A stretch of 64,000 nucleotides of DNA from Hyphomicrobiales bacterium (GTDB taxonomy: Bacteria; Pseudomonadota; Alphaproteobacteria; Rhizobiales; Rhizobiaceae): assembly GCA_900466575.1 (NCBI GenBank), contig UBMP01000012.1, forward strand, positions 108,442 through 172,441. Direction: 5' to 3'. Within the stretch, counting starts at the first letter, position 1. Every line of letters starts with the position of its first letter. Under the pieces are notes generated by a model, which saw nothing but the letters and a program-made list of their open reading frames with translations, was not told where the DNA came from and did no database searches. The position numbers and the translations under genes were made by a program. Shown piece after piece: positions 1-64,000 of the stretch.

Positions 1-194
1 CCGCCGGCGCCGGCCTTGATGGCCTCTTCCCCGGGGGCGGAGACGGAAACCGGGGTCGTGGCTGCGGTCGTTGCCTGCATGTCCACACCGGGGGACGGTG
101 CCGTCACGGCGGCGGCTTCAAAGGTCTTGTGGGCTTGCCCGAAATAGACGGCAGAGAGCGCTGCCGCAGCTGCTACAAACAGAAAGCGGTTCAT
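1..194 (-). CDS. Partial secreted protein of unknown function (N-terminus only)
   Basis: Only the first 64 codons are in the window; the gene continues past the left edge. The visible protein starts MNRFLFVAAAAALSAVYFG, a short basic start followed by an Ala-rich hydrophobic stretch typical of a Sec signal peptide. After it comes a low-complexity Ala/Thr/Pro/Val region, as in a periplasmic linker. A purine-rich stretch (GGATAAGAAG) lies just before the ATG. It reads in the same direction as upp but is separated from it by a strong terminator, so it probably has its own promoter. No family can be assigned from this fragment. Confidence 0.55.
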   Translation of the reverse strand, partial: MNRFLFVAAAAALSAVYFGQAHKTFEAAAVTAPSPGVDMQATTAATTPVSVSAPGEEAIKAGAG

Positions 195-281
195 TGTCTT
201 CTTATCCCTGTTTTGCGCGGCAGCTTCCTTGTCCGCCTTCGCAATGGGATGACTATTCCTGACAGAAGTTATGAAATTCGA

Positions 282-320
282 AAAATGGCCCGCCCGTACG
301 AGGTGCGGGCGGGCCATTTT
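282..320 (-). terminator. Rho-independent terminator after upp
   Basis: A perfect 15-bp inverted repeat, AAAATGGCCCGCCCG (282-296) and its complement (306-320), encloses a 9-nt loop. Read leftward the stem ends in a run of T. It lies 60 bp past the upp stop and should end the deoB-add-upp transcript. Confidence 0.9.
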
Positions 321-379
321 GAATTGGCTGGTTAACGCGGCGTGAAATGCGGCGAAACTTGGGCGTTGTGAGCTGCGGT

Positions 380-1009
380 TTACTTCGTGCCGTACATGCG
401 GTCGCCGGCATCACCCAGGCCCGGCATGATATACCCAAGCTCGTTCAGATGATCGTCGATGGCGGCGGTGAAGACCGGTACGTCGGGATGGGCTTCGGTG
501 AAATTCTTGATGCCTTCCGGGGCTGCCAGCAGGCAGAGGAAGCGGATGTTGTTGGCGCCCCGCTCCTTCAGCTTGTCGACGGCTGCAATCGAGGAGTTGC
601 CGGTGGCCAGCATCGGATCGACCACGATGACGAGACGGGCATCGAGATCGCCAGGGGCCTTGAAGTAATATTCGACCGGCTGCAGCGTTTCATGGTCGCG
701 ATAGACCCCGATATGCGAAACGCGGGCGGCGGGCACGAGCTCCAGCATGCCTTCGAGCAACCCGTTGCCGGCGCGCAGGATCGAGGCGAAGACCAGCTTC
801 TTGCCTTCAAGAAGCGGGGCATCCATCTCCATCAGCGGCGTTTCGATCCGCTCGGTGGTGAGCTCCAGATCGCGGGTGACTTCATAGCACAGCAGCGTCG
901 AGATTTCCCGGAGCAGCCGGCGGAAGCTGGCCGTCGAGGTTTCCTTCTTGCGCATGATCGTCAGCTTGTGCTGCACGAGGGGGTGGGAAATAACCGTGAC
1001 GCCGTTCAT
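380..1009 (-). CDS. upp: Uracil phosphoribosyltransferase
   Basis: Converts uracil and PRPP to UMP in pyrimidine salvage, in the cytoplasm. The 209-residue product has the family length. It starts [17 protein letters not shown], has the [13 protein letters not shown] segment near residue 80 and the PRPP-binding loop [12 protein letters not shown] near residue 130, and ends in the uracil-binding region [17 protein letters not shown]. An in-frame ATG ten codons upstream exists, but this start matches the conserved N-terminus and has GGAAGG seven bases before it. It is the last gene of the leftward deoB-add-upp group and is followed by a strong terminator. Confidence 0.95.
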
Positions 1010-1100
1010 CTGTGCCTTCCAGTCTCTAGATATTCCCAAACAGTCTTAGCGGAATGCCCGCCTCCCGCAAGCTGAACGCGCGTGCTGCAGGCCTTAATCC

Positions 1101-2069
1101 TCAAATCATTGCAAGTAGGCGCGCCCTTGTGTCCTCGTCAACGAAGGCGGCTTCGATAGCTGTGCGGGTCATCCGGTTCAGTTCCCCCTCCGAGAACCCC
1201 ATGCGTGTTCTCGCGATTTCGTATTCCTTCGCCAGCGATGTGTGAAAATAGGGTGGATCGTCAGAGTTGAGCGTGACCTTCACGCCCATGTCGAAGAAGG
1301 TGCGAAGCGGATGGCTCTCGAAATCCGGGAAGACCTGAAGTGCGATGTTCGAGCCGGGGCAGACCTCCAGGGCGATGCCGAGATCGGCAATGCGACGGAC
1401 GAGGTCAAGGTCCTCGATGGCGCGCACGCCATGGCCGATGCGGGTGGGGCGCACGAGGTCGATGGCGTCGCGCACACTATCCGCGCCCGCCAGCTCACCG
1501 GCATGAATGGTGATGCCCAGCCCTGCCTCGCGGGCGATGTCGAAGGCGCGTGTGAAGTCGGCAACCTTCCCGAAGCGCTCCTCGCCCGCCATGTTGAAGC
1601 CCGTGATCAACGGGTCCGGCCGCTCAACGGCAAATTTCGCCGCCGCTTCCACGCGCTCGGCCCCGAGATGACGAACGCCGATGACAACCATGCGGCTTTC
1701 GATCCCGGATTTCGCCTTGGCACGCTTCATCCCCTCCGAAATGCCGGCGATATAAGCCCGCGCGCTCATACCCGCCGAAACGCCGTGATCGGGCGAGACG
1801 AACAGTTCGCCATAGATGGCTCCCGCCGCGGCAATCTCCAGCAGATAGCTTTCTGCCAGCAGCGCAAAATCCTCCTCGCTCTTGAAGAGCGAAGCGGCCG
1901 CATCGTAGCAGCCCAGGAAAGTCGTGAAGTCGTGCCAGACATAGGCGCCGGCCTGGATAAAGGGCGACATGTCGGCCCCGTATTTCGCGGCCTGCGAGAG
2001 CACGAGATCAATCGGCGCGCCGGCCTCGAGATGCAGGTGCAGTTCTGCTTTCTTCAGCGGCGATGTCAC
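1101..2069 (-). CDS. add: Adenosine deaminase
   Basis: Hydrolytic deamination of adenosine to inosine in purine salvage. The 322-residue protein has the metal-dependent hydrolase signatures in order: HLHLEAG near residue 11 (zinc-binding HxH), HAGE near 190 (zinc His and catalytic Glu), GHGVRA near 213 and SDDP near 270 (catalytic Asp). The start is GTG and overlaps the deoB stop by four bases (GTGA), indicating translational coupling. Close relatives include adenine deaminases of the same fold, so substrate choice between adenosine and adenine is inferred. The link with deoB favours the nucleoside. Confidence 0.9.
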
Positions 2070-3286
2070 AGAAAGCTCCGCCCGTGGCGGCCGGGCTCGA
2101 TCCCCAGATGCGCCGCAATCGCCTCGCCGATATCGGCATAGGTCGGCAGCACGCCGAGTTCGCGGGCCTTGATGCCGGGACCGTAGGCGAGAACGGGCAC
2201 GCGTTCACGCGTATGGTCCGAGCCGCGCCAGGTCGGATCGCAGCCGTGATCGGCGGTGATGATCACCATGTCGCCGCGCTGGAGCTTGCGGTTGATCTCG
2301 GGCAGGCGGCTATCGAATTCCTCCAGCGCTGCAGCATAGCCGGCGACATCGCGGCGATGGCCGTAAAGCATGTCGAAATCGACGAAATTGGTGAAGACGA
2401 GATCGCCGTCACCGGCCTCGTCCATGGCCTCGAGCGTGGCGTCGAACAGCGCCATGTTGCCGTTCGCCTTCCAGAGTTGCGAAACGCCCTGATGTGCGAA
2501 AATGTCGGCGATCTTGCCGATGGCATGTACTTTGCGGCCTGCATTTTTCAGTCGGTCCAGCAATGTCGGCTCCGGCGGCAGCACTGAATAGTCACGCCGG
2601 TTACCGGTGCGCTCGAAGGTCTCAGCAGTTTCACCAACAAAGGGGCGGGCAATCACGCGGCCGATATTATACTCATCGACCAGCTTGCGCACGGTCTCGC
2701 AAAGGCTGAGCAGCCGGTCGAGGCCGAAATGCGTCTCGTGAGCTGCGATCTGGAAGACGGAGTCTGAGGACGTGTAGCAGATCGGCTTGCCGGTTCGAAT
2801 ATGCTCTTCGCCATACTGGCGGATGATATCGGTGCCCGAGGCATGACAATTGCCCAAGATGCCAGGAATATCGGCCGCCTTGCAGATGCGGCTCACGAGC
2901 TTTTCAGGGAATGCTTCACCCTCGGCGGGGAAATAGCCCCAGTCGAACATCACGGGTGTACCGGCGATTTCCCAATGGCCCGACGGCGTGTCCTTGCCGC
3001 GCGAAATCTCGCTGGCGGCGCCCCGGATACCATAGGTTTTTTCAGGAATGGGCATGCCTGCGGGAAACTGGCCCGTGGCCGCCTTTGCGGCGTGCATTAG
3101 CCCGAAAACGGAGAGATTGGGCAGTTCCAGCGGCCCCTCGCGAAGCCCCCTGCGATCGGCGCAGCCATGCGCGCAGAATTCGGCGATATGGCCGAGCGTG
3201 TTTGCTCCAAGGTCGCCGTATATTTCGGCATCCGGCGCGCCACCTATGCCGAAGGAATCGAGAACGAAGAGAAATGCGCGAGCCAT
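2066..3286 (-). CDS. deoB: Phosphopentomutase
   Basis: Interconverts (deoxy)ribose 1-phosphate and 5-phosphate, feeding nucleoside sugars into central metabolism. The 406-residue length is normal. It starts [19 protein letters not shown], with the metal- and phosphate-site Asp/Ser region of the alkaline phosphatase superfamily. The C-terminal metal-binding motifs are [10 protein letters not shown] and [10 protein letters not shown]. It is the first gene of the leftward salvage group and overlaps add by four bases. The ribosome-binding site is weak (GGTAACC). A shortened copy of a dispersed palindromic repeat lies 19 bp upstream. Confidence 0.95.
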
Positions 3287-3304
3287 GGTTACCAGACGTT
3301 CAGA

Positions 3305-3338
3305 GCAAATTCAGTGAGCGGTTTTCGCCCGGAATTGC
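3305..3338. repeat. Shortened copy of the GCAATTCC/GGAATTGC palindromic repeat
   Basis: GCAAATTC at 3305-3312 pairs imperfectly with GGAATTGC at 3331-3338. The right half (GCGGTTTTCG) matches fuller copies at 17815 and 53176, but the left inner arm (AGGAAAA) is missing, so this copy looks internally deleted. It lies in the leader of deoB. Confidence 0.5.
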
Positions 3339-3536
3339 AGATAAATAAAGAGCAGGACCGTTGATGATGATCGTCTGTTCACCGGAAATGCTCGGGATGG
3401 GGCGACCTGGCGCTGGCGCCCGGCTTATCGTCGGCCTCGTCACGTCATCATAAGGGACGTTGACGGCCGATGGCTTTGGCCAGCATTTTAGGGTGAGGAT
3501 GGCCGAAAGACCAGCGAAATTGCTGATCCGGCGCGT
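3339..3536. other. Intergenic region between tad pseudopilin genes and deoB
   Basis: About 200 bp without a credible gene. An 8-bp inverted repeat ATTGCTGA/TCAGCAAT (3519-3526 and 3537-3544) overlaps the stop codon of the upstream pseudopilin gene but lacks a T-run. Whether deoB has its own promoter here cannot be decided by eye. Confidence 0.4.
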
Positions 3537-4130
3537 TCAGCAATCGGAGCAGGTGATGTTGCTACCGACGCGCTGGCGATAATAGAAGTCTTTTTTGATG
3601 GTAAAGTTGTTTGTCTGCGTCCCGCTCATGCCTGGGAGATAAAGCAGCAGGGAATAGGGCAGGCTGAGCTCGGAACGCACGATGAAGGAATTGGGTATCG
3701 CGAGGTCCGAGGGGATCGGGGCTACCGAGCCGACCCCATAAGGCGTGCCCCCTGTCGATTGCCACGACCAGGCGATCCTGGCGACCGATGTGGCGTCAAT
3801 GCTGATGCCGCTGATCTTCAGCGTCACCCCGTTGGAAGAATAGGGCGCAATCGTTGCCTTGGCGACATTCGTCATCGTCGACAGAAACGCCTTGTCCACG
3901 GACGATCTCTGCGTGACGAGATCAGCGATGTCCGAGGAGGCGTGAGTCGTCTTGCGGGTGATGCTGATGGCCACCGTGATTTCGAAGGACATCAGATAGA
4001 TGATAAGCAGGATGGGCACGATCAGCGCGAACTCGACCGCACCGACCCCATCCTTCTCCCGGGCAAAGCGAGATGTCGCGGCAGAGCGCGCCAGCTTTTT
4101 CAGTCTCGCGATGACAGCCACGGCGCTCAC
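3537..4130 (-). CDS. TadE/TadF-type pseudopilin of the Tad pilus
   Basis: A 197-residue inner-membrane pseudopilin-like protein, probably a minor subunit or assembly factor of the Flp pilus. A basic N-terminus is followed near residues 28-50 by GVGAVEFALIVPILLIIY. This is the TadE-type prepilin segment: Gly, hydrophobic residues and the conserved Glu, then a transmembrane helix. The rest is an exported domain with two C-terminal cysteines (CSDC). It starts at GTG, which overlaps the stop of the upstream TadE-like gene by four bases, so the two are translationally coupled. Family is clear; the choice between TadE, TadF and TadG is not. Confidence 0.8.
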   Translation of the reverse strand: MSAVAVIARLKKLARSAATSRFAREKDGVGAVEFALIVPILLIIYLMSFEITVAISITRKTTHASSDIADLVTQRSSVDKAFLSTMTNVAKATIAPYSSNGVTLKISGISIDATSVARIAWSWQSTGGTPYGVGSVAPIPSDLAIPNSFIVRSELSLPYSLLLYLPGMSGTQTNNFTIKKDFYYRQRVGSNITCSDC

Positions 4131-4795
4131 GGATAGTTCTCGTTCTGGAAAGCGCTGGTGGCCACGATCAGGAATTGTCCCTTCGTGGCGCCTTCCTGCT
4201 GGATGTTGGAAATGTACGGCCGGACCAGATCCGTGGTGATCGGCCAGCGGTAGTAGGCGCGAAACATGTTGATCTTGCCGGCGCCGCCCGGTGTGAAGTT
4301 TATCTTGGATGTATCGAGATCTCTGGTCTTCCCGCCATTCGTGGGCGTCAGGGGCACATTTGTCGGGATGTCGGAAAAGTTCGTGACCTGTTCAAGGTCG
4401 ATCCAGAGCTTGTTTGGTGTCGCCGCCTCTGTAGCGGAGCAGGTGATCATCACGGAAATCTGATTGCAGAATTCCTGCCGGAACTGCGTCCGGTTCATGT
4501 CCGTGGTGCGGCTCAGCCCAAAGGTGATCTGTCCTGTTCGGACGCGCCGCGCCATCGTATCAACGGCGTTGGAAACCAGCTGCTCTCCGGTAAATGCGAT
4601 GAAGGTCTCGAAGGTCGCAAACACGATCATCATGAAGGGGATGGCAAGAATCGCAAACTCGATCGCAGTCGCACCTTCGCTCGACTTGAAAAGCCGGCCC
4701 AGTCGGGTCGCTCGATCTGCTTTTCCTTCTGCGGACAAAAGCCCCACTCCACTTCTACCCAACCAGACTATTTGTCGATCGGTCAACTGAGGCAT
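4127..4795 (-). CDS. TadE-type pseudopilin of the Tad pilus
   Basis: A 222-residue protein with the TadE signature EGATAIEFAILAIPFMM near residues 40-56: prepilin-like Gly-Ala junction, Glu five residues on, then a membrane helix. An exported domain containing two Cys follows. It is likely processed by CpaA and takes part in pilus assembly. The start is uncertain: ATG 4795 has only a weak ribosome-binding site, and a GTG about 16 codons downstream is a possible alternative. It lies between the orphan secretin-domain gene and a second pseudopilin, in a leftward operon divergent from pilA. Confidence 0.8.
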   Translation of the reverse strand: MPQLTDRQIVWLGRSGVGLLSAEGKADRATRLGRLFKSSEGATAIEFAILAIPFMMIVFATFETFIAFTGEQLVSNAVDTMARRVRTGQITFGLSRTTDMNRTQFRQEFCNQISVMITCSATEAATPNKLWIDLEQVTNFSDIPTNVPLTPTNGGKTRDLDTSKINFTPGGAGKINMFRAYYRWPITTDLVRPYISNIQQEGATKGQFLIVATSAFQNENYP

Positions 4796-4851
4796 CAAGG
4801 ATGCATGAGCTGGCTGTCTCCCGTCAAACCATGCCCAGCCAGGCTGCCTCT

Positions 4852-5313
4852 TTACTGCGCCATCGACGTTGCGGGCGCTGCCGCTGCAGACGGGCTTGCG
4901 GCGCTGCCGCTCGGCGTCGAATTCTTTTCGCAGTTGGGTGTGCAGGAATAGACGCTGCGCTCCGTCTGGCGGAAGACACGAACCGTGTTCCCCTCATCGA
5001 TCGACACAAGAACCCTGTCATCAAGGATCGCATTGCCGGTGGAATCGAGCAGAACAATATTGGTCGTGCCGAAGCTGCGCCCGGTCAAGACGATCGTCTT
5101 GGAATCCGCCACCGTTGCGTCCGCAACGTCCGAATTGCCGATGATGACCTTGGCAACTGCGCGGTCGAGTTTCAGCACGCGCGCATGATTCATGAAGACG
5201 CGAATGAGATCATCATTCTGATCCGTCGCCAGTGCTGCGCCTGCAGACGAAAAGAGCACGACGACACCTGCGAAAAGCATCTTCAATCTAAGGGAGGATT
5301 TCAAAACAGGCAT
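4852..5313 (-). CDS. Free-standing secretin N-domain protein (CpaC N-terminus-like)
   Basis: A 153-residue exported protein. Residues 1-30 form a signal peptide ending in AALAT. Residues 35-110 resemble the N-terminal domain of CpaC encoded at 7729: both have a hydrophobic patch, a DVADATVAD/DPSLADAVT-like segment, then GRSFGTTNIVLLDSTG versus GKAVGQTNVFVFGADG. There is no secretin barrel. The C-terminus has a CTPNC pair and a Ser/Ala/Pro-rich tail. It is the first gene of the leftward tad operon, divergent from pilA, so a periplasmic role beside the secretin is likely. Function is inferred from family and context only. Confidence 0.75.
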   Translation of the reverse strand: MPVLKSSLRLKMLFAGVVVLFSSAGAALATDQNDDLIRVFMNHARVLKLDRAVAKVIIGNSDVADATVADSKTIVLTGRSFGTTNIVLLDSTGNAILDDRVLVSIDEGNTVRVFRQTERSVYSCTPNCEKNSTPSGSAASPSAAAAPATSMAQ

Positions 5314-5742
5314 GGCTATGTCCCGATGGATTTTGAGACACTGTCGTCTGTAAACGTAAAATTCACGTTAAGCATGACAGTCTGTCTGCCATAACGACGT
5401 GCTGGCGCATCGTGGTTGCCTTGCAACCGCCCCCCCGTCGCCATGTCCCGTCACCCGGCCTTTCTCCAAATTCCCGCAGCCGCAGTTTTCTCAGGCCCTC
5501 GGCAAGAAATACCACTTGCCGATGATGCTTCAGTCATCTGGCAGAGCTTAATATTGAAAATTGTTTGAATTGCATTCGAAGTCTATTTACCAGGCCCTGT
5601 TCAAAAATGGATTCATCTATTGTTAAGCATAAGCGTTAAGTCGATTTCAAGGAAGCCCGGATAGTCTCATCGCATCCGATCAACGGGAACGGTTGGCGGT
5701 ACTGCCGAAAATTTTTAAGAGATGTGACTCAGGAGACCCCTA
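5314..5742. promoter_or_regulatory. Divergent control region between leftward tad genes and pilA
   Basis: 429 bp without a gene, relatively AT-rich in its right half. It must hold promoters for both directions. Two TTAAG boxes lie 13 bp apart at 5623 and 5636, about 110 bp before pilA, and AACGT/ACGTT arms lie close to the leftward start near 5350. None matches a known operator closely enough to name. Confidence 0.5.
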
Positions 5743-5916
5743 ATGACCAAGCTTCTTACCCGTCTTATGAAGGACGAATCTGGTGCAACTGCCATCGAAT
5801 ACGGTCTGATCGCTGCCCTCATCGGCGTTGCAATCATCACCGGCGCACGTTCGCTCGGCACGGCACTGAACAACAAGTTCTCGTCCATTGCAAACACGGT
5901 CAACACCACGAACTGA
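5743..5916 (+). CDS. pilA: Flp/Fap-type major pilin precursor
   Basis: A small gene of 57 codons. The product starts MTKLLTRLMKDESG, a basic leader, followed by the Flp signature ATAIEYGLIAALIGVA. Processing is expected between Gly14 and Ala15. Glu at mature position 5 and the adjacent Tyr are the hallmarks of Flp pilins; the hydrophobic stretch forms the pilus core helix. AGGAGA lies about seven bases before the ATG. It heads the rightward cpa/tad genes but is followed at once by its own terminator, which fits a major subunit needed in great excess. Confidence 0.95.
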   Translation: MTKLLTRLMKDESGATAIEYGLIAALIGVAIITGARSLGTALNNKFSSIANTVNTTN

Positions 5917-5943
5917 TCAGTTCGCATGAGTGCCGTCGATTCC

Positions 5944-5983
5944 AAACCTGCCTTCGTCCCCGAAGGCAGGTTTGTATATTTTT
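5944..5983 (+). terminator. Terminator after pilA
   Basis: A perfect 12-bp stem, AAACCTGCCTTC (5944-5955) with its complement (5962-5973), and a 6-nt loop is followed by GTATATTTTT. It lies 28 bp past the pilA stop and should limit read-through into cpaA, giving much more pilin mRNA than assembly-gene mRNA. Confidence 0.9.
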
Positions 5984-6170
5984 AAGCGATTTGCTGCACA
6001 GTGGTGCCCGTCGCGTTCGTTGAAGACTTCGGCGCGGCTCGAATTCGAATGAACGCAATGCCTTGCCGCGCTCTTGCCCATGAGGCTGGGAGACCGGCGT
6101 GCAAGGCCGGTTTTCCGATGACGCTTCGCAGCGCATTGGCGGAGCCGGATCATCAGGAAACCGCCAGGTC

Positions 6171-6683
6171 ATGATCCAAGCAGCCATCCTCGTCATTTTC
6201 CCACTTTGCATGGCCGTTGCGGCCTTTTCCGATCTGTTTACCATGACGATTCCGAACCGGGTCTCGGTAATCCTGCTGGCCTCGTTCCTGATCGTCGCGC
6301 CTCTGGCCGGGATCGGCCTCGTCGAGATCGGTTGGCATCTTCTGGCAGGCCTTTGCGTCTTTGCGGTGGTCTTCGTTCTCTTTGCGCTGAACACGATGGG
6401 CGGCGGCGATGCGAAAGTGCTGACCGCAAGCGCCGTCTGGTTCGGGTTCAACGACAGCCAGGTGGTCTTCATGGGCGATGTCGCCGTCTTCGGAGGCGCC
6501 CTGACCATCCTGATACTCCTGATCCGCAGCCAGAGAAACCTCATCACGGCCATCGGTCTCCCCATTCCGCGCCCGCTGCTGCAAGAAAAGAAGATCCCCT
6601 ACGGCATCGCCATAGGGATCGGCGGCTTCGTCGCATATCCGACGTCGCCGCTGATGCAGATGGTGCTTCACAACACCTTCTGA
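6171..6683 (+). CDS. cpaA: Prepilin peptidase of the Tad pilus (A24 family)
   Basis: A 170-residue polytopic membrane aspartic protease that cleaves the pilin leader. Both catalytic Asp motifs of family A24 are present: AFSDLFTMTIPNR near residue 20, and GGGDAKVLTA near residue 79. Hydrophobic segments separate them. The length fits the short CpaA/TadV type without an N-methylation domain. The start at 6171 is chosen because the hydrophobic helix begins right there (MIQAAILVIFPLCMA); an open frame continues 24 codons upstream but is not hydrophobic. Expected substrates are PilA and the two TadE-type pseudopilins. Confidence 0.92.
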   Translation: MIQAAILVIFPLCMAVAAFSDLFTMTIPNRVSVILLASFLIVAPLAGIGLVEIGWHLLAGLCVFAVVFVLFALNTMGGGDAKVLTASAVWFGFNDSQVVFMGDVAVFGGALTILILLIRSQRNLITAIGLPIPRPLLQEKKIPYGIAIGIGGFVAYPTSPLMQMVLHNTF

Positions 6684-6911
6684 CCCGCCGCGCAGTTTCA
6701 CTGCCGTTGGAGGGGCCCGGAGCCCCCGAGACGCTTTTCAATGCGCTTTAGTCTCGTCAGCCTGGCACCCTGGGTCAGGCTGCGTCAAAGCGCGTCTGTA
6801 CCCGACAGGGTTTAGAATGGGTTAACCTTCTCGCTAAGAAATTCATTAACCATAATTACACCAATTCCTGATCAATTGAGGTCACTTCGTTGGATTCTCC
6901 AGGAATTGATC
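6684..6911 (+). promoter_or_regulatory. cpaA-cpaB intergenic region with TTAACC/TTAACCAT boxes
   Basis: 228 bp. A hairpin AGCCTG/CAGGCT (6759-6764 and 6776-6781) with an inner ACCC/GGGT pair may end the cpaA transcript; it has no T-run. TTAACC at 6822 and TTAACCAT at 6846 lie 60 bp before cpaB. TTAACCAT equals the half-site described for the alphaproteobacterial cell-cycle regulator CtrA; control by CtrA is an inference. Confidence 0.45.
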
Positions 6912-7709
6912 ATGAAACCAGCACGTCTGATTATTTTGTCCGTTGCCGCAGTGGCGGCCGGCCTTGCCGGTTATCTGGCACTCAATATGGGCGGCCAGAA
7001 GGTCGTAGAGATCCAGGCGGCGCAACCGCGGATGGTCAAGGAAGCGACGGTTGACGTGCTCGTGGCAAAGACCAATCTCGCCACCGGCGCGCGTTTGAAC
7101 GCGGACAGCATGACTTGGATCGCATGGCCTGAAACGGCCGTGGCCCCCGGCTTCATTACCAAGAAGAACCGCGAAACGGCGATGGCGGACCTGAACGGCG
7201 CAATCGTTCGCCTACCGATCTTCGCCAACGAGCCGGTTCGCCTTGAAAAGATCGTCGATGCGAGCAACCGCACGATGTCGTCCATCCTGCCGGCCGGCAA
7301 GCGCGCGATCGCCACGGAAATCAGCGTTTCGACCAGCGCCGGCGGCTTCATCCTGCCGAACGACCGCGTCGACGTGATCATGGTCCGCAAAGGCACGCAG
7401 CAAACGTCGTTCCAGACGGAGACGATCCTCAGCAACATCCGCGTTCTGGCAATCGACCAGCAGCTTCAGCAGGGACCGGACGGCAAGCAGACGGCAGTCG
7501 GTTCGACAGCCACGCTCGAGTTGACCCCGGATCAGGCGCGCGTCATCGCGGTCGCCCAGCAGATCGCCGACCGTCTGACGCTGGCGCTTCGCTCGGTCGC
7601 CGACTCCAGCGAGCCCGACACCTCGGCATCCGAACACCTCCTGGGCAACGGCGACGGTTCACCGGGAATCCAGATCATCAAGTCCGGCGCTATTTCGACC
7701 AGCCAGTAA
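6912..7709 (+). CDS. cpaB: Flp pilus assembly protein CpaB (RcpC)
   Basis: A 265-residue periplasmic assembly protein, anchored by an N-terminal helix (MKPARLIILSVAAVAAGLAG). A SAF domain near residues 48-110 (VLVAKTNLATGARL) is followed by the RcpC/CpaB domain with RAIATEISVSTSAGGFILP and NDRVDVIM near 135-160. AGGA precedes the ATG. It stabilises the secretin channel with CpaC and CpaD. It is 19 bp before cpaC and begins the cpaB-F, tadBC group. Confidence 0.93.
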   Translation: MKPARLIILSVAAVAAGLAGYLALNMGGQKVVEIQAAQPRMVKEATVDVLVAKTNLATGARLNADSMTWIAWPETAVAPGFITKKNRETAMADLNGAIVRLPIFANEPVRLEKIVDASNRTMSSILPAGKRAIATEISVSTSAGGFILPNDRVDVIMVRKGTQQTSFQTETILSNIRVLAIDQQLQQGPDGKQTAVGSTATLELTPDQARVIAVAQQIADRLTLALRSVADSSEPDTSASEHLLGNGDGSPGIQIIKSGAISTSQ

Positions 7710-7728
7710 GAACGAGCGGGAGCATACA

Positions 7729-9312
7729 GTGAGACCTATCATGCAAGACATCCGCAAGACCACGATTGGCGGGCTCTGCTTCACTCTCGCTCTGACCGGG
7801 ATTCTTCCGATTCCGCTCGGCGGCGAGCAAGGATCGGCGGCCTTTGCTGCCAGCGAATCTCTGGTGACGATTTCTCAAGCCGGGCCGGGCGTGAAAAAGC
7901 ACCTCAAGCTTGGCCTTAACAAGGCGCTGGTGGTCGAACTTCCCGCTGATGCGCACGACATTCTCGTTGCGGATCCGTCGCTGGCAGATGCTGTCACCCG
8001 CACTTCGCGCCGCCTCTATCTCTTCGGCAAGGCAGTCGGCCAGACCAACGTCTTCGTCTTTGGTGCGGACGGCAAGGAACTCGTCAGCCTGGACATCCAG
8101 GTCGAGCGCGACATCTCGCAGCTCGAAACCAACCTGCGCCGCTTCCTGCCGGACTCCGACATCAAAGTCGAAATCATCTCGGACAACATCGTGCTGACCG
8201 GCTCGGTGCGCACGCCTCAGGATGCCGCACAGGCTTCCAAGCTCGCCGAAATTTTCGTCAAGGGCGGTGAAGCGACCACCCGCAACCAGACCGCGACCGG
8301 CACCGGCACGTCGTCAAGCGTCGCGATCTTCGCCGAAGACCGCCAGCAGTCGCAGATCGTCAACCTGCTGACCATCCAGGGCGAGGACCAGGTGACGCTC
8401 AAGGTCACGGTGGCTGAAGTCAGCCGCCAGGTCATCAAGCAACTCGGTATCAGTGGTTCTGTCACCGGTTCAAATGGCTCCATGACCTACTACAACCCGT
8501 CGAATCTTGGAGCTTCGTTGGGGCAGCTCGCGGCAGGCGCCATTGGCGGTCCCGTCGGCGGCGGCGTCAGCCTCGCCGCTTACATCAACGCCATGGAGCA
8601 GGCCGGCGTCATGCGGACGCTTGCCGAACCCAGCCTCACAGCAATTTCCGGCGAGGTCGCAAAATTCTACGTTGGCGGCTCGTTCAACATGGCCAGTGGC
8701 CAGGACATTTCCAAGGGAACCACGACTGTTACGCCATCCGGCGTTGTCGTCACATCGGATCCGAGCGTCTCGCGGACTTCGGAAACGAGCCAGTACGGCA
8801 TCTCTCTCAACTTCCTGCCCGTCGTGTTGTCTGCGGGCCGCATCAGCCTGAAGCTCGAGACGGAAGTTTCCGAGCCGACCTATGAAGGCAATTATTCGAC
8901 GGCCGGCGGCATCGGTGTCGCTGGCATCACCCACCTCGGCATCCGTCGCCGTCAGGCCTCCACGAGTGTCGAACTTCCCTCCGGCGGCTCGATCATGATT
9001 GCCGGTCTCGTCAGCGACGATGTTCGCCAGGCCTTCAGCGGCAATCCGGCGCTCGCCAAGATCCCGATCCTCGGCACGATGTTCCGGTCGAAGGACTTCC
9101 AGCGCAACGAGACCGAGCTTGTCATCATCGCAACGCCTTATCTGGTACGGCCTGTCTCACCCGACAAGCTCGCGCGCCCGGATGACAACTTCATTCCCGA
9201 AAACGACGCGGCGACATTCTTCCTGAACAGTGTCAACAAGGTCTACGGCACGAAGGTCGATCCCGCAGGCGGTCAGCGCTACCACGGCAATGTCGGTTTC
9301 ATCTACAAATGA
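7729..9312 (+). CDS. cpaC: Outer-membrane secretin of the Tad pilus
   Basis: A 527-residue secretin forming the outer-membrane pore for the pilus. In order: signal peptide (to about residue 42), N-terminal pilus/secretin domain (about 48-125, SLADAVTRTSRRLYLFG), BON-like segment (about 135-175), then the secretin core with AEPSLTAISGEVAKFYVGG and SGGSIMIAGLVSDD, ending near ELVIIATPYLVRPV. The start is GTG with GCGGGAG seven bases upstream; an ATG four codons later is an alternative. The N-domain is repeated as a free-standing protein at 4852-5313. Confidence 0.95.
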   Translation: MRPIMQDIRKTTIGGLCFTLALTGILPIPLGGEQGSAAFAASESLVTISQAGPGVKKHLKLGLNKALVVELPADAHDILVADPSLADAVTRTSRRLYLFGKAVGQTNVFVFGADGKELVSLDIQVERDISQLETNLRRFLPDSDIKVEIISDNIVLTGSVRTPQDAAQASKLAEIFVKGGEATTRNQTATGTGTSSSVAIFAEDRQQSQIVNLLTIQGEDQVTLKVTVAEVSRQVIKQLGISGSVTGSNGSMTYYNPSNLGASLGQLAAGAIGGPVGGGVSLAAYINAMEQAGVMRTLAEPSLTAISGEVAKFYVGGSFNMASGQDISKGTTTVTPSGVVVTSDPSVSRTSETSQYGISLNFLPVVLSAGRISLKLETEVSEPTYEGNYSTAGGIGVAGITHLGIRRRQASTSVELPSGGSIMIAGLVSDDVRQAFSGNPALAKIPILGTMFRSKDFQRNETELVIIATPYLVRPVSPDKLARPDDNFIPENDAATFFLNSVNKVYGTKVDPAGGQRYHGNVGFIYK

Positions 9313-9323
9313 GGGGCGGGACG

Positions 9324-10070
9324 ATGGACCAGTTGAACGAAAAACGCCTTCACACGATCAAAAGGGAAGCTCTGGTGATGCCCGCGCTCAGAACTCTGAC
9401 ATTCGTCGCGCTTGCAGCCTCGACGGTCGCGCTTGCCGGATGCGGCAACCTGCGCCCGGACGGTGATCTCACGACGTCTTCCATCGAGAACGATTATCGC
9501 GTGCGTCACCCCATCAAGATGGCGGAAGCGGAGCACTCGATCGACATTCCCGTGGCCACGGGCGACGTCAAGCTGAGCCGAGGCATCGAGGATACGATCC
9601 GGGGCTTCGGACAGAATTACAAGAGCAACTCGTCCGGCGTGATCCAGATCGCGGTCCCATCGGGCTCGATCAACGCCCGCGCCGCCCGCGCCGTGGTTCC
9701 CCAGGTGCGCAAGCAGCTGGCCTCGGAAGGCGTCGACCAACGCCGTATCATCGTCACCGGCTATCAGGCCGAGCCTGGCGTCTCCGCCCCGTTGAAGCTT
9801 AGCTTTGTCGCGCTGACGGCCATGACGGATCAGTGCGGCCAATGGCCGGAGGATCTGATGGAGAATTCGTTCTCCAACAAGAACTGGTACAATTTCGGCT
9901 GCGCCAACCAGAACAATCTGGCGGCTCAGGTGGCAAATCCCAAGGATCTGTTCGACCCGCGTGCCTCGACTCCGATCGACGCACAGCGCCGTGCAAACGT
10001 CATTGATACCTATCGCACCAGCGGCTCTGACCTTGGCAAGGACACGAGCATCACCATCCCGAGCCAATGA
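9324..10070 (+). CDS. cpaD: Tad pilus assembly lipoprotein CpaD
   Basis: A lipoprotein of the CpaD family, thought to help the CpaC secretin reach the outer membrane. The lipobox ALAGC is clear. The following domain contains SGSINARAARAVVPQVRKQL and NFGCANQNNLAAQVANP, typical of the family. Three starts are possible: ATG 9309 overlapping the cpaC stop; ATG 9324 with GAGGGG seven bases before it (chosen); and ATG 9378, which would leave a compact 22-residue lipoprotein signal. The mature protein is the same in all cases. Confidence 0.9.
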   Translation: MDQLNEKRLHTIKREALVMPALRTLTFVALAASTVALAGCGNLRPDGDLTTSSIENDYRVRHPIKMAEAEHSIDIPVATGDVKLSRGIEDTIRGFGQNYKSNSSGVIQIAVPSGSINARAARAVVPQVRKQLASEGVDQRRIIVTGYQAEPGVSAPLKLSFVALTAMTDQCGQWPEDLMENSFSNKNWYNFGCANQNNLAAQVANPKDLFDPRASTPIDAQRRANVIDTYRTSGSDLGKDTSITIPSQ

Positions 10071-10104
10071 TCGGGCGTGATCGGTTACCGGAGAGACAGC
10101 ACCC

Positions 10105-11406
10105 ATGAGTACAGTTGAATACGGAATCGAGCCCGTCGCCATCGACGACCAGCTTGAAGAGCGCCCGTCCGAAGGCGCCGAGATCGATCAGATCCGGCCG
10201 CTGCCGCGCATCTCGATCCATGCCTTTTGCGAAAGCGAGGAAGTGCTTCGGCTGATGGACCGCTGCAGCCGAGATCGGCGTATGGCAAAGGTCACGTTCA
10301 AGATCAATCAGGGCAGCATCGCGGCTGCGGCAAGCATGTTTGCCAGTGCCGCGACGCCGAACCTGATCATCCTGGAAACCGGACTCGGCGGCGACCGCCT
10401 GTTCGAAGAGCTCGGCCCGCTTGCAGAAGTGTGCGATCCGTCGACCAAGGTGATCATCGTCGGCCGCCAGAACGATATCGGTCTCTATCGTGAGCTGATG
10501 CGAAACGGCATTTCCGAATATCTCGTCTACCCGGTCAACCTTCCCGACATCCTCTCATCGGTCGCGTCGATTTTCGTCGATCCCGAGGCCGAACCCCTGG
10601 GACGCAGCATTGCCTTCATCGGCGCGAAGGGTGGCGTCGGTTCCTCGACCATTGCGCACAACGCGGCCTTCGGCATTTCCAGCCTGTTTGCCACGGAGAC
10701 CATCCTCGCCGATCTCGACCTGCCGTTCGGCACGGCGAATATCAATTTCGACCAGGACCCCGCCATGGGCATGTCGGAAGCGGTTTATTCGCCGGATCGT
10801 CTCGACGAGATCTTCCTGGATCGCCTGTTGGCCAAGTGCACCGACAACCTCTCGCTGCTCGCAGCGCCTTCGATGCTCGACCGCGCCTATGATTTCGGTC
10901 GCGACGCCTTCCAGCCGGTCCTGGAAGTCCTGTCTCGTTCGGCCCCGGTCACGGTCCTCGACCTGCCGCACGCCTGGAACGACTGGACGCGCATGCTGCT
11001 TTCCGGCGTCGATGAAGTGGTGATCACGGCCGTGCCGGACCTCGCCAACCTGCGCAACGCCAAGAACATGTTCGACGCGCTGAAGAAGCTGCGCCCGAAC
11101 GACAAGCTGCCCCACCTGATCATCAACCAGGCGGGAATGCCGAAGCGCGCCGAGATCTCGCCGGCTGATTTCGTCGACCCGCTGGGTGTCCAGCCGATCG
11201 CGGTCATCCCCTTCGATGTGCAGCTTTTCGGCAATGCCGCCAACAGCGGCCGCATGATTGCAGAGATCGACCCCAAGGCGCCGGTTGCCGAGACCTTCTC
11301 GCAGGTCGCCCATGTGGTTACCGGCCGCACGACGGTGAAACGGCAGAAGGGCAGCAGCCTCGCCAAGATGCTTGCACTGCTCAACCGCTCCAAAAGCAAA
11401 GCATGA
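10105..11406 (+). CDS. cpaE: Pilus localisation ATPase of the MinD/ParA type (CpaE/TadZ)
   Basis: A 433-residue cytoplasmic ATPase that places the pilus machine. Residues about 35-155 form a receiver-like domain (DIGLYRELMRNGISEYLVYP). The ATPase follows with a deviant Walker A, GAKGGVGSSTIAHN, near residue 173 and ADLDLPFGTANINF as Walker A' region. In this ATPase family the usual GKGGVGKT is altered at the second Lys, here Ser, as is common in CpaE. GAGAGA precedes the ATG. It lies between cpaD and cpaF. Confidence 0.93.
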   Translation: MSTVEYGIEPVAIDDQLEERPSEGAEIDQIRPLPRISIHAFCESEEVLRLMDRCSRDRRMAKVTFKINQGSIAAAASMFASAATPNLIILETGLGGDRLFEELGPLAEVCDPSTKVIIVGRQNDIGLYRELMRNGISEYLVYPVNLPDILSSVASIFVDPEAEPLGRSIAFIGAKGGVGSSTIAHNAAFGISSLFATETILADLDLPFGTANINFDQDPAMGMSEAVYSPDRLDEIFLDRLLAKCTDNLSLLAAPSMLDRAYDFGRDAFQPVLEVLSRSAPVTVLDLPHAWNDWTRMLLSGVDEVVITAVPDLANLRNAKNMFDALKKLRPNDKLPHLIINQAGMPKRAEISPADFVDPLGVQPIAVIPFDVQLFGNAANSGRMIAEIDPKAPVAETFSQVAHVVTGRTTVKRQKGSSLAKMLALLNRSKSKA

Positions 11407-11425
11407 AAAAGACTGGATCTGATTG

Positions 11426-12943
11426 ATGTTCGGCAAAAAGGGAAATGACGGCTTCGGAAAATCCGGCTTCTCGGGAGGATCTGCTCCTTCCGCGCCGAAG
11501 ACCTATGCGCCTGCCGCCCCCGAGCCGCAGGTGATGGTTGCTGCCCCGGAGCCGGCCATGAAGGCTCCGGAACCGGCACCGGCACCCATGCGCGCCGCTG
11601 CCACGCCGCCGCCGCTGGCACCCGAACCGCCGGCGCGTCGCCGCACGACCCGCAATTCCGAATATTACGACACGAAGAGCCAGGTCTTCTCCGCGCTCAT
11701 CGATACGATCGACCTGTCACAGCTTGCAAAGCTGGACAACGAGAGCGCACGTGAGGAAATCCGCGACATCGTCAACGATATCATCACGATCAAGAATTTC
11801 GCGATGTCGATCGCCGAGCAGGAGGAACTGCTCGAGGATATCTGTAACGACGTTCTGGGCTTCGGCCCGCTCGAGCCGCTTCTCGCCCGCGACGACATTG
11901 CCGACATCATGGTCAACGGCGCCGGGCAGACCTTCATCGAAGTCGAAGGCAAGGTGCAGGAGAGCGACATCCGTTTCCGCGACAACGGCCAGCTTCTTTC
12001 CGTCTGCCAGCGCATCGTCAGCCAGGTCGGCCGCCGCGTCGATGAATCCAGCCCCATCTGCGACGCGCGCTTGCCCGATGGCTCGCGCGTGAACGTCATT
12101 GCGCCGCCGCTCGCCATCGACGGTCCCGCGCTCACCATTCGTAAGTTCAAGAAGGACAAGCTAACACTTGATCAGCTCGTGCGCTTCGGTTCGATCACGC
12201 CGGAAGGTGCGCAGGTGCTGCAGATCATCGGCCGCGTCCGCTGCAACATTATCGTCTCCGGCGGCACCGGCTCCGGTAAGACGACGCTGCTGAACTGCCT
12301 GACGCGCTATATCGATACGCATGAGCGCATCATCACCTGCGAAGACTCGGCCGAACTTCAGCTGCAGCAGCCGCATGTGGTGCGCCTCGAAACCCGCCCG
12401 CCGAATATCGAAGGCGAGGGCGAGATCACCATGCGCGATCTCGTGAAGAACTGCCTGCGTATGCGTCCCGAACGCATCATCGTCGGCGAAGTGCGCGGAC
12501 CGGAAGTCTTCGATCTTCTTCAGGCGATGAACACCGGTCACGATGGTTCGATGGGCACGATCCACTCAAACAGCCCGCGCGAATGCCTGAACCGTATCGA
12601 GTCCATGATTGCCATGGGCGGCTTCACGTTGCCGGCCAAGACCGTGCGCGAAATCGTCGCCGGGTCGGTCGACATCATCATCCAGGCCACGCGTCTGCGT
12701 GACGGCTCCCGCCGCATCACCCACATCACCGAAGTGGTCGGCATGGAAGGCGACGTGATCGTGACGCAGGATCTCGTGCGTTACGAAATCGAGGGCGAAG
12801 ACGCCAATGGACGGATCATCGGCCGTCACCGTTCCACCGGGATCGGCCGCCCGAATTTCTGGGACCGCGCTCGCTATTACGGCGAAGAGAAGCGCCTCGC
12901 GGCTGCCCTTGATGCCATGGAAGACAAGGCCGGCGCTGCCTGA
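11426..12943 (+). CDS. cpaF: Tad pilus motor ATPase CpaF (TadA)
   Basis: A 505-residue secretion ATPase of the VirB11/GspE superfamily that powers pilus assembly. An Ala/Pro/Glu-rich disordered N-terminus (about residues 20-75) is followed by the N-domain and the ATPase. Walker A is [12 protein letters not shown] near residue 279, an Asp box region is [11 protein letters not shown], and Walker B lies at [11 protein letters not shown], followed by the His box [13 protein letters not shown]. The preceding TTG is in frame, but ATG 11426 is preferred. The ribosome-binding site is weak, so coupling to cpaE (20 bp upstream) is possible. Confidence 0.95.
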
Positions 12944-13003
12944 GAGCAGGCGACGCGGCGATACGGAAAGCAAGATGAAGAGTGACAACCGGGAGCACGC
13001 GTA

Positions 13004-14059
13004 ATGTTCGGTTTTGATCCCATGGTTCTGGCGATCATCGGCCTCGCCGCCGTTGCGGCGGCAGCCGTGGCATACGGCGTCCTCTTCTCGGAAATCGAAG
13101 CCCAGCAGAAGACGACCAGCCGCTACAAGAAGGTCAAGGCGGCAGAGACCGATACGGTCAAGGTCAAGGCCGCGCGCGACCGGATGCAGGAAGCCACGAA
13201 GCGCCGGAAGTCGATCCAGGATTCGCTGAGCGAACTGGAAAAGAAGCAGGAGCAAAACAAAAAGGTCGATGCACCGACGCTCAAGGTCCGTCTGCAGCAG
13301 GCGGGTCTGGCCATCACCGACACGCAATTCTACATCGGCAGTGCACTGATGGCCGTCGCGACGCTCGTTGTCGGTTTCGTCATGACCGCTGACATGTCCA
13401 ACGCGCCTGCATTCGACATGCTGCCGTTTTCCAACGCGCAGCTCGGTGTCTTCGCACTTGCCTTCGTGATGGGGATTGGCGCGCCGCGCTTCATCCTCGG
13501 TTTTCTGTTCAAGCGCCGCATGAAGAAATTCCTCGGCGAGTTTCCGAACTCGCTGGACATTATGGTCCGCTCGATTAAATCGGGTCTGCCGCTCAACGAC
13601 GCCGTGCGCCTCATCGCCATGGAAGGCCAGGAACCCGTCAAGAGCGAGTTCCGCCGTGTCGTGGAAGCCCAGCAGATGGGCATGTCGATCGCCGATGCCT
13701 GCGCGCGAATGAATGCGACAATCCCGCTTCAGGAGGTGAAGTTCTTCGCCATCGTCATCGGCATTCAGGCTCAGGCGGGCGGTAACCTCTCGGAAGCGCT
13801 CGGCAATCTGAGCCGCGTTCTGCGCGACCGCAAGAAGATGCTCGGCAAGGTGCAGGCGTTGTCCATGGAGGCCAAGGCGTCTGCAGCCATTATCGGCGCC
13901 TTGCCCTTCATCGTGGCCACGCTCGTGTCGATCACCTCGCCTGATTACATCAAGCCGCTGTTCTCCGACCCGCGCGGGCACCTGATTCTGCTCGCCTCCG
14001 GCGTCTGGATGTCGATCGGCGTGTTTGTCATGCGCAAGATGATCAATTTCGATATCTGA
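13004..14059 (+). CDS. tadB: Tad pilus inner-membrane platform protein TadB
   Basis: A 351-residue GspF-type membrane protein that works with CpaF. One N-terminal helix (about residues 7-28) precedes a long charged, coiled-coil-like cytoplasmic region (about 32-90). Then come a helix near 110-130, a second near 148-168, the T2SF domain with FPNSLDIMVRSIKSGLPL, and two C-terminal helices. GGAG lies close before the ATG. It is paired with tadC, as in all Tad loci. Confidence 0.92.
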   Translation: MFGFDPMVLAIIGLAAVAAAAVAYGVLFSEIEAQQKTTSRYKKVKAAETDTVKVKAARDRMQEATKRRKSIQDSLSELEKKQEQNKKVDAPTLKVRLQQAGLAITDTQFYIGSALMAVATLVVGFVMTADMSNAPAFDMLPFSNAQLGVFALAFVMGIGAPRFILGFLFKRRMKKFLGEFPNSLDIMVRSIKSGLPLNDAVRLIAMEGQEPVKSEFRRVVEAQQMGMSIADACARMNATIPLQEVKFFAIVIGIQAQAGGNLSEALGNLSRVLRDRKKMLGKVQALSMEAKASAAIIGALPFIVATLVSITSPDYIKPLFSDPRGHLILLASGVWMSIGVFVMRKMINFDI

Positions 14060-14069
14060 CCTTTTCCTG

Positions 14070-14117
14070 AAGCAATACCCGTCGAACGACTGCCACACGC
14101 GTTTTCCGGGATTGCTT
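14070..14117. repeat. Inverted repeat between tadB and tadC
   Basis: AAGCAAT-A-CCCG (14070-14081) pairs with CGGGATTGCTT (14107-14117) with one bulged base. The right part (GTTTTCCGGGATTGC) resembles the dispersed GCAATTCC/GGAATTGC repeat, so it may be a diverged member. There is no T-run, so termination is doubtful. Confidence 0.4.
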
Positions 14118-14156
14118 GAACCGACCGGCGCAGGATCCGCCACAAGGACGATCAAA

Positions 14157-15170
14157 ATGCTTTACGATCTCGCCTCCACAGTCGCCAGCCCGGGGTTCAT
14201 CTTTGCCGTGTTGATTGGTCTTGCTGTGTTTGGCACGCTCTACGTGGTGGCCGAGCCCTATTTCGAGCGCGGCGACCTGCAGAAGCGCATGAAGACTGTG
14301 GCCACCGAACGCGAACAGCTACGCGCTCGCGAACGCGCCCGCATGAATACGGCCCTGCAATCCAAGGCGAGCCTGCGCGGCAAGGACAACAAGAATGTCC
14401 GCAACATCGTCGAGCGGCTCAACCTGCGCAAAGCGCTGGTGGATGACGCTACCATCAACAAGCTGCGCGCCGCCGGCTATCGGTCTCAGAACGCGCTCAA
14501 CACCTATCTCTTCGCCCGTCTGATCCTGCCTTTCGTCTTCGGGCTTGCGGGCGCCTTCTGGATTTTCGTCCTCGACAACCTGTCGGATCAGGCGCTGACA
14601 ATGCGGCTTCTCGCCAATCTCGTCATTGCCTATCTCGGCTTCTATGCGCCGATCATTTTCATCAGCAACAAGATGGGCAAGCGGCAGGCTTCCATCCGCA
14701 GAGCCTGGCCCGACGCACTTGACCTACTCCTGATCTGCGTGGAATCGGGGGTATCGGTCGAAGCTTCGATGCGTCGCGTGGCCGACGAAATCGGTGTTCA
14801 GTCGCCTGAACTGGCCGAAGAAATCGTCTTGACCACCGCCGAACTGTCCTATCTGCAGGATCGCCGCAGCGCTTATGAAAACCTCGCGAACCGCACGCAG
14901 CTCGATGCTGTGAAATCGACGACGCAGGCACTCATACAGGCAGAACGCTATGGTACGCCGGTTGCCCAGGCCCTGCGCACCCTCGCTCAGGAGAGCCGCG
15001 ATACGCGTATGAACGAGGCGGAGAAGAAGGCCGCAGCCCTCCCGCCGAAGCTGACGGTCCCGATGATCCTGTTCTTCCTGCCGGTCCTCATTGCCGTGAT
15101 CCTCGGCCCTGCAGGCATCCGGGTCAGCGACCAGATGAGCGGCACGTCGCAGGAACAGACGACACGCTGA
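14157..15170 (+). CDS. tadC: Tad pilus inner-membrane platform protein TadC
   Basis: A 337-residue GspF-type membrane protein, partner of TadB. It starts MLYDLASTVASPGFIFAVL, leading directly into the first helix; AAGGA lies about ten bases before. A basic cytoplasmic stretch (about residues 45-95) follows. The T2SF domain carries AWPDALDLLLICVESGVSV, and a last helix is near PKLTVPMILFFLPVLIAVI. An in-frame ATG 15 codons upstream gives a non-hydrophobic extension and is less likely. It is the last gene of the rightward pilus operon. Confidence 0.92.
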   Translation: MLYDLASTVASPGFIFAVLIGLAVFGTLYVVAEPYFERGDLQKRMKTVATEREQLRARERARMNTALQSKASLRGKDNKNVRNIVERLNLRKALVDDATINKLRAAGYRSQNALNTYLFARLILPFVFGLAGAFWIFVLDNLSDQALTMRLLANLVIAYLGFYAPIIFISNKMGKRQASIRRAWPDALDLLLICVESGVSVEASMRRVADEIGVQSPELAEEIVLTTAELSYLQDRRSAYENLANRTQLDAVKSTTQALIQAERYGTPVAQALRTLAQESRDTRMNEAEKKAAALPPKLTVPMILFFLPVLIAVILGPAGIRVSDQMSGTSQEQTTR

Positions 15171-15217
15171 TCCGGCTCGCCCATCGCCATCGAGATCCGT
15201 GGACAATCGACACAATG

Positions 15218-15250
15218 AAAAAGGCGCTCCGAAAACCGGGGCGCCTTTTT
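15218..15250. terminator. Bidirectional terminator between tadC and the TadD-like gene
   Basis: A 14-bp stem with one wobble pair and a 5-nt loop has AAAAAGGCGC on the left and GCGCCTTTTT on the right, so either strand reads as stem plus T-run. It separates two convergent genes and should serve both. Confidence 0.9.
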
Positions 15251-15295
15251 CATCATGGGAGCGATAAGCTCAGAATTGGTTTAAGCGCACCCGGT

Positions 15296-16108
15296 TCAGC
15301 CCTGGCTCTTCAGTGCGTTCCAGGTCGGCTGCTGGCTCATCATCGAACGAAGATATTTCACATTCGCTTCAGCCTGGGTGGGGGAGAGTTCCTGGCGTGC
15401 GATCTTCTCGGCTTCCGGATAGCGGCCCTGCAGGCCAACGACGAGGGCCAGGTTCTGGCGCACCGAACTGTCGGCGCCGGGCTGCGCTGCGGCCTGGCGA
15501 AGATAGGTCTCGGCGGATTTCAGATCTTTGGTCAGCACATAGGACATGCCGAGATTGGATAGGACCGATGGATCGTTCGGCTTGAGGTCGAGCGCTTCGC
15601 GATAGCGGGCCCGCGCCTCGGTGGAACGGCCAAGCTGATCGAGGATGGCGCCCTGCGCCGATTTCAGGCGCCAGTCGGGAAGGTCCGGACGTTCGGCGCG
15701 CGAGATTGTTTCCAGCGCCGCATCAAGCTGGCCCGCGGCGGCCTGTGCCTTGCCATAGGCAGCCAGAACCTCGGTGTCGTTGGGATGCCGGATGACGACC
15801 TGCTGCATGACGGCGAGCGCCTGATCGTTCTTGCCGGTCATGCGCAAAAGGTTGGCATAGTTCAGACCGGCGTCCCGGTCATTCGGGTTCTTGGCATAGG
15901 CGTCGCCGATCCTGCTTGCCGCAGTGTTCAGCTCCGTCGCATTCATCTCGGTCACGGGCTTGGACAGGCCTGTCGGGATCGAGCCGGTCTTGATGTTGTC
16001 GGTCGAGCCCGAGGTGGTGCAGGACTGCAGCGAAAGCGCTCCCGCAAGGAGACAGGCGCCCGCCAGCAACTTGCTGCTGCGGAACCGGAAGATGGTGGAT
16101 GTGGTCAT
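15296..16108 (-). CDS. tadD: TPR lipoprotein of the Tad locus (TadD-like)
   Basis: A 270-residue protein with a lipoprotein signal peptide whose lipobox is LSLQSC. It is followed by a disordered stretch and several tetratricopeptide repeats (for example LNYANLLRMTGKNDQALAVM, then YREALDLKPNDPSVLSNLG). TadD proteins are outer-membrane lipoproteins needed for Flp pilus assembly. The ATG at 16108 has AGGG eight bases upstream; a longer open frame to 16186 is not signal-like. It is convergent with tadC and transcribed separately from the cpa operon, divergently from the aminopeptidase gene. Confidence 0.85.
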   Translation of the reverse strand: MTTSTIFRFRSSKLLAGACLLAGALSLQSCTTSGSTDNIKTGSIPTGLSKPVTEMNATELNTAASRIGDAYAKNPNDRDAGLNYANLLRMTGKNDQALAVMQQVVIRHPNDTEVLAAYGKAQAAAGQLDAALETISRAERPDLPDWRLKSAQGAILDQLGRSTEARARYREALDLKPNDPSVLSNLGMSYVLTKDLKSAETYLRQAAAQPGADSSVRQNLALVVGLQGRYPEAEKIARQELSPTQAEANVKYLRSMMSQQPTWNALKSQG

Positions 16109-16420
16109 GGCGCTGCCCTGAAATCTGGTTTTTTGCACCGGCCGAAGGGCATACTGAAAACTGCGGCGCAACCTTGACACCAGCAATAGTCTGTTAACCC
16201 TAACAGAGCGTTAACATTTCTGATTCCCGCGCCCGGAAGACTGCCGATGGCGAGGAGCGGACGAAAGACTTATCCTGGTCGTACAACGCGCAACGGGGGC
16301 AATTCAGAAGACAGGACGACGCGGGACCGTCCGGAATTGCACCAAAGAAATAGAAGGAGCATCCGGCGATCCGCAGTCGCCGGAATGACTCTCTGCATTC
16401 GGGAAAAGAGACGAGAACAG
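16109..16420. promoter_or_regulatory. Divergent promoter region, tadD-like gene and M17 aminopeptidase
   Basis: 312 bp without a gene. A perfect inverted repeat CTGTTA-ACCC-TAACAG (16191-16206) is followed at 16210 by GTTAAC. It lies 83 bp before the TadD-like start and 215 bp before the aminopeptidase start, so it could be an operator for the leftward gene. The regulator is unknown. Confidence 0.45.
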
Positions 16421-17812
16421 ATGGCCCCATTCCAGTTCATCAAGCGCCACAGCCCCTTCAACAGCAAGCTCGGAAAGACACTTCCTGTCTTTGCCGTGAC
16501 GCCCGCGCATATTGAAATCGGCGCGATCGAAGCGACAGCGCTGGAATGGGCGCGCAAATCCGGTTTCAAGGCCAACAATGGCTCCGTCCTCCTAGTGCCG
16601 TCTGCGGACGGGTCGCTCGGCGGCGCGCTCTTCGGCCTGGGCAAGAATCCCGCCGTCACACCTTTCATGACCGGCCACCTCGCACGTGCTTTGCCCGAGG
16701 GCGAATGGCATGTGGAAACCGCACCGCTGACGGCCAATCGCATTGCCCTTGGCTTCGGTCTCGGAAGCTACCGCTTCGAGACCTATCTGAAGCCAAAGCC
16801 GCCGGGCGCGACGCTTCTCATTCCAAAGGATGCCAACGCGACCGACATCAAGCGGCAGGTGGCCGGGGTGTTTCTCGCCCGCGATCTCATCAATACGCCC
16901 ACAAACGACATGGGTCCGAACGCGCTGGAAAAGGTCTTCCGCGATCTTGCGGGCCACTATGACGCCCAGGTCTCCGTCGTGAGCGGCGAAGACCTGCTGA
17001 AGAAGAATTTCCCCTTGATCCACGCGGTCGGACGCGCCGCTGCCGAAGCACCACGGCTTCTTGAAATGCGCTGGGGCGAGAAGGGCGCACCGAAGGTGAC
17101 GCTGGTCGGAAAGGGCGTCTGCTTCGACACCGGGGGCCTTGATATCAAGCCGTCTTCTTCCATGCTTTTGATGAAGAAGGACATGGGCGGCGCGGCCAAC
17201 GTGCTTGGCCTGGCCTTGATGATCATGGATGCTCATCTGAAGGTTGACCTGCGCGTCATCGTACCGGTGGTCGAGAATTCCATCGCCGGCAACGCCTTCC
17301 GCCCCGGCGACATCTATCGCAGCCGCAAGGGCCTGACGGTCCAGATCGACAACACGGATGCCGAGGGTCGGCTGATTCTGGCCGACGCACTTGCGTATGC
17401 GGACGAGGAGAAGCCCGCTCTCCTGATCGACATGGCGACGCTGACTGGGGCGGCGCGCGTGGCGCTCGGTCCCGACCTGCCGCCCTTCTTCACCGACGAC
17501 GAAGACCTCGCGCATGACCTGGCGGACTCAGCGCTCGAGAATGACGATCCGCTGTGGAGGCTGCCGCTTTACCCCGGCTATGAGAGCGATCTCTCCACCA
17601 AGATCGCCGACCTCACCAATGCCCCCTCGGGCGGCATGGCGGGCGCGATCACGGCAGCGCTCTTCCTCAAGCGTTTCGTCACCGAGACCGAAAGCTGGGC
17701 ACATTTCGATATCTTCGGCTGGTCGCCGAAGGATCGCCCGCATGCCCCGCTGGGCGGCGAGGCGCAGGCGATCCGCGCGATCTATCACCACATCCGCAAG
17801 CGGGTGAAGTAA
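16421..17812 (+). CDS. Leucyl aminopeptidase family protein (M17)
   Basis: A 463-residue cytosolic aminopeptidase. The M17 catalytic domain is clear: GKGVCFDTGGLDIKPSS near residue 230, KKDMGGAANVLGLAL near 252, and the signature NTDAEGRLILADAL near 311. These hold the two-metal site and the Arg of the active centre. The N-terminal domain (to about residue 150) is more variable. The start MAPFQFIKRHSPF is chosen because upstream in-frame codons give a low-complexity Arg-rich sequence. The paralogue PepA of the same family also binds DNA in enterics; nothing here indicates that role. Confidence 0.9.
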   Translation: MAPFQFIKRHSPFNSKLGKTLPVFAVTPAHIEIGAIEATALEWARKSGFKANNGSVLLVPSADGSLGGALFGLGKNPAVTPFMTGHLARALPEGEWHVETAPLTANRIALGFGLGSYRFETYLKPKPPGATLLIPKDANATDIKRQVAGVFLARDLINTPTNDMGPNALEKVFRDLAGHYDAQVSVVSGEDLLKKNFPLIHAVGRAAAEAPRLLEMRWGEKGAPKVTLVGKGVCFDTGGLDIKPSSSMLLMKKDMGGAANVLGLALMIMDAHLKVDLRVIVPVVENSIAGNAFRPGDIYRSRKGLTVQIDNTDAEGRLILADALAYADEEKPALLIDMATLTGAARVALGPDLPPFFTDDEDLAHDLADSALENDDPLWRLPLYPGYESDLSTKIADLTNAPSGGMAGAITAALFLKRFVTETESWAHFDIFGWSPKDRPHAPLGGEAQAIRAIYHHIRKRVK

Positions 17813-17814
17813 AA

Positions 17815-17858
17815 GCAATTCCAGGAAAAGTGCCGGGCGGTTTTCCGTCCGGAATTGC
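17815..17858. repeat. Dispersed palindromic repeat, full copy
   Basis: GCAATTCC (17815-17822) and GGAATTGC (17851-17858) form a perfect outer 8-bp stem. Inside, GGAAAA and TTTTCC pair around GTGCCGGGCGG. It begins two bases after the aminopeptidase stop codon, so it may shape the 3' end of that mRNA. Related copies are at 53176, 3305 (shortened) and 54385 (degenerate). Confidence 0.75.
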
Positions 17859-17921
17859 GGGCGTAAATGACAACTCCAGGAGACGCGCCACTGGGCTCTC
17901 CGGGAGTTGCAGGATCGGCGG

Positions 17922-18536
17922 TCAGTTCTGCTCGACGGGGCGGCCTGTTGCAGCCGGCCTGCGGATGCGTGCGTCATCCTGGCGACCACGTGTCATACGG
18001 CCCAGAACGTCTTCCTGCCACAGGTGCTTGTGAACGAAGACCATCACGATATGTCCGGCAACGAGTGCCAGCAGTGCCCATCCCGCAGGCCCGTGGAGCA
18101 GGTGAGCCGGGGCCACCATTGCTTCATCGCTGGCGCCGGGTTGGAAGATCTGCACACCAAATGCCGAGAAGCCTCTCCCGCCACCATAGGCGCGAACGAG
18201 AGCAACGCCCGGGACGAAGATCATGAGCGCATAAAGGGCCAGATGCCCGACAAGCGAGGCAAGGCCGAGCAGGCCATGGCCATGCAGAGGGCGGGTGCGC
18301 AGGTTCATCACACCCCAGACGGCGCGGATGATCACCAGGATGAAAAGCGTCAGGCCAATCGAGTAGTGGACGCTCCAGATCGCCTTCGTCAGGGGCAGCT
18401 GCCGATCGACCAGATGAAAGATTGCCGACACGAACTGCACGGCGAAGAGAGCGGCCATCAGCCAATGCAGCACACGGCTGACAAGGCCGTAGCCATGCGG
18501 CCGGTCCCAGAGGGATTGGGTTGTATTGACGGACAT
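17922..18536 (-). CDS. Cytochrome b561-like membrane protein
   Basis: A 204-residue membrane protein with about four helices (near residues 19-42, 54-75, 88-110 and 145-172). Conserved His fit heme ligation: RVLHWLMA near 24, WSVHYSIGL near 58, and HLLHGPAGWALLALVAGH near 146-163. These match the prokaryotic cytochrome b561 family, which moves electrons from quinol to periplasmic acceptors. It stands alone and is divergent from a MarR-type regulator gene 205 bp away, which could control it. The physiological partner is unknown. Confidence 0.85.
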   Translation of the reverse strand: MSVNTTQSLWDRPHGYGLVSRVLHWLMAALFAVQFVSAIFHLVDRQLPLTKAIWSVHYSIGLTLFILVIIRAVWGVMNLRTRPLHGHGLLGLASLVGHLALYALMIFVPGVALVRAYGGGRGFSAFGVQIFQPGASDEAMVAPAHLLHGPAGWALLALVAGHIVMVFVHKHLWQEDVLGRMTRGRQDDARIRRPAATGRPVEQN

Positions 18537-18741
18537 GGAAACTCCTTATCATAGGGCTTTCAACGGGTTGCAGATGATACCCGATGACGTGGGGTTCCCC
18601 TCCCGGCGCTGATCAGTGATGCTGCAATGCGGAAAACTTGTGGCAGGCATCGGCCGTTTTTGTACACACACCGTGCTGTCTTGCAAAACGACGGCTTTGC
18701 CCTCACAATGATACGGAACCGAAACGGTCGCGGAGCCGAAC

Positions 18742-19092
18742 TTGCCGCTTGAATTGAACCCCTCGCAGGCCTTGGGTCTGTGGCATGCCGTCTCGCTGTC
18801 GCAGGTGCGGTCGGAAGCTCATGACCTGACGCTTCGGCAAATGGCGATCCTCTTGCAGATCTATCTCGTACCGCCGCCGCATACCGTGCGAGGGCTTGCC
18901 GCGACCTTGAACGTGACCAAGCCCGTTATCACCCGCGCACTCGACACGATGGGCGCAATGGGTCTCGTTGATCGTGTGCGCGACGATCAGGACCGCCGCA
19001 ACGTCATCATCAAGCGTACGGTAGCCGGCGCGCTTTATCTCGAGAAACTCGGCGATGTCGTGATCGCAGAGGCCCGCCAGCTCCCTTACTGA
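18742..19092 (+). CDS. MarR-family transcriptional regulator
   Basis: A 116-residue protein with a winged helix: VRGLAATLNVTKPVITRALD (recognition helix region, about residues 52-71), then the wing MGLVDRVRDDQDRRNVIIKRT. The short form lacks much of the C-terminal dimer helix seen in 140-150-residue MarR proteins. The start is TTG with GGAG six bases upstream; no usable ATG lies before residue 33. It is divergent from the cytochrome b561-like gene and 11 bp upstream of the NlpC/P60 gene, so it may form an operon with the latter. Confidence 0.8.
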   Translation: MPLELNPSQALGLWHAVSLSQVRSEAHDLTLRQMAILLQIYLVPPPHTVRGLAATLNVTKPVITRALDTMGAMGLVDRVRDDQDRRNVIIKRTVAGALYLEKLGDVVIAEARQLPY

Positions 19093-19103
19093 TTGGAAAC
19101 CCC

Positions 19104-19952
19104 GTGACGCTCGACAAACGGCTCAACGCCTTCCGCCCCGACCTCGCCGACGCGCGGCTTGAAGGCAAGGTGGAGGCGCGGCACTTTATCGAAGGCGAGG
19201 GCGGCACGGTCGCGACGCCGGTTGCCGATCTTCGGCCAAGGCCTGACCAGAGCGCCGGTATCGACACGCAGCTTCTCTTGGGCGAGCCGGTACGCATCTT
19301 CGAACGCCGCGATGGCTGGGCGTGGGTGCAAGCCGAGACCGACGGCTATGTCGGCTATATGGCCGAGACGGAACTTGTTGCGTCGGCTCAACAAGCGACG
19401 TTCTGGATCACCCAACCCCGCACGTTCGTCTATCCCGAGCCCGATATGAAGCGTCCGCGCCGACAAGCCCTTTCCATGGGAAGCCGCGTCGCGATTGTCG
19501 GCGAAGCGGAAACGCGGGGCACGCGCTATCTGACCCTCGCGAGCGGTGGCGCGGTGATTGCTGCCCATTGCGCGCGGATTGGGACGACGGTCGGCGACGA
19601 CTATGTCGCCATCGCTGCCCGGCTCCTGGAAACGCCCTATCTCTGGGGCGGCAAATCGGCCTTCGGCATCGATTGCTCCGGCCTTGTACAACTCGCCATG
19701 ATGATGTCCGGCAAGAGCGCGCCACGCGATAGCGACATGCAGGCCGCAGGTCTTGGCGAGGAGATCGGCTTTGATCAACTCCGCCGCGGCGATCTTGTCT
19801 TCTGGAAGGGCCACGTCGCCATCATGGAAGACGAAGAAACGATGATCCACGCCAACGGCCACACGATGAGCGTCGCCCGCGAAGGGCTCAAGGCCGCGGT
19901 GGAGCGGATCGGCTATCTCTACGGCGCGCCGACGATATGCCGGCGTCCCTGA
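19104..19952 (+). CDS. NlpC/P60 family peptidoglycan hydrolase with SH3 domains
   Basis: A 282-residue predicted cell-wall endopeptidase. Two SH3-like segments lie around residues 40-95 and 98-150. The C-terminal NlpC/P60 domain has the catalytic Cys in FGIDCSGLVQLAMM near residue 190, His in WKGHVAIMEDE near 234 and a later HANGH. This family cuts D-Glu to diaminopimelate bonds in peptidoglycan stems. There is no signal peptide, which is usual for this rhizobial subfamily and leaves the export route open. It starts at GTG with GGAAA in front. Confidence 0.88.
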   Translation: MTLDKRLNAFRPDLADARLEGKVEARHFIEGEGGTVATPVADLRPRPDQSAGIDTQLLLGEPVRIFERRDGWAWVQAETDGYVGYMAETELVASAQQATFWITQPRTFVYPEPDMKRPRRQALSMGSRVAIVGEAETRGTRYLTLASGGAVIAAHCARIGTTVGDDYVAIAARLLETPYLWGGKSAFGIDCSGLVQLAMMMSGKSAPRDSDMQAAGLGEEIGFDQLRRGDLVFWKGHVAIMEDEETMIHANGHTMSVAREGLKAAVERIGYLYGAPTICRRP

Positions 19953-19959
19953 TCAGGCA

Positions 19960-20916
19960 TCAGTATCCGAGGGTGCGGTCAACCACGTGCTCCAGCGGAA
20001 GTCCCGTTTCGTGCCGCGCGATCTGCCCCTCCACATGCCGCATCAGCGCCACGACATCGGATGCCGCCGCCGCATGCGGGGTGATGATCACATTCGGCTG
20101 CGTCCAGAGTAGACTTTCCGGCGCGAGCGGCTCTGTCTCGAACACGTCGAGCGAAGCGCCGCCGAGAGTCCCGTCATGGAGCGCAGCCAGAATATCAGCT
20201 TCGACTTGGCTCCCACCGCGTCCGGCATTGATGAAGACCGGCTTGCCGAGCGCGCCACCCTGCTTGAGCTTCGCGAATAGGGCCTTGTCGTAGATCCCAC
20301 GCGTCTCAGCCGTCAGCGGAAGCAGGCCGACGAGAATGTCGGTCTGGGCGAGAAAATCGCCTAGTCCATCGCCGTCAAAAGTCTGCATGCCTTCAATCGC
20401 CTTGGCGCTGCGCGACCAGCCGATGACATGAAAGCCCATGATTTTCAGCTTGCGCGCCGCATCCTGTCCCAGCACGCCGAGCCCCATGACACCGACGGTC
20501 ACGTCGCGCGCCTCCGGCTGCGCCAACTCCTCCCAATGACGCTTCGCCTGCGCGCGAAGATAGGCAGGCATCTGGCGCAGATGCGTGAGGCATTGCAATA
20601 CGACCCACTCGCTCATCCGGTCCGTCAGGCTGCGGTCGACGAAGCGCACCAGTGGCACTTGCTCCGGTAGCCCGCCGACACGCAGGATATGATCGACGCC
20701 CGCCCCACCTGAAAAGATTGCCTTCACATCTTTCGCCCGCTCGAAAAGCGCCGGGTCCTGTTTCCAGACCAGCGCATAATCGATGCCGGAGAGGTCGCGA
20801 CCGGAATTGGCAGGGTCGGCCATGTTGATGACCTCGCGGCCTGGAAAGGCCCCGGAAAGCGCCCCCGCGACCGCATCCGGGGAAAATTTCAGGTCAACGA
20901 TGATGGGGCTTTTCAT
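19960..20916 (-). CDS. ghrA: 2-hydroxyacid dehydrogenase, glyoxylate/hydroxypyruvate reductase A-like
   Basis: A 318-residue NAD(P)-dependent D-2-hydroxyacid dehydrogenase. The nucleotide-binding motif VMGLGVLGQDAARKL lies near residue 145. The catalytic set is Arg in FINAGRGGSQ, Glu in DVFETEPL and His in ITPHAAA. The overall layout and the SGGAGVDHIL segment are as in GhrA, which reduces glyoxylate and hydroxypyruvate. ATG 20916 follows a GTG two codons earlier; both lie right after the stop of the ABC ATPase gene, so it is probably the last gene of the yej operon. Exact substrate is inferred. Confidence 0.85.
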   Translation of the reverse strand: MKSPIIVDLKFSPDAVAGALSGAFPGREVINMADPANSGRDLSGIDYALVWKQDPALFERAKDVKAIFSGGAGVDHILRVGGLPEQVPLVRFVDRSLTDRMSEWVVLQCLTHLRQMPAYLRAQAKRHWEELAQPEARDVTVGVMGLGVLGQDAARKLKIMGFHVIGWSRSAKAIEGMQTFDGDGLGDFLAQTDILVGLLPLTAETRGIYDKALFAKLKQGGALGKPVFINAGRGGSQVEADILAALHDGTLGGASLDVFETEPLAPESLLWTQPNVIITPHAAAASDVVALMRHVEGQIARHETGLPLEHVVDRTLGY

Positions 20917-20922
20917 GCGCAC

Positions 20923-22551
20923 TCACTGTCCGACCGCTTCGCTGCGGATCGCTTTCAGATCGAAGGCGGCGGCCATCAGCGCCTTCGTATAGTCTTCTGC
21001 CGGCGCGCCAATCACCTGTTCGGCCGGACCCTGTTCAACCACCTTGCCGGCGCGCATGACGATAATGTCGTTGGCAAGCGCGCGGACGACCTTCAGGTCG
21101 TGGCTGATGAAGAGATAGGCGAGGTTATGGTCCTTCTGCAGCTTCCGCAGCAGCTCGACCACCTGCGCCTGCACGCTCATGTCGAGCGCGGAGGTCGGCT
21201 CGTCCAGCATGACGAAGCGGGGCTTGAGGATCATCGCGCGGGCGATGGCGATGCGCTGCCGCTGGCCGCCGGAAAACTCGTGCGGATAACGCCAGCGGGT
21301 AGACGCATCCAGCCCGACTTCTTCCAGAACCTCCGCCACGCGGCGGTCGCGCTCCTCGAAGGAGAGACCCGGTTCGTGGATCGCGAGACCCTCGGCCACG
21401 ATATCGGCAATGTTCATTCGCGGCGACAGCGAGCCGTAGGGGTCCTGGAAGACGACCTGCATGCGGTTGCGCAGCGGCTTCATCGCCTTGAACGAATAGG
21501 CCGCAATATCCTGGCCCACGAAGCTGATCCGCCCCTTGGACGAGATGAGCCGCGTCAGCGCGAGACCCAGCGTCGTCTTGCCGGACCCGGACTCGCCGAC
21601 AACGCCGAGCGTCTGTCCGGCCCGCAGCGTCACATTGATCCCGTCCACCGCCTTTACGTGATCCGTGACCTTGCGCAGGAAACCGGTCTTGATCGGGAAC
21701 CAGACGCGCACGTCTTCCGCTTCCATGACGATGGGCTGGCTGAGATCCGTCTGCGGCGGCCGGCCCTTCGGCTCGGCAGCGAGCAGGTGCTTCGTGTAGT
21801 CGTGCTGCGGGTGGGCAAAGATTTCCGCCGTTGGCCCCGCCTCGACGATCTCACCATGACGCATGACGCAGACCTTGTCGGCAAAGCGCCGCACGATGCC
21901 GAGATCGTGGGTGATGAAGAGCATGGCCATGCCATGATCGCGCTTCAGTTTGGCCAGCAGTTCGAGAATCTGCGCTTGCACGGTGACGTCGAGCGCCGTG
22001 GTCGGCTCGTCGGCAATCAGGATATCCGGCCTGTTGGCGAGTGCCATCGCGATCATTACGCGCTGGCGCTGGCCGCCGGAAAGCTCGTGCGGAAACGCCT
22101 TCAGCCGCTTTTCCGGCTCGCGGATGCCCACCTGGTTCAGAAGCTCCAGCGTTCGCGCTCTTGCCTTGTCGCCGCGCATCCCCTGATGCAGCTCAAGGAT
22201 TTCGCCGATCTGCCGCTCGATCGAATGTAGCGGATTGAGCGAGGTCATCGGCTCCTGGAAGATCATGGTGATGTCGTTCCCACGCACGGCACGCAGTTCC
22301 GCATCGCTCGCCTTCATCAGGTCGCGGCCCTTGAAGAGGATTTCACCAGATGGATGGCTGGCGGCCGGATAGGGCAGCAGCTTCAGCACCGAATTCGCCG
22401 TCACCGACTTGCCGGAACCGGATTCGCCGACCAGTGCGACCACCTCGCCGGGATGGATGTCGAAGGACACACCCTTGACGGCAAGCGACGTCACCCCGCC
22501 CTGGTGAAAGGCGACCTGCAGATTGCGGACGGAGAGGAGGGGATCAGTCAT
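20923..22551 (-). CDS. yejF: Double ATP-binding protein of a peptide ABC importer (YejF-like)
   Basis: A 542-residue protein with two fused ABC domains. The first has Walker A GESGSGKS near residue 41, signature LSGGQRQR near 158 and Walker B ILIADEPT. The second, after about residue 275, has GESGSGKT, FSGGQRQR and FVMLDEPT. It powers uptake through YejB/YejE. The leftward order yejA-yejB-yejE-yejF matches the enteric peptide (microcin C) importer locus. In rhizobia related systems import peptides; the ligand here is not shown by sequence. Confidence 0.93.
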   Translation of the reverse strand: MTDPLLSVRNLQVAFHQGGVTSLAVKGVSFDIHPGEVVALVGESGSGKSVTANSVLKLLPYPAASHPSGEILFKGRDLMKASDAELRAVRGNDITMIFQEPMTSLNPLHSIERQIGEILELHQGMRGDKARARTLELLNQVGIREPEKRLKAFPHELSGGQRQRVMIAMALANRPDILIADEPTTALDVTVQAQILELLAKLKRDHGMAMLFITHDLGIVRRFADKVCVMRHGEIVEAGPTAEIFAHPQHDYTKHLLAAEPKGRPPQTDLSQPIVMEAEDVRVWFPIKTGFLRKVTDHVKAVDGINVTLRAGQTLGVVGESGSGKTTLGLALTRLISSKGRISFVGQDIAAYSFKAMKPLRNRMQVVFQDPYGSLSPRMNIADIVAEGLAIHEPGLSFEERDRRVAEVLEEVGLDASTRWRYPHEFSGGQRQRIAIARAMILKPRFVMLDEPTSALDMSVQAQVVELLRKLQKDHNLAYLFISHDLKVVRALANDIIVMRAGKVVEQGPAEQVIGAPAEDYTKALMAAAFDLKAIRSEAVGQ

Positions 22552-22590
22552 TCGAATTTCCCCATTCGTGGTTTGAGCATATTCCCATCC

Positions 22591-23742
22591 TCACACCGCC
22601 TTGCGCGGATCGAACGCATCGCGCACCGCTTCGCCGATGAAGATCAGCAGCGACAGCATCACCGACATGGTGATGAAGGCCATGATGCCGAGCCAGGGGG
22701 CCTGGAGGTTGTTCTTGCCCTGCGCGATCATCTCTCCCAATGACGGCGAGCCGGGTGGCATGCCGAAGCCGAGGAAGTCGAGCGAGGTCAGCGTGGAGAT
22801 CGAGCCGGAGAGGATGAAGGGCAGAAAGGTCAGCGTTGCCACCATCGCGTTTGGCAGGAGATGGCGGAACATGATCGTGCCGTTGCCGACGCCGAGCGCG
22901 CGGGCGGCGCGGACATATTCGAAATTGCGCGCGCGCAGGAATTCCGCCCGCACCACGCCGACAAAGGCGGTCCAGGAGAAAAGCAGCATGATTCCGAGCA
23001 GCACGAAGAAGCCCGGCGGCAGGATCGCGGCGATGATGAGCAGGATATAGAGCACCGGCATGGACGACCAGATCTCGATGAAGCGCTGCATCAGAAGGTC
23101 CGTCCAGCCACCGAAATAGCCCTGCACCGCGCCCGCCGTCACGCCGATGACAGCCGAGGCAATGGTCAGCGCCAGACCGAAGAGAACGGAGATGCGGAAG
23201 CCGTAAATCAGCCGCGCCAGCACGTCGCGCGCCTGATCGTCGGTGCCAAGCCAGTTCATGTTGCCGATGATACAGCCGGGATCGTTGACGCCCTGCGGAT
23301 AGGCCGAGCAGCGCTCGTCCTTGCTCATCAGCCAGAAGGGCGCGGTCGGTGCCGAATGCGGCACATAGGAATTGACCGAATTGTAGGAGTAGCGGATCGG
23401 CGGCCAGATCATCCAGCCGTTCGCGTTGATCTCGCTGGAGATGTCCGTCGATTTGTAATCGGTCGTCGCGAGGAACCCGCCGAACTTCTCTTCCGGATAG
23501 TTCACCAGAACGGGAAACAGGATCTCGCCCTTGTAGGAGACGATCAGCGGCTTGTCGTTGGCGATCAGCTCGGCCCCGAGGCTCAAGACGAAGATCACCA
23601 TGAAGATCCAGAAAGACCAGTAGCCGCGCCGGTTGGCCTTGAAATTCTGCCAGCGCCGCTTGTTGGCGGGCGAGAGGAACGGCCGCTTTGGCGGTGCGGC
23701 GACAATCGAGATGCTTGCGGGCGTGTCGACCATATCAGACAT
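22591..23742 (-). CDS. yejE: Peptide ABC importer permease (YejE-like)
   Basis: A 383-residue inner-membrane permease. The first helix lies near residues 43-63 after a basic stretch, a periplasmic loop of about 120 residues follows, and then come five helices of the binding-protein-dependent permease domain. The coupling EAA loop is [20 protein letters not shown]. The start at 23742 overlaps yejB by eight bases; the ATG at 23733 has a better-spaced GAGGG and may be the true one, three codons shorter. Confidence 0.93.
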
Positions 23743-24829
23743 CCCTCTTTTCAAAGTCGATGCGCGGATCCACCCAGGTATAGAGCAGGTCGGAAATGAG
23801 GCCGACGACGAGGCCGATCAGCGAGAAGATGAAGAGCGTTGCGAAGACGATCGGATAGTCGCGCTTGACGACGGCGAAATAGCCGAGCCGCCCCAGCCCG
23901 TCGAGCGAGAAGATGTTCTCGATCAGCAGCGAGCCGGTGAAGAAGGCCGAGATGAAGGCGCCCGGAAAGCCGGCAATGATGATCAGCATGGCGTTGCGGA
24001 AGACGTGGCGATAAAGCACCTGCCGGTCGGTGAGCCCCTTGGCGCGCGCCGTCACCACATATTGCTTGCGGATCTCGTCGATGAACGAGTTTTTCGTCAG
24101 CAAGGTCGTCGTCGCGAAGGCCGAGAGTGCGAGTGAGATCAGCGGCAGCGTCAGATGCCAGAAATAGTCGCCGATCTTCTGATACCATGTGAGCTGGTCG
24201 AAATTGTCGGAGACGAGGCCTCGCAAGGGGAACCAGTCATAGAAGGACCCGCCCGCGAAGAGCACGATCAGCAGGATGCCGAAGAGGAAACTCGGCACGG
24301 CATAACCGATGATGATCACACCTGACGTCCAGACGTCGAAGGCGGAGCCGTCCGAGATCGCCTTCTTGATGCCGAGCGGGATGGAAATGAGATAGGAGAA
24401 GATCAGGATCCAGACGCCGAGCGAAGCCGAGACGGGCAAGCGGTCCTTGATCAGGTTCAGCACCTTCTCGTTCGAAAAGAAGCTCTCGCCGAAATCGAAG
24501 CGGATATAGTCCCACATCATCTTGCCGAAGCGCTCGAGCGGCGGCTTGTCGAAACCAAACTGTTTCTCAAGCCGCTTGACGAGGTCCGGATCGAGCCCCT
24601 GCGCGCCGCGATATTTGGAATCGAGATCGGCGCCCGCCATGTTCTGGCTGCCGAAATCGCCGCCGCCGGAAAGCCGGTCTTCCGCACCCTTTCCCTGGCC
24701 TGTCAGATCGGCAATTGCCTGCTCGACCGGTCCGCCGGGTGCGAACTGCACGACGGCAAAGGAAATCGCCATGATGCCGACAATGGTCGGGATGATCAGG
24801 AGGAGGCGGCGTAGGATATAGGCGCCCAT
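23735..24829 (-). CDS. yejB: Peptide ABC importer permease (YejB-like)
   Basis: A 364-residue inner-membrane permease. Helix 1 lies at [19 protein letters not shown], a long periplasmic region with [11 protein letters not shown] follows, then five helices and the EAA loop [20 protein letters not shown] near residue 260. It forms the channel with YejE. It sits between yejA (102 bp upstream, with an intervening hairpin) and yejE (overlapping). Confidence 0.94.
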
Positions 24830-24872
24830 TCTATCGGCGATCTCCGTGCGTCATATGTGTTTCGGGCCGTCC

Positions 24873-24891
24873 GTCGCGCTCGAATCGCGAC
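24873..24891 (-). other. Hairpin between yejA and yejB
   Basis: GTCGCG (24873-24878) and CGCGAC (24886-24891) flank a 7-nt loop, about 40 bp after the yejA stop. Stem-loops at this place often protect binding-protein mRNA from 3' decay or attenuate read-through, giving more binding protein than permease. There is no T-run. Confidence 0.45.
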
Positions 24892-24931
24892 ATTTGCAGT
24901 TGGAATGCCTGTGCTGCCGAAACGCAAGCAC

Positions 24932-26794
24932 CTATTTCTTGGCCGCGTCGGTCGACCACCAGATGCTGGGGAATCCGGTGCTGTAGGTCGGCAGATCCTT
25001 CGGATGCGAGAGCTTCTTCCAGTAGGCGATCTTTTCCTCGCCCGAATAGAAAAGCGGCACGACGTAATGATTGGCGAGAAGCACGCGGTCCATCGCGTGA
25101 ATGGCAGCCACCTGCTCGTCGCGGTCCTTGGCGCTGGTAATCATGTCGATCAGCTGGTCGACGGCCGGATCGGCAATGCCGGCATAGTTTTGCGAACCGG
25201 GCGTATTGGCGCTCTCGGAACCCCAGTAGTTCCGCTGCTCGTTGCCGGGATTCATGGACTCGCCCCAGACATACCAGATCATGTCATAGTCGAAGCTGCG
25301 GATGCGGTTGATATATTGCGACGTATCGACAGTGCGCAGCGTCGCCGTGACGCCGATCTTGGCGAGGCTGTTGACGAACGGCTGGATCGAGCGCACGAGC
25401 GACGGGCTGCTCAACAGGATTTCGAAGCTCATGGGCTTGCCGGTCTTGGTATCGACCATGCGGTTGCCCTTGAGCTCGTATCCCGCCGCCTTGAACAGCG
25501 CGATCGACTTCTTCAGGTTGTCGCGCACCTTCTGCGGATCGCCATTCACCGGATTGGCATAGGGGGTCGTGAAGACCTCGGGTGGAACCTTGTCCTTCAA
25601 CCCGTTGAGAATATCGAGTTCCCGGCCCTTCGGCAGGCCGGAGGAGGCAAGCTCCGTGCCCCAGAAGAAGCTGTCGACACGCTTCAGCCCGCCATAGGCG
25701 AGGTTCTTGTTCAGATCCTCGAAGTCGAGCGCATAGTTCAATGCGTCGCGAACGCGGGCGTCCTTGAACATGTCGCGGCGCATATTCGGCACCAGCGCCT
25801 GCATGATCCCGGTGGCGCGGAACGGATTTGGCAGCGCCTCGCGAATGATACGGCCATCCTTCACGGCGTCGAAGTCGTAGCGCGTCGCCCAGCGGCTTGC
25901 GCTGGCCTCGCGGTAATAATCGACATCGCCGGCCTTGAATGCCTGGAACTCCGCCTCCGGATCGGTGAAATAGACATACGTCGTCACACCAAAATTATGC
26001 ACGCCGATATTGATCGGCATTGTTGCGCCCCAATAGTCCTTGCGCAGCTCATAGCGGATGGTCGCGCCAGGCTGCATGGATGCAACCTTGTACGGCCCGG
26101 AGCCCATGGGCAGTTCCAGTGTGCTCTTTGAGATATCACGCGGATTGCCGTTCGCATCCTTGCCCTGCCACCAGTGCTTCGGGAGAATGGAAAGCTGGCC
26201 GACGATTTCGGGAAGTTCGCGATTGCCCTTCTGGTCGAAGGTGAAGGTCACTTCGCGCTCGCCACTCTTCTCGGCGGATTTGACGTGGCGATAATAGTTG
26301 GCAAGGCGCACGCTGTTGGCCTTGGCGCTCTCGAAGCTGAAGATCACGTCTTCCGGCGTCACCGGTTCGCCATCCGCCCACTTGGCCTCCGGGCGCAGCT
26401 TGAAGCTGACGGAGGAATAGTCGTCGGGATAAGAAATCGCCTCCGCCAGCAGACCATAGGAGGTCATGATCTCGTCCATGGACGATGTCATCAGTGTCTC
26501 GTAGACCCGCTCCATCCCATCGGCGGCGGCCCCCTTGTCAATCAGCGGATTGAAGCTGTCGAACGTGCCTTCGACCGAAAGCCGCAACTCGCCGCCCTTC
26601 GGCGCATCGGCATTCACATAGTCGAAATGCTTGAAGTCAGGCCCATATTTCGGCGTTCCAAAGAGGGTGAGCGCGTTGCGCCAGACCTTCTCGGGAGCCT
26701 TGTCCTGCGCCAGAACGACTGGAGGTGAAAACGCCGCGATGGCCAACAGGCCGGCAAGGCCGAGGATTGCGCGTTTCAAGCCGCCGTTGAGCAT
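24932..26794 (-). CDS. yejA: Extracellular solute-binding protein of the peptide importer (YejA-like)
   Basis: A 620-residue periplasmic binding protein (SBP_bac_5 family). The signal peptide runs to about residue 30 (AAFSPPVVLAQD). Family features are GGELRLSVEGTFDSFNPL near residue 65, EAKWADGEPVTPEDVIFSFE near 140, and RDALNYALDFEDLN near 340. ATG 26794 is chosen because it gives a standard signal peptide and has GGGAGA eight bases upstream. It is the promoter-proximal gene of the leftward yejABEF operon, divergent from mepA. Confidence 0.94.
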   Translation of the reverse strand: MLNGGLKRAILGLAGLLAIAAFSPPVVLAQDKAPEKVWRNALTLFGTPKYGPDFKHFDYVNADAPKGGELRLSVEGTFDSFNPLIDKGAAADGMERVYETLMTSSMDEIMTSYGLLAEAISYPDDYSSVSFKLRPEAKWADGEPVTPEDVIFSFESAKANSVRLANYYRHVKSAEKSGEREVTFTFDQKGNRELPEIVGQLSILPKHWWQGKDANGNPRDISKSTLELPMGSGPYKVASMQPGATIRYELRKDYWGATMPINIGVHNFGVTTYVYFTDPEAEFQAFKAGDVDYYREASASRWATRYDFDAVKDGRIIREALPNPFRATGIMQALVPNMRRDMFKDARVRDALNYALDFEDLNKNLAYGGLKRVDSFFWGTELASSGLPKGRELDILNGLKDKVPPEVFTTPYANPVNGDPQKVRDNLKKSIALFKAAGYELKGNRMVDTKTGKPMSFEILLSSPSLVRSIQPFVNSLAKIGVTATLRTVDTSQYINRIRSFDYDMIWYVWGESMNPGNEQRNYWGSESANTPGSQNYAGIADPAVDQLIDMITSAKDRDEQVAAIHAMDRVLLANHYVVPLFYSGEEKIAYWKKLSHPKDLPTYSTGFPSIWWSTDAAKK

Positions 26795-26988
26795 GCAGTT
26801 TGTCTCCCTGAATCGTCGTGACCCGCAAACATAGAGCAAATCAGGTCAAAATATAGGCCTGCCTTCCTTTGCTGCGCGACGGTTTGGCGCAAGGGGATTC
26901 ATCTAATGCTCGAATGTCGGTAGAATTGCCGCAAATCAATTTCAGGATCGACCTTCGCTATTCTGGAAATCGTCGCAGGACCTCGTGC

Positions 26989-28131
26989 ATGAAGCTATTC
27001 CGATCCGTCGCCCTCCTTGCCGTCACGCTCGCCACCGTCGCAATCGATGCGGCTCTTGCCAGCGACAACCGTCCGGCCAAGGCGACGTTCGGGGCAATGA
27101 CGCTCGGCTCTACGCAGGAGTCCCAGCCCATAGGCTTCTACGCCAAAGGTTGCCAGGCGGGCGCCGTGCAATTGCCCTATGACGGGCCGAACTGGCAGGT
27201 CATGCGGCTGGAGCGCAATCGCCGCTGGGGTCAGCCGCAGATGATCTCCTTCATCCAGCAATTTTCGCGCGATGCGGCCGCCAAGGATGGCTGGCCGGGT
27301 CTGCTCATCGGAGATATCTCCCAGCCGCGTGGCGGTCCGATGGTCAACGGCCATGCCTCGCACCAGATCGGGCTGGACGCCGATATCTGGCTATCGCCGA
27401 TGCCGCGCCAGCGGCTGACGGGCCAGCAGCGCGAACAGCTCTCCGCTGTCTCCATGCTGAAAAAGGGTGAATATCTCACCATCGACAATCGCAACTGGAG
27501 CGAAGGCCAGGCCCGGTTGATCATGCGCGCGGCCAGCTATCCGCAGGTACAGCGCGTTTTCGTCAATCCGGCGATCAAGAAGAAGCTCTGTGAAACCTGG
27601 AATGGTGACCGCACCTTCATGGGCAAGGTCCGCCCCATCGGCGGCCACGATTCCCATTTCCATGTCCGGCTCTACTGCCCGCCCGGCGTTGCGAATTGCA
27701 AGGCGCAGCCGGAGATTCAGCCGGGCGATGGCTGCGGCAAGGATCTGGCCGCATGGTTTGCGCCGAGACCCGCCAGAAAGCCGACCTCACCAATCAAGCC
27801 TCCGCCGAAACCGCGCGTCATGACGGTGGGCGACCTGCCGCCGGCCTGTCAGGCTGTGCTTTCATCCTCCTCCAAGCGCGGCGACGATAATATGGGTCTG
27901 CCTTATGCGCCGCTTGCCTCGGCTGACTCCAGCGTCGGCACGCCGATCACGACGCTTGCCGCCTATCAGGAAAAGCTGACGTCGCCACCATCGGCCGCAA
28001 CGGCGGCCATGCCGGCCGATCCCGAGGCGGTGGCCACGGTGGCCGATCCAGCGCCTGCAAGCCCCGCGGCTGCTCCCTGGATCGCCCTGCCGGACAAGGT
28101 GCCGGTGCCGCGTGTGCGGCCCGTTCATTGA
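26989..28131 (+). CDS. mepA: Penicillin-insensitive murein endopeptidase
   Basis: A 380-residue periplasmic metallopeptidase of the LAS/M74 family, which cuts D-Ala-meso-DAP cross-links in peptidoglycan. The signal peptide ends near residue 25 (DAALAS). Zinc-ligand motifs are HASHQIGLDAD (residues 122-132) and GGHDSHFHVRLYC near residue 223. After the catalytic domain (to about 260) comes a Pro/Ala-rich C-terminal extension of about 120 residues, longer than in the E. coli enzyme (274 residues). AGGA precedes the ATG. It is followed by a terminator. Confidence 0.92.
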   Translation: MKLFRSVALLAVTLATVAIDAALASDNRPAKATFGAMTLGSTQESQPIGFYAKGCQAGAVQLPYDGPNWQVMRLERNRRWGQPQMISFIQQFSRDAAAKDGWPGLLIGDISQPRGGPMVNGHASHQIGLDADIWLSPMPRQRLTGQQREQLSAVSMLKKGEYLTIDNRNWSEGQARLIMRAASYPQVQRVFVNPAIKKKLCETWNGDRTFMGKVRPIGGHDSHFHVRLYCPPGVANCKAQPEIQPGDGCGKDLAAWFAPRPARKPTSPIKPPPKPRVMTVGDLPPACQAVLSSSSKRGDDNMGLPYAPLASADSSVGTPITTLAAYQEKLTSPPSAATAAMPADPEAVATVADPAPASPAAAPWIALPDKVPVPRVRPVH

Positions 28132-28132
28132 T

Positions 28133-28157
28133 CCCCGCGCGAGGCGTCGGGGCTTTT
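28133..28157 (+). terminator. Terminator after mepA
   Basis: CCCCGCGC (28133-28140) pairs with GCG-T-CGGGG (28144-28152) with one bulged base, followed by CTTTT. It starts two bases after the mepA stop. Confidence 0.7.
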
Positions 28158-28219
28158 CAAGCGCCCGCCGCTCCTGTAATGCCTAAACCGATTTAAATTT
28201 CGATCATGCAGGAGCTTTC

Positions 28220-28594
28220 ATGGCGAACGATCGGGCGATAGCACTCATTGCACATGATCAGAAAAAGGCCGAGATGGCGGATTTTGCCGCCCGCCATGTC
28301 GAGATCCTCCAGCATCATCGGCTGGTGGCGACGGGTACGACCGGTGGCCGCATTCTGGAGGTCTGCCCCGACCTCAATCTGACGCGGTTGAAGAGTGGCC
28401 CGCTCGGCGGCGACCAGCAAATCGGTGCGCTGATTGCCACGGGCGAGATTTCCGTGCTGATTTTCTTCACCGATCCTTTGACGCCCCTGCCGCATGATGT
28501 AGATGTCAAGGCGCTGACGCGGCTTGCGACCGTTTACGATGTGCCGATGGCGCTGAACCGCGCGACCGCCGAACTGCTGATCGATAAAATCTGA
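28220..28594 (+). CDS. mgsA: Methylglyoxal synthase
   Basis: A 124-residue cytoplasmic enzyme that converts dihydroxyacetone phosphate to methylglyoxal and phosphate, a bypass of lower glycolysis. It starts with [13 protein letters not shown], followed by the phosphate-binding ATGTTGGRI near residue 38 and the family signature [15 protein letters not shown] near residue 59. The length is slightly short of the enteric enzyme but normal for rhizobia. AGGAG lies seven bases before the ATG. The next gene is glucokinase, 33 bp on. Confidence 0.93.
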
Positions 28595-28627
28595 CCCGCC
28601 TGCCGGGATATGACGAGACTTGAAGAC

Positions 28628-29656
28628 ATGGCCAGACCGAGCGACCACGACGCCTCCCTTCCGTTCCCGATCCTGATCGGCGATATTGGTGGCACCAATG
28701 CCCGTTTCGCGCTTCTGGTCGATGCCTATGCGCAGCCGAAATTCTTCCCGAACGTCCACACGGCCGATTTCGCGACGATGAACGAAGCTATCCAGGCTTC
28801 GGTTCTCGACAAGACCTCCGTCCAGCCGCGCTCGGCCATCCTTGCCATTGCCGGCCCCATCCAGGGCGATGAAATCCCGCTGACGAATTGCCCATGGGTG
28901 GTCAAGCCCAAGGAAATGATCTCTGACCTCGGCTTCAGCGACATTCTCGTGATCAACGATTTCGAGGCGCAGGCGCTGGCGATTGCCTCTCTGGGCGACA
29001 ATGATCGCGAGCAGATCGGCGGTGGCGCGAGCCTTCCGTCCGCCTCGCGCGCTGTTCTCGGCCCCGGCACCGGCCTCGGCGTTGCCGGTCTTGTTCATGC
29101 CCAGCATGCCTGGATCCCGGTTCCGGGCGAGGGCGGGCATATCGATGTCGGCCCGCGCAGCGACCGCGACTACCAGCTTTTCCCGCATTATGAGCCGATC
29201 GAAGGCCGCATTTCCGCCGAGCAGCTTCTCTGCGGCCGCGGCCTCGTCAACATCTATCATGCAGTCTGCAAGGTTGACGGCATCCAGCCGACCCTGACGA
29301 CCCCGGCTGACGTCTCGACCGCAGCCCTCTCCGGAACGCCGGACAAGGCTGCCGCCGAAACGCTGGAACTCTTTTCGACCTATCTCGGCCGCGTCGCGGG
29401 CGACGTCGCGCTGATCTTCATGGCCAAGGGCGGCGTGTTCCTCGCAGGCGGCATCTCGCAGAAGATCATACCGGCGCTCAAAGGCCCCGCCTTCCGCGCC
29501 GGTTTCGAGGACAAGGCTCCCCACACCGCTATGATGCAACAGATGCCGACCTACGTCGTTACCCATCCCCAGGCTGCCCTATCGGGTCTTGCCGACTACG
29601 CCAGGGCGCCGGCCCGGTTCGGGCTCGCATCCGACGGCCGCCACTGGCGCGGCTGA
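28628..29656 (+). CDS. glk: Glucokinase
   Basis: A 342-residue ROK-unrelated, E. coli-type glucokinase that phosphorylates glucose with ATP. The ATP-binding phosphate-1 motif [15 protein letters not shown] is near residue 16. [12 protein letters not shown] (catalytic Asp) lies near 105, [12 protein letters not shown] near 143, and [10 protein letters not shown] near 167. ATG 28628 is preferred because the conserved domain begins soon after it; an in-frame ATG at 28610 has a ribosome-binding site placed too close. Glucokinase beside mgsA groups two sugar-phosphate genes, probably one operon. Confidence 0.92.
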
Positions 29657-29730
29657 TCCACTTTTTGTTGACTGGTCAACCGCAGCTTCGCTGGTTATAG
29701 AACAGGAAACGATCAAGGGACGGACCTATC

Positions 29731-30558
29731 ATGGAAGACGGAATGGATATGCGGCTGGTGGTTGTCGGTGCGGCGGGCCGCATGGGACAGACGCTGGTCA
29801 AAGCCATTCACGCCATGCCCGGCGTCACGCTCTCCGGCGCCATCGAACGCCCTGGCTCCTTCGCGCTCGGCAAGGATATCGGCGAGATCGCCGGCCTCGG
29901 ACATCTGGGCGTCCCCGTGACCGACGATCCACTGAAGGCTTTCGTGGCCGCAGATGGCGTCATCGATTTCACCACGCCCGCCGCGACCTGCGACTTCGCG
30001 GAACTGACGGCGCAGGCGCGCATCGTCCACGTCATCGGCACGACCGGCTTGTCGGAAGAGGACGAGAAGAAGATCGCCGCTGCAGCCCGCCATGCCCGCA
30101 TCGTCAAGTCCGGCAATATGAGCCTCGGCGTCAATCTGCTCGGCGTTCTGGTCCGTCAGGCCGCCAAGGCGCTGGATGCCGCCGGCTGGGATATCGAAGT
30201 TCTCGAAATGCACCACAAGCACAAGGTCGACGCGCCCTCCGGCACCGCCTATCTGCTCGGCCGCGAGGCGGCCAAGGGCAGGGGCGTCGATCTCAGGGAC
30301 AAGGCGGTCAAGGTGCGCGATGGCATCACCGGTCCGCGCGAAGAAGGCACGATCGGCTTTGCCACGCTGCGTGGCGGCGGCGTCATCGGCGACCATTCGG
30401 TGATGTTTGCCAGTGAAAGCGAGATGATCACGCTGTCGCACCGCGCCACCGACCGCTCGCTGTTTGCCTCCGGCGCGCTGAAGTCGGCGCTTTGGGCGCG
30501 CGACAAGAAGCCCGGCCTTTATTCGACGCTCGACGTGCTCGGGCTGTCCGCTGACTGA
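29731..30558 (+). CDS. dapB: 4-hydroxy-tetrahydrodipicolinate reductase
   Basis: Reduces hydroxytetrahydrodipicolinate in the lysine and diaminopimelate pathway. The 275-residue protein has the NAD(P)-binding [14 protein letters not shown] near residue 14, [12 protein letters not shown] near 105, and the catalytic signature [15 protein letters not shown] near 160 with the His pair and Lys. ATG 29731 is chosen; ATGs at codons 5 and 7 could also serve. It is separated from gpmA by a terminator. Confidence 0.95.
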
Positions 30559-30567
30559 TTTTTAAAA

Positions 30568-30594
30568 CGGCTCGCTTTCGCGGGCCGATCTTTT
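30568..30594 (+). terminator. Terminator between dapB and gpmA
   Basis: CGGCTCGC (30568-30575), loop TTTC, GCGGGCCG (30580-30587) with one G-T pair, then ATCTTTT. It lies 10 bp past the dapB stop. Confidence 0.75.
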
Positions 30595-30609
30595 GTGAGG
30601 AAGACGACG

Positions 30610-31245
30610 ATGAGTGGAACGCTTGTACTGGTCCGTCACGGCCAGAGCGAATGGAACCTGAAGAACCTGTTCACCGGCTGGCGCGACCCGGACCTGACCG
30701 AACTCGGCGTTCAGGAAGCCACCGCCGGCGCCAAGGCGCTCGCCGATTACGGCATCAAGTTCGACATCGCCTTCACCTCGGACCTCACCCGCGCGCAGAA
30801 GACCTGCAAGATCATCCTCGACGGCGTCGGCCAGCCGAACCTTGAAGTGATCAAAGATCAGGCGCTCAACGAACGCGACTACGGCGACCTCTCCGGTCTC
30901 AACAAGGACGATGCCCGCGCCAAGTGGGGCGAAGAACAGGTCCATATCTGGCGCCGCTCCTACGACATTCCCCCGCCGGGCGGCGAAAGCCTGAAGGACA
31001 CCGGCGCCCGCGTCTGGCCCTATTACATGACCGAAATCCTCCCCCGCGTCCTGCGCGGCGAAAAGGTTCTGGTCGCAGCCCACGGCAACTCGCTCCGCTC
31101 CCTCCTGATGGTCCTCGACCGCCTTGACACCACCAAGATCCTCGGCGTCAACCTCGCGACCGGCGTCCCGATGGTCTACAAGCTGAACGCGGACTCGACG
31201 GTGGCTTCGAAGGAAGTGCTGGGCGATATGTCCGGGGCGCATTGA
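30610..31245 (+). CDS. gpmA: 2,3-bisphosphoglycerate-dependent phosphoglycerate mutase
   Basis: Interconverts 3- and 2-phosphoglycerate in glycolysis. The 211-residue protein has the phosphohistidine motif [20 protein letters not shown] starting at residue 5 (His11), [12 protein letters not shown] (catalytic Glu) and the second His in [11 protein letters not shown]. The short form with a reduced C-terminus is usual in rhizobia. ATG 30610 has GAGGAAG seven bases upstream; the in-frame GTG at 30595 overlaps that site and is rejected. Confidence 0.95.
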
Positions 31246-31252
31246 AGATCGT

Positions 31253-31292
31253 TTGAAATTTATCGCATATGTGCTATATAGCGCATATGCGA
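31253..31292 (+). promoter_or_regulatory. Promoter with a 30-bp palindromic operator before the HigBA-like module
   Basis: A -35 box TTGAAA (31253-31258), a 16-bp spacer and a -10 box TATATA (31275-31280) can be seen. They are overlaid by a palindrome at 31263-31292: arms TCGCATATG and CATATGCGA flank the perfect inner palindrome GCTATATAGC. Only one position pair breaks the 30-bp symmetry. The -10 box is at the dyad centre and the right arm reaches an ATG at 31287, so a bound antitoxin would block RNA polymerase. Expected transcription start is near 31287. Confidence 0.75.
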
Positions 31293-31296
31293 TGGA

Positions 31297-31611
31297 GTGT
31301 TGACAACCCACCAGTTGGCGGATGGCGAGATTGAAGCCCTGCCAAAAGGTTTTCAGGCTCGTTTGATCCGTCTTCTGGAGATGGTTGAAACGCTTGGTCT
31401 CGAAAACCTTCACGCGCCTCATGCCAAACACATTGAGGGCAAGCTGTGGGAACTGAGAGCCAAGGCTTCAGGGGGCATAGCCCGAGGCCTCTATGTGACA
31501 ACGACGGGTCGGAAGGTCGTCATTCTTCATGTCTTTGTGAAGAAGTCGCAAAAGACGCCGTCAAAAGCGCTCGACATCGCGAGAAACCGGATGAAAGAGG
31601 TGTTGTCGTGA
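31297..31611 (+). CDS. RelE/HigB-like toxin (phage Gp49-like, DUF891 family)
   Basis: About 104 residues, with the family core GKLWELRAKASGGIARGLYV and VVILHVFVKKSQKTPSKAL. Family members are mRNA interferases, and the antitoxin gene follows the toxin gene as here. The start is unclear. In frame, GTG 31297 is the only early start. Family N-termini usually read M-(R/P)-W-x-V, and exactly such a start (ATG 31287, MRWSV) is present but one base out of frame. Either a one-base insertion near 31302-31310 disabled or altered the gene, or GTG is used. The gene overlaps the antitoxin by four bases. Confidence 0.75.
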   Translation: MLTTHQLADGEIEALPKGFQARLIRLLEMVETLGLENLHAPHAKHIEGKLWELRAKASGGIARGLYVTTTGRKVVILHVFVKKSQKTPSKALDIARNRMKEVLS

Positions 31612-31889
31612 CAAAGCTTGCCGCACTCAAAGACCGCTTGATGCAGGACGCTGAATTCGCCAGCGAATATGCAAAGGCGGACGCGGAATACAAGGTCATT
31701 GAAGCCTTGATTCAGGCACGGCTGAGCGCGAAGCTGTCGCAAGCAGAACTCGCCAGGAAGACCGGCACCACGCAATCCGCCATCGCCCGTCTGGAATCCG
31801 GCAGCATATCGCCAACGCTTGCCACTCTGCGACGTTACGCGGAGGCTACTGGCGCGAAACTCGAAATCAGTATCGTTCCGGGGGAGTGA
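31608..31889 (+). CDS. HigA-like antitoxin, XRE-family helix-turn-helix
   Basis: A 93-residue DNA-binding antitoxin. Residues 1-40 form a charged helix region. The XRE helix-turn-helix is LSQAELARKTGTTQSAIARL near residues 43-62, followed by TLATLRRYAEATGAKLEI. It starts at GTG, whose last bases overlap the toxin stop (GTGA), with AGAGGTG upstream. By analogy it neutralises the toxin and represses the promoter at 31253 by binding the palindrome there. Confidence 0.85.
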   Translation: MTKLAALKDRLMQDAEFASEYAKADAEYKVIEALIQARLSAKLSQAELARKTGTTQSAIARLESGSISPTLATLRRYAEATGAKLEISIVPGE

Positions 31890-31894
31890 AGGAA

Positions 31895-31960
31895 ACGAGG
31901 AATCCTCGTCCCTTTCCTGCGCGCCCGTCGGAGATATCTTGCCAATCTTTGCCAAGATAT
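31895..31960 (+). promoter_or_regulatory. Two palindromes upstream of parD (operator candidates)
   Basis: ACGAGGA-A-TCCTCGT (31895-31909) is a perfect palindrome just past the HigA-like stop. ATATCTTG (31934-31941) and CAAGATAT (31953-31960) form a second inverted repeat that also contains two TTGCCAA direct repeats ten bases apart. ParD antitoxins bind such symmetric sites to autoregulate, so the second is the likelier parDE operator. It lies about 40 bp before parD. Confidence 0.5.
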
Positions 31961-32000
31961 GTCATCTTCGCTCCCAATTAGCTGAGGTGAGGATTCTCCT

Positions 32001-32246
32001 ATGGCAACGATGAATGTGTCTCTGCCCGATCCGATGAAGGAATGGGTCGAAGGGCAGGCTCAATCGGGGCGCTACGCCAATGCCAGCGATTATGTGCGTG
32101 ACCTGATCCGCAAGGATCAGGAGCGTTCTGACAAGATCTCCGCGATGCAGCGCTTTGTCGATGAAGGATTGGCTAGCGGCATCGGCGAGCGGACTCGCGA
32201 CGAACTTTTCGAAGCTGCCCTCAAGAGCAGCGGCGAGGCTCGCTGA
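32001..32246 (+). CDS. parD: ParD-like ribbon-helix-helix antitoxin
   Basis: An 81-residue type II antitoxin. The N-terminal ribbon-helix-helix is MNVSLPDPMKEWVEGQAQSG followed by YANASDYVRDLIRKDQER, the usual ParD signature. The C-terminal part should wrap the toxin. AGGTGAGGA lies in front of the ATG. It is three bases upstream of parE, forming a standard antitoxin-first operon. Confidence 0.9.
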   Translation: MATMNVSLPDPMKEWVEGQAQSGRYANASDYVRDLIRKDQERSDKISAMQRFVDEGLASGIGERTRDELFEAALKSSGEAR

Positions 32247-32249
32247 TCA

Positions 32250-32549
32250 ATGAAAATCGGCTTCCGTCTTTCTGTCGAAGCTGAAAATGACATCCTCGAC
32301 ATCGCGCGCAACGGCGCTTTGCTCTTCGGCGTAGCGCAGGCGCGTAAGTATCATAATGAACTTTTTTCGGTCTTCGAGTTGCTTGCACAATACCCGCAAA
32401 TGGCCAGACTGAGGCCTGAAATTACTCCGCCTGTTCGCATCCATCCCTTTCGGGCGCATCTGATTGTCTATCGCGAAGAATTGGACCACAGCATTCTGAT
32501 CATTCGTATTCGCCATTCACATGAGGATTGGGCAGGCGAGGCCTTCTGA
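32250..32549 (+). CDS. parE: ParE-like toxin
   Basis: A 99-residue protein of the RelE/ParE superfamily: FRLSVEAENDILDIARNG at the N-terminus, RKYHNELFSVFELLAQYPQM in the middle and HPFRAHLIVYREE, then ILIIRIRHSHEDW at the end. ParE toxins poison DNA gyrase. It is coupled to parD by close spacing and ends convergently with the Ogt-like gene. Integrity looks normal. Confidence 0.9.
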   Translation: MKIGFRLSVEAENDILDIARNGALLFGVAQARKYHNELFSVFELLAQYPQMARLRPEITPPVRIHPFRAHLIVYREELDHSILIIRIRHSHEDWAGEAF

Positions 32550-32579
32550 AGGGAGTGTCGGGAAGCCCCTCATCCCTTC
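32548..32579. terminator. Possible convergent terminator between parE and the Ogt-like gene
   Basis: GAAGGGA (32548-32554) and TCCCTTC (32573-32579) enclose an inner GGG/CCC pair. There is no clear T-run on either side, so this is tentative. Confidence 0.35.
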
Positions 32580-33451
32580 CCCGCCTCCCAACCCAGCATC
32601 GCCCGCTTCCGCGTCAGCCCCCAGTGATACCCCGTCAGCGCCCCGGATTTGCCCAGCGCCCGATGACACGGCACCACAAAGGAGATCGGGTTTGCCCCCA
32701 CAGCCGCCCCCACCGCGCGGCTGGCGGTCGGTTGGCCTATATTGCCGGCGATGGAGGAATAGGTGACGGCGCGGCCTATGGGGATTTTCAGGAGCTGTTC
32801 CCAAACGCGGATCTGGAAGTCCGTGCCGATGAGGACGACGCGCAGAGGCTCTTCCTGCCGCCAGCGTTTGGCGTCGAAGATGCGCGCGGCATAGGGCGCG
32901 GTGGCGGCGCTGTCCTCGACATAGCGCGCATTCGGCCAGCGCCGGGCCATGTCCTCGAAGGCCTCCCGCTCGCCGCCCTCGTCGGAAAAGGCAAGGCCGG
33001 ATAGTCCGCGCGGCGTCACCATGACGAGCGCGATGCCGAACGGCGAGGGGTGGAAGCCATAGCGGATTTCGAGCCCCGCGCCCTTCGCCTTCCATTCGCC
33101 CGGCGACATGGCCTCATGCGTCACGAAGAGATCGTGCAGGCGGCTCGGGCCGGAAAGCCCCACCTCCAGCGACGTATCGAGCAGCGGCAGACCCTCGCGG
33201 CCCAGCAGCCGCTTGGCGTGGTCCAGCGTCACGGCCTGCAGGAAGGCCTTGGGCGACAAGCCGGCCCAGCGGGTAAAGGTCTTCTGCAATTGGGTCGGCG
33301 ACTGGCCGAGCTCGCCTGCAATCGTCTCCAGCGACGGCTGCGCCTGATAGTCTTCCGTCAGGAGTTCGATCACGCGGCAGACCGTGTCGTAATCGGTGTC
33401 TTCCGGCGTGATGTCGCGGGCAAGGGCGGTGTCGAATTGGGCGAGTGTCAT
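32570..33451 (-). CDS. AraC-type regulator fused to O6-methylguanine-DNA methyltransferase
   Basis: A 293-residue fusion. Residues about 15-110 form an AraC-type helix-turn-helix region (SLETIAGELGQSPTQLQKTF). Residues about 125-290 form the Ogt/Ada methyltransferase with the active-site motif PCHRALG (Cys262) and IGRAVTYSSIA. It repairs O6-alkylguanine by transfer to Cys. The N-terminal zinc domain of Ada (methylphosphotriester sensor) is absent, so the trigger for regulation is unclear. ATG 33451 has AAGGAGA seven bases upstream; the longer frame to 33490 is rejected. Confidence 0.88.
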   Translation of the reverse strand: MTLAQFDTALARDITPEDTDYDTVCRVIELLTEDYQAQPSLETIAGELGQSPTQLQKTFTRWAGLSPKAFLQAVTLDHAKRLLGREGLPLLDTSLEVGLSGPSRLHDLFVTHEAMSPGEWKAKGAGLEIRYGFHPSPFGIALVMVTPRGLSGLAFSDEGGEREAFEDMARRWPNARYVEDSAATAPYAARIFDAKRWRQEEPLRVVLIGTDFQIRVWEQLLKIPIGRAVTYSSIAGNIGQPTASRAVGAAVGANPISFVVPCHRALGKSGALTGYHWGLTRKRAMLGWEAGKG

Positions 33452-33684
33452 GGCGTGTCTCCTTGCCCTATCGATACTGCCGTTCGGCAAGGCTCTCCAC
33501 CCGTTTCTTGCCCGGCCGCGCGCGGAAAAACATATTCTGCGGCTTTTTGTCAGGCGTTTTGCAATCCGACTGGGTGTATGGTCTTGAAAGTTGTAGCGAA
33601 GATGCCGGCAATTCCAGGCGGTGTCTTTCTTGATCGGAGACAGGTTCTTGCCAAGGCCGTCAAAGAGGTTCGGAGTGAAAACAC
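33452..33684. other. Divergent intergenic region
   Basis: 233 bp between the Ogt-like gene and the DCC-family gene. It probably holds promoters for both; GCCGC and GCGGC arms with a 20-nt loop end in TTTTT at 33549, but no upstream rightward gene needs a terminator there. Confidence 0.3.
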
Positions 33685-34101
33685 ATGGCAGTCAGCACGC
33701 CGCCGTTTGACGGGCCGATCATTCTCTTCGATGCGGAATGCGTGCTCTGTTCGGCGAACGCCCAGTTCGTCCTCAAGCACGACGCCACCGGACATTTCCG
33801 GCTGGCCTCCATGCAGGGCGAGGTGGGCAGCGCGCTTTATCGTGCACATGGCATGGACCCGAACGATCCCGTCAGTATTCTCGTCGTGAATGGCGACACG
33901 GTCCGTCAGGACAGCGATGCGGTTCTCAGCATCTATGAGGGGCTGGGTTATCCCTGGCGGCTCTTGGGGGTCTTTCGCCTTGTGCCGGCCATTTTGCGCG
34001 ATCCCGTCTATCGCTGGATTGCGCGCAATCGCTACCGATTGTTCGGCAAGCGCGCCGAATGCTGGCTTGCCCCTCCCGCCTATCGGGACCGGATCCTTTG
34101 A
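33685..34101 (+). CDS. DCC-family thiol-disulfide oxidoreductase (DUF393)
   Basis: A 138-residue protein of the DCC family, named for its D-x-x-C-x-x-C motif, here FDAECVLCSANAQF with Cys19 and Cys22. Later parts of the family are seen: SILVVNGDTVRQDSDAVL, LGYPWRLLGVFRLVP, and YRWIARNRYRLFGKR. The fold is predicted thioredoxin-like; substrates are unknown. It is 55 bp upstream of a DUF4166 protein gene in the same direction, so the two probably form an operon. Confidence 0.88.
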   Translation: MAVSTPPFDGPIILFDAECVLCSANAQFVLKHDATGHFRLASMQGEVGSALYRAHGMDPNDPVSILVVNGDTVRQDSDAVLSIYEGLGYPWRLLGVFRLVPAILRDPVYRWIARNRYRLFGKRAECWLAPPAYRDRIL

Positions 34102-34156
34102 ACCGCGCCAAGCGCAAATTCCCGACTTTCCCGGATAAAAAGGGGCATCCTCCCTC

Positions 34157-35863
34157 ATGAAAATGATGATCCTCGGCGGTTATGGCGTGTTCGGTGGACG
34201 GCTGGCGGAATTGCTGGCCGATTGTGTCGAACTCGAACTGCTCATCTGCGGGCGCAGCCTCTCCCGCGCCGAAGCCTTCTGTGCGGCCTATCGGGGTCGG
34301 GCGAAGACGCGGCCGCTTGCGGTCGACCGCAAGGCAATAGCCGCCGCACTGCGCGCTCACGCGCCTGATCTTCTGGTCGATGCCTCCGGACCGTTTCAGG
34401 ACTATGGCGGCAACCGGTACAGTGTCATCGAGGCCTGCATCGCGGCGCGGGTCGACTATCTCGATTTCGCCGATGCCGCAGATTTTGTCTTCGGCGTCCG
34501 CCAGTTCGATGAAGCGGCAAAGGCGGCGGGCATCTTTGTCCTCTCCGGTGTCAGCAGCTTTCCGGTCCTGACGTCCGCCGTCTTGCGTCACTTCGCGCAG
34601 TCCATGGAAATCCGCAGCGTCGAAGGCGGCATCGCTCCATCGCCCTATGCCGGGATAGGTCTGAATGTCATGCGCGCGGTCGTCGGCTACGCCGGCGCGC
34701 CGGTCAAGTTGAGGCGAGACGGCAAAGCGAGCTTCGGCGTCGGCCTTGCGGAAAGCCGGCGTTTCACGGTCGCGGTTCCCGGCCGAATGCCGTTGCGCAA
34801 CATCCGCTTTTCCCTGGTCGATGTTCCGGATTTGCAGGTTCTGCCGCCCGAGCATCCGTCCATGACAGATATCTGGATGGGCGCCGGTCCGGTGCCGGAA
34901 ATCCTTCACCGCCTGCTCAATCTTCTGGCAAAGGCGCGGTCGCGTCTCCGGCTTCCATCGCTGGAGCCCCTGTCGCCGCTTTTTTACGCCGTGCTGAACC
35001 GCCTGCGGTTCGGAGAGCATCGCGGCGGCATGTATGTAGAGGTCCAAGGCATCGAAAACGGCAAGCCAAAGACGATGAGCTGGCATCTGCTCGCCGAGGG
35101 TGATGATGGTCCCTATATCCCTTCGATGGCCATAGAGGGGATCGTCCGCGGCCTGCAGATTGGCCGTCGTCCGAACCCCGGTGCCCGCGCGGCGACACGG
35201 GCTCTCGATCTGGCCGACTATGACAAGCTCTTCGCGAACAGGACCATCCACACGGGCTTTCGCGAGGAGATGCCTGGCGCACCGATCTACCGGCAGTTAC
35301 TCGGTGCGGTCTTCAACGATCTGCCGCCGCGCGTGCAGGAAATCCATGCTGACGAAGGCGAACAGGCATGGCAGGGCACCGCCAGCGTCCGTCGTGGCAA
35401 CCGCCTCTTCGCTCGCGCCCTTGCCGCCCTGTTTGGTTTTCCGCAGGCGACCGACCAGGTGCTGGTCCGCGTCTCCCGCATGTCTGCAGACGGTGTTGAG
35501 CGCTGGACGCGCAGTTTTGGTGGCAGAATGTTCTCTTCCACCCAGTCGCTCGGGCAGGGCAGGGAGGATCAGCTGCTGATCGAACGCTTCGGCCTGATTT
35601 CCGTTGCCCTGGCGCTGGTGAAGGAGGGCGACCGCCTCTTCTTCATTCCAAGGCGGTGGCGCATGTTGGGCCTGCCCCTCCCGGGGTTCCTTCTTCCGTC
35701 GGGAAAAAGCTTCGAAACCGAAAAAGACGGCCAGTTCTGCTTCGACGTAGAAATTTCAGCGCCGCTGTTCGGCTTGATTGTCGCCTATCGTGGGCTCCTC
35801 ACGCCCGCCAATGTGCAAACACGGCCCTCGTCTGCCGGGGTTCAGCCTAAATCCGCTGCTTGA
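34157..35863 (+). CDS. Saccharopine dehydrogenase-like NAD(P)-binding protein with DUF4166 domain
   Basis: A 568-residue two-domain protein. The N-terminal Rossmann part starts MILGGYGVFGGRLAELLA and continues like saccharopine dehydrogenase/trans-acting enoyl reductase proteins (LLVDASGPFQDYGGN, DYLDFADAADFV). From about residue 375 the DUF4166 domain begins (YRQLLGAVFNDLPPRVQEIH, then RWTRSFGGRMFSS). The reaction is unknown; a redox step on a lipid or amino-acid-like substrate is possible. Its last 17 bases overlap the convergent DUF2244 gene. Confidence 0.85.
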   Translation: MKMMILGGYGVFGGRLAELLADCVELELLICGRSLSRAEAFCAAYRGRAKTRPLAVDRKAIAAALRAHAPDLLVDASGPFQDYGGNRYSVIEACIAARVDYLDFADAADFVFGVRQFDEAAKAAGIFVLSGVSSFPVLTSAVLRHFAQSMEIRSVEGGIAPSPYAGIGLNVMRAVVGYAGAPVKLRRDGKASFGVGLAESRRFTVAVPGRMPLRNIRFSLVDVPDLQVLPPEHPSMTDIWMGAGPVPEILHRLLNLLAKARSRLRLPSLEPLSPLFYAVLNRLRFGEHRGGMYVEVQGIENGKPKTMSWHLLAEGDDGPYIPSMAIEGIVRGLQIGRRPNPGARAATRALDLADYDKLFANRTIHTGFREEMPGAPIYRQLLGAVFNDLPPRVQEIHADEGEQAWQGTASVRRGNRLFARALAALFGFPQATDQVLVRVSRMSADGVERWTRSFGGRMFSSTQSLGQGREDQLLIERFGLISVALALVKEGDRLFFIPRRWRMLGLPLPGFLLPSGKSFETEKDGQFCFDVEISAPLFGLIVAYRGLLTPANVQTRPSSAGVQPKSAA

Positions 35864-36359
35864 CCGTCGCCAGCGCCTGGGTCAGCTCGCTCGCCAGTCG
35901 CTCGCGGGCATCCGGATAGAGAAAATCACCGAACGGCGTCTCACGTCCCTGTCCGGCAACCCGCATCGAGGTGATACCGATCTCGGGATGGCGGGCGATC
36001 TTGAGTTTTGCCCAGAACGGATTGTAGCGCGCCTCTCGGATATGGCCGTTGGGCTCGATCCTGCGGATGGTGAGGTCAAGGCGGGAGAGGCGGATCTGTT
36101 CGCGGGCACGTGCCGCGCGATAGTTCAGCCAGAAGGCGCCGTAGAGCAACACGAAGTCGAGGCCGAAGAAGAGCATGATCGGCCATGCGCCGACCGTCAG
36201 GAAGAAGAGGATGTGGACAAGGCTCAATGCGCCGGTGATGGCGAAGAGGATGCGGAAGCCTTTGCGGCCCAGCGATCGATGCGGAACCAGCTCGGTTTCG
36301 TAAACCGGGCGCTCGCTCAAGCCCTCTTTCAGGCCCATCGTGCCGTTGCCATCGCTCAT
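35847..36359 (-). CDS. DUF2244 inner-membrane protein
   Basis: A 170-residue protein with two adjacent membrane helices near residues 36-56 and 60-80 (FRILFAITGALSLVHILFF, WPIMLFFGLDFVLLYGAFW). A cytoplasmic domain with ARYNPFWAKLKI and ETPFGDFLYPDARERLASEL follows, as is typical of DUF2244. Function is unknown. It is convergent with the DUF4166 gene (17-bp overlap) and divergent from nth, whose start is 23 bp away, so the two promoters must interleave with coding sequence. Confidence 0.85.
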   Translation of the reverse strand: MSDGNGTMGLKEGLSERPVYETELVPHRSLGRKGFRILFAITGALSLVHILFFLTVGAWPIMLFFGLDFVLLYGAFWLNYRAARAREQIRLSRLDLTIRRIEPNGHIREARYNPFWAKLKIARHPEIGITSMRVAGQGRETPFGDFLYPDARERLASELTQALATVKQRI

Positions 36360-36381
36360 GGCGCGTGATTATAGGGGAAGC

Positions 36382-37143
36382 ATGAAAAACGGAAAGAAGA
36401 ATTCGCAATCGTCAAGCCGGACAAAGGGTCGCGCCAAACGGGTGAAGACGGCCTATACGCAGGATGAACTGCACGAAATCTTTCGCCGCTTTTCCGTCCA
36501 GCGGCCGGAGCCTAAGGGCGAACTGGAGCATGTGAATCCGTTCACGCTGGTCGTCGCCGTAGCCCTCTCGGCACAGGCGACCGATGCCGGCGTCAACAAG
36601 GCGACGCGGGCGCTCTTTGCAGTCGCCGATACGCCGCAGAAGATGCTCGATCTCGGCGAGGAAAAGGTCCGCGATTACATCAAGACCATCGGGCTTTATC
36701 GCAACAAGGCAAAGAACGTGATTGCGCTGTCGCAGAAGCTCATCGATGATTTCGGCGGCGAGGTGCCGAAGACGCGCGAAGAGCTGATCACGCTGCCGGG
36801 TGTGGGCCGCAAGACGGCCAATGTCGTCATGTCCATGGCTTTCGGCATTCCGACCATGGCGGTGGACACGCATGTCTTTCGCATCGCCAATCGGCTTGGT
36901 TTGGCGCCCGGCAAGACGCCGGACGAGGTCGAGGAAAACCTGCTCAAGGTCATCCCGGACGAATACCTTTTCCACGCGCACCACTGGCTGATCCTGCACG
37001 GGCGCTATACCTGCAAGGCGCGCAAGCCCGAATGTCAGACCTGCGTCATTGCCGATATCTGCAAGTCGGCGGAAAAGACCAATGCGGTGCCGGCGGAGCT
37101 GAAGGAACTCCCGCCGCAATTCTCCGACGAGCCTGTTATCTGA
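36382..37143 (+). CDS. nth: Endonuclease III
   Basis: A 253-residue base-excision repair enzyme: glycosylase for oxidised pyrimidines with AP lyase activity. The helix-hairpin-helix LPGVGRKTANVVMSMAF carries the catalytic Lys, and MAVDTHVFR the catalytic Asp. The C-terminal iron-sulphur site has the exact spacing C-x6-C-x2-C-x5-C (Cys211, 218, 221, 227). A basic Lys/Ser-rich N-terminus of about 25 residues is longer than in E. coli. ATG 36382 has GGGGAAG directly before it. It ends with an 8-bp convergent overlap with the next gene. Confidence 0.94.
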   Translation: MKNGKKNSQSSSRTKGRAKRVKTAYTQDELHEIFRRFSVQRPEPKGELEHVNPFTLVVAVALSAQATDAGVNKATRALFAVADTPQKMLDLGEEKVRDYIKTIGLYRNKAKNVIALSQKLIDDFGGEVPKTREELITLPGVGRKTANVVMSMAFGIPTMAVDTHVFRIANRLGLAPGKTPDEVEENLLKVIPDEYLFHAHHWLILHGRYTCKARKPECQTCVIADICKSAEKTNAVPAELKELPPQFSDEPVI

Positions 37144-37846
37144 ACGCCGGATCGCGCGCCGACAGCATCTTGTGCAGATGCACCATCAGCCCGGCCGCAA
37201 ACAGCGGCGTCAGCAGGTTGAGGATCGGGATCGCGAGAAACAGCGCGATTGCAAATCCGCCGAGCAGCACAGTCTGCCAATGCTTGGAGCGGAAATCCCG
37301 CGCCGCTTGTGGCGAGCGGAAGCGCATGGCGGCAAACTCGAAGAATTCCCTGCCCAGCAGATAGCCGTTCACGAGGAAGAATGCGATGAGGTTCACGCCG
37401 GGAATGAGCAGCAGGAACAGCGCGATGATGTTGCCGACAATCACGATGCCGAGAAAGCGGACGGCGGAGACGAGCGATTCTCCCAGCGGCATGGCAACAC
37501 CCGGCGCATCGTTTGGATAATCCCGCTTCTCGACCACTTCGGCGACGTCATCGAGGAAGAAGCCGGCGATGACCGCCGTCACCGGTGAAATCAGCAAGGC
37601 AAGCCCCAGCGCCAGTCCGATGCTGGCGAGAATGCCGAAGACGAAGCCGAGCCAGCCGGCCCAGTCGGGAATGCCGGGCACGAACTGGTCGATCCACGGC
37701 AGCGCCAGCCAGATGAAGACATTGCGGATGACGATCCACAGAACCGCCAGGGCCAGAAGAGTGAGTCCAAGCACCTTCCAGAACACCCCGCGCGTCTCCT
37801 GCGCGAATAGGTTTGCCAGCGCCAGACGGGCAGCGTCCATCACCAT
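37136..37846 (-). CDS. CysZ/EI24-family membrane protein
   Basis: A 236-residue membrane protein with four main hydrophobic segments and the EI24/CysZ family layout: LISPVTAVIAGFFLDDVAEVVE near residue 90, then LLLIPGVNLIAFFLVNGYLLGREFFE split around residue 155. CysZ proteins conduct sulfate; annotation as sulfate transporter rests on family only, and no cys genes are nearby. ATG 37846 has GGAGA five bases upstream, with a GTG four codons earlier as an alternative. Confidence 0.8.
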   Translation of the reverse strand: MVMDAARLALANLFAQETRGVFWKVLGLTLLALAVLWIVIRNVFIWLALPWIDQFVPGIPDWAGWLGFVFGILASIGLALGLALLISPVTAVIAGFFLDDVAEVVEKRDYPNDAPGVAMPLGESLVSAVRFLGIVIVGNIIALFLLLIPGVNLIAFFLVNGYLLGREFFEFAAMRFRSPQAARDFRSKHWQTVLLGGFAIALFLAIPILNLLTPLFAAGLMVHLHKMLSARDPAFR

Positions 37847-37902
37847 GTCTGTCTCCACGCCGAGGCATTCGGCTGGAGAAATGTAAGTGCTGATCCGTCA
37901 AT

Positions 37903-37942
37903 CGCCAAGTGCTGCAGCGCAGCAAGACGTCAGTACTTGGCG
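37903..37942 (-). other. Stem-loop spanning the stop codon of the metallophosphoesterase gene
   Basis: CGCCAAGTGCTG (37903-37914) pairs with CAGTACTTGGCG (37931-37942) over 12 bp with one mismatch. Read leftward, it includes the last codons and stop of the metallophosphoesterase gene. There is no T-run, so an mRNA-stabilising role is likelier than intrinsic termination. Confidence 0.5.
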
Positions 37943-38748
37943 GGCGAAGGATCGCGCTTGGCGATCTCGTAGTCCTCGTTATGCACCTGCAGCCCGTGCT
38001 CCGTCGTCACGACGATCCCATAGGCGGCCGGCTCATCGACCGAGAGCGAGGCGTCGGGCATGTCGAAAGGCATCGGCTGCTGGTGCACCGGGCTCTTGAA
38101 GATGGAGTAGGGAATGCCGCGATGCGAGCCGTTGATAGTGCGGTGGACATGGCCGGCGAAGATGTGGCGGACATTCCCGTGACTCTCGATGAGATCGTAG
38201 AAATCGCCTTCATTGATCAGCTTGATGAGGTCCATTCCGGTAAAGCCGGTCTTATGCGGCGGATGGTGCAGGAAGATGAGAACCGGTTTGCCAGCCTCCT
38301 TGGCAGATTCCAATTCGGTTTCGAGCCAGCGCATGCGCTTGTTGCAGAGAAAACCGGCATGCGTGATCGGATATTCGTAAGGCGGCGCGAAGAGAGAATC
38401 GAGGACGAGCGCGCGGCAGTCGGCAAAATCGAGCGCGCGCTGCACGAAGCCGTGCTCGTCCGTTGCCGTGTCGGTGAAGATCGACAGGAAATTCTCGCGG
38501 TTGTCGTGATTGCCGATGGCGAGCGTCAGCGGCGGCGTCAACCGGTCGAGAAGTGTCTTCAGGCGTGCGTAGGAGGCGATGTCGCCGTGGTGGGCAAGAT
38601 CGCCGGTCACGATGACACCGTCGGCGTCCGGATGATAGGTGTTGACGTGGTCGATCCCCGTTTCCAGCCGTTTGAACGGATCGAGTCCGATGATGGTCTC
38701 GCCTTCCGGGACCATATGCAGGTCGGTGAAAACAATCAGTTTTGTCAT
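37930..38748 (-). CDS. Class III metallophosphoesterase (cyclic nucleotide/glycerophosphodiester type)
   Basis: A 272-residue two-metal phosphoesterase. All five blocks of the calcineurin-like fold are visible: FTDLHMV near residue 7, VTGDLAHHGD near 47, IGNHDNREN near 78, IFLHHPPHKT near 157, and IFAGHVHRTING near 195. The overall length and motif set fit the CpdA/GpdQ class, which hydrolyses cAMP or glycerophosphodiesters. The natural substrate cannot be read from the sequence. It stands alone, transcribed leftward, before a large non-coding stretch. Confidence 0.87.
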   Translation of the reverse strand: MTKLIVFTDLHMVPEGETIIGLDPFKRLETGIDHVNTYHPDADGVIVTGDLAHHGDIASYARLKTLLDRLTPPLTLAIGNHDNRENFLSIFTDTATDEHGFVQRALDFADCRALVLDSLFAPPYEYPITHAGFLCNKRMRWLETELESAKEAGKPVLIFLHHPPHKTGFTGMDLIKLINEGDFYDLIESHGNVRHIFAGHVHRTINGSHRGIPYSIFKSPVHQQPMPFDMPDASLSVDEPAAYGIVVTTEHGLQVHNEDYEIAKRDPSPAKY

Positions 38749-39382
38749 GAAATCAACTCGTTCGGGATGTTGCGCCGACGATAACGGGGCGAAGGGATGC
38801 GGCGGCGAATGTCGCTGCCCACGACGGGTTCGTCAAGCCGTGCGAAGGGACATCCGCCACCTGGGAGACAGCGCAATGCCGCCAGTTTCCGCTCGCGGGG
38901 CGAAGGGGGCAGGGACGCGGCTGCCATGGCCTGTCTTGCGGCGCCAAGCATGCCTTCAAGGTGGGCTCAAGCGATGGTCAGTGAGGCCGACGCCAGCCTC
39001 GGCTTGCGTTAACCTCCCTTAATTTCCGGCTACTAGTTCTAGCGAGGCGAATACGTGCACGCGTCCAATTTAGGAGTTCACGGCCCCAAATTAACCTTCA
39101 GGCAAGGAATTAACCATAAAGATTAAGACGGGCCGGAGTGGGACAACTGTTTGGGTCGAACAAGGGGCAAAACCTTGGCGACTGGCGACCTGCAAATTTG
39201 ACGTGAGCGAGATGCTCTGCCGTTGAATGAAGAGGCGAAATGGGGGTTCCGGGCATGATGCTTTTCCGCTGCGCCGGGGTTGATCCGGCATGTGATTGGG
39301 GTTGATCGGCATTTGTCATGCCGCCAGCCGGACGCGGGTACATACTTCGCGGCCGCCGGGCAGGAAAAGGTCTTTCGAGATC
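38749..39382. other. 634-bp non-coding region before the chemotaxis operon
   Basis: No credible gene. The left part (38810-38960) is GC-rich. TTAA boxes occur at 39009 and 39019, then TTAACC at 39091 and TTAACCAT at 39110. Three related units beginning GGGGGTTCCGGGCAT (39242), GGGGTTGATCCGGCAT (39276) and GGGGTTGATCGGCAT (39298) lie next to the receptor start. The long leader must hold the promoter of the receptor-che operon. Confidence 0.5.
39091..39117 (+). promoter_or_regulatory. TTAACC/TTAACCAT pair upstream of the chemotaxis operon (possible CtrA site)
   Basis: TTAACC at 39091 and TTAACCAT at 39110 lie 19 bp apart. TTAACCAT is the CtrA half-site described in alphaproteobacteria, and the same pair occurs before cpaB (6822 and 6846). 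CtrA influences motility genes in several rhizobia, which makes this a plausible but unproven site. Confidence 0.4.
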
Positions 39383-41038
39383 GTGACGGTTGATCGCCTT
39401 ACCGGGTGTTCAGTGGGACGTGATTTGGAAAACGGGGCTCAAAACGATCGGACGCAGCGCCAGCAGGCAGGCAGCCTGTTCGAACGGTTGCGCTTTGCCG
39501 GTCTCGAGGCCGAGCAGACCGACTTCCTCCGCAAGCATCGTGACAGTCTCCTTCCCGAGATCGAAAAGGGTCTCAAGGCGCTGTTCGAGCGCTATCAGTC
39601 CTCTCCCGAGGCTTCCGCGCAATTCGAAAGCGACCGCCAGATCGACCGGTTGCACAGCCTCATGTCGTCACATTGGGCGGTCCTGTCGGATGCCCGCTTC
39701 GACAGTCTCTATGCCGAGCGCGTCAAGGTGCTTTCCGACGCCGAAGGCCGCATGGGGCTTGATCCACGCTGGCACATCGCGGGCCACTCCGTCGTTCTGG
39801 AACAGATGATTGCGGGCGCGCTCGCCGCCCGCTGGCCGAAGACATGGTTCGGCCGCAAACATGCAAGTGCCCAGGAAGCAGAGTCTCTGGTCAAGTCGAT
39901 CGTACGTCTCGTCATGGTCGATCTGGAAATTGCCGTGTCCTTGCGCTTCAACGAGCTGCGTCTTGGTCACAAGCAGGCGCTCAAGGAACAGCGCGAGGAA
40001 ATCGAGACCTCGACCGTCGCGCTCTTTGCCGACACCGTCGAGGCGTTGGCGAACAAAGATCTCACCGTTCGCCTGAGCACCGACGGGCCGGAAAGCTATG
40101 CAGACCTGACGCAGCGCTTCAATGAGGCATTGGATCGTCTGCGCGAGGAAATCGACGCAACCAACGTCCGTAACCGCCGGGGTTACGAATTGGCAGAGAA
40201 CGTCACGTCGCTGTCGCAGCAGGCGGCTGAAGTCGCTGCCGACTGCGCGCGCCGGATCGATCTTGGCGTGAGCGGGTTGAAGGACCTCACCGAAGGCGTG
40301 AGCCGCAATGCCGAGCGCTCCGTCGCGGCCGAACGCCATGTGGGCGAGACCCGCGTCGCGGTCGAACGCAGCGGCGAGATCGTCGGCGAAGCGATTGCCG
40401 CCATGGCCGATATCGAGGCCTCGGCTGAAAAGATCGGCGAGATCATCGGCGTCATCGACGACATCGCCTTCCAGACCAATTTGCTCGCGCTCAATGCCGG
40501 CATCGAAGCTGCCCGCGCCGGCGATTCTGGCCGCGGTTTTGCAGTTGTCGCGCAGGAAGTGCGCGCGCTCGCACAGCGGTCTGCCGATGCGGCACGTCAG
40601 ATCAAGACGTTGGTCAGCGAAACCAAATCGCAGGTCGATTCCGGCGTGCAGATGGTGGGTCGTACGCAGACGGCGATCGGCGACATCGTTCGCCAGGTCC
40701 AGGACATCAGCGCCGCTGTCACCGGTATCGCGCGCGAATCCGGCGAGCATGCGCGGGGCCTTGATCACTCCATGGCGGCTTTCGCGGAGGTCCGTCGCGA
40801 AGCCTCGCGTGGCGCGGAAATCGCGCTGAGCTCGCGGACCAAATCCGACGACCTTCATACCGTCATTCTCGAGCTCGGCGACACCATCCGTTCGTTCCGC
40901 GTGGCAACACGTGAACCCGAACGCCGCTCCTCGCCGCAGCCGAAGCGCCAGCCGACCGTTGATCTGGGCGGCCGCGACGACGACCAGCCCCGCCTCTCGC
41001 AGCCGTCATATCTTGCCGGCCTGGGAGGTGGACGATGA
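39383..41038 (+). CDS. icpA: Soluble globin-coupled chemoreceptor (IcpA-like) lacking the heme-ligand His
   Basis: A cytoplasmic methyl-accepting receptor of about 552 residues with no transmembrane helix. Residues about 30-175 are a protoglobin (globin-coupled sensor) domain; a HAMP-like linker follows, then the signalling domain with the hairpin tip [20 protein letters not shown] near residue 360. In the F-helix, [10 protein letters not shown] aligns with the heme-binding HVRIGLLPKW of HemAT, with Glu121 in place of the proximal His. So heme binding is doubtful. Position in front of cheS matches S. meliloti icpA. The GTG start is uncertain; the open frame extends 29 codons upstream. Confidence 0.87.
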
Positions 41039-41110
41039 GCCGCATGACAGCCCCGCCCGCATGCATGGCTGACGAAAACCGAACTTTGTTGCGCAATGAA
41101 GGACAACCGA

Positions 41111-41398
41111 ATGGCTAGCAAGAAACCGGCCGCCGCGAAAAGTCTGAACCTGGCTCCGGTCCTCGATCTGAACGAGGCCACGGCGCTGCATGGCAAGCTG
41201 ATGGCGCTGCGTGGCAGCGACCTGATGATCGATGCGTCCGGAGTGGAACGCGTGGGCGCGCAATGCGTCCAGGTTCTCATGGCTGCAAAGAAGAACTGGG
41301 ACGAGGACAAGATGACTTTCAAGTTTTCGAAAGTCTCCGACACCTTCACCAAGACGATGCAATTGATTGGCATCAATATCGAGCCCCTGCTGGCATAG
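41111..41398 (+). CDS. cheS: CheS, STAS-domain chemotaxis protein
   Basis: A 95-residue single-domain STAS protein: APVLDLNEATALHGKLMALR at the start, DLMIDASGVERVGAQCVQVL in the middle. In S. meliloti, CheS at this position binds CheA and speeds removal of phosphate from CheY1. AAGGA lies seven bases before ATG 41111; the in-frame ATG five codons upstream lacks this spacing. It lies between the receptor gene and cheY1, 13 bp before the latter. Confidence 0.87.
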   Translation: MASKKPAAAKSLNLAPVLDLNEATALHGKLMALRGSDLMIDASGVERVGAQCVQVLMAAKKNWDEDKMTFKFSKVSDTFTKTMQLIGINIEPLLA

Positions 41399-41411
41399 GA
41401 GACTACGTGAA

Positions 41412-41777
41412 ATGAAAAAGAAAGTTCTTACGGTTGATGATTCCAGAACGATCCGGAACATGCTTCTCGTGACGCTGAACAATGCCGGATTCGAAACGAT
41501 CCAGGCCGAGGACGGCATCGAAGGGCTCGAAGTCCTTGAAGATTGCAATCCGGACGTCATCGTGACGGACATCAACATGCCGCGCCTCGATGGCTTCGGC
41601 TTCATCGAAGGCGTGCGCAAGAACGACAGGTTCCGCGCGATCCCGATCCTGGTCCTCACGACCGAAAGCGACGCGGAAAAGAAGAACCGCGCCCGCCAGG
41701 CCGGCGCGACCGGCTGGATCGTAAAACCGTTCGACCCGACCAAGCTGATTGATGCAATTGAGCGCGTAACGGCCTAA
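41412..41777 (+). CDS. cheY1: Chemotaxis response regulator CheY1
   Basis: A 121-residue single receiver domain. The acidic pair is in VLTVDDSRT (residues 9-10), the phosphorylation site is Asp53 in VTDINMPRLDG, the Thr is in VLTTESD, and the conserved Lys in WIVKPFDP. In S. meliloti, CheY1 serves mainly as a phosphate sink for CheY2 through retro-transfer to CheA. The ATG at 41412 follows GGAGA. Upstream in-frame codons overlap cheS and are not used. Confidence 0.93.
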   Translation: MKKKVLTVDDSRTIRNMLLVTLNNAGFETIQAEDGIEGLEVLEDCNPDVIVTDINMPRLDGFGFIEGVRKNDRFRAIPILVLTTESDAEKKNRARQAGATGWIVKPFDPTKLIDAIERVTA

Positions 41778-41798
41778 CCGCCTACCCGGGATACTCCA

Positions 41799-44114
41799 AT
41801 GGATATGAACGAAATCAAAGAGATCTTTTTCCAGGAGTGCGAGGAGCAGCTCGCCGAACTGGAATCGGGTCTTCTGAAGATGAATGACGGCGATCGTGAT
41901 CCGGAAACAGTCAACGCTGTTTTCCGCGCCGTTCACTCGATCAAGGGCGGCGCCGGTGCATTTGGTCTTGATGACCTTGTGGCCTTCGCCCATGTGTTCG
42001 AGACCACGCTTGATTGCGTTCGATCCAACAAGCTCGATCCCGGGCCGGAAGTGCTGAAGACGATGCTGAAGTCGGCTGACGTACTCGCCGACCTCACCGC
42101 CGCATCCCGTGATGGTGGAACGGTGGACCCGTCTCGCACCAGCGTTCTTGTGAAGGAACTCGAAGCTTTGGCAAACGGTCAGGTGCCAGCCCCGACCGCC
42201 GAAGTTCCGACGCCCGTTGCCCCGCCAGCGCCCAAGCCGGTCGCCGCCGCTCCCAAGCCGGTTGCCGCAGCGCCCACGGACGAGAGCGGCTTCCAGCCGA
42301 TACCCTTCTCCTTCGATGATTTCGGCGGGGAAGAGGCCGAAGCCCCGGCGATGGAAATTCCGCTCTGCGACGTCGTCTTCAAGCCGCGTCCGGAGCTCTA
42401 TTCCAAGGGCAATGAAGCGACCCTCCTCTTGCGTGACCTGTCGCGCATCGGCGAGATGAGCATCTATTGCGACATGGACGCCCTGCCGCCGCTCGATCAG
42501 ATGGACCCGGAAGGCGCCTATTTCTTCTGGAAGATCTCGATCCGCACCGAAAAGGGTGAAGAAGGCGTCCGCTCGGTCTTTGAATTTGCCGAATGGGATT
42601 GCGACCTCGAGGTCAAGGTCCACGAAGTGGCAACTGAAGGCGAAGAGGACGAAGAGCTGCCGATGCAGCCGGTTCCCTTTGATCTTTCGGCCCTCGACGA
42701 TATCGAGGAAGACCACGATCATCACGAAGATCACGCAGATCATCACGAAGAAGTCGCTGCCGCGATCGAAGCCGCGAAGGTCGCGACCTCCGTCATCAGC
42801 ATGGCCGCCACGACACAGCAGGCAGCGCCTGCCGCCCAGGCCGCCGTCGCAAAGCCTGCCGCCGCAGCCGCTGCCGGCAATGCTGAATCCTCGGGCTCCG
42901 GTGGCGCCAATCCGACGATCCGCGTCGATCTGGACCGCGTCGACCGCCTGATCAACCTCGTCGGCGAACTCGTCATCAATCAGGCGATGCTCTCGCAGAG
43001 CGTGATTGCCAACGAGACCTCCGGCGCGACCACGATCAACACCGGTCTAGAAGAGCTGCAGCAGCTGACCCGCGAAATCCAGGACAGCGTGATGGCCATC
43101 CGCGCGCAGCCTGTGAAGCCGGTCTTCCAGCGCATGTCGCGTATCGTTCGCGAAGTCGCCGACATGGTCGGCAAGTCTGTCCGCCTCGTCACCGAAGGCG
43201 AGAATACCGAAGTGGACAAGACCGTCATCGACAAACTCGCCGAGCCGCTGACGCACATGATCCGCAACGCCGTCGACCACGGCCTGGAAATGCCGGAAAA
43301 GCGCGCAGCACTCGGCAAGAACCCGGAAGGCACGGTCAAGCTCTCGGCCAAACATCGCTCGGGCCGCATCGTCATCGAGCTTTCGGACGACGGCGCCGGC
43401 ATCAATCGCGAGAAGGTGCGCCAGAAGGCGATCGACAACGACCTCATCACGTCTGAAACCAACCTTTCGGATGAAGAGATCGACAACCTGATCTTCCATC
43501 CGGGCTTCTCCACTGCCGACAAGATCACCGACGTATCGGGTCGCGGCGTGGGCATGGACGTGGTCAAGCGCTCCATCCAGGCGCTCGGCGGCCGCATCAA
43601 CATCTCCTCGCGCCCCGGTCAGGGCTCGACCTTCACCATGAGCTTGCCGCTCACGCTCGCCGTCCTCGACGGCATGGTGGTCACGGTAGCCGGCCAGACG
43701 CTGGTGGTCCCGTTGACGGCCATCGTCGAGACGCTGCAGCCGGAGGCCTCCGCCATCCACTCCTTCGGTGCAAGCCAGCGGCTCATCTCGATCCGCGACA
43801 GCTTCTGCCCGCTCGTCGATGTCGGCCGCATCCTGAACTTCCGCTCCATGCAGGCCAATCCGACCGACGGCGTGGCGCTTCTGGTGGAATCCGAAAGCGG
43901 CGGCCAGCGTGCCCTCATGGTCGATGCGATCCAGGGCCAGCGCCAGGTCGTCATCAAGAGCCTTGAAGCCAACTACACCCATGTTCCGGGTATCGCCGCC
44001 GCAACCATCCTCGGCGATGGCCGCGTGGCGCTCATCCTGGACGTGGATGCGGTGGTCGCAGCCTCGCGCGGACAGGCGCTGGGCGGTGATGGCGCATTGG
44101 CGGCTGCAAGCTGA
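41799..44114 (+). CDS. cheA: Chemotaxis histidine kinase CheA
   Basis: A 771-residue CheA. In order: P1 Hpt domain with the phosphorylated His46 in AVHSIKGGAGAF; an Ala/Pro linker; a P2-type CheY-binding domain (about 185-290); a His/Asp-rich linker at residues 305-318; P3 dimerisation near 370-430; P4 kinase with HMIRNAVDHGLEMP (N-box), DDGAGIN and GRGVGMDVV; and P5 CheW-like domain to the end. It autophosphorylates under receptor control and passes phosphate to CheY1, CheY2 and CheB. The His-rich linker is unusual. Confidence 0.96.
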   Translation: MDMNEIKEIFFQECEEQLAELESGLLKMNDGDRDPETVNAVFRAVHSIKGGAGAFGLDDLVAFAHVFETTLDCVRSNKLDPGPEVLKTMLKSADVLADLTAASRDGGTVDPSRTSVLVKELEALANGQVPAPTAEVPTPVAPPAPKPVAAAPKPVAAAPTDESGFQPIPFSFDDFGGEEAEAPAMEIPLCDVVFKPRPELYSKGNEATLLLRDLSRIGEMSIYCDMDALPPLDQMDPEGAYFFWKISIRTEKGEEGVRSVFEFAEWDCDLEVKVHEVATEGEEDEELPMQPVPFDLSALDDIEEDHDHHEDHADHHEEVAAAIEAAKVATSVISMAATTQQAAPAAQAAVAKPAAAAAAGNAESSGSGGANPTIRVDLDRVDRLINLVGELVINQAMLSQSVIANETSGATTINTGLEELQQLTREIQDSVMAIRAQPVKPVFQRMSRIVREVADMVGKSVRLVTEGENTEVDKTVIDKLAEPLTHMIRNAVDHGLEMPEKRAALGKNPEGTVKLSAKHRSGRIVIELSDDGAGINREKVRQKAIDNDLITSETNLSDEEIDNLIFHPGFSTADKITDVSGRGVGMDVVKRSIQALGGRINISSRPGQGSTFTMSLPLTLAVLDGMVVTVAGQTLVVPLTAIVETLQPEASAIHSFGASQRLISIRDSFCPLVDVGRILNFRSMQANPTDGVALLVESESGGQRALMVDAIQGQRQVVIKSLEANYTHVPGIAAATILGDGRVALILDVDAVVAASRGQALGGDGALAAAS

Positions 44115-44143
44115 GTTCGATTGTGTGAGAGACGAGTTCTGAC

Positions 44144-44611
44144 ATGACGATTGGTGCAAAAAATCTGACCAAGGGTGCCCGGGAGCTGATCGCTTTCCGC
44201 ATTGGCGATCAGGAATTTTGCGTGAACATCATGATCGTTCGCGAAATCCGTGGCTGGACGAAGGCGACACCGATGCCGCATTCGCCACACTACATGATGG
44301 GCGTGATCAACCTTCGTGGCGCCGTGCTGCCGATCATTGATCTCTCCCTGCGCCTCGGGATGAAACCGGCGGAGCCGAACCCTCGGCACGTCATTATCGT
44401 GGTGCAGATTGGCGAGAAGATCGTCGGTCTGCTCGTCGATGCTGTCTCGGACATCCTGAGCATCACCGACGACAATATTCAGCCGATACCCGAGGTCTCC
44501 GCGGAGTTCGTGCGTGCGTTTGCACGCGGGATCATCGCCGTGGAAGGCCGTATGATCTGCCTGCTCGAGCTCGATGCGCTTGTCCAGGGTAACGAAAGCG
44601 AAGCTGCATGA
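44144..44611 (+). CDS. cheW: Chemotaxis coupling protein CheW
   Basis: A 155-residue CheW that links receptors to CheA. The two SH3-like halves are seen: [19 protein letters not shown] near residue 14, then [19 protein letters not shown] near 48, and [16 protein letters not shown] near 88. Its stop overlaps the cheR start (ATGA), so the two are coupled. Confidence 0.95.
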
Positions 44612-45516
44612 CGAGTACCCTTGCGATAGATCCGAAACTGCCGGGCGACGAGTTCCTCGCGAACGGCGAGTTTCCGCTGACCCGGCGGGACCTTGCCGAT
44701 ATTGCTGCGATGATCTACGCCGACGCCGGTATTTTCCTGAACGAGACCAAGGCCTCGCTCGTCTATTCGCGTCTGTCGAAGCATATCCGCAAGCTCGGGC
44801 TGCGCAGCTTCCGTGAATATTGCAATCTCGTCGCCTCGCCGGAAGGTGCTGGCGAGCGGCGCGAAATGCTGTCCTACCTCACGACCAATTTCACCCGCTT
44901 TTTCCGCGAGAACCACCATTTCGAGCACCTGCGCGACGAGGTCATGCCGGACCTGTTTGCCCGTGCCAAGGCCGGCGGTCGCGTCCGCATCTGGTCGGCT
45001 GCCTGCTCGGACGGCCAAGAGCCTTATTCGATCGCGCTGACCATTCTGTCGATGATGCCGAACGCGGCGGATTACGATCTGAAGATCCTTGCCACCGACA
45101 TCGACCCCAAGATCCTCGCCATCGCTCGCGAAGGCGCCTATGACCAGAACGCGCTGGAAACCGTGAGCGCCGACATGCGCCGGCAGTGGTTCAAGCCGGT
45201 CGAAAACGGCGCGCGCCAGAAATGGAAGATCGACGATCGCGTCAAGCGCCTGATCACGTTCAACGAGCTGAACCTGATGACCGACTGGCCGTTCAAGGGC
45301 AAGTTCGACGTCATCTTCTGCCGCAACGTCGTCATCTATTTTGACGAGCCGACACAGACGCGCATCTGGTCACGCTTCTCCGATCAGCTGCTGCCCGGCG
45401 GCCATCTCTATATCGGCCATTCCGAGCGCGTGACCGGCGATGCCAAGAACCGCTTCGACAACATCGGCATCACGACCTACAAGCTGCAGGGCGCAGCTGC
45501 CAGGAGGCCTGCATGA
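44608..45516 (+). CDS. cheR: Chemoreceptor methyltransferase CheR
   Basis: A 302-residue S-adenosylmethionine-dependent methyltransferase that adds methyl groups to receptor glutamates. The N-terminal helical domain has [20 protein letters not shown]; the SAM-binding domain has [17 protein letters not shown] near residue 130, [11 protein letters not shown] near 153 and [14 protein letters not shown] near 235. It overlaps cheW upstream and cheB downstream by four bases each. Confidence 0.96.
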
Positions 45517-46571
45517 GCGCGCCGGCCCGAGTTCTGGTCGTCGATGACTCGCCCACCATGCGTGGGCTGATTTCGGCCATCCTCAGTTCCGATCCCGATG
45601 TCGACGTCGTTGGCCAGGCCGGCGATGCGATGGAAGCCCGCGAGGCCATCAAGCGCCTCAATCCCGATGTTGTAACGCTGGATATCGAAATGCCCGAGAT
45701 GAACGGGCTCGATTTCCTCGAGAAGATCATGACGTTGCGGCCGATGCCGGTCATCATGGTATCCTCCCTGACCCATCGCGGCGCGGATGCGACGCTGGCG
45801 GCCCTTGAGATCGGTGCGTTCGACTGTATCGGCAAGCCGGTGCCGGGCGAGCCGCGTCCGTTCCACGACCTCGCCGAAAAGGTGAAGGCCGCCGCACGCT
45901 CGAAATACCGCTACGGCGGCCCGGTTGCCGCTCCGCGGCGCGAGCTGCCCGCCAACATCAACAGCGAAAACGCCTATCGCGTCGGACGCAAGATCGTGGC
46001 GATCGGATCCTCGACCGGTGGCGTCGAGGCGCTGATCACCGTGCTGCAGAATTTCCCGGTCAACTGCCCGCCGACGGTGATCACACAGCACATGCCGCCG
46101 ACTTTCACCAAGAGTTTTGCCGAACGGCTGAACCGCCTCTGCGCTCCCGTTGTCGAGGAGGCCCGTGACGGCGCCCGCCTCGAGATCGGCAAGATCTATC
46201 TTGCACCGGGCGGAGAGCGGCATCTGCAGGTCGTCAATGCCAGCGCGCCGGCCTGCCGGCTGCTGGAAACCGCGCCCGTCAATGGCCATCGTCCCTCCGT
46301 CGATGTCCTGTTCGACTCCGTGGCCGAGCTGGCCGGGCGCAATGCCGTTGGCGTAATTTTGACAGGTATGGGCCGCGATGGTGCGGCTGGTCTGCTCAAG
46401 ATGCGCTACGCTGGGGCAAGAACGATCGGCCAGGACGAAAAATCCTGCGTCGTTTACGGAATGCCAAGAGTTGCCCACGAATTAGGAGCGGTCGAACGAC
46501 AATTGCCGCTCGGGCACATCGGCGAGGAAATCTTGAAAATGACAGCAGCCCGGAAAGAAGGAAGCGAATAA
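45513..46571 (+). CDS. cheB: Receptor methylesterase CheB
   Basis: A 352-residue protein with an N-terminal receiver (Asp57 in [11 protein letters not shown]) and a C-terminal esterase. The catalytic triad is Ser167 in [12 protein letters not shown], His in [11 protein letters not shown]-like segment [10 protein letters not shown], and Asp in [11 protein letters not shown]. Phosphorylation by CheA relieves inhibition and receptors lose methyl groups. Its stop shares one base with the cheY2 start (TAATG). Confidence 0.96.
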
Positions 46572-46960
46572 TGTCTATTGCAGAGAAGATCAAAGTTCTG
46601 ATCGTCGACGATCAGGTGACAAGCCGTCTGCTCCTGAGCGACGCGCTCACGCAGCTTGGCTTCAAGCAGATCACGGTCGCTGGCGACGGCGAGCAGGGAT
46701 ACAAGATCATGTCCCAGGCTCCCCATCATCTGGTGATCTCCGACTTCAACATGCCGAAGATGGACGGGCTCGGGTTTCTCCAGGCCGTGCGCACCAATCC
46801 GGCCACGAAGAAGGCGGCATTTATCATGCTCACGGCGCAGGGTGACCGCGCTCTGGTGCAGAAGGCGGCGCAATTGGGCGCCAACAACGTGCTCGCAAAG
46901 CCGTTCACCATTGAAAAGATGAAGGCCGCCATTGAGGCCGTATTTGGATCGCTAAAATGA
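46571..46960 (+). CDS. cheY2: Main chemotaxis response regulator CheY2
   Basis: A 129-residue receiver. DD pair in LIVDDQVTS, phosphorylation site Asp58 in [12 protein letters not shown], Thr in IMLTAQGD, Lys in [11 protein letters not shown]. In S. meliloti, phospho-CheY2 acts on the flagellar motor to lower its speed. It overlaps cheD by four bases. Confidence 0.94.
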
Positions 46961-47517
46961 ATCTTGAGCTCCCGCCGCGCCGGATCAATATCATCCAGGG
47001 TGAATACAAGGTCTCCAACGACCCGAACGTCGTCATCACGACGATCCTGGGCTCGTGCGTGGCGGCGTGTATTCGCGATCCTGCCGCGGGCGTCGGGGGT
47101 ATGAACCATTTTCTTCTGCCCGGCAGCACGGAAGCGTTGGCCGCCGGCGGAGATGCCACGCGCTACGGCGTGCACCTCATGGAGCTTCTGATCAACGGGC
47201 TGTTGAAGCAGGGTGCACGCAAGGACCGCATGGAAGCGAAGATCTTTGGTGGGGCAAAGACCATCGCCAGTTTCTCCAACGTGGGAGCGCAGAACGCAGA
47301 GTTTGCGGCGCGCTTCCTTAGGGATGAAGGCATCAGCGTTGTCGGTTCGTCGACGGGGGGCGAACACGGACGCAAGCTGGAATTCTGGCCCGTCTCGGGC
47401 CGCGCACGCCAGCACGCGCTGACCGGGGTCGAAACACAGCGCACCGTCGCACTCGAAACACGTCCGGTCGCGCCGGCGCCGAAACCGGCGGTCGATACGT
47501 CGGTCGAATTCTTCTAA
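46957..47517 (+). CDS. cheD: Receptor glutamine deamidase CheD
   Basis: A 186-residue deamidase. The catalytic Cys34 is in [14 protein letters not shown], His51 in GGMNHFLLP, and Thr28/29 lies before. The core ends near residue 160. A tail follows that ends in TSVEFF, similar to the last residues of CheT (DFEFF). CheD deamidates receptor Gln to Glu before methylation. Confidence 0.94.
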
Positions 47518-47537
47518 ATTTGGTATTGGGGGGGCGG

Positions 47538-47930
47538 ATGCGTCTCGATAAGGAAATCTCTCAGATGCAAGTAGACGAAGCCCTCCCGGAAGTACTGATG
47601 CGGATCGTGTCGGAATTGCACGATGTCGCCTATCTGATCGAACGCATCGAGCCGACGATCGCCAACACGGAACATCCGGGTGTGCTCAACGAGGCCGACC
47701 GCATCAAGGTCCTGCAGGGCATTGACCTTGCAGTGCAAAAGACACGTGGCCTCGCCGAATTCATCGACACGATCACCTCCGGAATCCCGGAAAATTGGCT
47801 TGTCGACACGACAGTCGCACTCAGCCTCGTCAAGCTGGCGGATATGCAGAAGGCGCTCAGCAACGCATCTGCCCGACACGGCCATTCACAGCCGATCAAC
47901 AAGGCATCCGGCGACTTCGAATTCTTCTGA
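47538..47930 (+). CDS. cheT: CheT, rhizobial chemotaxis protein with a CheZ-like DxxxQ motif
   Basis: A 130-residue, mostly helical protein at the end of the che operon, where S. meliloti has cheT. The motif GIDLAVQKTR contains Asp63 and Gln67 with the D-x3-Q spacing of the CheZ phosphatase active site. The C-terminus is GDFEFF. In S. meliloti CheT has been linked to CheY dephosphorylation and to CheR. ATG 47538 follows a run of seven G and is preferred to the in-frame TTG six codons upstream. Confidence 0.87.
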   Translation: MRLDKEISQMQVDEALPEVLMRIVSELHDVAYLIERIEPTIANTEHPGVLNEADRIKVLQGIDLAVQKTRGLAEFIDTITSGIPENWLVDTTVALSLVKLADMQKALSNASARHGHSQPINKASGDFEFF

Positions 47931-48110
47931 TCGTTAGTCCTCGCGATAGCTCTGGCATCCGACAAGTTCGCGCAAGTTTCGATTCCTAATCTTGGACCAC
48001 GGCAAAATGCTGCGGTACGAATCTCTGTTCGTGCCGTTTCAGGGAAGTTTTTCGCGGGCCCAAGGCTCAGGCGAAGTCCCGCCGGAAGTCCATGATGGGT
48101 GCGGAACAGA

Positions 48111-49832
48111 ATGAATCTGTTGAATCAGCTTTTGGCAATCGGCAAGAATCTTGCGGGGCTGGGACCCGGCCGTCTTGCAGCGCTTGCCGGTGTCGGCGTA
48201 CTCACGGTCGCTCTGATCCTTGGCGCAACCTATTACTTGAACAAGCCGTCCATGGAGACGCTTTACGTCGGGCTCGACGCCAGCGACGTGAGCCAGATCA
48301 GCCTTGCGCTGGCGGGCGCCGGCATTGCCTTTGAACAGGGCACCGATGGCACGAGCATCAAGGTCAAGGTCGGCCAGACGGCGCAGGCGCGCCTTATGCT
48401 CGCCGAGCAGGGCCTCCCGAACAGCGCCAATTCGGGTTACGAGCTTTTCGACAAGGTTGGCTCGCTGGGCCTTACGTCCTTCATGCAGCAGATCACCAAG
48501 GTCCGCGCGCTGGAAGGCGAAATAGCCCGCACGATCCAGCAGATCCAGGGAATTTCCGCCGCCCGTGTTCATATTGTTCTGGCCGATCAGGGCTCGTTCC
48601 GCGAAGGCACGCAGAAGCCAACCGCCTCCGTCATGGTACGTGCGGGCGCGCAGGCAGGCCGCAAGGCAGCGATGTCAATCCGCCACCTTGTCGCCTCATC
48701 CGTTCCGGGACTGAGCCCCGATGACGTGACGATCCTCGATTCGACCGGCCAGTTGCTCGCCTCCGGCGACGACTATTCGAACACGGCTGCCAACCGCTCG
48801 CTCAATACCGAACTTCAGGTCCAGTCTCAGATCGAGGCCAATATCGACAAGGCGCTCTCGCCCTTCCTGGGCATCGACAACTTCCGCGCAAGCGTCGTTG
48901 CGAAGCTGAATACGGATGCTCAGCAGACACAGGAAACCACGTTTGATCCCGACTCCAAGGTTGAGCGCTCGGTCCGCACGACCAAGGAGAACCAGAAGTC
49001 GCAGCAGAGCGATAACAACGGCGCGACCACTGTACAGCAGAACATTCCTCAAGGGACTGCCGCCGGCGCCAACAAGGGCGGCCCCTCTCAAAACGACGAG
49101 CAGGAAAAGAAGGAAGAGACGACCAACTACGAGATCAACAGCAAGACGGTGGCGACTGTCCGCAACAGTTATTCGGTCGACAAGCTCTCTGTTGCCGTCG
49201 TCGTCAACAAGGCCCGCGTCGCCAAGCTCGTCGGCGAGCCGGTGGACCAGGCCAAGATCGATGCCTATGTGGCCGAGATGCAGAAGGTCGTGACGGCCGC
49301 AGCTGGCATAGACCCGAAGCGCGGCGATGAAATCAACGTCACGGTCATGGACTTCCTCGAGAACCAGCTGATCGCCGATGCGGCTGCATCCGGCCCGGGG
49401 ATTACGGAAATCCTGTCGCGCAATCTCGCCGGCATCATCAATTCACTCGCCTTCATCGTGGTCGCCTTCCTGATCGTATGGCTCGGCTTCCGCCCGCTCG
49501 CCAAGTCGATGGGCACAGGGCTGGTCGTGGCCGGTGCTGCCGGTGCACCGGGCGGGGTGATCGAAGGCCAGTCGGATTCGCTGGGTCTCGAGCTTCCCGA
49601 TTTTGCTCCGTCCGGCGTGGATGGTCCCGGCGCAACGCTGATGGAAGGCTTCGGCTCAGACTTTGGTTTCGACAGCACGGAAGACCTGCTCACCGCCGGC
49701 GACGACGAAGAGGGTGGCTTCAATCGTCGGGTCAAGGAAGGTCCGGAACGTCGCCTCGCCCGCATGGTCGAGATCAGCGAAGAGCGTGCGGCGAAGATCC
49801 TCCGCAAGTGGGCAGTGGACAGGGCGGCGTGA
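48111..49832 (+). CDS. fliF: Flagellar MS-ring protein FliF
   Basis: A 573-residue membrane protein forming the base of the flagellum. Helix 1 lies near residues 23-42 (RLAALAGVGVLTVALILG). The ring-building motif domains follow (TLYVGLDASDVSQISLAL, GLTSFMQQITKVRALEGEI). A disordered acidic region near 290-350 comes next, then helix 2 near 440-460, and a cytoplasmic tail that binds FliG (EISEERAAKILRKW). ATG 48111 is used; an in-frame GTG lies four codons upstream. Confidence 0.95.
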   Translation: MNLLNQLLAIGKNLAGLGPGRLAALAGVGVLTVALILGATYYLNKPSMETLYVGLDASDVSQISLALAGAGIAFEQGTDGTSIKVKVGQTAQARLMLAEQGLPNSANSGYELFDKVGSLGLTSFMQQITKVRALEGEIARTIQQIQGISAARVHIVLADQGSFREGTQKPTASVMVRAGAQAGRKAAMSIRHLVASSVPGLSPDDVTILDSTGQLLASGDDYSNTAANRSLNTELQVQSQIEANIDKALSPFLGIDNFRASVVAKLNTDAQQTQETTFDPDSKVERSVRTTKENQKSQQSDNNGATTVQQNIPQGTAAGANKGGPSQNDEQEKKEETTNYEINSKTVATVRNSYSVDKLSVAVVVNKARVAKLVGEPVDQAKIDAYVAEMQKVVTAAAGIDPKRGDEINVTVMDFLENQLIADAAASGPGITEILSRNLAGIINSLAFIVVAFLIVWLGFRPLAKSMGTGLVVAGAAGAPGGVIEGQSDSLGLELPDFAPSGVDGPGATLMEGFGSDFGFDSTEDLLTAGDDEEGGFNRRVKEGPERRLARMVEISEERAAKILRKWAVDRAA

Positions 49833-50029
49833 CGCCCTGTTTCCAATTTGCGACATAGACGACTTTTCTTCTACCTCCCGTACAACAGACTGGTGATAGT
49901 GCCTCGTCCCTGAATTTTGTGTGTGTCCCCCCGACCCGGCTGGCGATACACTTCAATGATTCGATGTGACCGGTTGCAAGGTGCGCCCGGCAAATTGAAT
50001 ACGCTGTCTTGCGAGGCATTGGGGATGTA
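49833..50029 (+). other. fliF-visN intergenic region
   Basis: 197 bp with no gene and no strong stem-loop seen. Because visN and visR are early-class regulators, a separate promoter is expected here, but I cannot point to one. Confidence 0.35.
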
Positions 50030-50764
50030 ATGAGTCAAAGGGATGTCACTCCTGTCGGTCAGACGATTGACCGATCAGAAGGGGCCCGGCGGATGATGAG
50101 CCGGGAGTTCCTTGTGACTCGTCTTGCCCGCGCGACGGATGATCTCAGGCTTTCGACCCCGTTTGGTCTCGTCACCGACTATTGCGGCGCCTATGCATAT
50201 CTCGTCGCGCGCTATGACATGGTCAGTGACCAGCGTCTCGACAACGTGCTGTCTTCCAATTGGCCGTTTGATCTGGTGCGCCAGATCGATGAGGAATTGC
50301 ACGCGAGCTATCATCGCTCGAACGAATTTGAAAAGTGCCTGGCAGCGCTCCAGCCTGCTTTTGCGGTTTTTCCGCATGATGCCGTCCTTCCGGACGGCGT
50401 GAGCCGGCAATATTGCTCTCTGGTGTTCAACGCAGGCCGCTCGCGCTACATTCTGCTATTCCTGATGCCCGACAATACGGCCCATTCGAGCCAGCGTGTC
50501 ATGGAGGCCGGGCTGCTCGCCGGCTATATTCTGAGTATGAGAACGGCCCGCAAGGTGAATATGGACCGTGAAATGGACCTGACCGAGCGCGAGCTGGAAT
50601 GCATTTATTGGATAGCCGAGGGCAAGACGAGCGACGAAATCGCCATGATTCTCGGAATTTCGAAGAACACGATCAACAACTACATCACGAGCGTGATGCG
50701 CAAGACAGCCACCAAGAACCGCTCGGAGGCCATCGCCTATGCCGTGCGGAACAATCTTGTCTAG
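50030..50764 (+). CDS. visN: VisN, LuxR-type regulator of flagellar genes
   Basis: A 244-residue regulator. The N-terminal part (to about residue 170) is an autoinducer-domain-like ligand fold. The C-terminal LuxR helix-turn-helix is LTERELECIYWIAEGKTSDE followed by SKNTINNYITSVMRKT. VisN and VisR form the master regulator of flagellar and chemotaxis genes in rhizobia. ATG 50030 has GGGGA nearby; an in-frame TTG seven codons upstream is less likely. visR follows 48 bp on. Confidence 0.92.
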   Translation: MSQRDVTPVGQTIDRSEGARRMMSREFLVTRLARATDDLRLSTPFGLVTDYCGAYAYLVARYDMVSDQRLDNVLSSNWPFDLVRQIDEELHASYHRSNEFEKCLAALQPAFAVFPHDAVLPDGVSRQYCSLVFNAGRSRYILLFLMPDNTAHSSQRVMEAGLLAGYILSMRTARKVNMDREMDLTERELECIYWIAEGKTSDEIAMILGISKNTINNYITSVMRKTATKNRSEAIAYAVRNNLV

Positions 50765-50812
50765 GGCAAAACCAGAAGCGCACGCTCCCGCTGGACCAAT
50801 CGAGGAAATCTG

Positions 50813-51547
50813 ATGCCACAACTTCATGAACGGTTCGAACCGGACACGTTGGGTGCGGCAAAGGCTCGCGGTCGAAAGGGGGCCGACCTCATCCAGCAGA
50901 TGTCGGCTCTGCAGAGACAATTGAACGCCCGAAATTTTGCCGTCTTTCGCGTTTCCGGTTCGGGCATATCGTCGAAACGCTCGATCAAGCTTCTGGCCGA
51001 CAATTTCCCGACGGGGAGCACCGGCGCCCAGGCGGTGCTCGACCTCTATGGCGATGCAATGGTCGAGCATCTGGACGTTTCGATCCTGCCGCTGCTCTGG
51101 AATGGACGGGATGACAGCTCGACGTCGGAGACGGTGGACTTCGACACGTTCGTGACGCGTCTGCGCGGCCGCACCCTTCCGTTTGCAGGCATCGCCTTTC
51201 CCGTTCGACTCGGTGCATCCGGCAATGGATTTGCCGTCTTCACCTCCACCTATCTGGACCTCACGAGCGAAACGATCCTTGAGACCCATATGCAGGTGAC
51301 GAGTGCGCTGGCGCGGCAGCTGCAATATGAAGAGCGGCGCGGCCAGCCTGCAGAAATGCTGTCGGAGCGCGAAATCGCCTGCCTGCAGATGGCGGGCGAC
51401 GGGCACACGAGCGAAGAGATCGCCGAAAAGCTCGGCCTCTCCGTCCACACGGTCAATGCCTATCTGGGAACGGCGACGACCAAGCTCGACTCCGTCAATC
51501 GTATCCAGGCGATCGCCAAGGCGATCCGGCTCGGCTACATCAATTGA
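50813..51547 (+). CDS. visR: VisR, LuxR-type regulator of flagellar genes
   Basis: A 244-residue partner of VisN. The N-terminal ligand-like domain is followed by the LuxR helix-turn-helix LSEREIACLQMAGDGHTSEE, then LSVHTVNAYLGTATTKL. The two proteins are alike in size and layout and act together, probably as a heteromer. GAGGAAA lies before the ATG. It is convergent with the small gene at 51609. Confidence 0.92.
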   Translation: MPQLHERFEPDTLGAAKARGRKGADLIQQMSALQRQLNARNFAVFRVSGSGISSKRSIKLLADNFPTGSTGAQAVLDLYGDAMVEHLDVSILPLLWNGRDDSSTSETVDFDTFVTRLRGRTLPFAGIAFPVRLGASGNGFAVFTSTYLDLTSETILETHMQVTSALARQLQYEERRGQPAEMLSEREIACLQMAGDGHTSEEIAEKLGLSVHTVNAYLGTATTKLDSVNRIQAIAKAIRLGYIN

Positions 51548-51608
51548 AAATGTGACGAAGCACGCCTGGGGACGGGTTAAGCAAGTTGAAGGACCAAAGT
51601 TGTGGCGG

Positions 51609-52049
51609 TCAGCCCGCCATCGCAGCCCTTTGGCCGGTATGATAACGCGAATTGGCCAGCGCGTCGCGCAGGAAGACAGTGTTTTCTTCCGGATTCGGGG
51701 CAGGATTTTTGAAGTCGATGTGATTGATCTCGACGCCGGCGTGGTTCTTGCTGAGCGCCAGCTTTGCGTAGATCGTCACGCCCTGCGGCTTGATCTCCAG
51801 ATCCAGCTCGACTTCGGGCTCGCTATCCCATTCCAGCCGATAATTGCCGCCGACACCCAGTTTTACGGTGCCGGGATGGAAATAAAGCTCCGCGGCTGAC
51901 GAGACGAGATCGGCAAGGCTGCCGTAATGCTCGAATTTCAGGAGCGAAATCAGATCTGCGGCATCCACCAGTCGCAGTTCGGAGGCTACCGGGCGGATTG
52001 CCTCGGCCAGAATTTGCTCGCGCTGTTCAGAAAATGGATTTCTTCTCAT
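51609..52049 (-). CDS. Conserved protein of unknown function in the rhizobial flagellar cluster
   Basis: A 146-residue soluble protein without signal peptide or membrane helix. Its middle is rich in beta-type sequence (YFHPGTVKLGVGGNYRLEW, then VELDLEIKPQGVTIYAKL). Its ATG shares one base with the flhB stop (TAATG), so it is translated with flhB. The position between visR and flhB is conserved in S. meliloti. A role in flagellar export or its control is suggested by context only. Confidence 0.75.
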   Translation of the reverse strand: MRRNPFSEQREQILAEAIRPVASELRLVDAADLISLLKFEHYGSLADLVSSAAELYFHPGTVKLGVGGNYRLEWDSEPEVELDLEIKPQGVTIYAKLALSKNHAGVEINHIDFKNPAPNPEENTVFLRDALANSRYHTGQRAAMAG

Positions 52050-53137
52050 TAGCCACGCTTGATTTGTCTGGACTTGTTCTGCTTCGAGTAGACGCGGTGA
52101 ATGAGTTCGGCCACGGCCTTGTAAAACACCGGTGGGATGACACTATCCACCGAGACTTGCGCAAACATTGAGCGCGCCAGAGGCGGGTCTTCAAAAACGG
52201 GAATGTTGTTTTGCTCTGCCATCTCGCGGATGCGCAATGCGATCAGGTCCTGTCCCTTGGCAACGACGATCGGGGCTTCGTTTTCTTCGCGAACATAGCG
52301 AAGGGCGACCGCGTAATGGGTCGGGTTCGCCACGACCAGCGTGGCGCGCGGCACATTGGCCATCATCCGGCGGCGCAGGAGGGTTCGGGCGAACGAGCGC
52401 TGCTTGGCCTTCATGACCGGGTCGCCCTGCGCCTGCTTGAACTCCTCTTTGACCTCCTGCTTCGTCATCTTCAGGTTTTCGAACCACTCGCGGCGCGTCC
52501 AGAAGAAGTCGCCGAGGCCCACAATGGCCGTGGCGAACAGAATGACAATCAGAATGGTGCGCATGTCCTCCATCATCCGTTTGAACAGAAGCGAAGGGTC
52601 CGAGAACATCAGGGTGAGCGAGCCGAAGAACTCGTCTTTCAGCGCAAATATGACGACGATTGAAACCGCAATCACCTTGATCAGCGACTTGCCGAACTCG
52701 ACCAGCGTCTGCAGGCTGAACATGCGGCCGATGCCGGCACTGAGCGAAATACGGGAGAGTTTCGGAGCGATGCGATCAAGAACCGGGCTTGGCATGTTCT
52801 GGAGAACCGATGAAGCCACGCCGAAACCCATGATGAGCACAAGCGCGGGCAACACGACCGCCCCGGCGTTCCAGCCCAGCCGGTAGAACAGCGAAATCAC
52901 GTCGGGTCTTGATTCGAACCGCCATTGATCGGCCTGCTCGAAAATATCCTTCAAGCTGCCGGCGACGCTGAGCGAGCCGTCGGCGACGAAGAAGACGACA
53001 AAGACATAGATGGCAACCGTTGAGGCAAAGGCCGTCAGCTCTCGCGAAAACGGGACATTGCCTTCTTCAAGGGCATCCTGTTTTCGCTTCTCTGTCGGGT
53101 CTTCTGTTTTGCTGTCCTTGTCTTCATCATCGGCCAT
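52049..53137 (-). CDS. flhB: Flagellar export gate protein FlhB
   Basis: A 362-residue export-apparatus protein. A charged N-terminus ([20 protein letters not shown]) precedes four helices near residues 30-52, 90-110, 140-160 and 185-205. The cytoplasmic domain has the self-cleavage motif [14 protein letters not shown] with Asn271; cleavage Asn-Pro switches export from rod-hook to filament substrates. It is leftward, followed by a coupled small gene, with a palindromic repeat upstream. Confidence 0.95.
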
Positions 53138-53175
53138 GGATCAGCCCTCAAGCAGGTCGAGCGAACGTATATAGA

Positions 53176-53219
53176 GCGATTCCAGCAAAAGTGCGCAGCG
53201 GTTTTGCGTTCGCAATTGC
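53176..53219. repeat. Dispersed palindromic repeat, second copy
   Basis: GCGATTCC (53176-53183) faces CGCAATTGC (53211-53219), and the inner arms GCAAAA (53185-53190) and TTTTGC (53202-53207) pair perfectly. Compared with the copy at 17815 (GGAAAA/TTTTCC) both sides have changed together, keeping the stem. It lies in the fliG-flhB gap. Confidence 0.7.
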
Positions 53220-53318
53220 GGAGTGAACAGGCTTTAGCGGCTTTGCGGGAACGACAGGCAATAACCAGGCCCGCACGCACGAAGCATGCGCCATGGCAAG
53301 ATTGAAGGAAGGAAAGCG

Positions 53319-54359
53319 TCAGGCCGCAGCCGACGATTCGCCCTTTTCCTTCAGTTCGATCTGGTTGTTGTTTGCAAGGCGAATGGCTTCCTGCGCGATC
53401 GACCGGCGGGCGACTGCGATGTCGCGCGGGTTTATGCCCGTCGTTCCCGAGCCAAGATCGGATTCGATCATGCGGCGCTGGCGTGCGCCGATGGCGGAAA
53501 GGACGGCCTCGCGGATATCCATCGGCGACCCGCGCAGCGCCATCGTGATGACGTCGGCCGAGATGTCGTTGAACAGGGTGACGCGGCTGCGCTGCGGCAT
53601 GGTGAGCAGGTCTTCGAAGAGGAAGATGCGCGGACGAACCTTTTCGGCTGCTTCCTTGCTGAGCGATTCGAGCGCACCGAGAAGCTGTTCGACCTGCTCC
53701 TTCTCCAGCTCGTTCATCAGTTCCGCAACCTTGACCGTGCCGGTGGCGTTCTTCTCCGCGTCCATCGCGCGCATGAGTTCGACGACGCGGTTCTCGATGA
53801 TCTCGGCCGCCTTCGGGCTGACCTGCTTCAGGTTGACCGTACGGTTGATGACGTCGGCGCGGCGCTCTTCGCTGAGCTCCATCAACACCTTGGCGCCGAA
53901 GCTCGACGGAACCATGGAGAGGATGTAGGCGGCGGTCTGCGGATGTTCCTTTTCGAGGAAGTTCGCGACGAAGAGCGGATCGGTTTCGCCGAGTTCGTCC
54001 CAGATGGAGGCCGCTTCAATGCCCTGGAAGGTGGCGCGGCGGCCGAGCAGGTTGTCGACCTCTTCCGGCGTCAGGCCTTCCTCAAGGATGCTTTCCATCG
54101 CCTTGGCGTTGTCCATGAGGCCCGCGCCTTCCGTGAACAAGTCCTCGAACTCGTTCGTCAGCGCAATCAATTCATGGGGCGGGATGCTGCGCAGGTTCTG
54201 CGCGGCGCGAATGATGACCTGCAATTCGTGCTGGGTGAAGAATTTCAGAAGCTTGCTTGCGACGCCCTTGCCCATCGACAGGAGGACGGCCGCCGCCTTT
54301 TCGGGCGGAGTCAGCGGCTTGTGGGAAACCTGTTCCTCAAAATCCTCGAAATCCATCAT
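53319..54359 (-). CDS. fliG: Flagellar switch protein FliG
   Basis: A 346-residue C-ring protein that couples to the stator. Family segments: PPEKAAAVLLSMGKGVASKL near residue 17, EHPQTAAYILSMVPSSFGAK near 133, and the C-terminal torque region RIFLFEDLLTMPQRSRVTLF near 240. It bridges FliF and FliM. The start is the first of two adjacent ATG codons. It is transcribed leftward between fliN and flhB. Confidence 0.95.
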   Translation of the reverse strand: MMDFEDFEEQVSHKPLTPPEKAAAVLLSMGKGVASKLLKFFTQHELQVIIRAAQNLRSIPPHELIALTNEFEDLFTEGAGLMDNAKAMESILEEGLTPEEVDNLLGRRATFQGIEAASIWDELGETDPLFVANFLEKEHPQTAAYILSMVPSSFGAKVLMELSEERRADVINRTVNLKQVSPKAAEIIENRVVELMRAMDAEKNATGTVKVAELMNELEKEQVEQLLGALESLSKEAAEKVRPRIFLFEDLLTMPQRSRVTLFNDISADVITMALRGSPMDIREAVLSAIGARQRRMIESDLGSGTTGINPRDIAVARRSIAQEAIRLANNNQIELKEKGESSAAA

Positions 54360-54384
54360 GGCTTTCCGGCACCTGCAGTCTGGA

Positions 54385-54465
54385 GCAATTCCGAACCGAA
54401 CCCCGTCGTGTCCGCAATTACATGAAAACTATGAGGCAGCGCGCTAAAGGCGGGCAATCCCGCCT
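54385..54465 (-). other. Degenerate repeat and stem-loop between fliN and fliG
   Basis: A degenerate repeat copy (GCAATTCC at 54385, partner CGCAATTA near 54413) is followed by a perfect 7-bp stem AGGCGGG/CCCGCCT with tetraloop CAAT (54448-54465), nine bases past the fliN stop in the leftward direction. Only three T follow, so partial attenuation is likelier than full termination. Confidence 0.5.
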
Positions 54466-54473
54466 GAGACGCC

Positions 54474-55037
54474 CTACCGTTTGATCGCCTTGACTTCGAT
54501 CATTCGAATGCCAAAGCGGGTGTTGTCCTCATCGAGAACCGTGATCTCGCCGCGACCGATCTGGCGACCGTTGACGACGACTTCCACCGGATCACCGATC
54601 TTGCGGTCGAGTGCGATCGTGGCGCCCTCGGTCAGGTTCATGAGCGTCGCGACATGCATGTGGCTGTTTCCCAGCACGATCTGCACGTCGATCGGAATGT
54701 CCATGATGAGATCGAGATTGGCATGCAGCGCGCTGCCGGTCGTGTGGCTCGAGGAGCCGCCGCCGAAGCCTGCATCCATGCCGCCACCGAAGCCGCCACC
54801 GAATTGCGACAGGTCCGCATCACCCATGCCGCCACCCGCAGAGGCGTCGAAATCAAAGCCGCCGCCATCGCCAAGGTCGGGCAGGCCGCCTTCGGCATCG
54901 CTTTTCAGCACGCCGCGCAGGCTGTCGATCTGGTCGTCAAGGCCAGCGTCGAGGTCGGGCGCAGCATCAGACGAGAAATTCGCGAGGATATCATCCTCGG
55001 CGGGTGCTTCTCCGGTCTTCGTCGTCTGTTTTGCCAT
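54474..55037 (-). CDS. fliN: Flagellar switch protein FliN
   Basis: A 187-residue C-ring protein. The C-terminal SpoA domain (about residues 100-185) has [19 protein letters not shown] and [20 protein letters not shown]. The N-terminal half is an extended Gly/Asp-rich low-complexity region ([18 protein letters not shown]) not found in enteric FliN (137 residues). ATG 55037 is chosen; the open frame continues 22 codons upstream without a ribosome-binding site. Confidence 0.92.
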
Positions 55038-55165
55038 GCCCGAGTTATTCCAGTTCAAACTTGCGCCAAGCGTGACCGGAGGGTCACCCGCAGGCGCATA
55101 CATGTCAAAGATTTCGCATCTGCCGTCATGTCGACGCGACTACCGAGAATCATTAGCTGATTCTT

Positions 55166-55206
55166 CTTTAAAAACGATTGCTTCGCTTGCGCGAAACCAA
55201 TCGTTT
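55166..55206 (-). terminator. Rho-independent terminator between fliM and fliN
   Basis: Leftward, AAACGATTG and CAATCGTTT (55198-55206 and 55172-55180) form a perfect 9-bp stem. It is continued by an inner TTCGC/GCGAA stem with a TTGC loop and followed by TTTTTAAAG. It lies about 105 bp past the fliM stop and 130 bp before fliN, so motA-fliM should form their own transcript and fliN-fliG-flhB need a second promoter. Confidence 0.8.
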
Positions 55207-55311
55207 GCGGGGAATTTATCGCCGGTGTGGCGAGATCGACTCGCTTGGAAACTTCCGCGCAGATCACGGTGTCGACGCAGCGAAAGCGATCCGCTGAAAA
55301 CGTCGCCTGAA

Positions 55312-56286
55312 TCAGCCGATAAGATGTTCGAGAAGGTCGCTTTCGGTCGAATATGTATCCGTTACACGCACCGTGTAGCGGGCGCCGCTGCGGCCGAACT
55401 CGCCGAAATAGAGTTCCTTGCCGTTGGCGTTGACCTGGACCTTGACGTCGCCCAGATCTTCGAACGGGATGACGTCGCCAACCTGAAGCTTGCTGATGAT
55501 GCCGAGCGTCTGGGCCTGCAGGTTGATCCGTGCCTCGACGGACACCTGCGAGCGCTGGACCTGTTCCTTGATCTGGTCGGTCCATTCCTTCTTGGCGCGT
55601 CCGGCAGCTGCGGATTTCGCGGTCGTGACCTTGGTCTTCAGAAGATTTCGCTGTGGGACGGCGACATGGATCAGCGATTCCGTCCTCCCGAAGGTGATGA
55701 TGAAACTGATCAGCGCCGCATTCGGGTCGCGATATCCCTCCGGCGGCTTCGGACGATCGCCGGCGTTGTAGGGATTTGCGAGAACTGGCTCGAAATTGCC
55801 ACCCGTCGCGACCGCGGTGCGCAGCACGTTGGCGACCTTGGCGAAGATCATTTCCGTCAGGTCGAGCTCGATCTTGGACAGGATACGTTCCGTCGGCGGT
55901 TCGATCAGTTCCGGCGGAGCGCCGAGCATGGCTTCCACCAGCGTCATGACGAAGGCGCTGCCGCAGCCCATGGTGAATTCGGGGCACCAGCCGCGCAGGG
56001 AGGCATCGCAAAGCGCAACGGTCTGGCCCAGACCCGCCAGCAGCTCTTCCTTCAGGCCCGTCTTCATCGAAGCGAAGCGGATCTCGATCTTGAAGCCCGT
56101 CTCGCTGTGGAAGATGTCTGGAAGATATTCGATATAGGCCGCAGACAATTCGGAGCAGATGCGATCGAGGCTCGCCGCATCGCCGAGTTCACCCGTCATC
56201 CTGGCAAGCAGGGTCGCATCGAACGCCTGAGATTCCGCCGGGGCGGCGTCCTCTGGAGATGCTGTGGTTTCTTCCGCTTCAGACAT
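55312..56286 (-). CDS. fliM: Flagellar switch protein FliM (divergent rhizobial type)
   Basis: A 324-residue C-ring protein. The middle domain is CheC-like (CGSAFVMTLVEAMLGAPPEL near residue 107, LTEMIFAKVANVLRTAV near 143), and a C-terminal SpoA domain follows (ARINLQAQTLGIISKLQVGD). The N-terminal CheY-binding peptide of classical FliM (LSQxEIDALL) is not seen; the N-terminus is an acidic Ala/Glu/Ser stretch. It shares one base with the motA stop (TAATG), so the two are coupled. Confidence 0.9.
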   Translation of the reverse strand: MSEAEETTASPEDAAPAESQAFDATLLARMTGELGDAASLDRICSELSAAYIEYLPDIFHSETGFKIEIRFASMKTGLKEELLAGLGQTVALCDASLRGWCPEFTMGCGSAFVMTLVEAMLGAPPELIEPPTERILSKIELDLTEMIFAKVANVLRTAVATGGNFEPVLANPYNAGDRPKPPEGYRDPNAALISFIITFGRTESLIHVAVPQRNLLKTKVTTAKSAAAGRAKKEWTDQIKEQVQRSQVSVEARINLQAQTLGIISKLQVGDVIPFEDLGDVKVQVNANGKELYFGEFGRSGARYTVRVTDTYSTESDLLEHLIG

Positions 56287-57164
56287 TATGCCGCCTTCGC
56301 GTCACCGCCGCCGCCCGGGTTCATCATTTCCTGTTCGACCGCGTCGATGGACGGACGCTCCTTGGCCGAGATCGTCTTGCGGCCGTATTCAAGAGCCACC
56401 TGCGGAACGGAGCCATTCATGTAGGCAAGCAGGGTCTGCTTGACGATGACATACATGCGGTTCTGCTTCTCGCGCACAACCTTCACCGAGGCCGAGATCG
56501 GCTGGAGAATACAGTAGGAAATCAAGATACCTGCGAACGTGCCCACGAGAGCGGCAGCGATGAGTTCGCCGAGCACTTCCGGCGGCTCGCTGATGGCGCC
56601 CATGGTGTGAATAATGCCGAGAACGGCCGCGACGATACCGATGGCGGGCATGGCGTCGCCCATGCCGTTGAGCGCGTTGTGCGGCTTCAGCTTGTCATGC
56701 TCGATCGTGTTGATTTCTTCGTCCATCAACGCTTCGATTTCGTGGCTTCGTGCATTGCCGATGATGATGAGGCGCACGTAGTCGCAGATGAAAGCCGTCA
56801 GTTCGTGGTTGGCCAGCACAGTAGGGGCGGCCTGGAAGATCGAGGATTCTTCCGGATTGTCGATATGAGCTTCGATCTCGTTGCGCGATTTTGTGCGCAG
56901 ATCGCGCATCAGGGCATAGAGCACGCCGAGCATGTCGAGATAATTGCGTTCTTTTGGAACCTTGTTCCCGAGCGCTTCGCCGAGCGCCTTTCCGGTGTCC
57001 TTGATGACTTTCATCGGGTTTGCGACGATGAAGCCCCCGACGGCTGCCCCGATGATTTCGAGGAGCTCATACGGCTGGACAAGAACGCCGAAATGTCCGC
57101 CCGCAGCCATGTAGCCGCCGAACACGCAGCCGAAGGTCACGACCAGACCGATGATCATGTTCAT
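56286..57164 (-). CDS. motA: Flagellar stator protein MotA
   Basis: A 292-residue membrane protein forming the proton channel with MotB. Helices lie near residues 3-22, 33-50, 170-192 and 203-225. The cytoplasmic loop has [20 protein letters not shown], which carries the charges that touch FliG. The conserved Pro are in [18 protein letters not shown] 57164 ([12 protein letters not shown]) has GGGAG nine bases upstream and matches rhizobial MotA; the longer frame to 57245 is rejected. Confidence 0.94.
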
Positions 57165-57357
57165 GCCAGAATACTCCCGTCGAAAACGACATTCGAACAC
57201 TCTGGTATGAATTTTCCCTTGCGTGAGGCTGGCAGAGATAACCACGCCGCTTCTTTATCGACCGGACGAACATGCGTGGTAACGGATAAAGCCTCGCGCA
57301 AGGCGAGCGCCGCACATTGGCCGCAAATTCCGATCCTCCCGCACATCTGGAACCTTC
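57165..57357. promoter_or_regulatory. Divergent promoter region of motA and flgF
   Basis: 193 bp between the two divergent flagellar operons. It must carry both promoters. I see no strong palindrome or terminator; the Rem or VisNR sites expected in rhizobia cannot be recognised by eye. Confidence 0.4.
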
Positions 57358-58083
57358 ATGGAAACCGGCATATACGTGTCACTGTCGTCCCAGGTCGCGC
57401 TTGAACAGCGCCTTTCGACACTGGCCGACAACGTGGCGAACCTGAACACGGTCGGTTTCCGCGCCACGGAGATCAAATTCCAGGATGTGCTTCAGCGCAG
57501 CGGCGGCACCGATGTTCACTACGTCGATCCGGGCAAGGAGTTCCTGTCCGAGAAGAACGGCGCACTGACACCGACGGGCAACTCGTTCGACTTTGCCATT
57601 CGCGGCAATGCCTATTTCCAGGTGCAGACTCCATCCGGCCCCGCACTCACCCGCGATGGCCGGTTTTCTCTCACGCCGAGCGGCGGACTGGTGACGGTCC
57701 AGGGCTATCCGGTCCTTGATGCCGGCGGAGCGCCAATCCAGATCGCGACGCGAGGCGGCAAGGTGTCGCTCGGCAATGACGGCTCGCTCCAGATCGACGG
57801 GCAGCGGGCAGCCGTGCTCGGCCTGTTCGAAGCCAACATGAACAATGGCTACCAGCGCGTCGGTGGCTCGGCCTTCATCCCGGCCGGCGGTTCGCAGGCC
57901 GTCGTTGACCGGATCGACGCAGGCGTGGTGCAGGGCTTCGTCGAGGAGTCCAACGCCAATCCCGTCCAGGAGATGACGCGCCTCATCATGGTTCAGCGCA
58001 ACTTCGAAGATATTTCGGCTTCCATGCAGAAGAACGAGAGTTCGCTGGAGGAAGCCATCAAGAGCCTCGGGTCGAAGTCATGA
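57358..58083 (+). CDS. flgF: Flagellar proximal rod protein FlgF
   Basis: A 241-residue rod protein. The N-terminal rod signature is YVSLSSQVALEQRLSTLADN with VANLNTVGFRA, and the C-terminal family segment is ESNANPVQEMTRLIMVQRNF. It is exported by the flagellar system without a signal peptide. It opens the rightward operon flgF-fliI-x-flgB and so on. Confidence 0.94.
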   Translation: METGIYVSLSSQVALEQRLSTLADNVANLNTVGFRATEIKFQDVLQRSGGTDVHYVDPGKEFLSEKNGALTPTGNSFDFAIRGNAYFQVQTPSGPALTRDGRFSLTPSGGLVTVQGYPVLDAGGAPIQIATRGGKVSLGNDGSLQIDGQRAAVLGLFEANMNNGYQRVGGSAFIPAGGSQAVVDRIDAGVVQGFVEESNANPVQEMTRLIMVQRNFEDISASMQKNESSLEEAIKSLGSKS

Positions 58084-58159
58084 GGCGGAGCACGCAGCCT
58101 TCTGACCGTCTGCAATTGCGGCACTCCGCAGCCGGAGTGTTCGTTCGGAGCTTGGCCGG

Positions 58160-59554
58160 ATGATGGAAGGGGCAAGCGACCGCGGTGCTGCATCGAGACT
58201 GGAGGCGCTGTCGCGCGTCGCGGCCCGCTATGCGGCGCCCGAACAGCTGTCCGCGCCGGGCGGCCGCGTCGAGACCATCGCAGCAGGCCATTATACCGTG
58301 ACCGGCCTTTCAAAACATGTCCGCCTCGGCGACTTCGTCGCCCACACGACTGCAAAGGGAGTTCATCTGGGCGAAGTGGTTCGCGTCGAGCCGGACTCGG
58401 TCTTCGTCTGCCCGATTGAACCAGGTGAACCCATCGGCATCGGCGATGTTGTCCTGCGCAAGGGTGCCTTCCGCCTGGCACCCGATCCGAGTTGGTGCGG
58501 CCGGACCATCAATGCGCTCGGCGATCCGATCGACGGATTGGGGCCGATGATCCAGGGGCCGGTGCGGCGTCCGATCTCGGCCAATGCCCCGCCCTCGATG
58601 CTGCGTTCGCGGGTGGAAACGGGCTTCAAGACAGGTGTCAAGGCGATCGACATCTTCTCGCCGCTCTGCCTCGGCCAGCGTCTCGGCATCTTCGCCGGTT
58701 CCGGCGTCGGCAAGTCCACGTTGTTGTCCATGCTGGCGCGCGCAGACTCCTTCGATCGTGTCGTGATTGCCCTTGTCGGCGAACGCGGTCGTGAAGTGCG
58801 GGAATTCATCGAGGATACGCTGGGCGATAATCTGCGCAAATCGGTTGCGATCGTCGCAACCAGCGATGAGAGCCCGATGTTGCGCAAGATGGCGCCGCTA
58901 TCGGCGATCACCATTGCCGAGCAGTTCCGCGACAACGGCGACAACGTGCTGCTTATCGTCGACAGCGTGACGCGATTTGCCCACGCCATCCGTGAAGTCG
59001 CGGTCGCCTCCGGCGAGCCGCCGGTCGCACGCGGCTATCCCGCTTCCGTGTTCACCGAGCTTCCGCGCCTTCTCGAACGAGCCGGACCGGGTGAGGAAGG
59101 CAAGGGAACGATCACGGCGATCATCTCCATCCTCGTCGATGGCGACAATCACAACGATCCTATCGCCGATTCCACCCGCGGTATTCTTGACGGTCATATC
59201 GTCATGGAACGCTCGCTGGCGGAGGAGGGGCGATATCCGCCCATCAATCCGCTCGCTTCGATCTCCCGTCTCGCCCGCAAGGCGTGGACGCCGGACGAGG
59301 AAAAGCTGGTTTCGCGCCTGAAATCACTCATTCACAAATACGAGGAAACGAGCGACCTGCGCCTCATCGGCGGCTATCGCGCCGGTTCCGATCCGGAAGT
59401 GGACATGGCGGTCCGGCAGGTACCCGTCATCTACGAAATGCTCAAGCAGTCGCCGGGGGATCGTCCGTCGCCGGACGCCTTCGCAGACCTGGCTGCGGCG
59501 TTGCGCAATGCGGCCATGCCGCAGGCCCAACCCGCTAACGCTCGAAGGAACTGA
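58160..59554 (+). CDS. fliI: Flagellar export ATPase FliI
   Basis: A 464-residue F1-like ATPase that energises export. Walker A is FAGSGVGKSTLLSMLA near residue 180, Walker B region VLLIVDSVTRFAHAIREVA near 264, and the family motif ARGYPASVFTELPRLLERAG near 290. Two ATG codons are adjacent at the start. It lies 76 bp after flgF. Confidence 0.95.
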   Translation: MMEGASDRGAASRLEALSRVAARYAAPEQLSAPGGRVETIAAGHYTVTGLSKHVRLGDFVAHTTAKGVHLGEVVRVEPDSVFVCPIEPGEPIGIGDVVLRKGAFRLAPDPSWCGRTINALGDPIDGLGPMIQGPVRRPISANAPPSMLRSRVETGFKTGVKAIDIFSPLCLGQRLGIFAGSGVGKSTLLSMLARADSFDRVVIALVGERGREVREFIEDTLGDNLRKSVAIVATSDESPMLRKMAPLSAITIAEQFRDNGDNVLLIVDSVTRFAHAIREVAVASGEPPVARGYPASVFTELPRLLERAGPGEEGKGTITAIISILVDGDNHNDPIADSTRGILDGHIVMERSLAEEGRYPPINPLASISRLARKAWTPDEEKLVSRLKSLIHKYEETSDLRLIGGYRAGSDPEVDMAVRQVPVIYEMLKQSPGDRPSPDAFADLAAALRNAAMPQAQPANARRN

Positions 59555-59557
59555 CAC

Positions 59558-60142
59558 ATGATCGAGGATGGGGAGCCGATCAGGATGCACAAGGAGTTGC
59601 CGCCTTCAACAGACGCGATGGACCGCGTCGATATGGCCCTGTCCGCAACGGGCGTTGCGCTGGCGGTGTTTGCTGCCTTCTTCCCCTGGTACGTCTTCTT
59701 CAACTATGAACAGTTCGCTCCCAAGTATGGCGATATGGTTCAGAACATGCGACGCGATCTCCCCGTCTATGCGCCGCGCCCCGTCTTTTCCGTTTCACCT
59801 TCGGCCAGCATCAACATCAATCAGCGTCCTCCGGCGCTCGCCATGCAGGTCCCGCCGGGATTGGATGACATCACGACCGCCACCGTGCCGGGCGAGGATG
59901 GGTACGTGAAGAAGGCGAGGCGGGACGCCGACGGGCTCGACCAACCCATGCCCTCCGCGGTCGGAAGCTTTCGCCTTCTGCATGTCGCAGGTGGCCGCGC
60001 GCTCGTCGAAGACGCAAGCGGCATTTATATGGTCGGCGTGGGCGAGGTTCTGCCCGATAACAGCAAGCTCGTTTCCATTGAGCAGCAGGCCGGGCAGTGG
60101 GTTCTGACGACCTCTACCGGCAGTATCCTGCGGGTGAACTGA
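59558..60142 (+). CDS. Membrane-anchored protein of unknown function in the flagellar operon
   Basis: A 194-residue protein with one membrane helix near residues 26-48 (VALAVFAAFFPWYVFFNYEQ) and a C-terminal periplasmic beta-rich part (FRLLHVAGGRALVEDASGIY, then QWVLTTSTGSILRVN). The gene starts three bases after the fliI stop, with AAGGAA in front. The corresponding place in S. meliloti also holds an uncharacterised gene. A structural or assembly role in the basal body is possible; no family could be recognised. Confidence 0.75.
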   Translation: MIEDGEPIRMHKELPPSTDAMDRVDMALSATGVALAVFAAFFPWYVFFNYEQFAPKYGDMVQNMRRDLPVYAPRPVFSVSPSASININQRPPALAMQVPPGLDDITTATVPGEDGYVKKARRDADGLDQPMPSAVGSFRLLHVAGGRALVEDASGIYMVGVGEVLPDNSKLVSIEQQAGQWVLTTSTGSILRVN

Positions 60143-60265
60143 CCTTTGGGAAGGCGCGAAGGAGCCGCATGACGCCGGTCGTCCGGCAAGAGCAAGTCCC
60201 ACGCAAGTTTAGAATTCTACCCTCTGTCTCATAGCCATGATTAGCTGGAATGTACGGAGCGGGCG

Positions 60266-60664
60266 ATGCAGCCTATACAGTTTTTTCAACTCGCCTCGCA
60301 GCAGGCGCAGTGGCTGTCTGTCCGCCAGAGCGTGATTTCCACGAATGTCGCCAACGCCGACACGCCTGGCTTCAAGGCCAAGGATATCGTTCCCTTCACC
60401 GAATATCTCGATGCGGCGACCTCGCGTGGCAGCGACACCGTGAGCCTCGCCTCCACCAACCCGATGCATTTTGCCGATGCAAGCCAGCAGACGATGAACA
60501 TCCGGCAGGTGGATGACAAATCGGGCAAGATCAGCGCGTCCGGTAACAATGTCGGTCTGGCGCAGGAAATGATCAAGGCGAATGAGGCACGCCAGGATTA
60601 CGACCTGAACACCGGCCTGGTGAAGGCGCTGAACAAGATGATGCTCATGGTCGTCAGGAGATAA
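60266..60664 (+). CDS. flgB: Flagellar proximal rod protein FlgB
   Basis: A 132-residue rod protein: [20 protein letters not shown] with [14 protein letters not shown] near residue 28, and a C-terminal helix [20 protein letters not shown]. It is five bases before flgC. GGAGCGGG precedes the ATG. Confidence 0.93.
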
Positions 60665-60669
60665 TCAGG

Positions 60670-61095
60670 ATGATCGTTGACCCGCTTTCCGCAAGTCTGA
60701 AGATTTCCGCCTCCGGTATGGACGCGCAATCGACGCGTCTGCGCATCGTGTCGGAAAACCTGGCCAACACCCGCTCGACGGGCGAAACGCCCGGTTCCGA
60801 ACCCTATCGCCGCAAGATGGTGAGCTTCGCTGAACATGTGAACCGCGCAACCGGCGTGCCTGAGGTCAAGATCCAGAAGGTGTTCGATGATCCCAGCGCC
60901 TTCAATCTCGAGTTCGACCCCGGCAATCCGGCGGCCAACAAGGATGGCTATGTCAAGATGCCGAACGTCAATCCCCTGATCGAAATGGCGGATATGCGCG
61001 AGGCAAACCGTAGCTATGAGGCCAACCTTCAGGCGATCAAGCAGGCGCGTGACATGATCAGCTCGACCATCGACCTCTTGAGGAGCTCGTCATGA
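60670..61095 (+). CDS. flgC: Flagellar proximal rod protein FlgC
   Basis: A 141-residue rod protein with [20 protein letters not shown] and the Asn-rich [17 protein letters not shown] near residue 36; the C-terminal motif is [20 protein letters not shown]. It overlaps fliE by four bases (ATGA). Confidence 0.95.
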
Positions 61096-61406
61096 TAGAC
61101 CCCATCTCCCTTTCCTCGCTGGTGCAGAGCCTGTCGAGTGTTGCCAGCAAGGCGGCAACGACAGCCGAGGATGCATCAAAGGTCGCCGGTCCGAGCTTCG
61201 TCGATGTGTTGAAAAACACGGCAAGCGACATGTTCGGCGAGCTGAAGAATGCCGAAACCATGTCCTACAAGGGTGTTGAGGGCAAGGCGTCGACCCGCGA
61301 AGTCGTTGACGCCGTCATGAACGCCGACCGCTCCCTGCAGACGGCCATCGCCATCCGCGACAAGGTCGTCTCCGCCTATCTCGATATCACGAAAATGCCA
61401 ATCTGA
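61092..61406 (+). CDS. fliE: Flagellar hook-basal body protein FliE
   Basis: A 104-residue protein joining the MS ring to the rod. The family core is [20 protein letters not shown] and [20 protein letters not shown], ending in [10 protein letters not shown]. It is coupled to flgC upstream and nine bases before flgG. Confidence 0.93.
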
Positions 61407-61415
61407 GGACCGCCG

Positions 61416-62204
61416 ATGAGAGCTCTTTCCATAGCTGCAACCGGCATGAATGCCCAGCAGACAAACCTCGAAGTCATTTCGAACAACATTGCCAACATCA
61501 ACACGACGGGCTTCAAGCGCGCGCGTGCCGAGTTCACCGACCTGCTCTACCAGACGGAGCGTCAGGCCGGCATCTCCAATGCCGCCAACGGCTCCATCGT
61601 GCCGGAAGGCGTCAATATCGGCCTCGGCGTGAAGACCGCTGCCGTGCGCAACCTGCACGAACAGGGCCAGCTGACCTCGACCAGCAACCCCTTCGACGTC
61701 GCGATCGTCGGCAAGGGCTGGTTCCAGATTCAGGCCGCCGACGGCAGCACCGTCTACACCCGCGATGGCGCCTTCAACGTGAATGCTCAAGGGCAGCTGG
61801 TCACGCTATCCGGTGCTCAGGTCATTCCGAATATCACGGTTCCGATCGACGCTAAGAACATCACCATCAACGATACCGGGCAGGTCTTCGCCATGTTGGG
61901 TACCGATACCAGTGCAACCCAGCTTGGCCAGATCACGATTGCCACCTTCATCAACGATGCCGGCCTAGACGCCATGGGCGACAACCTGTTCCGGCAGACG
62001 GCGGCCTCGGGCGATCCGACCGTTGGTGTCCCGAACGATCCCGGCTTCGGCAAGCTGCAGCAGAACTATCTGGAAGCCTCGAACGTGGACCCGGTGAAGG
62101 AAATCACCGATCTCATCTCGGCTCAGCGCGCCTACGAAATGAATTCCAAGGTCATCCAGGCCGCCGACGACATGGCTTCCGTGGTCAGCAAGAACCTGAG
62201 GTAA
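61416..62204 (+). CDS. flgG: Flagellar distal rod protein FlgG
   Basis: A 262-residue rod protein of the classical length. The N-terminal signature is [20 protein letters not shown] with [13 protein letters not shown]; the C-terminal segment is [20 protein letters not shown] with [14 protein letters not shown]. It follows fliE and is 16 bp before flgA. Confidence 0.96.
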
Positions 62205-62220
62205 AAGCTGGAGGTTGGGC

Positions 62221-62715
62221 ATGATGCGCCGACTGCAAGAACGCAATGTCATGAAGACACTTGTTTCCGCTTCCCTGCTGACACTGACGTCGGCATGCGC
62301 CGCGATCGCGGGCCCGACGGAAGACAGCAAGCGCTACGCCATGGTACCGACGGCGGTCATCTATCCGGGCCAGGTGATCAGCTCCGGCCAGGTGAAACGC
62401 GTGGAGGTCACCAATCCGGACTTCGCGGGCGATTTCGCGACCGACTTCTCGCAAGTCGAGGGCATGATCACCAAAAGCACGCTTATTCCCGATCGCGCCA
62501 TCAGCGTTTCCTCGCTCCGCGAACCCTTTGCCGTCACCCACGGTCAGCAGGTCCGGCTGATCTACAACAACGGCACCCTGCAGATTACGGCGCTTGGCAT
62601 GCCGCTTCAGGATGGCAGCGTTGGAGAACTCATTCGCGTCCGCAACGCCGATTCCGGCCTGACGGTCAGCGGGACCATCCTCAGTCCGGGCATTGTGCAG
62701 GTGGTCTCGAAATGA
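62221..62715 (+). CDS. flgA: Flagellar P-ring assembly chaperone FlgA
   Basis: A 164-residue periplasmic chaperone for FlgI. A basic N-terminus and a signal peptide (MKTLVSASLLTLTSACAAIA) are followed by an SAF-like domain with VIYPGQVISSGQVKRVEV and the C-terminal GELIRVRNADSGLTVSGTI. GGAGG lies six bases before ATG 62221. The internal ATG at 62251 would give a shorter signal peptide. Its stop overlaps the flgI start. Confidence 0.92.
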   Translation: MMRRLQERNVMKTLVSASLLTLTSACAAIAGPTEDSKRYAMVPTAVIYPGQVISSGQVKRVEVTNPDFAGDFATDFSQVEGMITKSTLIPDRAISVSSLREPFAVTHGQQVRLIYNNGTLQITALGMPLQDGSVGELIRVRNADSGLTVSGTILSPGIVQVVSK

Positions 62716-63830
62716 AACGCATGCGCAATATTGCAGTTGTCCTGTTCGCCGCCTGCCTTTTGCTCGCAGACGGCCATGCCGCGTTTGCCACGTCGCGCAT
62801 CAAGGACATTGCATCGCTGCAGGCAGGCCGTGACAACCAGCTGATCGGCTATGGTCTCATCGTTGGTCTGCAGGGTACAGGTGACAGCCTTCGCTCCGCG
62901 CCGTTCACCGAACAGTCCATGCGCGCGATGCTGCAGAACCTCGGCATTTCGACGCAGGGCGGGCAGAGCCGGACCAAGAACGTCGCAGCCGTCATGGTGA
63001 CCGCGACCCTGCCGCCGTTTGCGAGCCCCGGCAGCCGCATCGACATCACGGTTTCCTCCATGGGCGATGCCACGAACCTGCGCGGCGGGACGCTCGTCAT
63101 GACCTCGCTGACCGGGGCGGACGGGCAGATCTACGCCGTGGCGCAGGGTTCGGTCATCGTGTCCGGCTTCTCGGCCGATGGCGCTGCGGCATCGGTGACG
63201 CAGGGCGTGCCGACCTCCGGCCGGATTCCGGGTGGAGCCATCATCGAGCGCCCCCTGCCATCGCGCTTCAAGGACGGCGTCAACCTGGTCCTTCAGCTGC
63301 GTAACCCGGATTTCACCACGGCCGTTGGCATCTCCGACGCGATCAATGCATGGGCCAAGGCCCGTTTCGGCGGACCGATTGCCGAGGCGACGGACTCGCA
63401 GGAGGTGGCTGTCGCCAAGCCGAAGCAGGCCGACCTTGCCCGTCTGATGGCCGACATCGAAAATATCGCGGTCGAAACCGATACGCCCGCCAAGGTCGTC
63501 GTCAATGAACGGACCGGCACGATCGTGATCGGCGCGGACGTCAAGGTTTCGAAGGTGGCCGTCAGTTACGGCACGCTGACCGTGCAGGTCACCGAGACAC
63601 CGCAGGTCGTGCAACCGAACCCCTTCAGTCAGGGGCAGACTGCGGTCCAGCCGCAGACGGACATCAAGGCGACCGCCGACAGCGGCACGGTCGCAATCCT
63701 CAATGGTCCTGATCTGAAGAGCCTCGTCACCGGTCTCAACAGCATCGGCGTAAAGCCGGACGGCGTCATCGCCATCCTGCAGGGCATCAAGTCCGCCGGT
63801 GCGCTGAATGCCGAACTGGTGGTGCAGTGA
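62712..63830 (+). CDS. flgI: Flagellar P-ring protein FlgI
   Basis: A 372-residue periplasmic ring protein. The signal peptide runs to about residue 25 (LLLADGHAAFAT). Family motifs: RIKDIASLQAGRDNQLIGYG, LIVGLQGTGDSLRSAPFT, and NGPDLKSLVTGLNSIGVKPD near the end. ATG 62712 overlaps the flgA stop by four bases. The rod-surrounding P ring is assembled with FlgA. Confidence 0.95.
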   Translation: MKRMRNIAVVLFAACLLLADGHAAFATSRIKDIASLQAGRDNQLIGYGLIVGLQGTGDSLRSAPFTEQSMRAMLQNLGISTQGGQSRTKNVAAVMVTATLPPFASPGSRIDITVSSMGDATNLRGGTLVMTSLTGADGQIYAVAQGSVIVSGFSADGAAASVTQGVPTSGRIPGGAIIERPLPSRFKDGVNLVLQLRNPDFTTAVGISDAINAWAKARFGGPIAEATDSQEVAVAKPKQADLARLMADIENIAVETDTPAKVVVNERTGTIVIGADVKVSKVAVSYGTLTVQVTETPQVVQPNPFSQGQTAVQPQTDIKATADSGTVAILNGPDLKSLVTGLNSIGVKPDGVIAILQGIKSAGALNAELVVQ

Positions 63831-64000
63831 TGGCTGGGCTTGGAATGGAAGCAGGCAGAACCGTGTGGCGGCTCGGCGCGTCCGTCTTTCTTCTGGCGAC
63901 GGTCTCGGCCATGGCGAATGACACGCCGGCTGCCCCGCCGGCAAATGCCAGCATCGACGAAATTCAACAATATTGCTCGAACGTCGTCGATCCCGCCCGC
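63830..64000 (+). CDS. motE: MotE, stator chaperone (N-terminal part, cut by window edge)
   Basis: 57 codons are visible. ATG 63830 shares one base with the flgI stop (TGATG). The product has a basic start, a signal peptide ending near AMAND, then an Ala/Pro stretch and SIDEIQQYCSNVVDPAR, which matches the beginning of rhizobial MotE with its conserved Cys. In S. meliloti MotE follows flgI and serves as periplasmic chaperone of MotC. The remainder lies outside the window. Confidence 0.8.
   Translation, partial: MAGLGMEAGRTVWRLGASVFLLATVSAMANDTPAAPPANASIDEIQQYCSNVVDPAR

Follow-up and report, generated by a model that had tools for sequence, protein, structure and literature searches.

A globin-coupled chemoreceptor at the head of a rhizobial che operon belongs to a clade that lacks the heme residues as a set

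The stretch of DNA analyzed here (the window, 64,000 nucleotides in length) carries an icpA-type chemoreceptor gene followed by chemotaxis genes on the same strand:

39425..41038, plus strand: icpA-type chemoreceptor gene, 537 aa, inferred TTG start, within the longest open frame (39296-41038)
41096..41398, plus strand: STAS-domain protein, second gene of the operon
41412..41777, plus strand: CheY-type response regulator
41799..44114, plus strand: CheA
44144..44611, plus strand: CheW
44608..45516, plus strand: CheR
45513..46571, plus strand: CheB
46571..46960, plus strand: second CheY-type response regulator
46957..47517, plus strand: CheD

Translation probably starts at the TTG at 39425, because the near orthologues (93-95% identity) become conserved from the residues LENGAQ onward and diverge upstream of them, and because the frame of one orthologue (L090) differs there. 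With this start the residue at the proximal F8 position is Glu107. The preceding long frame (37930-38748) lies on the opposite strand and therefore the receptor gene heads the che operon; the preliminary description had said so, and the gene order bears it out. After CheD lies a small gene (47532-47930) without a Pfam match, which by its position we take to be cheT. The window gene stands where an IcpA is expected, leading a che operon that contains CheY, CheA, CheW, CheR, CheB, CheY and CheD; the che gene order of R. leguminosarum is given in the passages cited from PMC7617929.

The encoded protein is a methyl-accepting chemotaxis protein with the following parts:

39476..39958, plus strand: Protoglobin (globin-coupled sensor) domain, PF11563, Pfam 104.2 bits against a cut-off of 25
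40028..40147, plus strand: HAMP-like segment, 16.6 bits, below the Pfam cut-off of 25
40358..40795, plus strand: MCP signalling domain, PF00015, 148.8 bits

It was described beforehand as soluble, and this agrees with a highest 19-residue Kyte-Doolittle mean of 1.68, located inside the globin domain. The AlphaFold (AF2) model of the globin domain (pLDDT 88.1, pTM 0.83) predicts a protoglobin, or globin-coupled sensor, fold. HemAT and AfGcHK were its top matches in a Foldseek search of the PDB, and VIA-align gave Z scores of 16.8-17.0 against the globin-coupled sensors 2w31, 5ohe, 1or4 and 1or6 (17.0 for 2w31 and 5ohe; 16.9 for 1or4, over 151 residues with an rmsd of 2.7). In the match to HemAT, residues 12..172 of the model lie on residues 28..178 at 15% identity. 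By sequence (phmmer), the best PDB match is 7o0i (E 4.6e-6), a chain named anti-anti-sigma factor that we take to be a stressosome RsbR; the window protein itself combines PF11563 with an MCP output. No IcpA structure is among the three PDB sequence matches.

The residues discussed below were placed by alignment and are given by their HemAT columns. Close relatives of the window gene are called IcpA-type, and the other relatives His-type or Arg-type by their residue at F8.

39584..39586, plus strand: Phe54 at B10, column of HemAT Tyr70 (distal Tyr)
39671..39673, plus strand: His83 of the HW pair, kept in 111/111 IcpA-type and 127/128 His-type sequences
39734..39736, plus strand: Ser104, column of HemAT 120, Gly in His-type and Ser/Ala in most IcpA-type rows
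39743..39745 (GAA), plus strand: Glu107 at F8, column of HemAT His123 (proximal heme ligand)
39773..39775, plus strand: His117, column of HemAT Tyr133, H/Q/R/L/N/E in the IcpA group and Ser in the Arg type
39785..39787, plus strand: His121, column of HemAT 137

The plus-strand positions 39743-39772 encode a ten-residue stretch of the F-helix, inside the open frame 39296-41038 and inside the Pfam Protoglobin match. In a gap-free phmmer alignment (query 46-129 on HemAT 1or4 62-145; E 1.1, not significant alone) Glu107 falls on His123, and the same register is given by the alignment with a paralogue from the same genome and by the start of the structural match. This paralogue (L001:1480-2988, contig 11) reads HARIGLEPRW at the matching stretch and keeps the His. 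The earlier claim that Glu replaces the proximal heme His is confirmed in this way, whilst two of its details needed correction: the number Glu121 implies a GTG start at 39383, and the HemAT stretch quoted as HVRIGLLPKW is in fact HLRIGLLPKW. The rest of the F-helix, which was said to be well kept, is so in GLDPRW but not in HemAT columns 119 and 120, where the Ile-Gly of most His-type rows has become Leu-Ser/Ala in the IcpA type. Where heme-binding sensors have a proximal His at F8 and a distal Tyr at B10, the window protein has Glu107 and Phe54. Glu at F8 is already published: the passages cited from PMC4648194 (2015) report it in 21 rhizobial globin-coupled sensors, with the caution of a possible alignment artefact.

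The survey of close relatives combined three sources. When 151 genomes were drawn evenly from the family, 30 loci (window gene included) had at least 49% identity, followed by a gap to 38% or less. From a scan of named genomes the best 80 of 351 relatives were kept, those nearest to the window, which makes this a biased sample; CheA lies downstream of the receptor in 78 of these 80, and the remaining two are stretches of only 6.9 and 3.6 kb. One further locus (L063) came from an order search. Together these are 111 IcpA-type loci, which is not a count of species: L034 and L091 gave the same values, as did L035 and L090, and each pair is probably one genome present twice. Some counts refer to 113 rows, which include three copies of the window gene; the two extra copies were dropped for the 111.

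At F8 the 30 loci of the even draw have E 25, Q 2, C 2 and A 1, and the 80 nearest named loci have E 71, A 5, Q 2, S 1 and G 1. Over all 111 the counts are E 97, A 6, Q 4, C 2, S 1 and G 1, and the residue is never His. Of the loci with Agrobacterium in their title, A. rubi (L140) and strain a22-2 (L162) carry Glu, and A. tumefaciens UMA610 (L166) and genomosp. 13 (L168) carry Ala. The preliminary description raised the question of whether Glu is conserved among rhizobial IcpA proteins: it is the commonest state but it is not fixed, with other residues in 14 of the 111 loci. Together with the Arg of four related heads, described below, this rules out Glu as a strictly conserved new catalytic or ligand residue and does not support it as the defining feature of the group.

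The features that are constant in the IcpA group lie elsewhere: the loss of the distal Tyr, the loss of Tyr133 and the gain of a His at the HemAT-137 column. B10 is Phe in 102 and Met in 11 of the 113 rows and never Tyr. Column 133 is never Tyr either (H 61, Q 39, R 9, L 2, N 1, E 1). The HemAT-137 column is His in 107 of the 111 loci and Gln in four, and it is Tyr in all 128 His-type rows. Columns 92 and 95 are Leu in all four Arg-type rows and, with few exceptions, in the IcpA-type rows. From globin topology we take the columns discussed here to line the pocket, with 137 as G8. The 133 other rows, a few of which are one gene fetched twice, have H 128, R 4 and K 1 at F8, Y 127, F 4, H 1 and one gap at B10, and Y 119, H 8, S 4 and F 2 at column 133.

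When 51 IcpA-type rows (thinned at 90% identity) and 120 His-type rows were contrasted over 163 columns, the most divergent column was 137, followed by 70, 123, 120 and 119, and column 133 ranked 13th. The chance that columns 70, 123 and 133 all fall in the top 13 is 4e-4, which is a rough guide, since the cut was set by the lowest-ranking of these three columns and both groups are clades; some of the high columns may reflect descent alone. Rows with fewer than 130 of the 163 columns filled were left out of this ranking and of the trees.

Beyond the IcpA-type loci, the family draw gave 73 other matches (the own-genome paralogue included) in 72 regions, which with one order-search region make 73 loci and 74 rows. 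His without CheA downstream is found in 63 rows (the order-search row included), His with CheA in six, Arg with CheA in four and Lys without CheA in one, and the linkage to CheA may be undercounted here because some contigs end early. The six che-operon heads L186, L200, L202, L212, L215 and L223 keep His/Tyr/Tyr. The four Arg-type heads (L174, L176, L177 and L183) have Arg at F8, Phe at B10, Ser at 133 and His at 137. The Lys row (L240, a 551-residue frame from 1988), from the genus of the window, is a very divergent protoglobin with the longest branch in the globin tree.

The IcpA-type and Arg-type receptors form one clade. In a globin tree of 124 rows, set to leave out the F8, B10 and 133 columns, this clade holds 41 rows, three of the four Arg-type rows among them, with support 100/96 from a bootstrap that had not settled. 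All 41 lack the His at F8, and 82 of the remaining 83 rows keep it. The clade is found again in a tree built from the sequence that follows the globin (21 rows, 99/89), for which 18 IcpA-type rows were drawn at random and two rows shorter than 200 residues were left out. Redundant rows had been thinned at 93% (one step), at 90% (for the divergence ranking) and, ahead of the globin tree, at 82, 75 and 45% in the three groups. By this thinning the row of the window gene dropped out of both trees, where L034 (93% identical) stands in for it, and so did one Arg-type row.

The two trees disagree on where this clade is placed. In the globin tree its nearest His-type rows are L067 and L084 (99/83 and 92/92), whereas in the C-terminal tree it sits beside all His-type rows of the family together, and the His-type heads are separate from it. 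Constraining L186, L202, L212, L215 and L223 to join the Glu/Arg clade, together with L216, which is nested among these heads, was not rejected (AU p 0.205); L200 was excluded from the constraint and stands apart from the other five His-type heads in both trees. F8 changes at least eight times inside the clade, the change between Glu and Arg included, and ten times over the whole tree; the corresponding whole-tree counts are three for B10, four for column 137 and 16 for column 133.

A residue other than His at F8 is not unique to IcpA. The tail of a class-wide search, sampled for its low scores, gave 20 low-scoring protoglobin regions and from these 19 rows, of which 13 have no His in the F8 column (L242-L245, L248-L250, L253-L257 and L259), in weak alignments with the residues taken from the printed strings. 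LASAFYD is common to four of these alphaproteobacterial sequences at the F8 stretch, and two more are close to it. By their sequences it is possible that they are further heme-less sensor globins.

The globin domain of the IcpA-type receptors is under strong purifying selection. Against five loci the dN/dS of the globin part is 0.037-0.051 and that of the signalling part 0.027-0.044; two pairs of the five gave identical values (L034/L091 and L035/L090), which leaves about three independent comparisons. Values of this size rule out a pseudogene or a relic globin. D89-D93 and D113-W116 are invariant in 67 rows. As for paralogues, 25 of the 30 IcpA-type genomes of the even draw have a second protoglobin, and in each of the 25 there is at least one with His; in the other five none was found at E 1e-6, so that a division of labour between two globin receptors is not universal. 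The second protoglobin MCP of the genome studied here (L001:1480-2988) has all the heme residues (H, Y, Y) and, by its sequence and by analogy with Atu1027 in Agrobacterium, is likely to be the O2 receptor of its genome.

Globin-coupled receptors are commonly described as O2 sensors. The HemAT-Bs and Atu1027-type aerotaxis receptors resemble the window protein in fold (Z about 17), in being soluble, in a PF11563 match above the cut-off and in the kind of output domain, yet they keep the F8 His, and the window protein lacks the F8 His, the B10 Tyr and Tyr133. The His-type rows of this survey also retain the B10 Tyr and mostly have Tyr at 133. In A. tumefaciens C58 the aerotaxis receptor is Atu1027, of the His type, and H100A abolishes its function; the same passages of PMC10851874 note that three residues found in every globin are missing from Atu0514, which may not be a typical globin receptor. 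With the rhizobial IcpA and Atu0514 the window gene shares gene kind, operon position, domain order and family. The change of the pocket as a set, the Arg-type relatives and the new His are what is added here; together with the tests against an alignment artefact they are new, in that the literature passages cited do not contain them.

The residue pattern agrees with that of non-heme sensor globins of the RsbR and pXO2-61 type. The N-terminal globin of B. subtilis RsbR (PDB 2bnl; Z 12.1) has, like the window domain, lost the F8 His within a sensor globin. In it Ala replaces this His and no heme is bound, although some homologues keep heme (PMC4476040, passages cited), and the same residue, Ala, is found at F8 in A. 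tumefaciens UMA610. The likeness has its bounds: RsbR has a STAS output and no helices C and D (PMC4476040), unlike this MCP of the protoglobin family. The pXO2-61-type domains (PDB 3pmc; Z 11.6) share the sensory globin fold but are of a different family; MabR has a non-heme globin sensor domain, and the related pXO1-118 is listed among non-heme globins (PMC11617747, passages cited). The globin domain of HemAT was reported to bind ethanol with heme taking no part (PMC7542364, passages cited), so a globin of a globin-coupled sensor can answer a small non-gas ligand without heme, yet HemAT still carries its heme. Our literature search, with subscription papers mostly outside its reach and therefore a weak negative, found no heme measurement on any IcpA and, on heme-free chemoreceptor globins, nothing beyond the papers cited here; a 2026 aerotaxis review does not mention Atu0514 or IcpA.

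The explanation that we favor, and that we regard as probable, is that the receptor is a heme-free sensor globin whose pocket was remodelled as a set after a single loss of heme and which passes a cue other than O2 to CheA. The cytoplasmic receptor would descend from a HemAT-like globin-coupled sensor that bound heme. The heme site would have been dismantled as a unit in the common ancestor of the IcpA-type heads (mostly Glu) and the Arg-type heads: the proximal His was lost, the distal Tyr became Phe, Tyr133 was lost and a new His appeared at the 137 column, whilst the globin fold and the signalling part were retained. Such a receptor should not bind heme by the normal route and should not sense O2, and we infer a mode like that of RsbR, in which the globin fold would hand a conformational cue to the signalling hairpin and CheA. 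The cue may come from a small ligand, not a gas, that occupies the remodelled pocket, or it may reflect the state of the array, and O2 sensing would be left to the His-bearing paralogue where one is present. The suggestion of the preliminary description that the fold may sense something other than a heme-bound gas holds to the extent that a His-ligated heme function is probably absent, but Glu is not essential to it. A more specific version, which we put forward tentatively, is that the former heme pocket was rebuilt to hold a new ligand around His121, F8 and column 133 forming a variable rim, so that the head receptor would sense a cytosolic metabolite, a proton, a metal or another cofactor.

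One possible option, which overlaps with the heme-free reading and to which we give a minor though real share, is that the globin binds no ligand at all and serves as a dimerisation or packing module, the receptor being a constitutive member of the array core that keeps mixed arrays stable and sets the activity of CheA. This fits the linkage to the che operon in 78 of the 80 named loci. It fits as well the reported phenotype of the che-operon receptor Atu0514: its deletion weakens chemotaxis to four chemical types that its domain reportedly does not bind (PMC8466855), with sucrose, valine, citrate and acetosyringone as the responses affected (PMC10851874), and the authors of PMC8466855 discuss mixed receptor clusters, all according to the passages cited. 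A structural role would explain this phenotype just as a sensory role would. A pure spacer, however, would not require a new, fixed His where the heme pocket used to be, nor would it have to hold the region from E to G as strictly as the invariant D89-D93 and D113-W116 indicate.

Heme might also still be bound through a swapped axial ligand, either the new His121 or the kept His83, which we consider unlikely. His121 is common to the Glu and Arg types, both of which lack the F8 His, it is nearly fixed among IcpA-type loci, it is close to the proximal side in sequence, and the predicted fold is intact; globins with an unusual ligand site, such as N-HGbRL, do exist (PMC4476040, passages cited). 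Against this, His121 is replaced by Gln in four of the 111 loci and the distal Tyr is lost as well. The Leu residues at columns 92 and 95 in both types would fill the distal side of the pocket, where we take these columns to lie. His83 is not a new ligand, because it is just as conserved in the His-type relatives. The preliminary description had named another His at the proximal position as the finding that would speak against it; the register gives Glu107 as F8, in its favor, and His121 is the residue that tells the other way.

That Glu107 itself ligates the iron, in a carboxylate-ligated globin, is very improbable in spite of Glu being the commonest residue at F8 and of the homology models in the passages cited from PMC4648194, which put H/E at 1.77 to 5.56 Å from the iron, since F8 changes so often within the clade and is Ala, Ser, Gly, Cys or Gln in same-group loci and Arg in the related heads. 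Least credible of all is the artefact feared in PMC4648194, with the true proximal His elsewhere and the F8 column misassigned: the identity to HemAT is low in the structural match and the sequence match is weak, but the F-helix motif is in gap-free register with HemAT, with the own-genome paralogue and with the His-type rows, and in the window protein the six residues before Glu107 and the six after it include no His.

With the heme-free sensor globin as the favored reading, the receptor probably responds to a cue other than oxygen or is built into the receptor array as a fixed core component. In many rhizobia and agrobacteria the receptor encoded in the che operon is a member of a clade that lacks the heme residues as a set and is still under selection, which corrects what would be expected of this gene and bears on the caution printed with the 2015 report. 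The loss of the heme residues also fits the mapping of aerotaxis in Agrobacterium to the other globin receptor. If the pocket has indeed been rebuilt as a ligand site, the His-, Arg- and Glu-type heads would show a switch from gas to non-gas sensing at one operon position; as they stand, these three types of head offer a testable change from heme to non-heme sensing.
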